Shown here piece after piece: positions 1 through 60,000 of a DNA stretch of 60,000 bases (positions are counted from its first letter, which is position 1; each line of letters opens with the position of its first letter). Under the pieces are notes generated by a model. It had not been told where the DNA came from. It did no database searches and saw only the letters and a program-made list of their open reading frames with translations. The translations under genes were made by a program, and so were the position numbers. Source of the DNA: Membranipora membranacea (lineage: Eukaryota; Bryozoa; Gymnolaemata; Cheilostomatida; Membraniporidae). The stretch spans positions 24,430,001 through 24,490,000 of the forward strand of contig OU612072.1 of the NCBI GenBank assembly GCA_914767715.1, given 5' to 3'.

Positions 1-1520
1 TAGAATGAAACAAGGCTGAAAAAAGATGTTTGAAAGTTGCTGGGCAATTTTCTTACTCTATAGACACGATTGATAGCAACTAAAACCACTTATGATTCTG
101 GTCACATCCACTTCTAAGTAACTGCTTTATTAATACGATTTTAGAAATTAAGTAATACTTTATATTTACTATTTGTAGTATTGTTACTGTTAAAATAAGT
201 GTAATGCATTGTTTTGTTCATTATAGTATTGATTAAATTTCCCTGATTCCTACACATCTGTATACCACAAGGGAATGTCATATTTCAACATAAATCACAT
301 TCCTGCTCTCTTGACAGCTGACTTACAGTCTCTTTTTCTCCCCTACTATTTCGCACACCAGTAATATTGTTTTTCGCTCTGCGCTGTCTGATCATGGCAA
401 AGAATGTGCTGTGCACCTTTATCTTAGAGTTGCACATCTGGCCCTCACAGCTAATCCCTCGAACTTTTCTTCCTGCATCCCTTTCAAGCTATATTTAATC
501 CTTCCTACTTTGTGACCTAGTTGATAAATCACAAGCAGATTCTTAAAATTTCCAAAAAATAGGCTGAGAGTCATGAATAGTGTGACTCTTACTAGATTTG
601 ACGAATATGATCTGATTCACCTTTATATGCAAAGAACATTAGTTAGTGCTAAAAAATTCTATCGCTTTGTTTGGATGTCACACGGGACTAGAAAAGTTTT
701 GCAGCTTACCAAGGGAGATAAATGCCAGTTAAGTATACTAACTATTCAGTCATGACTGCATCATTCCCATGCAGTTTAGAGCCTAAATATGATTTAAGGT
801 AATAGATAAGGGTTATACTCTTCAATATAATAATATTGAAATGAAAATTAGGACATTCAATGTCAATCAGTCAACAATATAAGTTTGAATGCAACTGTAC
901 AACGTAGAAAGTACCTGAGCAATTTTCTCACACTGAAAACACAATTGAAAGTAACTAGAACCATTTAGGATTCTGGTTACATTTCAAGAAACTGCTTAAT
1001 TAATGAACTTATTGGAAAAATGCGGCACAATTTATTGACTGTATAGCATTGATAAAGATTTACGGATCGATGGTAAAATACATAACATTCTCTTCGGTGA
1101 GATAACTCAGGCAAGCTGCTTGACAAAAGTCAAGGGTCAGCTATTTATGATTCTGAACCTGGTGGAGCAATCAAAGACGAGAAATTTGGTCGACCAACCA
1201 TACATAAAGAGCCATACACCTGTTTAGGGTCAGATATGTTCATCTAATCCATATAATATATCATGTCTGTATAGTATTTATGTCAAAACTGGCTGAGGCT
1301 TTGCCCGGAACTGCTCACAATGTGCTACTGAGTATTAATTGAACAGGTTTTCTGCTGAATTAATTAAAAAATATACAAACAAAAATAGATAAATAAGATG
1401 TGTATGAATTAATGATTCATACACATCATGCTGTCTACCTGCTCCATATCGATCCTGATAATCTAACTGTAGGTATATTAAATGATTATAACTCATAACA
1501 TAAAAATATTTCTTTTCCAG
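1..1520. other. Non-coding stretch upstream of the LRR exons
   Basis: No exon can be supported here. The stretch holds an imperfect direct repeat: about 35-160 resembles about 905-1015 (shared words such as gagcaattttct, aactaga/aactaaa, gattctggt, aactgctt). It also has a short hairpin at 1397-1427 (13-base arms gatgtgtatgaat/attcatacacatc). It is probably intron of an LRR gene that starts outside the window, because the first LRR exon begins in phase 2 and has no start codon of its own. Confidence 0.5.
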
Positions 1521-1661
1521 TATCTGCTTACTGCCTGCACTAGAGGTGTTAAAGTTATCAGGTAATAATAAACTTCAGACATTACCTGATGATATAGGAA
1601 GAATGCAGTCACTAAAGGAGCTAAGCGCTGCAAATTGTGATCTGACTCAATTACCTGACAG
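1521..1661 (+). CDS. LRR exon 1 (two leucine-rich repeats)
   Basis: This 141-base exon follows acceptor tcttttccag and precedes donor gtgaga. It is read from the second base, with the first base completing a split codon. It encodes two LRR units: LxxLxxLKLSGNNKLQTLPD and a second ending CDLTQLPD. Leu/Pro spacing is that of the SHOC2/ROCO-type 23-24-residue repeat, a protein-interaction horseshoe. Both ends are in phase 2, so the exon can be duplicated or skipped without breaking the frame. The parent protein cannot be named because its N-terminus lies upstream. Confidence 0.75.
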
Positions 1662-1786
1662 GTGAGAATTCTCTTAATTGTTAGTCCTATGCTTATGACA
1701 CATCAGTGACATCACTTACTAAGAGCTAGCTATACAACATTATTGGAACCTACAGACATCACCTGATTATTGAGATTGACAAAGGT

Positions 1787-1845
1787 GACTGAAAAATTTA
1801 GATGTGTCCGGCTGTGGCCTGACATATTGACATCCTAGCTGAGTA
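1787..1845 (+). pseudogene. Decayed LRR half-exon
   Basis: In intron DNA after LRR exon 1 one frame reads LKNLDVSGCGLTY and then meets TGA. This matches the second half of the neighbouring 141-base LRR exons, including the CxLT motif. The first LRR of the exon is unrecognisable and there is no good acceptor. It is best read as a relic of a further tandem exon duplicate. Confidence 0.45.
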
Positions 1846-2519
1846 TTTTCTTTATGATCAGTAACATGATAGATGATGATGTTATGTGCAAACAATAACT
1901 TTGCAAGGAATTACAGAATTTAAAATTTGACGCAATAAAACTCAGATAAAGATAATTTTAACGATTCATTATCGTTAGGCTTTCAGTTTAGTGGATTTTG
2001 TGACTTGGGATCTTACTGATGTAACTCAGACTATTGTCAATCAATGTATAACCTTTATTGATGAGCTTTACTGAGATTATTACCGTGAAATCTAAAAAGA
2101 TTAACACAAACAATGACTATATATAAAAGCATTACACAGGTTCTCAGAAGCTGCAACAAATACACTCCTCGACACAATACTGCTCCCTTGATCCCCTGTT
2201 TGAAGAGTAAATTAATCTATTGTTCCCCGAAATTGGACTGCACCTAATCCTGCAGATGAGAGCAGTGACAGCTAGTTTGGAGTTGAAACGAGTCTCCAGC
2301 ATAAGCTGGTCAAACAAAAGAACTTTTAATTTGAATACATAATAAATGGGTTTGTTACGTAATGAATTTTATTGTGTTTTTGTTAAGCTGATGAATAATC
2401 TTTTCAATCAATACATCAAATGGATTAGAAGAGGCATGTTATAATTCGGTGAGGTCTAGCTTGATATGGCTGTAGACATCTGATTATTTACTCCTCACAT
2501 CAAAATATTTATATTCTAG

Positions 2520-2660
2520 TATCTGGTCACTGGCAGCTCTAGAGGAGTTAGATATATCATGTAATGAGAATCTACAGACATTACCTAAGGTGATAGGCAC
2601 GATGAGGTCACTTAGGAAGCTGAATGTTCAGGGGTGTAGCTTAACACAATTACCTGCCAG
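2520..2660 (+). CDS. LRR exon 2 (two leucine-rich repeats)
   Basis: Again exactly 141 bases, phase 2 at both ends, between acceptor atattctag and donor gtgagt. It encodes two LRRs with the same pattern as exon 1 (LEELDISCNENLQTLPK, then LRKLNVQGCSLTQLPA). Joining exon 1 to exon 2 restores a Ser codon (ag+t) at the seam. The two exons are clear tandem duplicates. Confidence 0.78.
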
Positions 2661-3533
2661 GTGAGTGATGGCTTCTCACTAGAAGGATAAATAACTTACA
2701 GATATTGGTGATCAGTCGGTATGACCTTTATGCCATTCATGAGTGTTATTAGCACTAATGCGTTATAACTTTAACAGATCGTAATTCAGATGATCTGGAG
2801 TATAATTTTATCCTGACAACAATTTTTTTTTTTTTGCATATTTCATGGATGAAATATAAAAATGAGTGATTTTTATTTCTCAAAATACTTTATTTCACCC
2901 GAAATCAACATCTAGTCAACAGTGCTTGTCTGTGATTGGTCTATATGTAAAAGTGTATTTCTGTAGTCTATGAGAGAGATTTTGTGAAAAAAATGTGACA
3001 GTTTCTTTATCAGTGATATTTTGTTCCGATTCTTACAAAACAAGCAGAATCAAGTTACAATTTTTTTTCACCTAGACATAAAATAGCACAAATTATAATT
3101 TCGAGTTACCTGCTTTACAAGGATTTATCTTCCATCAGTTTACTGGTCAAGGTTTAATGTTTTTAGCATGATAAAAATAGGTGAAACATGTACAGTGTCA
3201 GTCACTTAGTTAAAAAAACACTGAATTAGATAAGCGGGGTTAGCAGCTATGTTTATGATTGCTATAATTGAAAAATAATATAATACTTGCTGTCTGTCAA
3301 TGATGTGCATGCACCAACAGGATTCGAATTAACCAGCTCACACTGCTTATTGCATTCATCATTGTGTTATTTGTATTGAAATCCGATTTTATTTTCAACA
3401 AGAAAATTGTGATTATCAGAAGGAGTTGCCTGATTTGTTGATCAGTAAAATGCTGCATTTATACCTGAACTACATAAATGCATAATAATTATTGCACAAA
3501 AACAAATTAAAACATTGAGTTTTCTCTCTACAG

Positions 3534-3683
3534 CATCACAAAGATGACATCTCTGAAGCAGCTCAACTTATCCACTAATGAAATACTTGGAAGAGATGAC
3601 CAGCTGAGTCAGGCACTGTCAACACTGCCTAATCTAGAGATACTAGATCTAAGCAGGTGTGGGCTGAATAAGATACCAGAAAG
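3534..3683 (+). CDS. LRR exon 3
   Basis: A 150-base exon with acceptor tctctacag and donor gtaacg, phase 2 at both ends. It encodes about two LRRs (MTSLKQLNLSTNEILG... and LPNLEILDLSRCGLNKIPE). It is 9 bases longer than exons 1 and 2, with the extra residues between the two repeats. The splice seam (ag+c) again gives Ser. Confidence 0.75.
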
Positions 3684-3865
3684 GTAACGTGTTATCTTTT
3701 TATGGAATATTGTTTGAAATTGTAGATCTATTTCACTTTGTAGTTTGCAGTTTAACTACAATTACATTGTCAGAAGAGAGTTGATGAGACAATGGCAAGA
3801 TCCGTAACAATCAGATGCAGTGGGTATCTGCTTATGATCGTTCACATGAATTATTCTTTCTTCAG

Positions 3866-3970
3866 TATCTGCTCACTGACAGCTCTAAAGGAGTTAGATG
3901 TGTCGTTAAATAATGATCTGCTGATAATACCTGAACCTGAAGGGTGCCATCAAATTCGTTTACCTGTCAG
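3866..3970 (+). CDS. LRR exon 4, shortened
   Basis: Acceptor ttcttcag, donor gtgagt, phase 2 at both ends, 105 bases. The first LRR (LTALKELDVSLNNDLLIIPE) is good. The second is reduced to a short stretch ending IRLPV. Compared with the 141-base siblings it lacks 36 bases (12 codons), so the frame is kept. This could be a capping repeat or early decay. Confidence 0.65.
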
Positions 3971-6695
3971 GTGAGTATGTTCCTCATGTTTAGTATTGTG
4001 ATTGTGAAGATAATGAAAATGATACAACGCATCATGATTATTATAGTATGTATATCGGTTACACATATGTTAATCTAAGTGTTGAGTTGGTACTTTACAA
4101 TATGAAATATTTTTGAAATTAAGAACAATTGACAGCAAAGAGTGACAAAGCCCTTTTGAGCGAACTGTGATAATCATTTCTCGTCTATCATTTTTTGGCA
4201 TCTCTCAAGGCCTGAGCACACAATAGGCTATGAAATTCTTCTCTCATTGCTATTGCCCATAATAGTTACAGAGTACATCAGTAAACCGTAACGCACTGAT
4301 GGATACTCTTCAACGTACACGGATCTTATGGGTTTTGATGACAAACTCAATGTATGTGTATTCTTACCAATCAAATGCTTTGTTGTGAATATTAATGAGG
4401 TCAATCAATCACGTCTCAGTGGCCAAAATCTAGTGGTAGCTAAGTTGCTAAGGTGTGGTGGTGGGAAAATGGTCCCTGCTAACATGGGGTTGTGCGACCA
4501 ACCGAAAACATAGCTACAACGTGTTTACCCCAATGTAGCAACGATATAGCAACGCGTTAACCGTGTAGTACTCTTGGGATCATCCCTTCCTTTCAATATA
4601 ATAATAATGGTAATTTGAGTAGACATTTTCTTTAATAGGCGTATAATGCAGAATTGCCACCAGAATTGCGTTGGGCATAGTCCTGAAAGTATTAAAATCA
4701 CTAAGATCAATACAGTCCTATGAGGCTGTGACTGCTTCACAAGTGCGGAATTAGGAGAGCATTTTTTTTACAGCAGTGTAATTCTCTTTTGATGTCCAAC
4801 ATTTTTTATGACCTTGATGAACAGCCACACAAGCATAAAACATGCTGATTTATAAATATATAAAACATGATTAAAGGTTGCTAATTTACCGGGTCTGCAT
4901 GTTCAGATTTACTCATAGAAAAGTCACCTCAATAAACCTGATAACCTGGCCGCTCGCGACCACGTGCCCACTGGGTGTGTAATCAACTGATCAATGACCG
5001 ATGAAACTCCTATATATGCGCAGTCAACTACTAGTCATGGGTTGTTTAAGTGCTCAAACAGTGCAAGATGCTGGTAGAGGCATTTCATTATTAACCCCTT
5101 TCTCCCCTCTGTTTATGTATATACCATACAGTGCCGGAGTTATGGCCACCTTCTTTGTGGTGAGACAACTAATAAATTGCTAGCTAGACAACTCCTGCCA
5201 CAAAACAGTATATATTAGTAAACCATATAATTCCTCAACCTTACCAAATTTTGGAAGGAAAAATGTATTGTCATCCCAAGTCAGAATCGAGCAATCCTGG
5301 GAACTTGTCAGCATATTGGTATGATGGATATGAAACAATATGTCTTGATTGCCTATGCAAACTATCCATTAGCTTGCTTAAAACCTTTTTCTCTTGTATG
5401 ACCAGTCTTTTTATCTAGCTTCATCTCAATTTTTGCGAAATGTTTGAAGATATCCTCTTTAATCATGGTGCCATAAGTCTCGCACTGTAGGGTATGTACT
5501 TAAACGGAGGGGAGAAAGTGTTTGATAATGAAATGCCTCTACCGGCATCTTCAACTGTTTTAGCACTTAAACTGAGTCATGGGAATACTCCGTATCAACA
5601 ATACTGAGCTAATCCAGTTATTGAACCCATACAGATAGCTAATACATTTGAGTTACGGGCCGAATACACAACATTTTGCTCAAGCCTTTATGTGTAAGGT
5701 TAGCACATATATTGTTATACACATAGAATGCCCGCAAGAGTGATAATCATATACAACCGCATACCTTGGAGTCCTAGATATAAGAGAGCTCCTATAAGTA
5801 TCGTAGTTCCCGCCGTGTGATGTCACAACCTCAGGTCACTATACAATTCAAGAGCAGACAAGTCTCACATCATGTGTTGGACAGATATAAACCATATACT
5901 AGCGGTATTACACATGTAATGTTTAATATCTACATTTTTATTTACATCCTTTTACACCATTATATTTAGTATGGCGTCCATGGCAGGCCTGCAGTGGATA
6001 GTGATTGAGGTAGACATACTGAGACCTTTACCTGACTGGATAGGTAAATCCATTTTCTTATTGCTCAAGTATTGCTCTCTTCCATATTTATCATATTTTA
6101 AGAAGTTCCTCATGTATCTTTGAGAGGGATGTTTGTTTAATTGTCCCACTTTCAGCCCCCTTGATGTATCTTAATTGTAAACCCTTAGTATGATCAAACA
6201 AGGAATCAGGATCGGTCTCATGGTTGAAAGTACAGTCTTGTGATCTTTGAAGTCCATATTCAATTCCCAATATCCCAGATTTATTTTCTGTCAATATTGC
6301 CATCAAATATGATTCCTGTCTGGAGTTTATCTTAATTGGTGAGATATCCCTGTTTCAAGGCGACTTCCCTTATGAAATTTTGGTTGTATCAATGGCATAC
6401 AATTGTTTTGTTTCGCATGCAAAGTGATTCCAATTCCCGTCTTGTTTGAGGAAAGTAAGTTAAACCTTGGGTTTCAATCACAAAAGGTGGGCAATCCACC
6501 ATAAATCATATTGATGTTTCATAAAATTCAGGGGACTATTGATTTTGGAAAATTGATGGGTGACACATCATTACCAATCCATGAGCTCAAACGCAAATGG
6601 TGTGGACTTTTGAAAACCATTGGAAAATTGGAGAATTTATGCACTGCCTCTTTTTGATATCAGTAATCACACACAACTGCATAACTCCATTGCAG
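3971..6695. other. Intron or intergenic stretch with a foldback element
   Basis: No exon could be supported between LRR exon 4 (leaves in phase 2) and module exon A1 (enters in phase 1). A phase-converting exon is needed if all are one gene, and I did not find it. The main structure is the inverted repeat at 5035-5584, listed separately. Confidence 0.4.
5035..5584. repeat. Foldback/MITE-like inverted repeat
   Basis: The left arm (about 5035-5150) and right arm (about 5464-5584) are reverse complements with scattered mismatches. For example the left has ggtagaggcatttcattatt and the right carries the complement of ggtagaggcatttcattatc. Arms are about 115-120 bases and the spacer about 310 bases. 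No transposase reading frame lies inside. This is the form of a non-autonomous foldback or MITE element. Confidence 0.75.
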
Positions 6696-6817
6696 GTATA
6701 AAAGAAGATAGGATCGGACGCAGCGTAGCTTATGTGAGACCTACAAAATCATCCATGGATAAAAATTTCATGACAGCAGTGACACAAGATGAGACTACAA
6801 CACATCCCGGAGAGGAA
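6696..6817 (+). CDS. Module exon A1 (donor degenerate)
   Basis: Acceptor ccattgcag; the exon enters in phase 1 and reads IKEDRIGRSVAYVRPTKSSM and onward to THPGE. It aligns along its length with exon A2 (9570-9688; shared TAVT/SAVT, THPGE). A2 ends at a GC donor (gag|gcaagt); here the matching position is gag|gaaagt, which is neither GT nor GC. The copy may be skipped, use a rare donor, or be dead. The sequence is polar and Thr/Ser-rich, probably a disordered linker. Confidence 0.45.
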
Positions 6818-7280
6818 AGTTATTTTGCTCATTCAGTTGTGAATTTATGAGACTAACATTCTGAAATTTTCTGAATTCCATGAAAGCGTAAAAAATCACA
6901 TGCATGATCTAATTCCTCCAACATGAACATGTTAGATGCAAATGAACACCATAGTTAAGACACAATCCTCCGATAAATGGACTCATGGCATGTGATAAAT
7001 TAGATCACCAGTTGACAAAACGATCGACCGGGTAGTACACAGCAAAATATTAGTAGGTCTCAGTAATGTTCTCAGAACTTACTCCAATCTGTTGGGGTAC
7101 TGGAATTTGAGCATTGGAAAAGTTGTTAATGAATGGGTGACGGCACCTGTGATTTCACTTGCTTGCTTCAATAAAAACTAAGTAAGCAAATTTTTTGAAA
7201 ACTGACAGCATCTTGATCTCTTTTTCACTCAAACTAACAATCGTTTTATTATTATGCGTAATTATTTTTGTTTATTATAG

Positions 7281-7359
7281 GCTAGCACAGCGGGCACCAA
7301 GCCTAAAATTTATCCACCGAAGTATCAAAATCAAGCATCCGTCGTGACAACTACTGCAG
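7281..7359 (+). CDS. Module exon B1
   Basis: Acceptor tttattatag, donor gtgaac, 79 bases, phase 0 in and phase 1 out. It encodes a short polar peptide (ASTAGTKPKIYPPKYQNQAS...). It is one of three homologous B exons; B2 is at 10177 and B3 at 15539. The upstream intron ends are also alike (caatc...ttatag). Confidence 0.55.
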
Positions 7360-8283
7360 GTGAACTCTTTATTTCACAAATGTATTATCGAGTAGTTTAA
7401 TGACTGTTTTATGAGCTTGAATTTGAGTGTTAGATCAGAGTTGGGTACTCTCTAGCTCATACAGCTGAGTGAAACAGATAAGTTATGTTTGGTTCAGCAT
7501 TTGCACCATGTCAAAAAATTCATGGGGACATTGTTTGGGAAATAATTTCAGTATTGGGATGCTAATTTTTCATAGATTTCTGTTTTGATGACAGTTTTTT
7601 TCTGGAATTCTACAGTAGGAGGTTCAGATATAGCCATTTTGATACTTCTGGAAGATTCAATAAAGAATAATTGCAGGGTGCCATCCAATAATTATGATGG
7701 TGAAGCTTATATAAGCCAGCTTCATATGTCCTGGCATATAGAAAACTGCCTCTTAGCATAATAATGCTGTTTTTTATGCTATATTTCAACCTAGAACTAT
7801 CATACACACAACTATTCACATATCACACATGTACCATATTAGATAGATTGTTATAACACTTAATAACACTTAATCTTAAAACTTTGCTGCCGTTAGAAAT
7901 GTATCCAGCTTTGACAAAGGTTTCTAAAGAGAATTCTTCAGCATCCAAAATTCATGATCCATTCACTGCACAGATAACTCCTCTTAATTCTCTTTTAAAT
8001 ATTTATTGACAACAATCTTCATGATTGAAAGGGTGTTTTCCGAAAGTGCCAGACCAAGCAAAACAACAAGAAAATGAAAGAAGAAAAATGGAAGTGAGAC
8101 ATAGACGGCTCGGAAGAATACACCAAAAACAAGAGATGATGATGTCTTAAACATGCAATAGATAAATGTGTGTTGTCTGAATGCCTTCAAATTGTTTGAA
8201 GACCTGATGTGTTGCAATTGCCTCAACAGGTAAACAAACAAAGAATGCTAGGTTAAATGTTTATGTTAAACTATTTATTTCAG

Positions 8284-8400
8284 AAAACTTGCAGAGGAAT
8301 GACAATACAGCAGCAAATGGCACTATATGTGAAATCTGTACATTCACAAGGCCACTACATACATTGAAATGCAAGCACCTCCTCTGTGGAAATTGTATTT
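8284..8400 (+). CDS. RING finger exon, N-terminal half
   Basis: Acceptor tttatttcag, donor gtaagt, 117 bases, phase 1 at both ends. It encodes the first six zinc ligands of a C3HC4 RING: CEIC, then ten residues, then CKHLLCGNC. RING domains recruit ubiquitin-charged E2 enzymes, so the protein is a likely E3 ubiquitin ligase. The open frame running past the donor is intron read-through. The last two Cys pairs are on the next exon. The style is closest to TRIM-type RINGs, but no B-box is visible. Confidence 0.75.
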
Positions 8401-8643
8401 GTAAGTTTAATTCAGTTCACAAGTCACATTTGTTAGAGATCCTCATCGACAACTCCCCCTTAGCCCTTTCTCAAATAAAGAACTGGATTTTTTATCTAAT
8501 TTAAACACTGTTTGTAGCCCTAAAGATGGCTTCACTCCTTTATTCACCATGGATAGAGCATATCTTGAATTTGAAATTGAAAGATTATTCAATTCTCGGA
8601 ATGTCATAATCACATTCACATGTGACATAATGGTTATTTTCAG

Positions 8644-8736
8644 CGGAAATAAAGAAAGCAAGCAATGAAGAACAACTATTTAAATGTCCGTACTGCAGAA
8701 AAGAGCATACAAATCAGGATCTGTCAGACTGTTATG
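8644..8736 (+). CDS. RING finger exon, C-terminal half
   Basis: Acceptor ttattttcag, donor gtatgc, 93 bases, phase 1 at both ends. It continues the RING as SEIKKASNEEQLFKCPYCRK, providing the final CPYC zinc pair, then a polar tail. Spliced to the previous exon it gives a complete C3HC4 finger of usual size. Both RING exons are phase 1-1, so the whole RING is a cassette that could be inserted without disturbing its neighbours. Confidence 0.75.
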
Positions 8737-9399
8737 GTATGCCAATAATCAACATTCAAAATATAATCTGAGCCATGACCAAAGATGAATACACTTCGCA
8801 ATTATCCCTGGGTACAAATAACTTCAATACAGAAACACGTCATAGTATAGTACCACCAGTTGATGCCTCTGCATTTACAAGGTTAACTTCAATACCGTAT
8901 TTAAGAACGGGAGCTAGGGAAATAAACCTTGATTTGTAGTTTTGTGGACAAATCTAAAAAAAAAGCCTAGTTTTCTTCATTGGTTATCAATGTAGTTTGT
9001 TCAAGGCTGCCTAGTAATGTTTTAGCATTATAGAAGGTGTCATTTGCTAATTTGTTCGCGTGTTTTACGGAAGTTTTAACCATCTTCCATTTTTCCAGCA
9101 TAAACTTGTGATACAGAAAATGGTCTGCATGGCTTCTCATTAAAATTTTCAGATTGAAACAGAAACAGCTAATTTAACAGTAATGAGAAAATATTGGAAT
9201 TTAATATTTATTAATATAATAACTTAAAATTTATTTGATGGTCTTTAACCACTTGATAATTGAAAGCTGTTCCTTCTGGTTCGCTTTCTTGTTCAGCACC
9301 TTAAATATGTTTAAGGAAATGCTAAGTCATGATTTACGGCGGCGCCGCACACATCCAATTTATGACATTCATTGTTTTTGCAGTTTGTTTCACTTGCAG

Positions 9400-9462
9400 A
9401 TAAACCTGTGGCAAATAAATCTGTACAGACTGAACTTTTTCAATGTTCTAATCATTCAACTG
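9400..9462 (+). CDS. Possible small exon between RING and module A2
   Basis: After acceptor cacttgcag a 63-base segment reads KPVANKSVQTELFQCSNHST, phase 1 at both ends. It would fit the chain between the second RING exon and A2. The donor (ctg|gttttt) is weak and the segment is short, so this is only a candidate. Confidence 0.3.
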
Positions 9463-9569
9463 GTTTTTTTCCGCAGGCAATCACTGACACAGACCAAACC
9501 AGACAAACACAAACCTTATCTACTATTTCTCACTCCTGGCTCACACACAGCTCCATATCTTTCTTGCAG

Positions 9570-9688
9570 GAATAAAAGAACACTTGTCCGGAGATGAGAC
9601 AGCTGATGTGAAACCCACAGAACCAGCTGTTGAAAACAAAACAATATCAGCAGTGACACCTGAGGACGTTGTCACACATCCTGGGGAG
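9570..9688 (+). CDS. Module exon A2 (GC donor)
   Basis: Acceptor tttcttgcag, phase 1 in, phase 0 out, 119 bases. It encodes a Thr/Glu-rich segment ending VVTHPGE, clearly homologous to A1. The best donor is gag|gcaagt, a GC-AG intron that otherwise fits the donor consensus well. The downstream partner is B2. Confidence 0.55.
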
Positions 9689-10176
9689 GCAAGTAACTTT
9701 GCTTATTAAATGGATAAGTAGTGAATAAAATAAAACCGCCCTTATCATTTTACCATGTACAAATTCATAACCTCCTAACACGTTCTGATTAGGTTCTTAT
9801 ATTTCATGTCCTAAAAGAGATGAATGATATGAATGCACAATACAGCACACTTGAGAATAACACAATGTTTAGATAAAAAATGAGAAACCAGGATAGTTTG
9901 ATATAAATGCTGTCATGTTTTACACAAGACCCACCTTCACACAGTCCTTGTCACTCATATGTAGGTGTGCGTAGGGCCTCAAACTTTTTCTGGATTGTTG
10001 ATAACAGCTTTCTATTGCCAACTGCATCCTCATAAATGTGGAGATGATGAAATGGCAACACCATCAAATCAGAAAATGTCGAGGCCTTGAACTAGTAACA
10101 TGCGAAAGCAACAGAGTGACACTTGCTAGCTGAATGCTAACAATCATTAATCATAAAGAGTATTTGTCTGTTATAG

Positions 10177-10252
10177 GCCAGCATCTTTGGTATAGAGACT
10201 AAACCATCTAAGCCGAATGTAAAAGAACCGTCTTCCGTCTCCACAACTGAAG
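10177..10252 (+). CDS. Module exon B2
   Basis: Acceptor gtctgttatag, donor gtaggt, 76 bases, phase 0 in and phase 1 out. It encodes ASIFGIETKPSKPNVKEPSS and a short TTE tail, parallel to B1 and B3 (ASTAGTKPK..., VSDSGTTPK...). Confidence 0.6.
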
Positions 10253-13200
10253 GTAGGTACGGTCATTAATTTTACAATGTCAACATAACCTGTAAAAAAC
10301 TTCTTGTACAATTTATGTCACTCTACCATGTCTAGCATTAAGCACATGCACTTGTAGTACAGTGTCCTAGTGTTATGAGAATTAGCAGCTTATACCATGA
10401 GTTCATGTTTCTCAGAATGAGTGGTATTCGATGTAAAACCCTGTTTGTGAAGATCTAAAAAAAAAGTGAATACTCTGTGAGTCCAATCTAACTGAGAATT
10501 GTTTTTCACCTTGGGTCACAACGATTACCCAAGTTTTCTTTGTTAAAGTGCCATTCTTAACGATTGGATTATATATGAGTTGTTATTTATTACATGAATT
10601 ATAAACAGAACGAAGGGTACTAGTGCATTTCACTGAGCTCCCTTAATGTATTGCTGAGCTAGACGTTCAAATTGGCTTTAGTAGAGGAAGATGTGCTGGT
10701 TTTTGTGTCAATCAAATTCGCCAACAAACTTTGTAAAAATCGGAGCAGAACAAGATTATACCAATATAACATTATGGATAAAATGAAGCCGGCTTAATCA
10801 TAAAAAAATTTAGTATAAGATTTGACAAATAGTCAATTAAAATGTTTGATATAATTAACATACTACAAAATATCCAAAATAAATTCAAACCCTCACGATT
10901 AGTAATTGGAGAAGACATTTGAACCGCCTGGTATAGTTAAGGCATCTCCTCCACTCCACCCCACTAATACATAGGAAGCTGAAAAAACCACTAAAAAGGG
11001 TAAAGAGGTTGACATATCTCTGCATGGTCAATTACAATGAACACATAACATTTTTATATATGGTCAATATTAAGAAAAATCCATATGCAATAGAATTCCA
11101 ATAAATAATTTACTACATAATAAGAATGCATTAGATTTAATTTACTCAGTCACAAAACACAGATTTTGTCCAACTTACTCAGCATGAGTGATAAATGGTA
11201 GTTATGACTGAGAGTGTAGTTTACCTCATCTGATATGTTGAGTTATATCATCATAAGAAATTTTATGGGCAGGTGATGTTAGTTTCCTATGGCTGAGTCG
11301 CCGCTTATCAAAATAATCACGGCTGACGGAAAAAAACCTGTCACGTTAGTCATAGCTATAGAAATTACATGATAGTTGGTGAAAAGACATGACGTTAGGC
11401 TTTCCGAAAGACTCGTTCTCGACTGTGTAATCATTACACTGTTGGTTATAATAATGAAGACATTGAGCACATAAACAAAAAAGTACATCCCAAAATAGGA
11501 TAACATTGGTACACTCACTATGAGATTACTGGAACCACTGAATTGTTGTATAAATTTGGTAGGTTATAATAGATTGGTATTGTTGTAAGAAAATATTTCT
11601 ATTTGAATTATGAAATGGTTATCTAACAGGGGATACAACACCTAAACAATTTTGCTTGAGAATCTGATAAGATTAGGAGGGTTTTATAATTGATGTAACC
11701 TCATTTATAATCCCTTCATTGGGACTGTATTTTATTTCCACTACGCTACCTCATTGTACAATACACATCACATTGGCTTTTGTGTGGTGAAGGGTCAGAG
11801 TTCAAGATAATGAACTATAGTGGTTTAAATTGGTATATTTAAGGTGCATCTCCTTCATTAATGGACAAGCCGTTTCTCTAAGGGTTGTAAAGTCATATAC
11901 TAGCTGGTTGGGTAATGTTATATGGGTCAAAAGTGAAAAATTCTAGAATTGTTTTTATTTGAGCATGAAAATCAGTGTGATGGGGGGACATGAAGTTTTT
12001 TTTAGAAGTGCAGAGGTACAGCAGGAATGACTATGTTCTGTGAAGTCCTCAAGCATGTAATTGCTCCGCAGCCAGAAACCAGTGTCTTTCCATAACAGCA
12101 CCATCACCATGCAAGTTATCACCATGTCAGCGCAGCACATGAGAAATAATTCACAGTGACTGCTTACAGTCCCTCTCCAGGTTTTGAGTTGTTCCCTCCA
12201 AGTCATGTGATATGCTTATCCTAACCCTCAACTGACAGAACACTCCCTGTTTGCTTGTAAAGGCTGACCGGCAAGCACTTTCCTGTCAAAAATAATATGG
12301 GTGGTGCCTTTAAATATTCATTTATTTGGATAGCATGAATATCATGGATAGCAGACTTCACATTGAAGCCTGTGAAAACTTTAAAAAAAATTAAGCCTTT
12401 TGTACCGAGGAGACATCAGGAGCCTCGAACAACCCCACATAGCAAAAATCTGAGATTTGGGGATTGATACAGCACAGGTGATAACCAGTCACGGAGGTCA
12501 TAGAACATTTTGAAATTAGAATTCATAACATCATTAAAAAAACTTTTTGGCAGTGTCCAGATAAGAATGAAAGGCATTGAAAACCTCATATCGTAAATTT
12601 TCAAGTTATAGTTTTACATCATTTAATCAACCCGTTCAACATAACAAAAATTTACATCTACACTTTTCCAGCAAGTTCTGGTGACGATGTGTCCGCTCAA
12701 TGTCAGAATACGATAGATAAATACTCAAAAGTTCTACTAAATAAATCATTGAGCTGACAACCTTTCCGAACTCAATAGTAATGCTACAGCTTTTCAGTTA
12801 ACGATAGCCTGCCATCACTAGATATTCAAGTGTGAATCATAGGTAATTGCTGAAACAACCCCAATAGTGGGAATCTTCTCCATCAAGGTTGTGGTAATCA
12901 TGCAATGGCAGCATCAAAGATAACACATTTATACACCAAAAAAAGCAGCAATAATTGCTAAATGGCCATCATGGCCACCCCTCTATCCAAAAGGTAGATG
13001 AATGTCCTGTTACTCTGCTTTGGCCCTGTAACTAAAGTTATTGTTCTTCACAAACAAAATCAACTTGCTTGTTTAAAGTTGGTAATGTCCGGGACACAGA
13101 TAGGATTGAGTTTACTTTTCGCATATGATCGAAGTCTTGGTCAAGTATTCTGAAGGAAATTAATAAAACATGATCAATTTCAATTGTGATCAAGAATGGC

Positions 13201-14397
13201 AATGCAACTTCACAAGCTCTAGAATTTCAAGACCTGATCATCATAAAATGTGCGTCGCCATTGCGTTTCAAGCAGTTGTGCAAAATGTGAATATATCATA
13301 AGCTAAAAACGCAGAATGTGTGTAACAATTATACTTAGCTTTGAAAGAGTTTTTTCTATATCCGCTTCGTAAATACCTCTTTCATGTAGCCCAATTTCAA
13401 TGTAGAGAGAACAAGCCACAGCAGACATCTCATAGCATCATCATTATCAGCCCATATTATGGGCTGATAATGGTTTTGACATTATAGCTTAGGCTCAACG
13501 ACATTGCACTGCTCTACCATGCGATGTTAAAAGCTTCGTCTAAAGCGTTAACCCTAATGTAATAGTACCAGCTATACAAAATTTGGATAGCTGGTATTTT
13601 TACAGTAGGGTTTACGCTATAGAATAAGCTGCAATGGTAAAAAGTGAGGAACTAAAATTTTGTTGAAAATTCATAACGGTGTCAGGAGTAGCTACCTACA
13701 CAATAAAGGCTTCTCCTGTTGCTTGCGTTTATTAACAAAACTAAAGCAAACTTCCGTAAGTGATCAAGCTGTAGTAACGTGACAATAATATTCACAACGG
13801 CAGAACAGGTTTATCTGAAACAAAAGCATTTTGTAGTTTACCAGTAATGAGTGAGGAACAACTATATCTAGGAAGCCTGCCCAAAAGAAATATTAGACGA
13901 CCTTTTGAATGCAGCTTCAACAGATATCACTCAGGATAGGAAAACCTGTAACCATTGATATAAAATATCTGTATTATTTTGCATAAATAATGGTATATGT
14001 ATCATGTCAATACTGCAGTCTCATGCTCATTCTTCAAAAGCTGAGATCAACCCTATTTCTTCTAAATTATGAAATATAGGAGCCAATATCAAACTTATTT
14101 ACATCTGAACGAGGATTTATCACAAACCTACTATCATATTAAATACACTACTGCAGAGTATGAGCTAAGGTAATCTTACCCTTCGCATAGTGTAATCAAC
14201 CTTCAGCAGTAACTCCTGCATGCAACTGACTGAAACTGTGAAAGCTTTCATCCCACAGCCAATTGGAATATGACAGTTGTCAATTAAGAATATTCTTTGA
14301 CAAAAAGAAGACAACTTATAATTATCCCTCTAAAAGATCGCTTTTTCGAGCAAAAGCTTGCATTCATTCTTTCTCTTACGGCAGTTTTTTTTTTCAG
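10253..14397. other. Long intron between modules 2 and 3
   Basis: About 4.1 kb without a supportable exon on either strand. It contains a 31-base near-perfect palindrome at 13442-13472 and, just after it, a longer imperfect hairpin at 13515-13639, both listed separately. Confidence 0.45.
13442..13639. repeat. Palindrome plus MITE-like hairpin
   Basis: At 13442-13472 two 15-base arms (cattatcagcccata / tatgggctgataatg) surround a single base. At 13515-13575 and 13587-13639 longer imperfect arms pair, with strong blocks ataccagctat and gcgttaaccct against their complements, around an 11-base loop. No coding capacity. A non-autonomous hairpin element is the simplest reading. Confidence 0.65.
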
Positions 14398-14480
14398 CTG
14401 AATCTGAATTTGAATATGGATCAAAGTTGGGGATTTCTGTGGAAAAAGACAAAGGCGAACCATCAAAGGGATCAAACCAG
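14398..14480 (+). CDS. Module exon A3
   Basis: Long pyrimidine-rich acceptor ending ttttcag, canonical donor gtaatt, 83 bases, phase 1 in and phase 0 out. It reads ESEFEYGSKLGISVEKDKGE and ends SKGSNQ. It is shorter than A1 and A2 but has the same phases and is followed by a B exon. Confidence 0.55.
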
Positions 14481-15538
14481 GTAATTATACGAATTATCCT
14501 CCACCCACTGATGACGATATATGGGAATTGTAAAGTTATTATCTTAGTTTCTTGGGTGGTTTGATCATTCCTTATTGAGCTGATGTGTTCTTGCCACCAG
14601 GATTAATGTCAAAATAATAGAACATTTTCAAAATTTAGACGTTAGCATTGCTACTTAGAATGAATTGCCTACCTTCCAGTTTAGTATTTCAACATTCTAA
14701 AGAATGAAGGACTTTCTCCAGCTTCAACAATAGATATTAGGATTCAATGCGTGCATAAATGTATGTGCATGCTGAAACGCACGTCACCACAGAATAAGTG
14801 AAGAAATCCGGAATTTTTGATTCAGTTTTCATAATCATTTGTTTCTGACTGCAATGAGCAGATATCATATTTTGAATTTGGCTGATGACACTTTTTCCTC
14901 TTAGTGCATAAGGCTTTATAGCTAAGCTTTACCTCTTCATAGCCCAACATGAAAAGAAATTGAGTGTCTTCTGCTGCTTTTATCTCCTCCTGCCTTTATT
15001 TGTCAGTTTCACTGATACTCCCTCCTTTGAGATACAGGCCCAGTTTGATCTCACAGTAAAAGATAGACATTTTGATTGGTTGGTTGCATATCATAAATGA
15101 GAAATTGTCAGGCTTGGTGACAAAGGTGGTTGATAATGGAATCCTTCCATAATTAACCAAGCAATGCAAATTCAACTCGGTGACAGTCGTCTTAAATATG
15201 TACATCACAAGTATTCTAATATGAGCTGTCTGAATGCCCAAAGCATCTCTGTAATATTTTTTCAAATAGACCAATTTCTACAAAGAAACATGTAACATAA
15301 TGTCAGTATTGTCTAAGACAAGAGTCTCTAAGGCTCTCTACTAATAGTTATTGTCATAATTAGAGGCATCAAAAGAAGGAACTGGCAAAACTAACTGGAT
15401 GCAATGTTTGCAAGCTCGACTAGCTGTCACTTGTTGAAACTATGTCAAACTGAGTTGTTCATGTACTAACAGCCACCCAGTGATATTTTCTCAATGCAAA
15501 CATCAATCATTAATTGATAATGATAATTTTTGTTATAG

Positions 15539-15617
15539 GTTAGCGATTCGGGCACAACGCCAAAAACATTCCTCGTGAAATATCAAGATCAGTCTTCCAT
15601 CTCTGCGACAGCTGAAG
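15539..15617 (+). CDS. Module exon B3
   Basis: Acceptor tttgttatag, donor gtagat, 79 bases, phase 0 in and phase 1 out. It encodes VSDSGTTPKTFLVKYQDQSS and a short TAE tail. It aligns with B1 over the whole length, including KYQ(N/D)Q, and has the same size as B1. Confidence 0.6.
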
Positions 15618-16171
15618 GTAGATATTTACAGTCAACATCTCTTCTATATACCTCTGCACGATATATAGACAGAGATTAAATTTTTATCATTATATGCATC
15701 ACTGTGTATTTTGTATTCGTTTGTAAACACAACATTAATAATCCACTGCTGTTGTTTGAAGGTCCCCAAGCAGCCATTTCCATACAGGACAAATCATTAT
15801 CACCATGTCCTGCACTGGAAAATTCGCTTTTTGATATAATTGTTGATAGCCCATAATATATAACTAAGCATAAGTCATGAACATGAGAAAAATGATTTAT
15901 TTGTGTTAAAGTGTAAAAATCATCATTAATAGTAAACCAAATAAATTATTGGTCAACATCGCATGACAATTTCGATTGTGTGACTGAGAGTGGAGGCTGC
16001 TTGAATTTTCAGCAAATCAGCCATGCCATGTATGAAACTCGATATAATGGAAACATTTGCTATGGTGATGACTAAGCTGAATATCCACTACATAACTTTA
16101 ATTATTTTAGTAGATTTGACATGAATGATGTTGGTACAAAAAATATCTGAATTCTTAGAATTTTTCAACAG

Positions 16172-16260
16172 GTCAAGCAGAAATGCATATTGAAGCAGAA
16201 GAGGAGAGCGATGGAGCGATTGGAGATAGAGACAACATCCTACTTGAGAATGTACACCAG
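16172..16260 (+). CDS. A-type exon 4
   Basis: Acceptor tttttcaacag, donor gtaaga, 89 bases, phase 1 in and phase 0 out, like the A exons. It encodes an acidic segment (GQAEMHIEAEEESDGAIGDR...) and splices in phase 0 to the large exon at 17332 rather than to a B exon. Confidence 0.6.
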
Positions 16261-17331
16261 GTAAGAACGGACATAAAGTCAAGCTGGCATGTATGTGTGG
16301 CCACTCCCTACTATGCTGGTTCTAAGAGAGGGGTACTATACAGGGTATCATAGGGTATTTTTTTTATTGGAACTCATAAGATATATTGTGACTTAGTTTG
16401 GGGATTGCAAAGCAGTCTTAAAAGAAGGACAGCAAAAACACTTGAGATGTTCAGTACATCCTACACATCTGATTTTCATGTTTCTGTAATCGAATCCTGA
16501 AAACTCAACACACCATGGCATGGTACAAACTCGCTGTCCCAAACGCATGTCACAATATATATCTCTGGCCGATAGTGTCTTAGAAAATAGAACCTTTGGG
16601 CATAGTTCTATTTTATTCTCGCCAACAGCCATTCAGCCTCTTCATCTGCCAACATTGACCCTTGTAAAGGAGACAGTCAGGCTTTGTAAATAGGGAATGT
16701 CTTCGGATCTCAATAACTTTCAAACGCTCAGAAAGCAGCTGCATGGGGTCTTTGCGGTTCATAACAGTGTGGGATTCAGACAAAAAACTGCTTGACTGGT
16801 TTTAGGTACATGAATAAGTGTTTTTACAAATTTATTTTAGTCAGTTCATTGACTAGCATGAGCGTAAATATAATGGCTGCTAATGGTTCTGTTAAATCCC
16901 CATAAATGAGAATCATGTGTAGTTTGGGCTGTGACTTCGATTGAAGACTATTGTAAAAAGTCTCCTGACAATGGAACTATATTTATTTTGAATTTATGTG
17001 GAAAAGAATTGTAACTCTAAGTCTCTTGAAGTGGTAGCTTAATAGGTTGGCACAGCACTAGGCCCTACGGATACTTCATAGCTCATAGATGAGAAGCGAG
17101 GACAATTTCTAACACTATACATAATTTTATCCCAGTAGTGCTCTGAATTTTCAAAACGTGAAAATATCACATAATTACTGCTGAACTAGCTGCCAGACTG
17201 TATATTGCTGTGGTCCTTTCGTAGTCTTTAAAGTCACCATTTTGATAGATATAGATATACTTATGATTGAACTGAAGTTTGAAAAGAATTCTGTTAAATT
17301 CAGACTATCATATTTTTATGATGCTTTCCAG

Positions 17332-17874
17332 CCATTGAGAACTTCAGACTCCGAGCACTCTCAACTGCTATGTACCCTAACTGATGCTAATGCCGATCAA
17401 ACAAAGTCAAGCAGCATGTGTAGAACGTGTACTCTGATCAGCTTCATCGATTGTGCAGATCGCACAGCACACCACATCGTCGTTCTTGCGAATGGGCAAG
17501 TTCAATCTGTAACAAACTATGCAAACAAATTCAAGGATTGCTTTTGGAAGATCTCCACTATACAAACAAAACAGCTATGCATGTACTCTGCGTGGTTTGA
17601 GGACTTAGAGGGCCATATGGAAAAAGCAGAACCAGATTTACATTCAGCACCCCCACGTCATTTCATTTTAAGTGTACCTGATAACCTCAGTGACGGAACG
17701 GAAATGAATCCAGCCAATAACAGGATCTCAGCCGACGAATCTGATAACAAAGAAAAAGTCGTCTACCGCTACAGGAACCTTCAGATCGATATAGAAGATG
17801 GCTTTATACAGTTCACATTGAGGTCAAACAAAAACAAGCTTGATGCAGTTAGTGGCTTTTTTGAATCGGAGGAT
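17332..17874 (+). CDS. C-terminal exon 1, unknown domain
   Basis: Acceptor gctttccag, donor gtaagt, phase 0 at both ends, 181 codons. I do not recognise the fold. The N-terminal half is rich in Cys and hydrophobic residues (SMCRTCTLISFIDCADR), and a short block (YRYRNLQIDIEDGFIQFTL) looks like beta strands. The frame stays open upstream to about 17242, but there it is intron with no ATG in a good context. Large size and phase-0 joins to the next three exons make this a confident coding segment. Confidence 0.7.
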
Positions 17875-18012
17875 GTAAGTAGTTTTGAGTTTAAGTGCAA
17901 AAGCAAGCTTGCTTCAAAGAATTTATTAACATGTCATTCCATAAATACTTGCCACTTAACATGGACCATTATTAATTTGCACAACTAACAACTTATTGTT
18001 ATCTCATTGCAG

Positions 18013-18543
18013 GGTTCTGAGTGCGAATTTTCACATGACTCAGATGGTGGTGAAGCCAGTACACATCAGGAAGACCCTGTGGAGGCCATGGATATTTGTG
18101 GGGACACCCTCCCACTCACAGTGGTATCAATTTCAAATGACAACATTTCTCCTTCAGTCTCACTGTTTTATCTTGTGGCCGGTGAGTTAGCAGCAGACAT
18201 GGAATTCAGTAATGATCACTGGTTGATTTCAACAAAGCGACTGAAGAATGATGCACTACATGAACAAGTTCAACAACACTGCAGAGATAATTTCCTAACT
18301 AAGCTTGACAAACGCCACCTTTTTGAGAAAAACACCCCTGGATACGCAGTAACTGAAAGGTTACCAAGCTACGGTAATCAGATAGCCAGTGTACCCTATC
18401 GGAGGGAGGACTTAGGTGGCCGAATTTCATACAGATTTTCGCACTCTGAGAATGATGAGGTGTTTGTGAGGATTTTTGAGCCTGCCAGTCCATCTGATAC
18501 TGATATAGGGGTCCCCGGGAGCCCTCCTAAGCGAACAAAGATG
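18013..18543 (+). CDS. C-terminal exon 2, unknown domain
   Basis: Acceptor tctcattgcag, donor gtaaga, phase 0 at both ends, 177 codons. It starts with an acidic linker, then a probable globular stretch (SLFYLVAGELAADMEFSND..., DNFLTKLDKRHLFEKNTPGY) and ends with a basic KRTKM before the donor. No known motif was recognised. Confidence 0.7.
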
Positions 18544-18745
18544 GTAAGAATTTCTCATTCTCATTAAATTTCTTAATATTTGCTGAACATATACAGCGAA
18601 CATTGCCATTCTTGAAATATCTTTCATCCCCTGAAAGGAATCCTTGCTAATTCTTATTGCTCATAATCACATTGTATACATATCTCATACAAAGATAATT
18701 CCCTTACAAATGTTACTGTGTTCCATGTACCTTGTATTTTCTCAG

Positions 18746-19363
18746 ATTCTGCTTGATCCACAAAGACGGATATCTTTGGAGGAAGAACATGAGACTGTAT
18801 TCAACCGGTTGCGGGAGTATGACAAGAGTGGCACTGACAGCACAGAATGTGAGCTTACAGTGATCACATCTATTATCTTGAAAGATGATGGACAACCTAT
18901 GACAGACATTTTTCTCATAAAAGGGATTGTTCTGGACAGTGGATGTAAGGACCTCATGAGGCTTGAAGAGAGGGAAACATCAGGATGGATGGTCACCACT
19001 CGTTGGATAACGAGTGAGGCACTGCACAACATTCTAGAGAGAAAGTGGTGCGAGGTGAACAGAAGTATTAGTCATGACAAGGATAAGTCTAAGCACAATG
19101 GAATCACTCGTGTCGGATTAATGAAGTTAGACACGATGAGTGAAGGCTGCCCTGATATTGATGTGGCTGCATGGAAAGGTTTCAACAGAAGGCTCAATGT
19201 GACAATCACATCATCCCACAGCAAGATAAGCTACCAGCATGCAAAGAACCACTTCGCTTTATCAACTCTAGACAAACAGTACATGGGTACCAGTGGGGAA
19301 CAAAAGTACAGTTACCATGAGAAAAAGGTTGTTACAAAAGTCTATGAACAAATGTGGTGCTTG
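18746..19363 (+). CDS. C-terminal exon 3, unknown domain
   Basis: Acceptor gtattttctcag, donor gtaaaa, phase 0 at both ends, 206 codons. Begins ILLDPQRRISLEEEHETVFN. It is charged, with alternating hydrophobic segments (TECELTVITSIILKDDGQP, FLIKGIVLDSG). The frame continues past the donor into intron until about 19492. I do not recognise the family. Confidence 0.7.
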
Positions 19364-19460
19364 GTAAAATCACACTTCAGTTCGATGTCTACAGCATTGT
19401 CATCAATATTTTTGTGTCTCCATATTTCTTCAGCTCAATTTAATATTCTTTTGCTTTTAG

Positions 19461-20834
19461 AGACCTGTAGGAGCTGCGGAGATAGAATGTAACCGAGTTG
19501 AGAAATGCATTGAAGGGCAGCTGTTGAGTGGTCGGAATGGAACTGTAGGAGCTGCAGAGATAGAATGTAACCGAGTTGAGAGATGCATTGAAGGGCGGCA
19601 GCCCAATGGGCGGAATGGAAAACAATCGGGCAACATATTACTGCTGAACATTCATCGAATCAGAACGAGGCTTTACAGGAAGTATGTGTCAAAAGAGACA
19701 AATGCATCAAAAGGGACAGGCGCATCAAAAGCGACAGGCGCGTCAAAGACGACAGGCGCGTCAAAGAACAGTTCTTTGACGACAGGCGCGTCAAAGAACA
19801 GTTCAAACTTATGTTTGTCTGTAGAAAATGAGCTCAAGGATATAGACGCTACATTTGCTTTTGTGTTCGAAGGCCATCTTACCAATATAGATCTTCCAGA
19901 AATGAGCTATCAAGATCCGCTTACTTGCTGGTCTAGTAGGGTTTTTGAGATTAACAATCTAGCAGTAGAGTCCGCTGTACAAGAGTACTGGGGGAAACTC
20001 CCAAATGACTTCAATGGAAACATGGCTCATTTTAAGCCTTTCCTAGAGTTAACAACGGACAAGTTTGAGGATGTGGAGATGGTGTTTAAAGGTGGCAATG
20101 CTTCTATAAATTATGATTTCTATCGAGATTGCAGACAAGGTGTTCTGCTCAATATGTGGAGCCATGGTACTCGCACAAGAGCTCTGCATAGCCAGATACT
20201 GGAAACACAAGAAGGAGCATCTCACATGGATGAAATCACCGAAAACCACTGTTCAAAAATGCCACTCATGGATCAGGACTGTGTCAAGAAAATGGTAGAC
20301 GCTCTTCAGCTACACGCTAAGCTGCCCACATCCTTTAGATATCCAACTATGGGTTTTTCCCACAGACTACTGCCACCACCTAATCGAGTAGGGTATCTAA
20401 GTAGTGATAGACAGCCCTTTCCCTTGGAAGGATGTCTCGTAAGGAACACCAGTGATCGGGCACATCTAAAATGCGCAAAGGAAAATGAGGCTGCTGTATG
20501 TCTTGATAATAAGTCTTTACAAGAGATCATCACAATACATAAAACTGCGCAAAGTTCAAGAATACCATCTAGCAGGGTGATGTCAGCCGAAAAGAGTGCA
20601 AAGACGACCAGGAGGCTGGACAACTCGTCAAGAATGCCTTGCCAGGACTTATCAGAGCAGATGATGGAGCAGAAAGAACAAAAAATTGCAGGCAATGGGT
20701 TTGTCAGCAACAAGGAAGATACTGCATGTGGCAGCAGGGACACCTCACCAGAACATATCGAGATGGATGCACAGCAGAAAATGGAAACACTGCCACTTAG
20801 CGGTGGAACAGAGGAACATGTGTCTGAGATATAA
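19461..20834 (+). CDS. Last exon, unknown domain with internal repeats
   Basis: Acceptor ttttgcttttag, phase 0, 457 codons and stop TAA. The start of the exon is an in-frame 78-base tandem duplication (GAAEIECNRVE(K/R)CIEG twice, 26 residues apart). It is followed by a minisatellite of 15-base units coding TGASK-type repeats (19700-19805). The middle is a mixed globular segment of unknown type, and the C-terminal 120 residues are polar and low in hydrophobics. An AATAAA lies about 130 bases after the stop. The gene probably encodes a RING E3 ligase with an unclassified C-terminal domain, if the phase chain from 8284 is right. Confidence 0.7.
   Translation, partial: RPVGAAEIECNRVEKCIEGQLLSGRNGTVGAAEIECNRVERCIEGRQPNGRNGKQSGNILLLNIHRIRTRLYRKYVSKETNASKGTGASKATGASKTTGASKNSSLTTGASKNSSNLCLSVENELKDIDATFAFVFEGHLTNIDLPEMSYQDPLTCWSSRVFEINNLAVESAVQEYWGKLPNDFNGNMAHFKPFLELTTDKFEDVEMVFKGGNASINYDFYRDCRQGVLLNMWSHGTRTRALHSQILETQEGASHMDEITENHCSKMPLMDQDCVKKMVDALQLHAKLPTSFRYPTMGFSHRLLPPPNRVGYLSSDRQPFPLEGCLVRNTSDRAHLKCAKENEAAVCLDNKSLQEIITIHKTAQSSRIPSSRVMSAEKSAKTTRRLDNSSRMPCQDLSEQMMEQKEQKIAGNGFVSNKEDTACGSRDTSPEHIEMDAQQKMETLPLSGGTEEHVSEI
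19465..19620 (+). repeat. In-frame 78-base tandem duplication
   Basis: ctgtaggagctgcggagata starts at 19465 and recurs at 19543 with few changes. The unit is 78 bases (26 codons), so the protein frame is preserved. The second copy decays after about 60 bases. Confidence 0.85.
19700..19805 (+). repeat. Coding minisatellite, TGASK repeats
   Basis: About six units built on acaggcgcgtcaaag, 15 bases each. Some are expanded by a gaacagttctttgacg block that contains a small inverted repeat (aaagaac/gttcttt). The stretch codes TGASK with variation and stays in frame. Confidence 0.85.
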
Positions 20835-20965
20835 TCAATAGGCCTGATGCATAGCAAGCAACACCTAACCAGAGCTTAAACAAATGGAAGAAGCAATAAG
20901 CAGTCCCCAAATATCATCTCATAAGGAAACATCATTCAACACCCTGCAATTCTCAAGGAAAGCCA

Positions 20966-20971
20966 AATAAA
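20966..20971 (+). terminator. Polyadenylation signal of the large + strand gene
   Basis: AATAAA 132 bases beyond the stop codon of the last exon. A second AATAAA lies near 21408 in an A/T-rich run. The first is the more likely 3' end. Confidence 0.5.
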
Positions 20972-23900
20972 ATTGTCCAAATGGTAACAAAATTCGAACA
21001 CATTCTAAGCCCATAGAACAGCAATCGATACACCAAGGCACCATCAGCATATTGATGATGTGTTATCCAACTTGGATGTGAGTGGTATTTACAGTAAATA
21101 CTTTCTATAATCAGAATATTTTAATTTTGTATTATCCTTTTTTTGAAATTTGTTTTATTTTTACAATTCAACTTTAAATATTGATGTTACATTTATGAAC
21201 TTGACAGATTTGTTCTTGAAATTAGAGCTGCAATCATAACTGTACCATTTGTAGTAGCTTTACATTAGTTTCATTCGAGTTTTGTGTATGACATTTCTTA
21301 TTTTCAGATTCTTATTGATTTTAGCTGCATCGTATTAATCATCGAGTTATAATTTACTTTGCATATCCAAGATTGACTTTGTGTTTTCTTTAACTTAGTT
21401 TTATTAAAAATAAATTTTCTATCACAATTTGTATCTCAATGATAATCAGAAACCTCCTGGGAAAGGTGACGACTAATACATCATTGGGCGAATATAATTA
21501 GGTTAGCAGGTGCGAATCACAGACAGGGTGAGCTGCAAAACCTTTTCCAAGGTTACTAACAAGAGAGAACAATTGCTAAGTTAATAGATTAGGACTAAAT
21601 AGCTGATAATTCAACTCACAATTAAGTTCAAGGATACATAAGGGAACTACGAGGATTACTTAAGAGGATCAGCAATAAGGACACAATAATGCCATAAAAT
21701 AAGTTTTCATGGGGATGACAAACTTTCATTTTTTTATCACAATTGGCACCTCAATGATGATCGGAATTTCTCATTTGGATTTGGTGTCAACCCATAATAG
21801 AGACATTTATAGCTGCTCCAACATTGTTCTGCATCTGAGTTTCAGAATGACAGAAACAAAATAAGAAATAATCTGCAGGTGTGATCAAAACTGGTATTGA
21901 TCATCATGAGATTAACAAGCTACCAACTTATCGATGTTAAACTCTGTCTTTAGATAGAAACATATGAATATTGGTTTATAAATGAAATATGTGTAAATAA
22001 TGCCAACCAGGACAGTAGATCACCTGTACAGAGCCCATATTGACATGATTCTCACATTTCTTGGTTAATTAAATGTATCTCGGCCTCAAGTTGTTATGGA
22101 GTTACCTAATCACTTTCGTATGTCTGTGATCCTATTATTAATTAGAAGTAATCCCACTTTGCCCAACCTGTCTATTCACATAATTGAGCTCAGCCATTTA
22201 ATTCCATATCTGGAATAGCATCATTAGCTTTCTTTGGCAAAACAAAGGGCGTGCAAAAATAGCTAGTCCCTAGTAGCAATCTAGAAATGCCCTAATCATC
22301 GACACTGTAGGGGTATAATTACTGTTTGCAATTTTGTCAACAAGACAATTTCTCAGGCTAATTATTCATGCTTCTAGGGACAGCCAATCAGATAACAGTC
22401 AGATGGGTCCCTGTGTTTAGTGTAATAACCGTATAACACTATGATACTATTTCCATTCTAAGAGAAGAATCTAATTCAGTGAGCTCAGCATACAAAGTTT
22501 GTACATACAAACTCAAGAGAGAAGCTTTAGAGAAGTAGTATCTAGGATGACTTCAATCAAAAATTGAATGTATTGAAACATCAGAAATTTTATGCCTGTA
22601 TAGTTTTACTTCAAGCAAGAAAAATCGTGCCTCTAGTGCAAGCCTTCGGACACTTGCTATTTCAATTACTATATATGGTCCAAACTCAATACGACAGGCT
22701 TTAATTTTAAATTGACAGGGATGAAGTTATTGGGAGGATGTATCAAAGGAGGATGCATTATTCTTCTACTGGTACTTTAATCAACCCACAGTACCGATTC
22801 ATGTTGTGAACCAAATTTCAGCCAGGGATATTCATCAAAGAATTGATTAATTAAACGATTTAAATCCCAAGACACGCACAGGAAGGCTTGACATAATCAC
22901 ATTTCAAACTAGGATTATCTGGGGAAAAAAAACAGTCAAAAATGTTTGAAGTTTTGTTAGGTAAAGTTATTAAATGGGTGGGTCAAAGGAGGCCGTATTA
23001 TCAATCATTGATATGAAAAAATTATGTTCCAGGGATACTCACCAAACAATTGAACAAGATTTTATTCCTAAGAAACAAACAAAAACATGATTCTTGACAT
23101 TATCACATTCTAAACAAGCATTGATTGAGGAATCAATATCATTTAAATCTTATTGAAGATTATTTTAATATGGATTATTCAACAAATCAATCACTGTCTC
23201 TCAAGCCTTATATTTAAAAATGGGATGGGCAGAGCAACTGATTTCAGCAAATTAAATGGTACTTTCAAATTTCAACTCTCCCTCAATGTACATCAGGATC
23301 AGCATCAATCATCCATTCACTGTCAGACTTTCTTCGGCTTTTTCGCAATTCTACTGGATGTGGTGTTTGAGGTCCTAGAGCTGGTACTTGCAGGAGTGCC
23401 CTTCTCGACAGGGACATCCGACATGACAAATTAACCGGAGAATTTGATAAAATTCTGAGCCATTACAACCCTGTGATTGTTTAGCTGTTGTCAAAGGAGC
23501 TTGCATTGCGTTACAGGTATAGTTAGCTTCAGTGGTCTGGAATTAGCATTCAAATTCTAAGAACAACTAAAACCTTGGTTGTTGGGTAGTGTATTCGGAG
23601 TTGTTTGCACTTTAATGACAAAGTTATCTCTCTTGTCACGTAGCTATTTTTTCGTCAATCACTTTGCTTTTGTGAACGAGAGTGGCAAGTCATGCTATTA
23701 TTCTTATTGTGAAGATGGAGATTTTATAATTATACTCCAATCTTTTACCATATCTACACTACACTAGTCTCGTCTTCACACCTGATCTTTTCTGTGATAG
23801 CATCACACGACGTAAGTTATTTTAACAAGTAAAGTAATCTATTATGTTAATGTCGCATTGCTCGATCTGACGTCGCTACTTGTATAACTTGGCAATTTTA

Positions 23901-24990
23901 TATTAATTGACAATTAGGCTACTGGCTAAATATTTTCTTTTCCTTTATCCTTTTTTGGCACTTTGTTCACACGTATGCATTGTCAGTTTGGAATGTCAGT
24001 TACTAGAGTAATACTTTTATAGAGATTCTTTATACCCGTCTGCCCAGCTCGACTATATTCTAAAGTCCCGGCACCGAGATGTGTGATAGACACATTTAAG
24101 TTGTAAGTGCATTTCCATTTTTTCTTGTGAACAAAACCTTGACATATTACAATTTATGAATGAGAAACTGTATTTGATGTAATTACTAATTAATTACGTT
24201 CCATTTGATATAACTTTATTATAACGATAGTAATAGTTTCTGTCCAATATTATAGACGATGCCGGTATCAGACAAATTTAATACTTGTCTACTTTAATCT
24301 CAGTTCAAGTCGGATCGGAAAATTACTTGTAAGTTTAAATTGTTGATCATTTTTGTTATGTATATTTCTTCATGTATTTTGATGTCAGGCTTATGCGTTT
24401 TATGTATTGTTCACTATAATTCTCATAATATGTAGCTGGCATGACTAATGCATTGTTTTGTTATTCACAGAGCACGATTTCAACAATAAGAATATTAACA
24501 ACAAAAGAAAAGCATTCTATTGTTCGGTTGCTGATGATCATTCCTGACCTGGTCCGAGTACAGGTAGTCAGAGCAACATCGGGTTATAACGATACCAGGG
24601 TACAAAAACTTAAAATGGTGTGTTGGAGATTTCATTTGCACATGCCATCATGACAATGGTGTTGTCCTGATAGATATAGTGCTACAATGGAAGGAAGATT
24701 ATGATTGCAACTATATCAGGTTAGGGATTTGGATGTCATCCATCCCTTGATCAGACTGTCTTCCAAATTTTACCATTCAAATGAAAAATGCTTATTTCAA
24801 AGTACACTGAACACTGAGATGAAATCTAAAATTGTTTTCATTCCAAATTCATTTGTTAATTATTAGTCAAAGGAAATCGCTAGCTTTCGACCCCAAATTC
24901 ATCTAAAGTTGCGCATTAAACGTATTTTAAACTATCAAACTCTTCCCACATCCGGCTTTGTCTTTTAACTTAAGTTGCAGAACTCCTAGT
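20972..24990. other. Intergenic stretch
   Basis: About 4 kb with no supported gene. It contains an imperfect direct repeat (about 22718-22925 and about 22965-23130; shared tcaaaggagg, cagggatat/actca, gacat(a/t)atcacat). A 33-residue minus-strand frame at 23323-23424 is mentioned under rejected items. Confidence 0.4.
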
Positions 24991-24994
24991 GGAA

Positions 24995-26000
24995 AATTGC
25001 GTCAGAATCACCTTCTCCTTCCCCTTTAATCTATCCTGATCTTTCGCCATCTTGCCAGCCTCCGCCCACGACTTGTTGTGGTGTTCATTCATCTGCTTAA
25101 GCGCTGTTCTCCGCCAAGTCTTTTTCGGCCGCCTTCTCTTTCTGGTGCCCTAAGGGGCACACCCGAGACTGGTGTGAGGGAGAGTTTCCTTCCTCCTTAG
25201 GCCGTGCCCTAAGTTCCTCCAACTTCAAACTTCTATGAGCTGTGAGACTGGTTTCTACTTGCTGCGTTCACATACGTCAAAGTTGGAAGTTTTGGACCAC
25301 AATAATATAATTTCAAAATCCGACGGCAGGAGTTCATGTGAAATACCTCCAGTTTATTCATATCCACATTGGTCATTCGCCATGTTTCACATCCATAGAG
25401 GAGCACAGACACCACGTTTGTGTTGTAGGGTTTGAACTTGAGATGGTTGCTCATACTTCTTGATCTCCGCACCTTGTTCAGTCTGTAAAAGGCGGTAGTT
25501 TGAGAGTTGATGCGATTCTTGACATCTGCTGCTGCACCACCAGATGCATCAATTTTCGCACCTAGATACAAAAAGTTTTCTACAAACTCGAGTGACTTGT
25601 TGCTGACTGTGAAATTGGTGTTAAATGCAGGGCCCATTCAATATAGATGAATCCTCAAAACTTTTGTCTTTTGCCCATTGATGTGCAATCCCGCTTTACT
25701 TGCTGTTGTTATGAGCTTGTCTGTAACGGTTTGCATGCCTCCATGTGTTGTAGAAAATAGCGCAATATTGTCTGTATAAGCTAGATAATTCAGCTCGTCT
25801 GGAAGATTCCAGTTCAGTCCAGTTCAATGTGTCCCTCGTACTTGCTTCATTATGTAGTATGTAGCCATGATAAATAACTGAGGTGAGATTACACAGCCCT
25901 GTCAAACTCCTGATTTTACTTTGAAATACACATCCTCTGCTCCGCCCTACATTTTACAAGCATACCCCGTGTAGAACGCCTGTGTCAGTAATAATTTCTT
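24995..26000 (-). mobile_element. LINE fragment, reverse transcriptase 3' part
   Basis: Read on the minus strand across shifting frames, it shows the order expected in a non-LTR reverse transcriptase. QGCVISPQLF is a form of RQGCVLSP, then comes YTDNIALFS in place of YADDIALLS, then FLYLGAKIDASGG, then VLLYGCETW, then a basic C-terminal tail. Frameshifts and at least one in-frame stop mean it is dead. Both active-site Asp positions are not intact (YTDN). The 5' part including the endonuclease is absent. Confidence 0.75.
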
Positions 26001-26839
26001 ATTATTATTTACTAATTTTGTCCACATGATTTAGTGATAAGTATATTCTTAACTAATATTTTATTATATAGGGTAACAATATCTATCAATCCTTCTTGGG
26101 AAATAAAACTTTTACTGCTCTCTAACATTGATAGATGAGGTGGCATATTGGGCTTTTTAATATTGTAATGGTGATCATGTCTTATAGTTATTACCACACA
26201 TGTATGTGATGTGAAATGATAATTTTCTCATATAACTTTCAATACCTTAAAGCGGGAAAAACTTGCAAGCAGGCACTCTATAAACTAGGTCACGTCCTGC
26301 CTCCATAGACCTGATAATACAAATAACACAATCTCTACCTCATACTCATAACCTAGATCAGGTTCAGTATGTCGGCATACCGAATTACTCTCAAAAGCCA
26401 CTTTTTGCTGCTAATGGGTTAGATAAGAGGGGCGGGCAACTCAAAGAGCAGATTTACTGGATCAAACTTGAACTTTATGGCTTTTCATATAAACTCACAT
26501 AAAGAACGTACAAATTCAACTTGAATATCAAATCCTATCAACCAGACCTGGTGGAACAGTGCAGGCAGTCACTTTGTACAAAAGTCTCCTCAATGATCAA
26601 ATCGGTGGCAGCTTCCTGTATTATCATCCAATCACGATCCAGATCTTCTTCGGTTGTATGTGGTGATGTCACACAAAACCTAAATGACAAGTAAAAAGTA
26701 CAGGCAAGCACACAGATCACCTCATGTGATTTCATATACTATAAGATAGCTGTCAACTGATAATTGTAACATCTTATAAATAAATGTGGATTAAAATTGC
26801 AAGTTTGTCTGTGTTCGAAGACTGAGAAATAAAGGTGCC

Positions 26840-27014
26840 TTAAAGGGGCGGCCACATGTTTGGCGCCAAGATGCTTTGAGTTTGCCGGCAGGTCAGAGCA
26901 CACCTGGGGCATCAATTGAGCCCAGTAGTCAGTAGACTGCAGCGGAATTCAAACCTGAGATCCCAAACGCTTGCGCGTTAGAGGGCAGGCGCTCTAACCA
27001 ACTGAGATACCATC
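26840..27014 (-). repeat. tRNA-derived SINE in an AADC intron
   Basis: On the minus strand a tRNA-like head starts near 27014 with an A-box-like tatctcagttgg (26998-27009) and a B-box-like ggtttgaattcc (26944-26955). It is followed by an unrelated GC-richer body to about 26840. The cloverleaf is imperfect, and the body is what distinguishes it from a plain tRNA pseudogene. Confidence 0.6.
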
Positions 27015-27599
27015 TTCTCAGCTTTAATTGGAATTCAGAATAAACCTACATCTAAAAAACACATATCAATTGTTACTAAACGATCATAATTTATGCTGAC
27101 AATGATGTCCTACCTGATAACATACACTCTTTTCAGTGAGGCAAGAACCACATGAATCCTTGATCAGGTTCTTCAGCAATTTTTCTGTTCTGTTCAATCC
27201 TTCCTTCAGTCTGAACACAATCAGTCCAAGATGACGCGGAGCAACAACCTCGAATCTGCCATCAGCTAAGACTTTATTCTCAAAATACTTTGCTAGCTCT
27301 ATTGTCTCCAACAAAAGAAAGATCATTGTGAGATATTCATGTATTTGACATTTCATCAAGGAAATTTGACTGGTACTGATTCATTGATGAAAAAATAACA
27401 TCAACATATTATCATGGGATCCAATGCAATACATACCTAAAACATAAAATAGTGTCATACATGTTAGTTAGCCTTGGGAGGCTTCGGAGGTAGGAGGGTG
27501 GGGGGAGAGACAGCCTGGGTAAATCTGTTGTGAACTCTTTACTACTCTTCACAGACCTGTCTGTCAGTTTAATAATTTCGTATTTACGATAAGAGCCAA

Positions 27600-28480
27600 A
27601 TAATTGTATGTCTCTGCTAGTTTGACCAAGGAGTAGTCCTTGGTTCGACTTCTTATGAAAGTGCGCATCCTATGTGTTGTTATGGATTCCAAGTTGACAT
27701 TTGATAGTCATATTAGAGAATTAAGAAAGTCCTGTTTTTTCCACTTACGCAGATTAAAGGTTATCAGACAATTCATACCGTCACATCATTTTGCCACACT
27801 CATTCATAGTTTCATCACATCTCGCATGATTTCTGCGACTCCATCTATTTCTCCCTCCCAGACTTTGCCCGCAATCAAATTCAAACTATCCAAAACAGCT
27901 GCGCAAAATGCCTCACTGGCGCACGGCGATTCGACTCTGCCACCGCTGCACTTAAGTCACTCCACTGGCTTCCTATCAAAGCCAGAGCTCAATTTAAAAT
28001 TCTACTTTTTGCGTACAAGATCTATCATAACTCTCCTGATACGCCATCTTATTTCATCGATCAATTCTAAATTCCTGCACCTCGCCGTGTCACTAGAAGC
28101 AGCTCAAAAATCATCCTCGCATCCCATCACGCCTCTCGCTTGGCCACATTGGGTGGAAAATCCCTACCATCATCACTCGTAACCCTCTGGAATTCCCTGC
28201 CCCCTGATTTGCAGCTGTTTCCGAGCCTCACCGGTTTTAAGTCCGCTTCTAAAACATATTTATTTAGGTTGTACTTTAAGTAATTAGATTTTATTTTATA
28301 GATTTATATAGCAGTATCAGAATTATGTTTTAATTTTATCCTCATGCACATATTTTATCCATTTTATTTCACCTTTATTTTATTGGTTTTAATGTAATAA
28401 TGCTTAGAAATTTTTGCTCTGCAATTTTATTAAGCGTTTCACAAATAAACTTTATTATTATTATTATTATTATTATTCCA
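27600..28480 (+). mobile_element. LINE fragment, L2/CR1-like, with (ATT)n tail
   Basis: Across frames it shows the end of a reverse-transcriptase ORF: LGVVMDSKLTFDSHI-like, LRRLKVIRQFIPSHHFATLI, HWLPIKARAQFKILLFAYKI and LWNSLPPDLQL, then a short 3' UTR with AATAAA and an (ATT)n microsatellite (about 28452-28478). The tail is typical of L2-like elements. Frameshifts are present; the 5' end is truncated. It sits in an AADC pseudogene intron in the opposite orientation. Confidence 0.75.
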
Positions 28481-30142
28481 CTTCTTATTCTATTCATGTG
28501 ATTCCTTGTTCATTAGGCATGCTTTACTGTTTGTAAAACTACTACTCACTCTGGCTCAGCTAGAAGAGACTGGTTAGAGTGAAGAAGATTTATTTAAATT
28601 CAGCATTGTGATCACATGACCAATAGACCATAGAATCAAATCAGACAAGGTTTAATTTAATCCGAACTCACAACTATTGCAATTGAGTTGTCGTCTCCTG
28701 TCAAATGGATTTACCAAGGCTGTCCCCCATCATCCCGCCCTCGACAGCCTGCCCAGGCCACGTTTCAATATCAATATGAATATAAACATACAGATTTTTT
28801 ATTTATGATATAAACAAATTGTAGAGATCGGTTAGCCTTACTTTTCTCATATGAGTTTGTAAACCTTCAACGCCATACGACCTCAGAACGAACCATAGCT
28901 TCAACGCCCGGAACCGTCTTGTTAACGGTATCTGCCAGTGCTGTAAACATTTTGACTGTGTAAACGAGGGGCCTACAAACTGATGTGCTAGGACTGGCTA
29001 ATCCTGAAACCTGGAGATTGGCTTATATTATCTGAGCCTGAATCAGGGTATTATATTAGCAGGTTTTGTTTGATTGACATCACACCTGCAACTTGTAACA
29101 GAGTAACAGACTTGTTAGAGTGTCCGTGTTTTTAAATATAGATATTCCTCCAACAGAATCAGTGTAAAATATGGTAGTGAAAATACTTTGAGACACTGAT
29201 TAATAATTAATTTCAATGTCTGACGATCCTTGAAGAACTTCTGTAAACATGAGCATAGTGTGGAAAATCCAACACATACCATGAAATCAACTGTAGCTCC
29301 ACTGTTCTCATGTTGCAGATAAAGAGGTTCCACATTGAATGCAGCACGAATTGCTCTGCTATTGGTTACCCTAAAAAATATTGAACAAAACTCATAAATT
29401 ATTTAATCATCAACCACAGTCAACTTACAATAATTCTAACATAAATTGGTGTTTCATCCTGACAATCAGCATTGTATATTCTTAAATCTTCTTATAGTCA
29501 AATGTACCCCAGAGCATGTGTGATGGGGAGAGCACACATTGAAGCCATTTAAAATTTGAAACTTTGTATTGATTGAGTCATAAAACAAAAGATTACCTTA
29601 CCACAGAGCAAGTTTACAAGCAGACATTTGTTAGGGTTGAAAGCGAAGCTCTGCGCCCACACTATCCCATCCATGAGTAGTCTGTATTCTGGACATACAA
29701 AGGCAGCCCCTGTAGGCAGCATCTACATGGAGCCATATGCTCTCCCGCTCACCTGTAGAATGAAAGATGAGAATATAAAATATGACTGGATGATGCTTGC
29801 CTATGATTATATCTAGCATGATTATTTGTTTTATTAATACTGGATACGGTAAGGTTAGTTTTGAATGGTGAGTGTACTGTTAATATTTACTATAATTTTC
29901 AAATATTTCCAAAAGACAACTGAATACTCAGCAAAATAATTTTTTTTGAAGGCACGTCAATATATATGCTGTTACTTACAGATTGGTCTGATCTCACTAA
30001 GATTATCAAAAGCGCAGCAACCAGTAGATTCCAGAGTTGCACAGACTTAAAATAAAATATCCAATGAGTCAGTCTTTTATTGATCCGTAGAAACACAGCA
30101 AATTTATAGGTCACCCTCCTTCCAAAATATCAAACATGATAT

Positions 30143-30693
30143 GTGATCAACAGTGAGTGCGCAAAATTTACTGTTTGCAGAACTCACAAAGAAAAGAGTC
30201 AGTTTCAATTTGTAAGTCAGCAATGCATAGACGAAATAGAGCGAATACAAAGGCTAGCACTCAAAATCATCTATCCTGAACTAGAGAGTTACACACAGCG
30301 CCGCCAAGTAGCCAATCTTGAAATGCTTACTGATGTACTACAAATGACATGTATACTATACTGCCAGAAGAAAGCCTCGCTTCAAAGCAACATCCTGCCA
30401 ACTCGATCTGAAAACCAGAACTGCAGACCTAAGAGACTAGTGAGCAATAAATCCAAAATCATAAAGCACACTACTGCCACTGCAGCTAAATGCTTTTTCA
30501 TTATATATGGCAGTTATATATAGACTCTGTAACCGATGATGTGACCAAATCCTGTTGTATTTCAATTTTTTTTGTCTAACCAACGCACTGAAGTCTTTTT
30601 ATCAATTTATGTCAAATCAGATCCACTATATACATTGTCATTCGTTGCAAATGTATTTTGATCGATAATAAAGTACTCATCAATCAATCAATC
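30143..30693 (+). mobile_element. LINE fragment, CR1/Jockey-like, with (TCAA)n tail
   Basis: A 126-codon open segment (30143-30523) carries IDEIERIQRLALKIIYPELE followed by a Leu-rich helix, as at the C-terminus of CR1/Jockey-type reverse transcriptases. The 3' UTR ends at aataaagtactca and (tcaa)n at about 30679-30692. The tail abuts the codons GLI of an AADC exon, so the LINE landed at the exon's 3' end and removed its donor site. The element is strongly 5' truncated. Confidence 0.7.
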
Positions 30694-33249
30694 CTTGCTT
30701 CCTATCCAGTTCGATGGCTTTCTCCAAAGTATCGTCTCTTAATCCATGTTCATCATCTGTAGGTAGATGTCTCAACTTCACCAAGCTTATAAGACTAGCT
30801 TTCTCTACTGATGAATGGGTCTGAATAAATATTGAGACATATGGTAAGTGCATATAACCCATCTAGTCACTCAGCTGTATAAGTTTTTTCTCGGCAGTGA
30901 AACCATGATATGTGAGAAGGACACCAATAAGTTTTAGCATCAATGAAGAGAAAAAAATATATCGGATTAGATTCACCTATAATTTCCAATAGATGGCTCC
31001 TCAAAACAAGAGTATTGGGTACTCATCCAAAAAAGTTTTTCTACATATACATATTTATATATTATATATAAATATATATATATTCCTAAATCCATAGAAG
31101 GAGTGTCTTTGTAACATTAGCATATTGATGAATTTCAATGCTCTTCTGGATACGAATTATTGCGAATGAAGAACTTGCCTACATATAGAAGGTTACTCTC
31201 TTTCCCTGCATAATGATTTCACTTAGGGGAGAAAGTTTTGTACTTTGCACTTTGAAATTGACTGAGGATGCCACAATTTGTTTCTTGTATTCCTGTACTA
31301 ACGAACATGATGACGCAGGGGTAGAGAGTTACCATCCTAAATTGGAGGCACTCCCTCTATCATCAATATTTCATACCTAGTGGAGCAAACTATAATTGGC
31401 TACCTGATCAGAGCAGTAAGCTACAAGCCTAGCTGCAATTGCTGCAGCGGAAGAAGTGCTACTGATATCCGAATTATCCCGTTGTCACCTTATCGCTTCT
31501 GTTCTTGCTGCTAACGTTGACACCAACGTAGCCTCACTTGCAGATGTCTAAATGACAAAAGAGGATCTCATTATCTGAGAGGTTGCGAAATATGTCTTGG
31601 AATGTGAAACGATTCGAGTGACGACAACTTTTGCTTATTCAGGTCCATTACATTTGATTACGACAGTTTTTCTTTTCTATTATAACTCCAACAGCAGCAA
31701 ATCAAACTCCCTGGTGAAGCTTTTTTGTGACAAAAATTCTACCTACTGGGAGAAAACCTGTCTATTATTTATAAAACCTAATAACCAGAAAATTGGAAGG
31801 AATGATGCATGGCGATTAAAGAGTGACAACTTATCAAGCAGGCGGTAGCACATGCTCATAGTCCCAGTTTAAACAAAAGTTTGGATGTGACAACCATCTC
31901 CTTTTCTATAACACAGAATATTTATTAAAAATGATTTTGAAACATTGTTTGAGCAAAATACAATTTTGTTGCTATCTGATTTCTAGCGTGTACCTGTAAA
32001 CGCCCCCTCTTCCTCTTGCTTTGCTGTGATAGAAAGAAGCTGATAGTCCTATCATCTTAGCCAACCAATCCATCACAATAACTTCTTGTTCTGTACAAGC
32101 TGGGGTTGACGCCTGTCAACAAAAATTGAGTTCAATATGCAAAAAAGCTTAACTCTTTAAGATTTGATTAGGGATTTATCATATGAGGTTGGTTATGGTT
32201 CCGCCAAAAATTGTTTGTTTGTTAAGCTGATATTCAACAACAACAGCCGTAGAATACAATAGGGTTAGTTTACACAGGGTAAATTGCGATAAGATCGACC
32301 AGATCCAGTTTACCTGCATTTGGAGTTATTACCCTTACATCTGATAAGCTATGTGTAATCAGAAGAGGGGGAGCAATTCCGAATGCAAGCAAACAGGATC
32401 TAATCTAAGCTAAGTATTGGCAAGAAGTTCAAAGAAACTTGCTTCTACATCAATAAACAAGAGTAAAATGTGACATCAAATGTGAATACATAGAAATCAA
32501 ATGCATCAGTTTTCCGGAAAAATACTAACAAGTTATTGATCCAATATGGGTTTGATAATCCGCATCCACAATAATAATATGTTAATACAAGGTACAGTTT
32601 TACGTCTATAAAACCTCTCACTTTTACATAGACGGAGTGATGGCAGGCTAAACTAACAAGATCGCCATCTGAGCCAACACTGATTTGACCAAGGAAAATT
32701 GTACACAAAAAGATTTCACAAATAGCTAGAAATAACAGAAAGCAGAATAATTAAGAACAAAAGAAGGCAGGATAATTAAGTGTCACTTTGAACAAATTTC
32801 TATATTCATCAACGGTCATTATCTTTCATAATGGTCAGGGCATACTGACACAGATAGTTGTATATATATATTTACCCAGGTGAATGAAAATGTATTGATA
32901 CCATTAGCCAGCATGTCACCGAGTAATGAAGGATATGAATGCATTCCAGGGAAGTATCCATGCATATGAGGGCTCTGCCAGTGTGTCATCTGAAACAAAA
33001 CAATAACGTCAGCTAGTAAGTAAAAGGGTAATTAGTATCTCACAATGCGATTTTCTGAGTTTCCATATAGGGAAAGGGCAACGATTTGATAAAATTATGT
33101 ATATAATGTGAGGTGATGATATAAAAACATATTTCATTAAGAAATCATCAGTCACATAGATGATTTATAATACAGGGATTGGAGATACATATCTAGCTTA
33201 GAAAATGTGAATGGCATTTATAGTGTTGTATTACTCTGTGCTTCTTGTT

Positions 33250-35289
33250 TCCCAGAGCTGTCCGTCAGCTGCTCAATGAAGCTCATCATTCCATTTAGAA
33301 AATCTTTCTTATTTTCCAAGTTCGATTGGCGAAGTGGAGATTAAGTGTACTTCCCGAAGGGACTGCGGCTATTCTGAACGTCGAACAGCTCATCAAATTT
33401 CTGCAATTTAAACATGATCAAGTATGACAACTGTATAATACATATATAGACATTCTGGTTGATGCCCTTAGTCCAATATGCCCTGATACACATATATATG
33501 TATATATCTATGTATATATGTATGTATATATGTACACACACCCATGACAGTAAGTGATGTGAATTTAAAATAATGTGACTACTTTGAAAGTGTAATGAGA
33601 TGTGTCTTGATTGATTTTTTTTAGGTTAGACTGGCCCAGACTATAATCAAGCTATGAAGGAGCATTGACGTCAGTAGAATGTCTCAGATATTGTATACTA
33701 ACTTCTACTCACCCTCAAAAACTCTGCGGTGCCTCTCACGTCTTTGAATTGAGGGTGAGCTGACATTGTGGATAGAGTAGTTAGAGCATCAGCAACAGAC
33801 TGACTAAACACTTGGACGGCCAGACGAACCTTCATCATGTTCTGCTTAAAGTTGACATGTTGTTTTGTAAGTTTATTCCACAGATAAAGATGGCTCGACT
33901 CCTGAAAACATCAAGTCATAACATCCATAAACTCACAAATCCCCGATCAACAGTGAGGAAGGATCTAACCTTTAGTAATTATCAGGCAAGCAGGTGTTTC
34001 GTTACATGAGAAAGAAACAGACATTTTGACACCTATCTATATTTAACATTTTTCGTCAAATATATTTATCTCACCTGCAGTTTAACTAGGTTTTCTATAT
34101 CTGACCAGCATGCCTCACCATGTGCCCCATGTATCTCCCCCAGCCTGGCCCAGACATTCCACAACACCCTCACCATGTGAACTTAGTCCAGCATACATCA
34201 TATATCTCTCGGTGCCTCAAAAAGAACTGGCCCTTCGCGAAATCGCATCCTAGCTTTTCCATAGCTGATAAATTTGTTCGAAGTCCATTTGTTATTAATA
34301 CTATCACTTAATGCCGATATTCTCCAACGCCGAGATCGCCTGTTTTATGATGACTGTCAGTGTTTCCGCATTCAGTCCTGCTGTAAAAAGGTAAACTAAC
34401 TGGGACTTTCCATTTTTTTTTTCAGTCCTACAACCATGACAACTAGAGCATCAGATGCCATTTTCTCTTTATCCTGACTAACTTCCCCCCCCAATAGCTC
34501 AACATGACCCACAAACTTTCTTCAGAGGGCACCCATGTTGTGTGTTTTTGTATGGACATCTCGTCCACAAGTAGCACACAGTGTTTATAATGTTCATCGT
34601 CTGTTTCCTTGTAATTGTTAAGAGAATATATCACATGTGCGCACACACCTGGATTATCATCAACTGTTGAGAGCCATCTACAAAAAAAGATCATGACAGA
34701 ACTGAGAAGGTGAGTTGTGATGTGTGTAGAGGTTGTATGTTAAACTGGGCCTCGACCTACCCTAGTTTACCGAGGTCCAATAAAGCAATGGTTTGCTGTT
34801 GAGATGGGTTGTTAATTACTTAATCATTCCACACATAATCTGGACGATGGTGGTTGGGCACTTAACCTCTATTGACTCACTGTTGTAAATTTCTGGTGCA
34901 GTGTAGTTTTAGTTATAGAGCAATTTAATCTTGATTTGCCTAAAATTAGATTTGGAGTTGCATGTGGGTGCAAAAAGAGCTGATAACTTCTAGATGTTCA
35001 ACAATGTGTGACGGCTATGGCCAACCATGTCAGCTTAGATAGCAGCAGATATAGAAGTGCTGAGACTGCACATACCTTGAAAGTTATTGAGCTCCTCTCT
35101 TAAGGTTTCATTCATCTTATGTGATGCCTCCAGTTCAACTTTTATAGTTGTTAATTGCTTCTTCATTCTTTTATTTCTTTTACTGATGTTGCTAGCTTTA
35201 ATCCTACTCCACTTGAGTATTCTTCTGTGATACTCAGCATGACCTGTTTCTACGGAGTGGTGGTCGTTGTGTGCCGTGACTTCAGCACC
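33250..35289 (-). pseudogene. P-element/THAP9-like transposase fossil
   Basis: Minus-strand exons: 35076-35289 (open, 71 codons, coiled-coil part MKKQLTTIKVELEASHKMNE); 34075-34677, with CVLLVDEMSIQKHT holding the first catalytic Asp of the RNase H-like core; 33713-33901 (MKVRLAVQVFSQSVADAL); and about 33250-33400 (LFDVQNSRSPFGKYT). These follow the order of P-element transposases, which cut and paste DNA. Damage: a frameshift near 34500, stops around 34180-34320, and TAA at 33341-33343. The C-terminal part is missing because AADC exons begin 260 bases away. No convincing THAP zinc finger was found; a short CFVC-containing frame at 45413-45493 beyond the gypsy element may be an upstream exon. 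Terminal inverted repeats were not found. Confidence 0.7.
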
Positions 35290-35497
35290 CTAGGAAAATA
35301 TATTCTTGACAATGATACCAACATAAATATATTGATATCCAATCAGGTTTAACTCTGGTGTGCCTGTAAATAATGCATGAAAGAATATATATAACTTACA
35401 CAACTGATAGTTGGCCAAACTTAACCTCATCAGCCTATCAAAACAAACCCAAAACCCAAGCACATGGGTCATTCTAAGCAGAAATGAGTAGATAGTA

Positions 35498-35501
35498 TCA
35501 C
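35498..35501. repeat. Target-site duplication, left copy (TCAC)
   Basis: TCAC directly precedes the LTR at 35502 and is repeated directly after the other LTR at 45177-45180. A 4-base duplication fits Ty3/gypsy integrases. Confidence 0.8.
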
Positions 35502-35829
35502 TGTAAGGGTCTGCTGTCCTTACAAGTTGTGGTGGGTATTTGTGATCATTTAGAAGTACTACGCTACTTCGTTGCAACTTATTAACTGGTTTATTTGATA
35601 GTAAAACTTATATATATATATATGAGACATAAAATATCTAAACCAATAGTAATACAGCAGTTCATATGATGGTAACAAAATGTAATCAGGATACAGCGAG
35701 CAAATGAATATTCAATCAATTAATTTCGATGACAGCACAATCAGTCATGAATCTTGGCACATTCTTAACATGATGACATTAATGATGATGATATGAATTT
35801 GTCTACTCACATCTGATGTCATCCTTACA
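35502..35829 (-). repeat. 3' LTR of the gypsy-type element
   Basis: Starts tgtaaggg and ends ccttaca, so the ends are also short inverted repeats. 328 bases, and by eye identical to the copy at 44849-45176, including the TA microsatellite. Confidence 0.92.
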
Positions 35830-35840
35830 CCTCCCCTCTC
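35830..35840 (-). other. Polypurine tract
   Basis: On the minus strand gagaggggagg lies directly against the 3' LTR, where plus-strand DNA synthesis is primed in LTR retroelements. Confidence 0.8.
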
Positions 35841-37544
35841 AGGCGAAGCCGATAGAGTTTGTTGTATCTTGTCGTAATGTTAGCTTCTGGAATTGTTGAG
35901 TAGTTGGTAGTCGATGATGTAGTTGGTGAAGATCTATTGTGGTCAGGTAAGGGGGGGGGGGGGAGTTTTGGTTCTTGTAGGTTTATCTCTCAGCTTAGAT
36001 TGTTCGTTGTTGTTGTTTGGTGTTGTTGGGGATTTCTTGGTATGTTGGTTGTTGATGAGGCTGCTGTTTGTTGATGTGGTGTTGTTGATTCTTAATCAGC
36101 CTTCAGTGTTCATCTCTGGTGCATTCTGTTGATGTATCAGGAGTTGTCCTCTTTTACTGTAGGAGAACATGACTTGTCTTAGTTGTGTAATGAAGGTTAT
36201 TAGGTTGGGTAGACTTCATTGTTTGTGCCATACTTCACTAAAATTGTACTGCCTTTTCAACTCAGGGTTTAACGCTTCCGCTGTGTATACTGGATTACTT
36301 TCGGTTACCATCATAGGGATCAGTCGCACTAGTATGGTTTTACTCAAGAAAGTCCGAAGGACTATTCTGTCTCTGAAAGTAATAAAATGTATTCATTAAA
36401 AATATTAATCAGCTAATCTACATGTAAATGTTCAATGTAAAGAATATTATGTTATGCATTGGTTGTATCCGATATAAAGATATTAAAATTTTATAGATCA
36501 TTTAATTATGAAGGTGATTCATGCCACTAAATACATGAGGAATGCAATTTCTTTTTGTTTTTATGGTTGTCTATCAATAGAATGTATCCCTCCCCTCTCA
36601 AATTTCAATGTCAATATGTCATATCTTTAAACTTAACTTAAGGGTTATTATTCCACTCCATCTCTTCTCCGATCCAGTCATACTAGAGGGTTTCATCACT
36701 CAGACCATCCATTACAATGTCCTTCACATTCCACTACCATGCCGATTCATCCTTCACTCCATCGGAAATCCAGGTGCTGAATGCACACAGGTACAGCCCA
36801 TCTTGACAATCAAGAGCTGTGACACACACCAGAGATGGAAGTCTTCGGCAGACCAGTAGTAGGAGGCGCCAAACTCCTCTGGCTTCTTTATCCTATATAC
36901 GACCATCTCTTTGAACTCGGTGAGGTCAGAAGAAAGATTCCAGATCCACGCAGCACTGTTTTCCATGTCCACAGTGTGCGATGTCTCCATCCAAGCAATT
37001 TTCCAGTCCAGGTCCCGCCATACCACTCGTCCATAGAGTGTGAAGATTCCAAATCCAGGCAGCACTGTTTTGCATGTCCACAGTGTGCAATGTTTCCATC
37101 CAAGCAACTTTCCAGTCCAGGATACGCAATACCACTCCTCCATAGAGCATCAAGACTCCAGATCCACAGAAGAGAGACTGCTCAATCCAAGTGGCCAGCC
37201 AAAAGAGTGCACAACAACTCAAAACGCACTCAAAATATTCAGGTGGGACCAATTTCGTCTTAGATACCAATTCTCTTTTCTTTTATTTTATTTTTATTTA
37301 TTTTTTTGTTGTTGTAATAAGCACATGTGATAATTTTGGATATTAATTGTGGGTAATAATTTTTTTGGGCACAATTAGATGTCAATTGAATAACACATCG
37401 TTCAGCCAGACATCACCAATGTTATTGTATATGCCCATGCCGTAGCAATGAAGCAGTTAGTTTATAGCGGTTATTATTAAGTCAGATACATTTATAAATT
37501 GAATAATAATTGCATAAGCTGTCATAAGTGTATGTGCGAAGGGA
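35841..37544 (-). other. Long non-coding 3' segment of the retroelement
   Basis: About 1.7 kb between the ORF stop and the polypurine tract. It contains a G14 run (35950-35963) and a 109-base tandem repeat. A 129-codon minus-strand frame (36754-37143), rich in Trp, and a 142-codon plus-strand frame (36835-37263) overlap the repeat. Neither resembles a known retroviral protein. Confidence 0.6.
36945..37170. repeat. 109-base tandem repeat, about two copies
   Basis: Units beginning at ccagatccacgcagcactgt (about 36940) and ccaaatccaggcagcactgt (about 37049) align along about 109 bases. A third partial start (ccagatccacag) occurs near 37160. Copies differ by about one base in ten. Confidence 0.8.
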
Positions 37545-40500
37545 TTAGTTATTCCTAGCTCGTAGATTATAGCCATGTGAACTTGTCTTAGTAGAGTCAT
37601 CCTGAGCTGGTGTAGCGGAGTAAGAAGCCGGAACGGCCACAGCAGGATTAGTTGCTGGTTTCCTCTTTACAGATACATAGCTGGCAGGAGTAAAATCGGA
37701 TGTCAAAGGTGCCTTAGCTTTCTTCAAACGTACCAGGTGGGTAGTGAACTGAGTTCCCACTGGCAAACCAGTTGTGCCTAGTGCCCTAACATCAGCATTT
37801 AATCCATTCAACATAACAATCAGATAAGGCCCTTGATATGAAGAAGAAAATTTCTTAACATTGCCAATTGCCACATGGGGAACCTTGACGTAAACCACAT
37901 CCCCAACCTTATATTGATGTCCGTTAGTATTAAGATCATGGTAGTATTTATAGTTAGTTTGCGCACATTCCAAGTTATCCCTTGCCAATGCCCATGCAAC
38001 CTTCAAGGAATCATGCATTTCCTCAACGGGGTTTTTGTTTTCATTATAGCACACACGATCTACAACAGGTACAGCCAGCTCGAAGGGAATAGTTATTTCC
38101 CTTCCGCAACTCAGATACGTTGGTGTAAAGCCTGTTGAAGCATTCTCAGTGTTATTGTAGCTATGAGCAACATATTTGGAAAGCATATCCCAATTAGTCT
38201 GCGCCTTATCAATCATTGTAGCCATCAGATTGGAGAAACTCTGAAAAGAGCGCTCCACCTGCCCGTTAGTGCTTGCCATATAGGGAGTGCAGGTGCGCTT
38301 GTCGATGTTTAAAGTCTCTGCCAGTTTGTTCATTAGACCAGAAACAAATTCAGCCGCATTGTCCGAGACCAATATATTTGGACATCCATGAGGAAGTATC
38401 AAATACTCGATCATGCAATCAGCCACAGTCTCCATTTTGTGATCAGAAATTGGCCTCATGATTACAAATTTGGAAAAAGAGCACTGTAACCCTAAAATAT
38501 ACTTACTCCCTCTCTCTGTTAAAGGCAACGGACCAAGTATGTCAAAATGTACCCTGGCGAATGGTTTGTCCTCCGTTTCTAATGGTTGTAGAGGAAAGAT
38601 AGGGTTGAAAGGGCCCCTTTTCCTCTGATTGCACTGGATACAAGCAGCTATATATTCCGCAACATCCTTACTCATCCCAAGCCAATAATATTTCCTACTT
38701 AGTCTTTTGTATAAACGATTTCTCCCCACATGGCACCCAAATAATGAATTATGATACACATTCAACAAGTCAAATTTCATTATTTCAGGGACACATAATA
38801 AGGGTCTGAGAGCATCCAGCGGATTATAATATAATACGCCATCTTGCCTAACGTAATAACGTTTCTGAGCTAAGATATGCCTGCGCTCTACTGGAGAAAG
38901 ATTGATTGGATTTGTACCGTCTGTCAGCAACTCAATAATCTGTTTGAGGAATGGATCTGTAATTTGCTGTTCACGAAATTGCAGCAAATCATCCTTACTA
39001 CTAGCTAAGCACTCAGCAGTTAGCCCTATGACACATGAATCAGCTACTTCTATTCTAGAGAGAGCATCAGCCACATAATTTTCCTTGCCAGGTTTGTAAA
39101 TCACTCTCAAATTATACTCCTGAAGTTTTAATGAAAACTTGGCCAGTCTCGAGTTCTTGTGGTCGCATGTTAACAACCAACGCAGAGGTGAATGATCAGT
39201 TGTGACAATGGTTTCGTGTCCTAATATAAAATGCCTGAAGTGCTTGCAAGCTGCAACCACCGCCAACCCTTCTTTTTCATAAGTAGAATAATTTTTCTCA
39301 CTTTTGTTCAATACACGACTGTAATAACCGATTGGATGTAAGCCATCCTCAAATATCTGACATAGCTGTGCACCGATAGCAAAGTTCGATGCATCAGTGT
39401 GGATGTGAAAAGGTCTATCAAAAATCGGATAGCGTAAAACAGGATATGTTGAGAGTTTATCTTTCAAAACTCTGAAACTTTCAGAACAAGATCGCGTCCA
39501 GTCAAATGTAGCATCACTCTTAGTCAATTCCAACAATGGTTTTGCCAAATCTGAGAATTTGTGAATATATGTCCGATAATAGGACATAGCTCCTAGGGCG
39601 CGCTTGAGTTGGGTTATATCAGTTGGTTCTGGATAACGGTTGATTTTGTCAACCAGACCGGGTGCAGGCTTGCACCCAAATTCATTGTACACATTTCCCA
39701 AATATTGCACCTCAGATCTAGCCCATTTTGATTTTGCAGGATTGATCTTTACGCCATGTTTGATCAGCCTATCAAGAACTTGCCCAACTCTATGCATGTG
39801 GTTGTCTAAATTCCTATCACTAAATATTACAATGTCATCAAGAAAACATTGACAGGTCACCCACTGAAGGTTTGATAAAATCACGGACATTGCTCTCTGA
39901 AAAATAATACTGGAATTACAAAAGCCAAAAGGTACTCTCAAATAACGATACGTACCTTTATGAGTGACAAATGTCGATCGCTCCCTATCCTCAGGATTTT
40001 CCATTTTCAAATTCCAAAATGCCTTAATGAGATCAATAGTGGTAAACAATCCACTCTGACCGGCTAACATCTCCTTGATACTATCTGGGTGAGGTAATGG
40101 GAATGACAGGGTATGTGTTACGGCATTGACCTTTCTATAATCCTGCACAATTCTCAAATCAGTAGTCCCAGCCTTTTTAACAAGCAAACAAGGCGATGCC
40201 CAAACACTGGAATTAGGTGCCTTTTCAATGATATTATGTTTCAGCATTTTGTCAATTTCCTTATTCAGAGCATCTTTATAAGCTACAGGCACTCTATAAG
40301 GTTGGGATCTAACAGGTCTAGCATCACCAGTATCACAAACCCGTCCAGTCAATCCTTTTACCTCACCAACATCATACTTGTGAAAGGCGAACACAGACTT
40401 TTTAGTACCTAGAAAAGAAAGAAAACGCTTGCGTTCATGTGTGTTCAACGGTGATTTAGCTAAATCAATTCTAGAAATTGGATCCGCAGTCTCTGATTTA

Positions 40501-43500
40501 TTGTCTTCTTTGACTTTGCCATTCAATGTTTCATTCAGATTACTATCCTTTATTTGTACAGATTGCTGTTGAGTAACTGTGCCGAGTGGTGTGCCTTGAT
40601 ACACTTTGATATAATTGTCGGACACATTTATTACTCTACATCTGATCATTCCATCAGCTGGATTCATAGTTTTGGCAAACATAAGACCACCATGTACAAA
40701 GGTAGGTTCATACATAAGCTGTACTTTAGACTGCGGTCCTTTAAAACAAATCTTATTATCAGACTTTGGAGGGAAAATAACATCCCTGTCCGCAAACACA
40801 TTGCAGTACTCACGGTTTTCCACAGCATCCATTGATAAATCATCACCAGAAGTGACCTGTCCAGACTTCCTTTCCTCACCATTGAATGGCGTGAGGTGTA
40901 ACTTACCAGTGCTATAATCTAGCACAAGCTTCCCACAGTGGCGCAAATTATCAGCACCAAGTATTATAGGATATTTACATTCCCCAATCACTAAAAATCT
41001 GGCCCTGATTGGGCTCAACCCTGGATATGAAACAATCAAATACACCTCCCCAATTCCTTTAACCACACTACCCGAAACTGATCTTATGGATCTCATGGTA
41101 CTTGTTATCCTGCACTGAATCATTAACACTTTGCACATTTTCATTGTGATTGTCGATAGTTGTGCACCAGTGTCAAACAAGCATTGGTACAAGCCGTTGT
41201 CAATATTTAATTGAATGATCGATTCATGACGTATCCGTTGAAAATTGCATAACATTTCACCAACTGATATTTTCCTAGCTGCCCTGGCTTTCGCCCGCCG
41301 TACAGCTGCCAATGTGACTCTAGTGTTTGTCAAGGTTTTAGGTCTTGCCCTAGGTCTTACTCTACCACTGGCAGATGAAATTTCATTTAAAACAACAACA
41401 GTTGGCTTGGGTTCTGTAATTTCTGGTTGCTCATGGGAGGGTCCCGGTTGGGGATTAGTTTGCTGTGTAACATTGACATTGATGTTAGACTGCTCCGGTT
41501 TGTTATCTTTTCCATGATAATTTCCAAAGAAATAACGATTCAAATTATCCTTAGGATCCCCTACAAATTGTCTTGCGCCAGTACACATTCTAACTAATGT
41601 CCAACAAAGCCTGAATGTTACTAGTAAACAGCAAAAGAAAATCCATATCTGCTTCCAATCAACAACATCCAATCCAGAAAGGAATGAAAATAAACCGTCT
41701 TTGACCACATTATGTGAAAAGACTTGTGATTGCCCACCCTGATATTCGTCATTAGTATTGTCTGTAATGCCTATCAAATTCCCAAGTATCTTATGTTGAT
41801 ATTGCATGGCACCTGTCAAGTCATTCAATGTAAATTTTTCTCTAAATAAATGCCAATCATATAATAGTAGTTTATGTATGACAGGTTGACCAATATCATT
41901 TCCCAAATCAGAAAAATCAAGTGCTATCGTATTCAGCTTGTCAATGCCACTGGCCCTCCTGACAGTCCCATCAACATGTGCATAGAAGAATAATTCTCCA
42001 TCAATTACCATTGGAATCTCCTGATTTAATGCGCAATCAATGAGGCTTGGAGTGTCATGTAGAATGTTGTTATGAGGGTTTAACCACATAGTCCTGTTGG
42101 TGACACCTAATGAAACAGCCATTGGAATTCTTTTCGTGCATTGCTCTGGTGAAGAGATCATCTCATAGTGGTCTACTGGCTGACAAGGATAGATGGTTAT
42201 GAAATCATGTAGTTTCTGTGCATAAATGTATGAATTATTCAACAGATGTCTCGCAGCCAGAATAGGATGTTCATCAAGTGATACAAGTAAAAGATCAGCC
42301 ATCTTCATCATATTTTGACAAGTTAGCCTAAATGTCGTGTGAAACATCTGGTTAAAATTCTGTGAAACATGTATTTCAATTGCCTGTAGTCTAGAATTCA
42401 ATTCAGTCGCTAAAACAGTCCCCTCTATCTGTCGTTTCTCCCTTGTCTTAGTCAGGTCACCAACTTTAACTGCAACACCCTGGTCAGTTATGTCTACAAA
42501 CCCGCCACAGTCCTCGTTTTGCTGAATACGCTTTGGGTTTGCAAAAGTCAAGGCCAATTCCCCGTCATTTGATAGCCAAGTCCTGTCCTGTAGCTTTCCT
42601 TGATAGAATATATGCGGTAAGTAGAGACATTTTTCTTTTTCATTTTGTGTCCACAACAGTCCTGATTCATCAAACAAATTACAAAAACCTGAATGGTAGT
42701 CACAGTGAGCTGTGCTACCCACAGGACTCTGCATGTCCTCATCTTTACCATGTCTGATAAATACCACAGATTCATAGAGAAAAGCATTCTTTGATGAAAA
42801 TTCATAATCAGTGCAGCACTTAAATCCTGTGTGATACTCAAAATCAGTTGTAATTTGAGTTTGGTATATTCCACCTATTTCAGTCATGTCACCAAAAGGT
42901 GCCCTTTTAAATTGTACCATGTTTCTGCAAGTTTCCATTGTCACAAGTTCATTTGTGTGTGTAGTTGTCCTATTTCTATTCTCACCAAAAAATCCTGCAT
43001 GTGTTGTGATGTCAGTTCTGATTATTTTACAGTGATGTGCCTTGGATTTATATTGAATCAGATTTGGTTTGAACAAAGTCACATCCTGGTCTATTGGTGC
43101 ATGCAAGTCCATGTGGCCACGTTTGAGATCACAACCTGATAGTTTTGGCAGTCTGAATTTAGCAACCGGATGATCAGTTTTGCATATCATTGGTGTTGTT
43201 GTATCCACATTACCGAAAAAACCTAAGAGGGTCATACAAATAGCTAAGCTGACAAAACCCAGTCCAGATGTTTGTCTCGATTTGGAAATTTTTGTTCCAG
43301 TCCTTGTTTTCTTTGACACACCCTGTGGCGTGTCACTTGAAATTTCAGTGGTCACATTACTGTCGTTATGGTCCGTGTCATCAATCATATCAATAGCACA
43401 TGTGTCAAATAAACAGTTGTCAAACTCGTCATAATGCATGTTGTCTGTATTTTCAGATGGTTGATTAATATCTGGATCTGGAGGCTCCTGAGGGACCTGA

Positions 43501-44816
43501 GAATTGGCCATAGTGTGAGCACCACGACCTCCTCTGCCTCTGCCTCTACCACGTGCGCGTCCTCTAGACTGATTATAACCTCTATTATTATTATTATGTT
43601 GACTCTGTTGATAGTATGTCTTGGGACATTCCCTTGCATAGTGGTCAGGCGCATTGCAAACAAAGCAGCGCCTTTGTCCTTGTTTGTTTTGACTAGTGTT
43701 ACCGTTATACCCTCCCCGGTAATTTTGATTAGGGTTACTGTTGAATCCTCTGTTATAACTATCAAATGCATTTACGTTCAGCTGTGAAGCTTTTAGACCA
43801 GTTTCTGCCCCGCTGGCAGCCTGGTACAACTCAGTTAGAGTTTTATTGGTCAATGGCATAACTGCCTCCTTGATGCCCATTTTTAATCCCATTCTGAAAT
43901 ACAGCAAAATGAATGGAGATGTCTCATCTAAATCACTTTGAGCAACAGTTTTACGAAAGCGCTCAAAATAGGTTCCCACGCTTTCATTTGACTGTTGCTG
44001 CATGTTTGCCAGTTCCATGGCAGCCTGCTCGCCCCCTTTACCAGCTCTGACCTTTGAGCTGAATAGCTTTCTGATTAAACTGTAACTACCTGAGGCATTC
44101 TCCCTCACTACTTCTCTTAAATAGGTAGCTGCAAGATCTTTAACATACAAGCCTAGTAACATAACATGGTGCTCCGTAGGCACGTCATTCAGCAAGCAGC
44201 ATGTTTCAAATTGGGTCAGGAAAGATTCTACATCTTCATCTGACTTTGCAGTAAATTTGAGACCAAACTTTACCCAATCTTTCTTTCCTGAGTTATTTGA
44301 ATTACTGCTTGCTGAAGGATAACTCTTACCTGGGGTTGGTGTTTGTTTAACGATCAGCTGTGGCTGTGTCCTCAGGGGTGTATTGATAACTGGTGTTGTA
44401 GTCATCCGTTGCATTGCTGTCCTTGATCGTTCATTTGCCATTTTTGTCATCATCTGTTTTCCCATCTCATCCATTTGCTTTGTCATCTGCTCAGTGAGCT
44501 GTTTCATTAGCTGTTTTTGTTGAGCAGCAAATGTTAGTGTTAACTGCACAAGCTCCTCCTTCCTCGCTTCCTCTTGGGCCTGCATATCCTGCCTGATAAC
44601 TTCCATGTCATCATACATTTGTTGAAGAGCCTCGTCTACTGGCTCCTCTTCCTCCTCCTCGAGGTTGCGGTCGGCCTCCTCGCCACCGTCATATTCATTG
44701 CGGTCGACCTCCTCGCCACCGTCATTTTCGTTGCGGTCGACCTCCTCGCCACCGTCATTTTCGTTGCGGTCGACCTCCTCGCCACCGTCATTTTCGTTGA
44801 GATTTCCAGGATCCAT
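37545..44816 (-). CDS. Gag-Env-like-Pol polyprotein of a Ty3/gypsy-type element
   Basis: About 2423 residues without a stop. The start chosen is the ATG at 44816, just after the primer site; the frame also stays open into the LTR but has no ATG there. Domains (rough residues): acidic 11-residue repeats 5-52; Gag core about 170-340; CCHC knuckle 384-397 (CFVCNAPDHYAREC); Arg/Gly-rich tract about 410-430; hydrophobic internal signal about 518-537; ectodomain-like Cys-containing region with NRT sequons; furin-type REKR at 792-795; membrane anchor about 1054-1078; aspartic protease DTGA near 1215; reverse transcriptase with FLDD near 1658; RNase H near 1806; integrase with HHCC finger 2021-2062, D-D-35-E catalytic triad and GPY/F module near the C-terminus. 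No chromodomain. The Env-like class is not identified. An ORF this size must be processed; how the lumenal part is separated from the enzymes is unknown. Confidence 0.88.
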   Translation of the reverse strand: MDPGNLNENDGGEEVDRNENDGGEEVDRNENDGGEEVDRNEYDGGEEADRNLEEEEEEPVDEALQQMYDDMEVIRQDMQAQEEARKEELVQLTLTFAAQQKQLMKQLTEQMTKQMDEMGKQMMTKMANERSRTAMQRMTTTPVINTPLRTQPQLIVKQTPTPGKSYPSASSNSNNSGKKDWVKFGLKFTAKSDEDVESFLTQFETCCLLNDVPTEHHVMLLGLYVKDLAATYLREVVRENASGSYSLIRKLFSSKVRAGKGGEQAAMELANMQQQSNESVGTYFERFRKTVAQSDLDETSPFILLYFRMGLKMGIKEAVMPLTNKTLTELYQAASGAETGLKASQLNVNAFDSYNRGFNSNPNQNYRGGYNGNTSQNKQGQRRCFVCNAPDHYARECPKTYYQQSQHNNNNRGYNQSRGRARGRGRGRGGRGAHTMANSQVPQEPPDPDINQPSENTDNMHYDEFDNCLFDTCAIDMIDDTDHNDSNVTTEISSDTPQGVSKKTRTGTKISKSRQTSGLGFVSLAICMTLLGFFGNVDTTTPMICKTDHPVAKFRLPKLSGCDLKRGHMDLHAPIDQDVTLFKPNLIQYKSKAHHCKIIRTDITTHAGFFGENRNRTTTHTNELVTMETCRNMVQFKRAPFGDMTEIGGIYQTQITTDFEYHTGFKCCTDYEFSSKNAFLYESVVFIRHGKDEDMQSPVGSTAHCDYHSGFCNLFDESGLLWTQNEKEKCLYLPHIFYQGKLQDRTWLSNDGELALTFANPKRIQQNEDCGGFVDITDQGVAVKVGDLTKTREKRQIEGTVLATELNSRLQAIEIHVSQNFNQMFHTTFRLTCQNMMKMADLLLVSLDEHPILAARHLLNNSYIYAQKLHDFITIYPCQPVDHYEMISSPEQCTKRIPMAVSLGVTNRTMWLNPHNNILHDTPSLIDCALNQEIPMVIDGELFFYAHVDGTVRRASGIDKLNTIALDFSDLGNDIGQPVIHKLLLYDWHLFREKFTLNDLTGAMQYQHKILGNLIGITDNTNDEYQGGQSQVFSHNVVKDGLFSFLSGLDVVDWKQIWIFFCCLLVTFRLCWTLVRMCTGARQFVGDPKDNLNRYFFGNYHGKDNKPEQSNINVNVTQQTNPQPGPSHEQPEITEPKPTVVVLNEISSASGRVRPRARPKTLTNTRVTLAAVRRAKARAARKISVGEMLCNFQRIRHESIIQLNIDNGLYQCLFDTGAQLSTITMKMCKVLMIQCRITSTMRSIRSVSGSVVKGIGEVYLIVSYPGLSPIRARFLVIGECKYPIILGADNLRHCGKLVLDYSTGKLHLTPFNGEERKSGQVTSGDDLSMDAVENREYCNVFADRDVIFPPKSDNKICFKGPQSKVQLMYEPTFVHGGLMFAKTMNPADGMIRCRVINVSDNYIKVYQGTPLGTVTQQQSVQIKDSNLNETLNGKVKEDNKSETADPISRIDLAKSPLNTHERKRFLSFLGTKKSVFAFHKYDVGEVKGLTGRVCDTGDARPVRSQPYRVPVAYKDALNKEIDKMLKHNIIEKAPNSSVWASPCLLVKKAGTTDLRIVQDYRKVNAVTHTLSFPLPHPDSIKEMLAGQSGLFTTIDLIKAFWNLKMENPEDRERSTFVTHKGTYRYLRVPFGFCNSSIIFQRAMSVILSNLQWVTCQCFLDDIVIFSDRNLDNHMHRVGQVLDRLIKHGVKINPAKSKWARSEVQYLGNVYNEFGCKPAPGLVDKINRYPEPTDITQLKRALGAMSYYRTYIHKFSDLAKPLLELTKSDATFDWTRSCSESFRVLKDKLSTYPVLRYPIFDRPFHIHTDASNFAIGAQLCQIFEDGLHPIGYYSRVLNKSEKNYSTYEKEGLAVVAACKHFRHFILGHETIVTTDHSPLRWLLTCDHKNSRLAKFSLKLQEYNLRVIYKPGKENYVADALSRIEVADSCVIGLTAECLASSKDDLLQFREQQITDPFLKQIIELLTDGTNPINLSPVERRHILAQKRYYVRQDGVLYYNPLDALRPLLCVPEIMKFDLLNVYHNSLFGCHVGRNRLYKRLSRKYYWLGMSKDVAEYIAACIQCNQRKRGPFNPIFPLQPLETEDKPFARVHFDILGPLPLTERGSKYILGLQCSFSKFVIMRPISDHKMETVADCMIEYLILPHGCPNILVSDNAAEFVSGLMNKLAETLNIDKRTCTPYMASTNGQVERSFQSFSNLMATMIDKAQTNWDMLSKYVAHSYNNTENASTGFTPTYLSCGREITIPFELAVPVVDRVCYNENKNPVEEMHDSLKVAWALARDNLECAQTNYKYYHDLNTNGHQYKVGDVVYVKVPHVAIGNVKKFSSSYQGPYLIVMLNGLNADVRALGTTGLPVGTQFTTHLVRLKKAKAPLTSDFTPASYVSVKRKPATNPAVAVPASYSATPAQDDSTKTSSHGYNLRARNN
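41583..43265 (-). CDS. Envelope-like glycoprotein segment inside the polyprotein
   Basis: This part of the polyprotein has the plan of a class I-like or related viral surface glycoprotein: an internal hydrophobic signal (43206-43265), several Cys residues, NxT sequons, a dibasic REKR cleavage site (42432-42443), an amphipathic stretch after the site, and a 20-25-residue hydrophobic anchor (41583-41657) followed by a basic, Pro-rich tail. In typical gypsy/errantivirus elements env follows pol as its own ORF. Here it precedes protease, in frame. I cannot assign its family from sequence alone. Confidence 0.7.
44655..44800 (-). repeat. 33-base coding tandem repeat at the Gag N-terminus
   Basis: Four copies of a 33-base unit encode NENDGGEEVDR (the last copy has NEYDGGEEADR). 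It is in frame and strongly acidic. Confidence 0.85.
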
Positions 44817-44830
44817 CTCAACTTTCAAAC

Positions 44831-44846
44831 CCCACTTCTGACACCA
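44831..44846 (-). other. Primer-binding site, tRNA-Leu-like
   Basis: On the minus strand tggtgtcagaagtggg starts two bases after the 5' LTR. It is complementary to a tRNA 3' end cccacttctgaca-CCA, which matches the end of metazoan tRNA-Leu(CAA). Assignment is from memory of tRNA ends. Confidence 0.65.
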
Positions 44847-44848
44847 GA

Positions 44849-45176
44849 TGTAAGGGTCTGCTGTCCTTACAAGTTGTGGTGGGTATTTGTGATCATTTAG
44901 AAGTACTACGCTACTTCGTTGCAACTTATTAACTGGTTTATTTGATAGTAAAACTTATATATATATATATGAGACATAAAATATCTAAACCAATAGTAAT
45001 ACAGCAGTTCATATGATGGTAACAAAATGTAATCAGGATACAGCGAGCAAATGAATATTCAATCAATTAATTTCGATGACAGCACAATCAGTCATGAATC
45101 TTGGCACATTCTTAACATGATGACATTAATGATGATGATATGAATTTGTCTACTCACATCTGATGTCATCCTTACA
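44849..45176 (-). repeat. 5' LTR of the gypsy-type element
   Basis: 328 bases, same sequence as the 3' LTR. On the minus strand it holds a TATA-like (TA)n run at 44956-44970 and, shortly after, AATAAA at 44937-44942, in the positions expected for promoter and R-region polyadenylation signal. Confidence 0.92.
44937..44970 (-). promoter_or_regulatory. TATA-like run and AATAAA in the LTR
   Basis: A TATATATATATATA run is followed about 14 bases later by AATAAA, on the minus strand. This spacing suits U3 promoter, then R with poly(A) signal. The TA tract is also simply a microsatellite, so the promoter call is tentative. Confidence 0.4.
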
Positions 45177-45180
45177 TCAC
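45177..45180. repeat. Target-site duplication, right copy (TCAC)
   Basis: Matches 35498-35501. Confidence 0.8.
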
Positions 45181-48100
45181 GGTCCAGTTGTTTTGAAGAA
45201 TTAAGTCTGAAGATGAGAGTTTTAAAATTGAAGATTGCTCTATTTTCTCTGAAGAAATTGAAGACAGCTTTGTGTGCAGGGAGCCCCATCCAGTACACCT
45301 TAGCACACATCTAGTGATGTCAATAAGAACATTGTTGGTAGCACCTAATAGTGATACAGTATCGTTTTGTTGTGTCATACATTATAAACAGATGCTAGAC
45401 TGAATTACTTACACATGGTGAGGTCGGAAATCTTTATCTTTCCGGTCTTTCCTTACCGCCTTGCAGACAAAACACCACTGTTGTTTATCCATGTTACCTA
45501 ACTCAATGCAATACATAGAATTAAACCATCTGTTATGGGTTTATTGTGTTGAATTGTGAAAAGAGTTGGCAAAAAAAGGTGCGCTGGTGAGGTAGGTTGC
45601 CCTGGTTAACCCTTAGCAGCATTTATATGCATAAGATTTTGGCCATAATGACTAATTTTGCAATCTAGTATGAAGTATGCATAACTTATTCAGGAGTTGC
45701 ATTTCCCTACACAGGACTACTGGGAGCCCTGCACCATCAAGAATAACTGCAAAACAAAATCCCAGCATATCTAGACAGATCAGGCTGACACCAGCTTGAT
45801 ATGTGTATCTGTCTGAGTTGCTTTGTCAGAAGATATAACTTGGGGAATAAGCACATTATTGGCATGAGCTGTGCAGGTGGTTGCAGTAAAAATATTTCTG
45901 TATGCTGATTCTTAGGCTAGGATAATTTGGAGTTGTTCTTCCATGAATCCAAGAGTTTTTAAAAGACCCAGTCTTTTCAAAGATGGTGGCCCACTTCTGC
46001 TTACAGAACAAAGTCAACCTGTAGAAATATAACTATCTTTTTTTTTAATTGTCCCTTATTTATCATAATAAATTATTTCCCTCCAAATAGTTTGGGATAG
46101 ATAATACAATAATATAAACATGAACAAAATGAATAAATGTGCTTACCGTAAGGTCGCGTATTGTAACCACGCGGCTTGTTGGTGAACAGGCCTGGATTAA
46201 TTTAGGAAACAAAACACAGATTTTAGCCATGTCACACCAGCAAGCCCACTGTCATTGAACCACAACATTTAGCCGCCCAGGCAATATAATGATCAAGAAA
46301 TGTACACACTATATGTTACATGCTAATGCCCTCCCACCACACTGTACAGGCCTGACCACAGCCCATAGCTGTCCTACTAGCTTCTTCAAAACAAAACAGT
46401 ATGATACATTTCTGCCTGCCATAATAATATGAAATTGCATCAACTGATGAAGAAGAAGAATCCTGGTTGGCTAATTATTTCATTTCTTATTTGATTATAA
46501 TTTAAGATAGTTCTGTAACGAGTCAACCAACCTTGACAAAAAAACCCCAATTCATGTATTATAAATCAGTGGTTGTGAATATTGTGACATAACAGCTTCA
46601 TTTAATACCTATCACGGTGGACCAGAATGCTTTTTTTTTTGCGTGTAATCGTATGACACACATTTTTAATTAAGAATGTAGTATGTTGTAATTGTCCGCA
46701 AAATAAATCATGAGAAAAATGATCATAATGAAGAAAGTGAAGTTGGTAGAAGGTATAAACAGTTAAGATAATGCAAGATAGCAAATGGCAAATTTCATTG
46801 GAGAGACAACTTGTGGTCTAGTGTTTTTGCCAATACTTTATTTTATCGCCTATTGGTACAAATTACTGACTTGTATGTACAGCTAAAGTCTTTTTTTCAA
46901 CCCCAATCTTTTATTTTGGAACAAACCCAAATAGCTCACTAAATGGTGGACGCCCATCGAGTTTGGTTTTGCATCAATAGCGTTTGTCTGTATATACCCA
47001 ATTGTATCATTTTGTACAGAGAACGGTGATATACTCACTTACCGAACTTATGCTAAGGTTCACATTGGAGAAAGGACACCTCTGTCATTTAGGGGAGTAT
47101 TTTATATACAAAATGATTTTCTTACCACTTTAGCTACCAATTTGCATTTTTGTCTTGAAAACGTAATTTCATTACAGTCACCGCAAACTCAAAGCTTTAA
47201 TTGAATAATATGAAATAACAATATTAATTTGCCCACTCAATTTTCCTCTTGTGCAACCAGCTGTGAATGTCTTTAGTTAAATTATCGGACATGAAAACCA
47301 GCATCTGATTTGACATTGGAGTTGTCCCTTTTGGAGTTCCGAGTTTCGATAGACAGTTTTCGTCAGTAACGACAGCTGACGCTTGACGTGATACGTACAT
47401 TCTGACATGATGTGTTCAGAGATGATGTAGGTTTAGCATATGATGTGGTGGCTGGCGCCTAACTACCATCATGGAAATAATCTAGTATTAAATAGAGTTT
47501 TGAATTTGAAATCAAGAACTAGTTCCGAGAAGCTAGCAGTCTGTAAATGATAATCAGACCCTTTATCAATTTGTATACAGTTCACCTATATGGGTAAAAA
47601 TTAGCCTTGTCCCGCAGCAATTCCTTTTTTGGGATCCCAAAAAAATGTAGCCGTGTTTGGTTAGAGCCCTGATAGATATGAGAAAGTATAAGCTATGATA
47701 TCTCATGATTTTGAGTGAGTTAACAGCCCTTTCAGAAAATCATATACATAATATCATATAAATACAATCATATATAGTTCAACTGTTTTTGGGTGTCACT
47801 TAATTTTAGCTAGCATTAAATTAAGGCTATAAAAGGTAGAGTTAGCTAGCCTTATTAAGCTATGTCAAGCCTGTTTAAATGGATAACTTTGCCTCTGCCT
47901 GCAAATATTTTACTTCTCTAGGGTATAAAGCCTACTCATTTATCCTACAGACAGCAGTTACTAATTTACTAAAGCTGACATACTTAAGGTCTGATTCTGA
48001 GCTATGCTTATTATAATCTGCTGCCGCAGCAGCATCAGACTAAAAACTCTCACTACTGAGATACAGTCAGCATTCCTCACAGATAATAAACACTATAAGG

Positions 48101-49540
48101 GTGTGACCCTGTATATTATGTAACGGACACATTACAGAATGCTGAGTCATATTTATATCCAGGGTATAAAAATCCTGGCATCCAAAAATACTCAGAAATC
48201 ATACTGGGATCAATACTCTATTAAGACAGGCTGGCACTACGGCTGAGGATCATGTCATTAGTTTAATGTGCTATTACAGCCAGCACGTAAGAAGTGAAAA
48301 ACTGACTGCTAAGTGATTTGCTGCAATATACTTCAAAAAGAAAAGTCTTTAATCGTGAAGAACCTGAAACAAGTCTCCCATTATTTTATGACCCTTTCTT
48401 ACACATTTTTCTTAATCGCTCTCAATGTAATTTAGCGTAGTCATGCTTCATTTAATTGTTTTTCATGTAACATGCTCTCAAAAATGAGTTCTGTACAATC
48501 ATAAGATTCTATAATCCTCTGATGTGTTTTTGACATTGCTCAAGCCTATGTCTCAAGTGCCAAAGAGTGACAAGAGTGCTGGTAGGGTAGGCCTAATATC
48601 ACCATAAAACTCATCATCTACTGGCGATACCTGGTTATGGGAGAGTGTCAATATCTAGGTCTATTTTGAATTATTGTGAAAAGGGCGGTCAGACAAGAGA
48701 AAAAGTAGACAACTCTGAGTTAGAGTGGATAATACTTATATTTAGGATCTAAAGGGGTATATACATCAATCAGGTTCTCTCTTACACATTGAACCCCAGG
48801 GATGAAGGGGTTGAAGCGTTAGGGGTTTAGTCAAGATAATACAGTGATTGGGTTACGCCATCAGGATGACAAGATGAAAGGGTCGCCGTATGCGATAAGG
48901 TACATGGCTCATATCGCCCAATGGGTGTTGGGGACCATTTTTACCTGCCAGGCCCTTATACAGAAAGATTGGTGGTCATTAAGATACTCTGTGGCTTGTC
49001 ATGTTGATTAATACTCATGGAATTACTGTCCAATTTTTTACTACCAAGAAATTGCGCAAAACATAATCTTTCTGCCAAGCAGTTATCAGATTTGTCAATG
49101 TCTACGGAGCGGGCGACCATTCGTAATTTATAATTTTTTTTTGATGAAGAACCACAATGGATGGGTTACCTGTGAATAATTCAATATTTAATTTTTACTA
49201 TAATATAACTGCCCCGTTTAATGACTCTCACAGTGGTCCACAAATCTTAATCTTTTGCATGGCTTGATATGTGGAAATATAATTAACGACATCGTAAGCT
49301 CACTCTAATCGAGGCAACCCAGTATTCCCAGTTAATGTAAAATCTTGAATAAAGATTTGTGTCCTCATTCTTAATTAATTTTTCACAAGCTGTCTCAACT
49401 TTTAAGATTTTCAGTGCCGGACTAGTATAGAACTTAAAACATTACTACTTTAAATTTTAATAGACGTGCAAACCTACAGACTGTCTTATCTGTCCTTGCC
49501 TTGTCTTGTCTTTGAGAAGGGACTGACTGGGTTAACTCAG
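45181..49540. other. Gene-poor stretch
   Basis: No supported protein gene. A minus-strand frame at 45413-45493 starts MDKQQWCFVCKAVRKDRKDK and ends at a possible donor; it may be the first exon of the disrupted P-like transposase, but the CxxC alone does not make a THAP domain. The remainder is AT-rich without clear structure. From about 48.7 kb, words shared with the repeat units further right begin to appear. Confidence 0.35.
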
Positions 49541-50390
49541 ATCAGGGTTCAGGGTTCAGGGTTCAGGGTTCAGGGACCCATAGAACTGAAGCCTTCCATA
49601 AAACAACCCGAAATGCGAATAATCGGAGCAAATCTGAAACTGTGATGCACATTGGCTTAGCTGCCCCCTTTATGACGGATTGACCAAAGGTTCGCTGCCT
49701 CACCTGTTTGTAGAATTGGCATGAGGTTACAAAGTAAAGCGCTGTGTCTTTGTCTTGACCACATTTTGGACAGTCTATTTTCATCTGTTAGCATGAATTT
49801 TTGCAAACCTTGTATGGCCCGTGACCAGTTACACCTGATATTAGGTTATTGATCACTGAGCGTCCAAAGCAGAGGAGCCCAGTTTCAAATCTAAGATTCA
49901 GTTCACTAATGAATGAATTTTATGATTACCATGTTCACAATTTCTCCAATAAATAATTTTCGAATCTTACCCCCACTCTTTGATTCTCTGCTTCATGACT
50001 GTTAGGGTTACAGAGAGTGCTGGTTCTGGACCATAAAAGTCCCAGGTAGAACCAGCATTCGCAAGTAAGTCCGCTTGTTTATTTCCTTAGATGCCAATGT
50101 GTCCTGGTGCCCAAATGACCTTGATATTATTTCTATGTCCAAGAAATTTCAGCTTGTTTCGGCATTCTAAGACCATTTTGGAAGTGTATGTGTATGTTTG
50201 ATTTAACCACATGCATTGCAGCCTGGTTATCAATATAGGTGGCAATATTTTGCCCCTTCTCAAAATTGAACAGTTGTCAGAGAATTTGAGACAGCAGTAA
50301 TTTAAGCTTATCTGTCCTACCAAGCATGAAGTTTATTTGTGACAACATTGTAAACAGAAACCTTATACGATAAAAATAATACATCAAACC
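49540..50390 (-). mobile_element. LINE fragment with RNase H and C-terminal zinc motif
   Basis: On the minus strand VIWAPGHIGI, then a stop in place of a Glu, then GNKQADLLANAG match the RNase H end WVPGHSGI-EGN-ADELA. Further on, MKIDCPKCGQDKDTALYFVT is the zinc-binding tail seen after RNase H in I/R1/Loa-type LINEs. Several stops show it is dead. The 3' end runs into a (ccctgaa)n tail at 49543-49575. Confidence 0.65.
49543..49575. repeat. Telomere-like heptamer repeat
   Basis: cagggtt repeated four times plus caggg, 33 bases. As (ttcaggg)n it resembles variant telomere repeats. It lies exactly at the 3' end of the minus-strand LINE fragment. Confidence 0.85.
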
Positions 50391-51619
50391 AGTAAACACA
50401 TCCAAACCAGGTGGCATCTACAACACCTGTTGTAGTTGTTTGATGTAGATTATAATAATATCTGTAGTAATTATCACCTAGAATAGCCGTGCTGGTGGTC
50501 CATCAGTTTTTACTCGTCTGATTCATCGGAGTGGGGGGGGGGGGGGCAGAAGCTCGGTTCATTTCCACATGCTACTCAGATAATTCATCGGCCAAATCTA
50601 ATGTTGGTAACAAAACTTGTTGCTGGGTAGAGGTTGGAAAATGGCATGAAAATATTTGTTCAACTGAGATATCACAGGATTACAAACAAGGAAGCGTGAC
50701 CCCATCAAGCGATCACTCTTTGCTGTCATTATACACCATTATTACCAACAATGATTGATGAGGATGTCAGTTTACCTGTTACAACACGTCACAATTTTCA
50801 TCATCAATAAAATACTACTCTAGCATAGAATTGTCTCCTTACTCCTATAAAGAAAACAACTCCTAGTCAGTTGCCTGTTCAAAATAAGCCTATAGGTATA
50901 CATGCATTGCCACAAATTAGTTATTCATTAGAAAGTCTTCGAAATTACATAGCGATATTCCTTTGGAGAATTAAACAGGCAGTTGTTCTCGTACTCCCAC
51001 CGGACTTTTTATGTGTAGAGTTTGTGAGGATAATGATGGTAGTCTCTGCTCTCCGCTAAATCTGGCGTGTTATATTTAGTAACTACACTACAGGATATGA
51101 ATGAGACATTATCATCAGTTCGTCACTGCGAGTTAATCCTGGTAAGTGAGTTTGTGCTTGTCTAATCCTACGTAACAATTCACACCTGAGGTTTTGCGGT
51201 TTACCTTTGATCGATAGTTTGACCAGCGTTGAAGGTGGTTGGCAGATTATTCTTTTTTTGTACAGCTGGGAGATTGAGTAACCCAAGTCTGCTCTACAAG
51301 GAAATGTGACCTGATAAGCTGAGTTTATTTTTTGTAGTGTATTTTCAAAACCCAGATAGCTTAGTAAAAAACGACCTACTCATGACAAATCTGAATGACT
51401 CAAACATCCACAATAAGGTTAATCTAATTTAAAATAAAGTTTATTGTGTGATAACTGGTCAAAAATTCAATATGGTGTCATTCGGAGGAATTCATTCTAT
51501 CAACATTACGAGATTTTGATAACAATACAACAAACTTTCACTGCCAGGTTCTCTGACAGTATAGAAGTGCCCATCCCTTACTCATTTTACTGAACCCCCA
51601 TTACTGCCTCTAAAAGTAA

Positions 51620-51691
51620 TGGAGGTGCTGGGTACCGATCCCGATACGTCTCACATGCTAAGCGACGCTCTACCACTTGAGCTACACTCCC
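51620..51691 (-). pseudogene. tRNA-Ala(AGC) pseudogene 1
   Basis: Cloverleaf-like with A-box, anticodon loop TTAGCAT and B-box region. One base is missing in the anticodon stem, and there are mismatches in the acceptor and T stems. Confidence 0.7.
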
Positions 51692-53004
51692 ATTGAATAC
51701 TTATTTGAAGCTGAGCACCACAATAACACGCTAGAAATGGCCTGCAATCAACACATGTGAGTTTCCGGAGGCCCATGATGTACTAATTGGGATTTGCGAA
51801 AATTTCAATCTTACATCCAGTGCATCATATATAACATTCAACTGACCATGTTTTGTCATTATCTTTATTTTTGTGGTTAATTTGAATATTTGTGAATGTT
51901 GCGAATAAAATATTTCCAGATTACATGAATATCTAGATTTCCACGAAATGTTTGATTTGGATATCCTGCAGGCTAAACAGTTACCTGTCATGTAAGCTTG
52001 TGTCATCGGTGTTTCTTCCATCTTTTTGTATTTTCCATTACTGAACCTAATATATATTTAATGTAGAGCAAAATTAAACGTGACCTGCGCCAGCTGTACA
52101 AGCAAAGACAAGGAAATGTGACCCGATAAGCTCAGTTTCTTTATTGTTTTTTAAAAATCCAGATAGTGTTCGGAAAAAAAGAAAGGTTGACGCCCTGATG
52201 ACACATATGAATGATTCAAGATACAGCATTAACATTAATCTCATATACTAATCGGTGGTCAATATGGAGGAATTCTTTCAGGATCAGAAGATGGAATAAA
52301 AACTTAACAATTTGCATCATCAATTTCATTCTCTGACATAGAATTGTCCGCCTACTCATATAAAGAAGACAACTCCTAGTCAGTTGCCTGGTTAATGTAA
52401 GCTTAGCTGTCATTAGAAAGTCTTCTGCATTACAAAGCAATTTGTCTTACCAAGAATTGAACCGACAGTTACTCTCAAATTTGCTCTCTTCCAAAATGGA
52501 CAAGCTATTTTTAGTTACTACACTACAGGATATGAATGAGACATCATCATCAGTTTGTCACTGTGTGTAAAAATTAATCCTGTGGTAAGTGAGTTTGTAC
52601 ATGTACTTATCTACAAAATAACTCGTATAATATGCGGTTCACCTTCGATCAAAGGTTTGATCTGCTTTGAAAGTTGTTGGCAAATTGTTTTTTTTTCATA
52701 GCAGGGAGATTAAGCCACCAAAGCCTGCAGTACAAGGAATTGTGACCTGATAAGCTAAGTATCTACTTTCGTTTTTTGTTCGTTATTTTTAAACCCAGAT
52801 AGCTCCCAGTAAAAAATGAAAGTTTGGCGCACCAACACCACAAAATTACGACAGGGATACAACAAGTTTTCTCTACCAGGTTCTTTAAAACAATAGTGTT
52901 GGTCATTAAGATATTTTGCCATGTTGTTTAATACTCAAGCACTTACTTTCCAATTCTTAGCTACTGAAGGAAGCAGAATTTATGGTGACAAACAAAACAT
53001 ATCT

Positions 53005-53040
53005 AGCAGAGAGTGGTTTCGATCCACCGACCACAGGCAG
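53005..53040 (-). pseudogene. tRNA-iMet 3'-half pseudogene
   Basis: The first 28 bases equal the 3' half of the intact iMet gene at 58872 and the flank (acaaacaaaac) is also shared. The rest of the tRNA is lost. Confidence 0.7.
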
Positions 53041-53151
53041 AAAATGGCGATCACTGATATTTTATCAGGCAAATAAAATCGTGTTTCAGGACTTTCAGAG
53101 CTCTTTTCAAGTTTTCGGATGACATCGATCAATTTCAGTCCGCAAAAGTTT

Positions 53152-53224
53152 TGGAGGTGCCGGGTATCGTTCCTGGTACCTCTCACATGCTAAGCAAGCG
53201 CTCTACCACTAGCGCTACGTCTCC
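53152..53224 (-). pseudogene. tRNA-Ala(AGC) pseudogene 2
   Basis: 73 bases with anticodon loop TTAGCAT. The acceptor stem has two mismatches and the D stem is broken (gcgc against gagc). Confidence 0.7.
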
Positions 53225-54004
53225 AGTGAACGCCAATGAGTAGCTAAACACCATGATATCGCACTAGGAATAGCCTACCATAAACACCTGTGGTTTCCCT
53301 AAGCCCAGGAAGTGCTATATGGGGGTAATAGTAAACAAATTTTCATGTATTGGGATGTTAGCCCCATTTCAATTTATGTTTTGCAACACTAAATGTTCAT
53401 TGATACAAGGCATAAATTTCATAATAATATTTTTTTGATATTCACTTGGCCATTGTGTCTTTCAGATTTTCCGCGACCAGCAAAAAAGCTAAAATCAGTG
53501 ACACAGCTTATCCGACCACCTTCCTTGTGTTAGATTGTACAGTAGACCCGATCTTCCTCCATGCAAAAAAGTGATATTGTCCTTTCCTTGTGTATAATAG
53601 TTAAATCAGGGGTTTATGGGTAAGATTATCATTCATGGTGTAGAAATAGTTCACACATATATGAGTAAGAAAAGGAACAGAGTAAGAGATACTAAGCTGT
53701 GATTGATCTATAAAGTCCACATGCACAGCTCTGAGATAAACTAACATAAACTGTAAATAAATATGCATATGCCTAAATAACAAATTTGTTCGAGCAAAGC
53801 ATCTCAAGTTGTCTCTCAAATAATAAGGATTGCTGAATTTGTTTCTGTCACCATTCACAACCATTTTTCAACCAAAGATATTTATATATCTCATGCGCAA
53901 CTTACAATACTGATTTCATCACTTCGGAGGCTTCAAACCAGCTTGTGTTCACCTGAGTCCTCAACTCTATCTTTGTGTAAACTCAAATACTACCCTAAGA
54001 CTAT

Positions 54005-54077
54005 TGGAGGTACCGGGTATCGATCATGGTACCTCTCACATGCTAAGCTAGCGCTCTACCACTTGAGCTACACCCCC
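54005..54077 (-). tRNA. tRNA-Ala(AGC)-like, least degraded full copy
   Basis: Starts GGGGGTGTAGCTCAAGTGGT on the minus strand and ends with the acceptor partner and A73. The acceptor and D stems pair. The anticodon stem has one mismatch and the T stem two, so function is doubtful; it may be a pseudogene like its neighbours. Confidence 0.5.
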
Positions 54078-54314
54078 ATTGGATACCCATCTGAAGCTGA
54101 ACACCATAACAACTCACTAGGTATGGTCTGCAATCAACACCTTTGAGTTCCCGGAGGTCCAGGATGTGCTAGTTGGGGGTTCCGAAAATTTGATTATTAT
54201 TCTTAGATCCAGCCCATCATATATAATATTAAACTCACTCTGTTTCATCAATATCTTTATTTTTTATGGTTTATTTGACTGTTTGTGCGGTTCGCGAATA
54301 GAATATTTTTTGAG

Positions 54315-54478
54315 CTCATTTTCTTTGCCTCATTTTCATGTAGTGCTCCAGTCTAATTTTCTTTTCAATCTATTTTTCTATTGTACCACATTTTTTCCAA
54401 TCATTTTCACTCCAGGGCATCAAACTTTCTGTTATAAAAAGGAAAAAATAAAGCCTATTCTATCCTATCCTATATTCC
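54315..54478 (+). mobile_element. Short retroelement 3' end with (CTATC)n tail
   Basis: A T-rich segment ending aataaagcctattctatcct and further ctatc units interrupts a copy of the local repeat unit, which continues on both sides. It looks like the 3' end of a LINE or SINE. No coding part remains. Confidence 0.45.
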
Positions 54479-56995
54479 CACAAACTGTTAGTCCTGCACT
54501 AGACTAGCAGGCAAAACAGACTTCAGAAAACAATTACGTTGTTAGAAAGTTTGAGTCATTCTGATTGTGTCATCGGCGTGTCTTCCACTATTATTCATAT
54601 ATTTTTTGTTACTGAACAAATGATATATTTAATATAGAGCAACATTAAATGTGACATGTACTAGCTGTGGACCACGTTGGTCGACTATGAAACTTTTGTC
54701 GCTCTAATGTAGATATAGCATTCCTATTGTACACCTAGGTACTTCACAAATATGTCTCTAATTGGAGTAAAATGAGGGAGGGGGTTAGGATACAAATAAC
54801 ACATCAAATTTATTTTGTAACAACAACATCTGACTTCCACTGCTAGTTTAATTACACCCAATACTGCTGTAGACTAGAGCAGCCATGCTCAACCTAGGCC
54901 AAATCGGCCAAATTGGTCATTTCGTTTGGCCAAATGCACACTGCCACAGAAAAAAGTGGAGACACGCATTTTCACATCTTGTTCAAAAATGAAAAGTTTG
55001 AAGGAAATTCCTCAATATTTGAATTCCCACCTACCTTACCTTACTTACAGTGGTGTATTCATAGGTAGGGCCACAACTTTTTCAGGAGTTCAATTTTGAA
55101 AGAACCCCTAAAATTGCCATAATAGTTATGAATACACATTGACAATTTATTTATGTTTGCCAATAACAGTTGCCTGTTGTATCATACATAGGGATTGTGA
55201 AGCAATAGCACGGATGTAGTTGTTTTATAATGGCAAATCTCTGCTTGTCATGAGGTTTATAGTTCATCAATACATCTAAGACTGAATAATGTGCGCTATC
55301 TTTCTGTGCCATTGCCCGCCTCAAAACATACCGATGGACCAAATTTTAAAAGCCTAGAAACATTGCATGTTCTGAATTAGTTGCAGAGAGGGGTTGAGCA
55401 AGTCAAAGTTCAATGTTGGCAAGTTTGTGACATCTCGTCTAAAAAGCCTTCTCTGTGGTGGCCGATAGAATCAGAATTTTGGTGAAAAACTGCTCACACA
55501 AAAACGATTATTACATATTAAATCAATTCATGGACAATATAACAGTCTCACATATTTTTCTAAGTGTTGAGCAGGTAATTGAAGATCTGGTACCTACCTC
55601 CTACGACTCCCTTGTGTACTTTGGAACCACCATTTTAAAATTTGACATATTTTACTGCTCATCCTCTTTCCATAATATGTTCACCAATTTTTTATCTCAG
55701 TAGGGACATAATGATATCCCTTCCCGTTACACTAAAATCCTTAGGCCAACTTCTTATCAATTTCCATCTCAACAAGGGCTAAAATCCCTTAAAAACTACC
55801 TCTGATTTTTGAAAATTTTCTGGATGAGGCCCCCCGTACCCGCCCCTGGCGGGAAGGCGCTGCAGCGTCCCTCCAGCATCAACCCTGCTTACTTAACATG
55901 ATTATGACTTCATTCGCTATATCAACTTGGTTTGGCCAAACGATAGAGAGCCAAAACTGTTAGTCTTGGATATTCTAGCAGGCAAAACAGTTACCTGCCA
56001 CGAAAGCCTGAGTCATCCCGAGGTGTCACCGGTGTGCCTCCCACTATATGCCATATTTTTTGCTACTGAACAAACGATATATTTAATATAGAGCAAAATT
56101 AACAGAGACCTGCGCCAGCTGTACAAGCTAACACAAGGAAATGTGACCTGATAAGCTCAGCTTCTATTTTTGTTTTTTTTGTTAGTGATATAAAGTCGAA
56201 AACCCAAATAGCTCTCAATAAAAAAAGAAATGTTGACGCACTCATGACACATTTTAATGACTCAATATTCATCGTTAGGATCAATATCATATATTAATCG
56301 TTTGAGCGTGGTAATTGGTCAATATGGAGGAACTCTGTCAGGATCAGAAGATAGAGAAAGCAATACAACCAAGTGAATTATAATTAAAGCAACGTTGCAT
56401 AGGTTTGGTCATTGTTTAACTTGTGCATTGCATGCCTTATTGACTCCAAAAAAGAATATAATATTTTTTCAACCCTAATTATCATCACCTGTGCCACAGG
56501 TGATAGTCCTGTTAAGCCGTGTAAACTGTCATAGTTTTGTTAATCTTAAATTTTTATACAGTATGAACTAAACTTTGATACATGTATGAGAATAGCCAAT
56601 GATACGATGCATCCTTTTCTGAGCTGTATTAAACAAGATACTGCTAGAATATCCTCTCGTCAGCCTACAATTTTTAGATCAAACCTGTTTAACTGCTTAA
56701 TGTTACAAATCATTTTTTCATTTTTTTAAAAGTATTAATAACCTCTGATCTATTTTTCTATACTGCTTTTTTATTAGTAGTTTCTACATAATTTTAACAC
56801 TGTGCGCATTCGGTTTTTCTCAATATTTGATACTGAATGCTTCAATAAATTGAACTAAAAATAACTAAAAACATACTCAAAAAAGATTTTAGAGCCCCCA
56901 ATTAGTGCATCCTTGGCCCCTGTGGGAGCTCACAGGTGTGTATTGCAGGCCATTCCTAGTGGGTTATTACTGCGTTCAGCTAATAGTAATGCAAT

Positions 56996-57223
56996 GGGGG
57001 TGGAACGCAAGTGGTAGATCGAGTGGTAGAGCGCTCGCGGGCTCGGGGATAAACTTCACGGTGAGAGTGGGGAAAAGGGGGAGGAGAAAAGAGAAAAAAG
57101 GGGATCGGGCAAAGGAAAGTAAGAGAAGAAGTAGTCTTCTCATTATACATGTCATGACAACTCCTGGGATAATTTATAGTTTAGCATGTGAGCGGTACCG
57201 GGATCGATACCCGGCACCTCCAA
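56996..57223 (+). pseudogene. Split tRNA-Ala(AGC) with a 143-base insert
   Basis: 5' half at 56996-57038, ending with the 5' strand of the anticodon stem (ctcgc). 3' half at 57182-57223 (ttagcat, gtgag, perfect T stem ccggg/cccgg, A73). The insert at 57039-57181 is purine-rich. The D-arm of the 5' half also carries a 12-base tandem duplication (agtggtaga(t/g)cg). A normal tRNA intron follows position 37, whereas this break precedes the anticodon loop, so it is probably an insertion into a tRNA copy. Confidence 0.6.
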
Positions 57224-57787
57224 TACTTTAAGGCAATAAAGGTAGATCAGTAAATTATAAGGAAGAGGCGGGGCACTTATATAAAACTGAAAAGCATTTA
57301 ACATATATATGTATATCTTGCATGAGACTCTTAGGGTTTGTGAATTATCACAGAAGCAATTCAGCAGTGCTCATCACTAGGGAGACAACTGTAAATAATT
57401 TATTTTGTAGACTTGCTGCAGAATATCTAATAGCTTTGTTATTTTATTCCTGTGCTCTGCATGTGGTCTTAGACTCAATCACAGCTTAGTGTTCTCTACT
57501 TCTGTCCCTGTTTTATACTCATAGATAGATACATGAACTATTTAACGAGAATTTTACCCATAATCCTCTGAGTTCAACTCTTCTCACAGAAAGAGGTAAT
57601 GACACTTTTTTACAAGATATAAATATTGGAAGCCACACAAATTTGCTGTACAATGTAACTCGAGGAAATGTGGTCTGATAAGCGGAGTTGGTGACTGATA
57701 AAAGAAAATTCAGTAAAACATAAAGCCATGACACACCCGGGTAGCCTATAGAGTATAAATCAAGCAGGTTCCTCCCTACACAACGAA

Positions 57788-57801
57788 CCCCCCCCCCCCC
57801 C
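57788..57801. repeat. C14 tract
   Basis: Fourteen C in a row; G14 tracts of the same length occur at 35950-35963 and 50533-50546. Confidence 0.9.
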
Positions 57802-58429
57802 TTCAGAGAAATAAAAAGGCAGCAGTTTTCAATCATTCAAAGTTACTTTTAGGTATTGAGTTCCTAAGGATAGATAATAGTAGTCTCTGTTCCCCATTTA
57901 GATAAATAAGTAAAGAATATATAGTTACTATACAGCAGGATATGAATGAGACTTTCTCATTAGGTCGTCACTGTGAATTAATCCTGCATGTGAGTTTGTG
58001 TCTGTACTTATCTATTACATAATTCTCATTTTTTGATATGCGGTTTACTTTCAACTAAGAGACTTTTCTGCGTTGATGATGGGTTGAGGGATTATTCTTA
58101 CAAAGCATAGATATTTGATACCACCAAGCCTGCTGTGCAATCAAGCGCAAGGAAATGTGACCCGATTAACCAGGTGACTGCCTCCGTATTTTCAAATGGT
58201 AATGTTTTGAAACTAGATAATTTGCAAATTTGCAAAAATCAGAGTATGACAAACTCATGACACATCTAAATGACTCAACAAGCTCAGATAACAAGGTAGA
58301 TATCGATAGACGATGGGGTTTTGTTGCGCTCACTACTCAAGCAGTCAAGTTGACGTAATTCCTGGACTTGCTTATGGCAGGCTATTCTTAATGTGATATT
58401 ATGGTGTTTAGCTACTCATAGGTCTTCGA

Positions 58430-58495
58430 TGAGATGTAGCTCAAGAGGTAGAGCGCTCGCTTAGCATGTTAGAAGATCGATACTCGGCACCTCCA
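58430..58495 (+). pseudogene. tRNA-Ala(AGC) pseudogene, deleted
   Basis: A-box, gcgctcgcttagcatg and the 3' acceptor end cacctcca are present. About seven bases of the variable/T-arm are missing. Confidence 0.7.
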
Positions 58496-58633
58496 ATAGT
58501 TTTGCAGGCAAAAGCAGGGGTCACATAAACATGGGAAGGAATTGAGGACTCATATGAGACTGAAAACAAGCTGGTTTTAAACACTCAGATGGTGTTGGAG
58601 GTAGCAGATGTGTCAGTAAAGATCAAAACATCA

Positions 58634-58680
58634 CTAGCATAGAATGATTTAGGTCTACTGACCTCTGGTTTAAGGGCCGG
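58634..58680 (-). pseudogene. Decayed tRNA-iMet copy
   Basis: agcatagaatgatttaggtc and the following cctctggtttaagggcc align with the 3' two-thirds of the intact iMet gene 240 bases away, with about one change in five. Confidence 0.6.
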
Positions 58681-58871
58681 TAAAAAAGGCATTGAGAGTA
58701 GATATTTTTAATTTGTGACTGGCATGAATATGAAATGAAAGGAGTCCTCACCTTCATTTCTGGCAGCTCAAGAATCCATAAGACTCCGAACTAGTACTGC
58801 AGACTTGTCGTAATTGAATTAAATTTAAGATACTGGCATGTGCATACATTTTGCTACAAACAAAACCTCAG

Positions 58872-58943
58872 TAGCAGAGAGTGGTTTCGATCCACCGACC
58901 TCTGGGTTATGGGCCCAGCACGCTTCCACTGCGCCACTCTGCT
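58872..58943 (-). tRNA. Initiator tRNA-Met (CAT)
   Basis: 72 bases on the minus strand. It begins AGCAGAGTGGCGCAGTGGAA, the anticodon stem-loop is CTGGG-CCCATAA-CCCAG with the initiator-type G-C pairs, and the T-arm is GGTGG-ATCGAAA-CCACT, with ATCGA in place of the usual TTCGA as in eukaryotic initiators. The acceptor stem starts A1 and pairs fully. All stems pair, with a single G-T wobble in the T stem. A TTTT run (58862-58865, minus strand) a few bases downstream would end Pol III transcription. Confidence 0.95.
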
Positions 58944-59440
58944 TTCTGGTCATGCCCAGAGAACCTTTCCAATAATTCCACTAGAATATATTTCATTTCG
59001 CCCCAACGCATTTTGTGTCACATTTGAGTCATGGAGATTAAATCGAGAAAGCTTTTTTTTCTCATGATTGGAAACAAGGTAATGGTGACCTCATTCATCA
59101 AACAAAAATGATCTGCCTTAGCAAATCATTACTATTAAGTAGGTAATGCTACAACAATCGATATTGTCTCATTTAGGCTCAATAGGGTGATGTATTAAGG
59201 TAATGTCAAAGACCGATTCGGATATCAACATATCATATACCGTTGGAAAGCTGCCGAGCTAATGAAAATGAATACCTGAACAAAAACTTGATTCAATGAC
59301 GTTGTGTCATTTTAGGGAGGAAATGAGGCAGAAAACGCTGTTTTTGTCAAAGCAGATGGGGGAGTCAAATTAATTGTAAGAAATTTCAAACCAGATGGAA
59401 TGCATACTTAGAGATTGCGTTCATCGTAAAATTTGATTTT
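58944..59440. other. Intergenic stretch left of the terminal palindrome
   Basis: No gene seen. If the palindrome at the window end extends outward, this segment may belong to its left arm. Confidence 0.4.
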
Positions 59441-60000
59441 CTTTGATATATGACTAGTCTAAACTGACTTTTTATGTCACGCCATACAATGCATTTTTTT
59501 TTGTGAAGCTGTGAAAATATGTGAAATTTCAATCATTAATTCAGAACAGATCATAAGCTCGAAACAAAATTTATCATGATTTTCCCTTAGAGTACACTTC
59601 AAATGCCATACCTATTAACTTTCAACAAATTAGCTTGCATATTGCGAGAACAGTAAACTCTCGAATACAGCTAATATTTTTTGCAACTTTTGCATATCAT
59701 CAAATGTGCTGTCCAAATGACCATTATTGTGGCCTAACAAAGTTTTTTTGAAAGTTCTCACATACAAAGCCGCTTTCATTAGCCATGGTGCACACAGGAA
59801 ATGCCAAAAGATTTTTTCCCTGCAACTTCGTTTTTCTTGAATTTAACGCAAAAGAATGCCTAAAAAACAGCTATTTGTTACGAGCCTATGATCTGTTCTG
59901 AATTAATGATTGAAATTTCACATATTTCACGGCTTCACCAAAAAAAATGTGTTGTATGGCCTGACGTAAAAAGTTAGTTTAGACTAGTCATATATCAAAG
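59441..60000. repeat. Large inverted repeat cut by the window end
   Basis: 59441-59561 and 59881-60000 are reverse complements at about nine bases in ten (for example tttgatatatgactagtcta against its complement at the end). The spacer is about 319 bases, AT-rich, with no ORF of note. The pairing reaches the last base of the window, so the arms continue beyond it. A foldback transposon or recent palindromic duplication is likely. Confidence 0.85.

What the first reader, a model, noticed from the sequence alone, without database searches (positions are those of the whole stretch)
37545..44816. Single-ORF Gag-Env-Pol retroelement with the envelope-like part between Gag and protease
Seen: one frame of about 2423 codons with CCHC knuckle, then internal signal, Cys-rich NxT-bearing segment, REKR site and membrane anchor, then DTGA, FLDD, RNase H and D-D-35-E. 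Known: in Ty3/gypsy errantiviruses and retroviruses env lies after pol and is expressed separately. Inferred: this lineage has an envelope placed upstream of the enzymes, so its polyprotein would cross a membrane twice, with Gag and Pol on the cytosolic side. That would be an unusual expression strategy.
Basis: partly seen in the sequence, partly recalled or inferred. Interest (0 to 1): 0.88.

Follow-up and report, generated by a model that had tools for sequence, protein, structure and literature searches.

The report
Retroelement with envelope inside its polyprotein
A young, apparently intact virus-like jumping gene, probably from an animal genome, carries an RNA-virus-type fusion envelope in the middle of its single long protein, between the capsid part and the enzymes, where textbook retroviruses put it last.

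Summary
Window 35502-45176 (minus strand) is a complete LTR element: identical 328-bp LTRs, a 4-bp target duplication, and one open frame of 2423 codons. The order is Gag-CCHC, Env, protease, RT, RNase H, integrase; RT is Ty3-like. The Env part matches Pfam Monjiviricetes_fusion (PF24664, E=1.8e-9, above cut-off), the chuvirus-type fusion glycoprotein, lies between the only two strongly hydrophobic stretches of the frame, and has an REKR site. The placement recurs in relatives: P0003 (Env 33% identical) has a Gag-like part joined to Env; P0001/P0004 (Env 65-68%) have Env joined to protease and the first part of RT. No relative shows all three in one frame. Best reading: a Ty3/gypsy lineage that captured a Monjiviricetes-type envelope between Gag and Pol and makes one polyprotein threaded through the ER, flavivirus-like. 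Expression and topology are inferred. Two AlphaFold runs failed (pLDDT 33 and 36) and the host genome could not be searched. Ten paper searches (capped listings) showed no description of this order, but the most relevant survey (Chary & Hayashi 2025) was not readable.

The parts
44849..45176 (-). 5' LTR, 328 bp, TGTAAGG...CCTTACA
   Evidence: 100% identical to the 3' LTR
35502..35829 (-). 3' LTR, 328 bp
   Evidence: 100% identical to the 5' LTR
45177..45180 (-). target-site duplication GTGA, upstream copy
   Evidence: flank sequence
35498..35501 (-). target-site duplication GTGA, downstream copy
   Evidence: flank sequence
44830..44846 (-). primer-binding site TGGTGTCAGAAGTGGGG (tRNA-Leu-like; tRNA identity recalled, not tested)
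   Evidence: sequence two bases after the 5' LTR
35830..35840 (-). polypurine tract GAGAGGGGAGG
   Evidence: sequence directly before the 3' LTR
37545..44816 (-). single Gag-Env-Pol open frame, 2423 codons plus stop
43881..44144 (-). Gag capsid-type domain (Retrotrans_gag PF03732), residues 225-312
   Evidence: E=6.2e-6, above cut-off
43626..43667 (-). CCHC zinc knuckle, residues 384-397
   Evidence: PF00098 E=1.3e-4, above cut-off; motif
43497..43511 (-). MANSQ: Met436 with A at -3 and G at +4, aligned with the first residue of relative P0001; possible internal start of Env
43206..43262 (-). hydrophobic stretch 1, residues 519-537: proposed internal signal / first crossing, charge +6 upstream against +1 downstream
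41667..43199 (-). Env ectodomain, residues about 540-1050, 14 Cys
42030..43088 (-). match to PF24664 Monjiviricetes_fusion, residues 577-929
   Evidence: E=1.8e-9, 36.6 bits, cut-off 27
42432..42443 (-). REKR furin-type site, residues 792-795
   Evidence: RGKR in P0002 and RNKR in P0003
41592..41648 (-). hydrophobic stretch 2, residues 1057-1075: proposed membrane anchor
40941..41213 (-). aspartic protease, DTGA at 41163-41174
   Evidence: PF13975 E=9e-5, 23.4 bits, below its cut-off of 28.2; motif
39696..40181 (-). reverse transcriptase (RVT_1), FLDD at 39834-39845
   Evidence: E=3.5e-28; best solved match Ty3 RT 4ol8, E=7.5e-55
39114..39500 (-). RNase H
   Evidence: PF17919 E=3.8e-35 and PF17917 E=5.1e-34
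38616..38792 (-). integrase zinc-binding H2C2 domain
   Evidence: PF17921 E=2.9e-18
38280..38567 (-). integrase core; D-D-35-E (the E at residue 2188 lies just beyond the Pfam match)
   Evidence: PF00665 E=1.1e-9; spacing
35841..37544 (-). 3' untranslated part, no second env-sized reading frame; holds a 109-bp tandem repeat
   Evidence: longest minus-strand open stretch 131 codons; repeat

Best explanation
This is a recently inserted, apparently intact Ty3/gypsy-type (Metaviridae) endogenous retrovirus-like element of what is probably an animal (host not identified). Its ancestor captured a fusion glycoprotein of the Monjiviricetes (chuvirus-like) type and placed it between the Gag zinc knuckle and the protease. 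Shown: LTRs, single frame, domain order, envelope homology, a Gag-like-to-Env join in one relative and an Env-to-Pol join in another. Inferred mechanism: the genomic RNA is translated as one Gag-Env-Pol protein; the stretch at 519-537 acts as an internal signal; the ectodomain enters the ER lumen and the stretch at 1057-1075 stops transfer, so Gag and Pol both stay in the cytosol. Signal peptidase (lumen), a furin-like enzyme at REKR, and the element's own protease (cytosol, both sides) would then release Gag, a membrane-anchored two-chain Env, and Pol. Functionally this resembles a flavivirus C-prM-E-nonstructural polyprotein, with Gag and Pol delivered 1:1:1 to the Env-bearing membrane.
For: Intact 2423-codon frame and identical LTRs with a target duplication. 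PF24664 above cut-off in the window, P0001 and P0005. The only strongly hydrophobic stretches of the frame bracket Env, with charge bias towards cytosolic Gag and Pol. A Gag-like part and Env in one frame in P0003, whose Env is 33% identical. Env, protease and the first part of RT in one frame in P0004, RT 91% identical to the window over 206 residues. Furin-type R-x-K-R at the aligned place in the window, P0002 and P0003 and in P0005 (RVKR); P0001 has only RSTR there. Cysteines kept: 61 of 64 Cys cells against 54% of all aligned cells. No env-sized second frame in the 3' part.
Against: No relative found shows Gag, Env and Pol all in one frame; only the window does. P0001 begins exactly at the residue aligned with Met436, so in that relative Env-Pol may be a frame of its own, or the gene caller chose that Met. 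P0005 ends 20 residues after its anchor on a contig of 5188 nt, so a stop after Env in that relative is possible. Gag in P0003 is identified weakly: a CCHC motif and Pfam matches all below cut-off, and the window's Gag matched none of P0001-P0012 at E<=1e-3. The Env-Pol join is seen only in the closer relative family (P0001 and P0004 are identical over 302 residues). Two structure predictions failed (pLDDT 33 and 36), so the fold class is not confirmed. Topology is by hydropathy only. No expression data. P0003 and P0006 do not reach PF24664 on their own. A strong splice acceptor inside pol leaves room for subgenomic messages.
Confidence: 0.6

Rival explanations
1. The domain order is real, but separate messages make the proteins: Env (or Env-Pol) starts at Met436 by internal initiation or splicing, and RT-integrase may come from a spliced message using the strong acceptor at 40408, so that Pol need not pass through a membrane-inserted precursor.
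For: Met436 has A at -3 and G at +4 and is aligned with the first residue of P0001. The acceptor at 40408 scores 15.4 bits, above the maximum of 100 mononucleotide shuffles (14.8); candidate donors at 44329 and 40906 give introns of 3921 and 498 nt, both multiples of three (the arithmetic is mine). P0005 may end in a stop soon after its anchor.
Against: The scoring matrix was recalled and crude; both donors (10.7 bits) only equal the mean shuffled maximum (10.7); the only acceptor above 3 bits in the 390 bases upstream of Met436 scores 8.7, and one 24 bases past it scores 9.6, both under the mean shuffled maximum of 10.9. There is no stop between Env and protease in the window, so Env alone would still need proteolysis or a second intron. 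P0003 keeps its Gag-like part and Env in one frame.
Confidence: 0.25
2. The envelope module no longer works as a fusogen; it is kept as a membrane-targeting or receptor-decoy piece of Gag-Pol.
For: Fusion activity is not shown. The matches to PF24664 end at profile positions 384-440 of 653, the C-terminal third being undetected.
Against: The first 12 ectodomain Cys are Cys in every relative spanning them, and the cleavage region and the anchor are kept in diverged relatives, which suggests selection on the whole ectodomain.
Confidence: 0.1
3. Chimaera: an env-derived fragment inserted by chance into a gypsy element, or an assembly error.
For: Only one complete copy was seen; the host genome could not be searched.
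Against: Identical LTRs bracket the whole, the frame is unbroken across both joins, and other database records carry the joins (P0001, P0003, P0004).
Confidence: 0.02

Closest known systems
Errantiviruses / envelope-carrying Ty3/gypsy elements (gypsy, ZAM; survey Chary & Hayashi 2025)
   Same: Ty3/gypsy enzymes in PR-RT-RH-IN order plus a captured viral envelope
   Different: There env is a separate last gene, spliced, and in insects baculovirus-F-like (recalled; the survey itself was not readable). Here Env lies between Gag and protease in one frame and is Monjiviricetes-type.
Anakin elements of mosquitoes (BEL/Pao plus chuvirus glycoprotein; PMC7642597, passages seen)
   Same: Same broad kind of captured glycoprotein
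   Different: Different retroelement family (BEL/Pao); the passages I saw list GAG-PR-RT-RH-INT with or without a chuvirus-derived glycoprotein and mention no Env between Gag and protease. A follow-up (PMC10084718, passages) found no clear evidence of capture by Gypsy or Copia.
Atlas virus of hookworm (PMC9094657, passages seen)
   Same: One intact long polyprotein including Env, 100% identical LTRs
   Different: BEL/Pao; order Gag-Pol-Env with Env last; phlebovirus-like class II Env.
Flavivirus polyprotein (works like, not a member; recalled)
   Same: Capsid first, internal signal, anchored envelope protein, enzymes after it on the cytosolic side
   Different: Unrelated positive-strand RNA viruses without LTRs, RT or integrase

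Membership tests
Metaviridae (Ty3/gypsy) | LTRs with TG..CA ends and a short target duplication | tested here: met
   328-bp LTRs, GTGA
Metaviridae (Ty3/gypsy) | PR-RT-RNase H-integrase order | tested here: met
   (protease by DTGA and a Pfam match below cut-off)
Metaviridae (Ty3/gypsy) | RT nearest to Ty3 rather than to retroviruses or caulimoviruses | tested here: met
   best solved match is Ty3 4ol8, 7.5e-55, against 1.1e-42 for the next kind of molecule, an 'Enzymatic polyprotein'; no RT tree was built
Errantivirus | env downstream of pol | tested here: not met
   Env lies between CCHC and PR; no env-sized frame in the 3' part
Errantivirus | baculovirus-F / gypsy-type envelope | tested here: not met
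   the only Pfam match of the segment up to E=1 is PF24664
Monjiviricetes-type fusion glycoprotein (PF24664) | profile score above the curated cut-off | tested here: met
   36.6 bits against 27; P0001 47.6 and P0005 35.5; P0002 17.7 (below), P0003 and P0006 no match
Monjiviricetes-type fusion glycoprotein (PF24664) | class III fusion fold | tested here: inconclusive
   models of pLDDT 33 and 36; not searched further
Belpaoviridae (Anakin, Atlas) | BEL/Pao-type pol | tested here: not met
   no BEL/Pao-specific Pfam family appeared among the matches of pol; Ty3 best by RT
Single-polyprotein envelope retroelement (Atlas-like) | Gag, Pol and Env in one frame | tested here: met
   2423 codons, but with Env in the middle

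The most novel reading that the evidence does not exclude
A lineage of animal retroelements with its own replication-and-assembly plan: every genomic RNA is translated into one membrane-threaded Gag-Env-Pol chain, so capsid, fusogen and enzymes are made in equal number at one membrane, and Pol is recruited as the cytosolic tail of Env rather than by Gag frameshifting or a separate Env message. It would be a retroelement counterpart of the flavivirus polyprotein, arising from capture of a Monjiviricetes glycoprotein by a Ty3/gypsy element.
Probability: 0.45. Interest if true: 0.88.

Novelty: new variant of a known kind. Interest (0 to 1): 0.74.

Why it matters
Retroviruses and known envelope-bearing retrotransposons put env last and express it apart from Gag-Pol (recalled), or, in Atlas virus, last within one polyprotein. 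An envelope in the middle, with its Gag side kept in a relative whose Env is only 33% identical and its Pol side kept in a closer one, would show that the gag-pol-env order is not obligatory. It would document capture of a Monjiviricetes-type glycoprotein by the Ty3/gypsy family, of which a 2023 study of arthropod genomes found no clear evidence, and raise a concrete question about how retroelement polyproteins are threaded and cut at membranes.

Tried and rejected
Structure: AlphaFold2 on the Env piece with 4 rows (pLDDT 33.2) and on the ectodomain with 7 rows (36.4). Both are too poor for a fold search, so none was run. Their secondary-structure order (mostly strands, then long helices after REKR, then strands, then helices towards the anchor) would suit a gB-like class III protein, but at that confidence it is not evidence.

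Solved structures by sequence: the single Env gave 2 matches, best E=0.08, to an ATPTB1 protein; rejected. The profile gave 56 matches, 55 of them influenza haemagglutinin at E>=0.015 on profile positions 4-58, which come from the N-terminal end of P0003, not Env; rejected.

DNA of relatives: no confirmed match in viral contigs, genome contigs, phages or plasmids. So no dN/dS and no check of stops between Gag and Env in relatives.

Spliced Env message: crude site scan, no good acceptor before Met436. RNA fold near the Gag-Env join: z -1.39, 18 of 200 shuffles as good, ordinary. NCBIfam: nothing. The other five long ORFs scanned: no Pfam match at E<=0.01.

Papers: ten searches. None of the papers listed showed a Gag-Env-Pol order in what I saw. 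The listings were capped (for example 25 of 1,392, 15 of 1,435) and gave titles and abstract starts only; beyond them I saw the passages cited and the first of five parts of PMC12440569. Chary & Hayashi 2025 was not held.

Full report
What is there. On the minus strand of window 35502-45176 lies a complete LTR element of 9675 bp. Two 328-bp LTRs are 100% identical, begin TGTAAGG and end CCTTACA, and are flanked by GTGA on both outer sides. A primer-binding site (TGGTGTCAGAAGTGGGG, two bases after the 5' LTR) and a polypurine tract (GAGAGGGGAGG, directly before the 3' LTR) are readable. That this primer site fits tRNA-Leu is recalled, not tested. Identical LTRs mean a recent insertion. That the host is an animal is an inference from the kind of element; the host was not identified.

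The frame. One open frame of 2423 codons runs 44816..37545. From the base composition 150-162 stops would be expected, log10 P about -67 to -73; the five other frames of the same stretch hold 110-262 stops and no opening above 128 codons. The 3' part (35841-37544) has no minus-strand open stretch above 131 codons apart from the main ORF, so there is no second env gene in the usual place.

The domains. hmmscan of four pieces gives Retrotrans_gag (6.2e-6) and a CCHC knuckle (1.3e-4) in the first; PF24664 Monjiviricetes_fusion, 'Viral fusion glycoprotein' (1.8e-9, 36.6 bits against a cut-off of 27) as the only match up to E=1 in the second; RVT_1 (3.5e-28) and a weak protease match (PF13975 9e-5, 23.4 bits against 28.2, that is, under its cut-off) in the third; RNase H, H2C2 and integrase core in the fourth. 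The protease is carried by DTGA and by relative P0004, which passes the PF13975 cut-off narrowly (28.4 against 28.2). RT plus RNase H matches the solved Ty3 enzyme best (7.5e-55), so the enzymes are Ty3/gypsy-like; no tree was built.

The envelope part. Only 519-537 and the region 1048-1075 reach a mean hydropathy of 1.4 over 19 residues (pieces covering the frame; seams checked). The 20 residues upstream of the first stretch are more positive than those downstream in 5 of 5 sequences (window 6 against 1, P0001 4 against 3, P0002 4 against 2, P0003 4 against -1, P0006 5 against 3), and those downstream of the second are more positive than those upstream in 4 of 4 (window 2 against -1, P0001 and P0004 3 against 2, identical there, P0005 3 against 0). 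By the positive-inside rule this puts Gag and Pol in the cytosol; some margins are small. By eye, the small-residue rule for signal peptidase (recalled) fits a cut about two residues before the PMIC motif in P0001 and P0006, less well in the window. REKR in the window is RGKR in P0002 and RNKR in P0003, RVKR in P0005, and only RSTR in P0001.

Relatives. Three protein searches were made. One search (a 1400-residue query scored on residues 490-1160) found 1 protein. One search (profile of 2) found 3. One search (profile of 4, Env to RNase H) found 12, of which 6 (P0001-P0006) contain Env by BLAST at E<=1e-3 and 6 (P0007-P0012) match only pol; the window's Gag matched none of the 12. Of the six with Env: P0003 (a 1182-residue partial protein filed under a Gammaproteobacteria MAG, 33% identical over 349 residues of Env) starts with a Gag-like part, then a long linker, a hydrophobic stretch and Env, in one frame. 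The Gag assignment is weak: a CCHC motif scored below its cut-off (E=0.0078) and other sub-threshold matches such as PNMA (E=0.014). P0001 joins Env to the start of the protease. P0004 joins the Env C-terminus to the protease and the first part of RT, with RT 91% identical to the window over 206 residues and Env 65% over 136. P0001 and P0004 are identical over a run of 302 residues, so they are one family. P0002 and P0006 hold the first hydrophobic stretch and the Env N-terminal part, P0005 the C-terminal part; none of these three shows either join, and P0005 ends 20 residues after its anchor, where a stop cannot be told from a cut. No protein was found with this Env after pol, and none with all three parts in one frame except the window. 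The searches limit candidate length and need shared words, so this is not a census.

Selection. All 12 window cysteines from 545 to 878 are Cys in every one of the four relatives spanning each; the next two (893, 928) are Cys in the two relatives with a residue there. Over all 18 window Cys in the alignment 61 of 64 cells are Cys, against 1049 of 1948 (54%) identical cells overall. This is what a conserved disulfide-bonded ectodomain would show. No DNA of relatives could be had, so no dN/dS.

How it probably works. One translation product is threaded through the ER membrane twice; Gag and Pol remain cytosolic; signal peptidase, a furin-like enzyme and the element's own protease separate the parts. 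This is inferred. The main alternative is separate messages. Met436 has a good start context and is aligned with the first residue of P0001. A crude scan with a recalled matrix shows one outstanding acceptor at 40408 (15.4 bits; 100 shuffles reach at most 14.8) and two donors no better than the shuffled maxima. Because no stop separates Env from protease in the window, an Env-only product would need proteolysis or a second intron in either case.

Compared with the known. Anakin elements (PMC7642597, passages) combine BEL/Pao elements with a chuvirus glycoprotein in mosquitoes. The follow-up (PMC10084718, passages) states no clear evidence of such capture by Gypsy or Copia, though it reports gypsy fragments beside such glycoproteins and one unclassified complete element in Bemisia tabaci. 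[quoted passage not shown] Troyka (PMC12440569, first of five parts and passages) has no envelope. Cer1 (PMC10309623, passages) has its extra frame after pol. Ten searches with capped listings gave no description of Env between Gag and protease, but the survey most likely to hold one (Chary & Hayashi 2025, eLife.108449) was not held (the summary passage in PMC12859917, does not mention order). I put the chance that this arrangement is already described there or in a repeat database at about one in four; that is a guess.

Limits. The host genome could not be searched, so copy number, other copies and host identity are unknown. Two structure predictions failed. Topology, processing and expression are inferences.

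Noticed in passing
P0003, NCBI name 'MAG: hypothetical protein GY820_05480, partial [Gammaproteobacteria bacterium]': A Gag-like/Env retroelement protein filed under a bacterial metagenome bin; probably misbinned eukaryote DNA. Scans of genome contigs and viral contigs did not find its contig.
   Followed up: partly
40408 (first exon base), with donors at 44329 and 40906: A very strong splice-acceptor-like site inside the pol frame; both candidate introns are multiples of three. Could make an RT-integrase message without Env; crude scan only.
   Followed up: partly
36589-36599: A second copy of the polypurine-tract sequence GAGAGGGGAGG inside the 3' untranslated part, about 760 bp before the 3' LTR.
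   Followed up: no
44664-44799: A 33-bp in-frame tandem repeat (4.1 copies) at the start of Gag, encoding acidic NENDGGEEVDR-type units.
   Followed up: no
36934-37167: A 109-bp tandem repeat, 2.1 copies, in the 3' untranslated part.
   Followed up: no
17242-20834 (+): A run of four ORFs of 186-436 codons, partly in a G+C-richer stretch, without a Pfam match at E<=0.01; perhaps exons of a host gene.
   Followed up: partly
58871-58943 (-), 54005-54077 (-): A tRNA-Met gene and a weak tRNA-like match.
   Followed up: no
49542-49575: Telomere-like heptamer repeat TCAGGGT, 4.9 copies.
   Followed up: no
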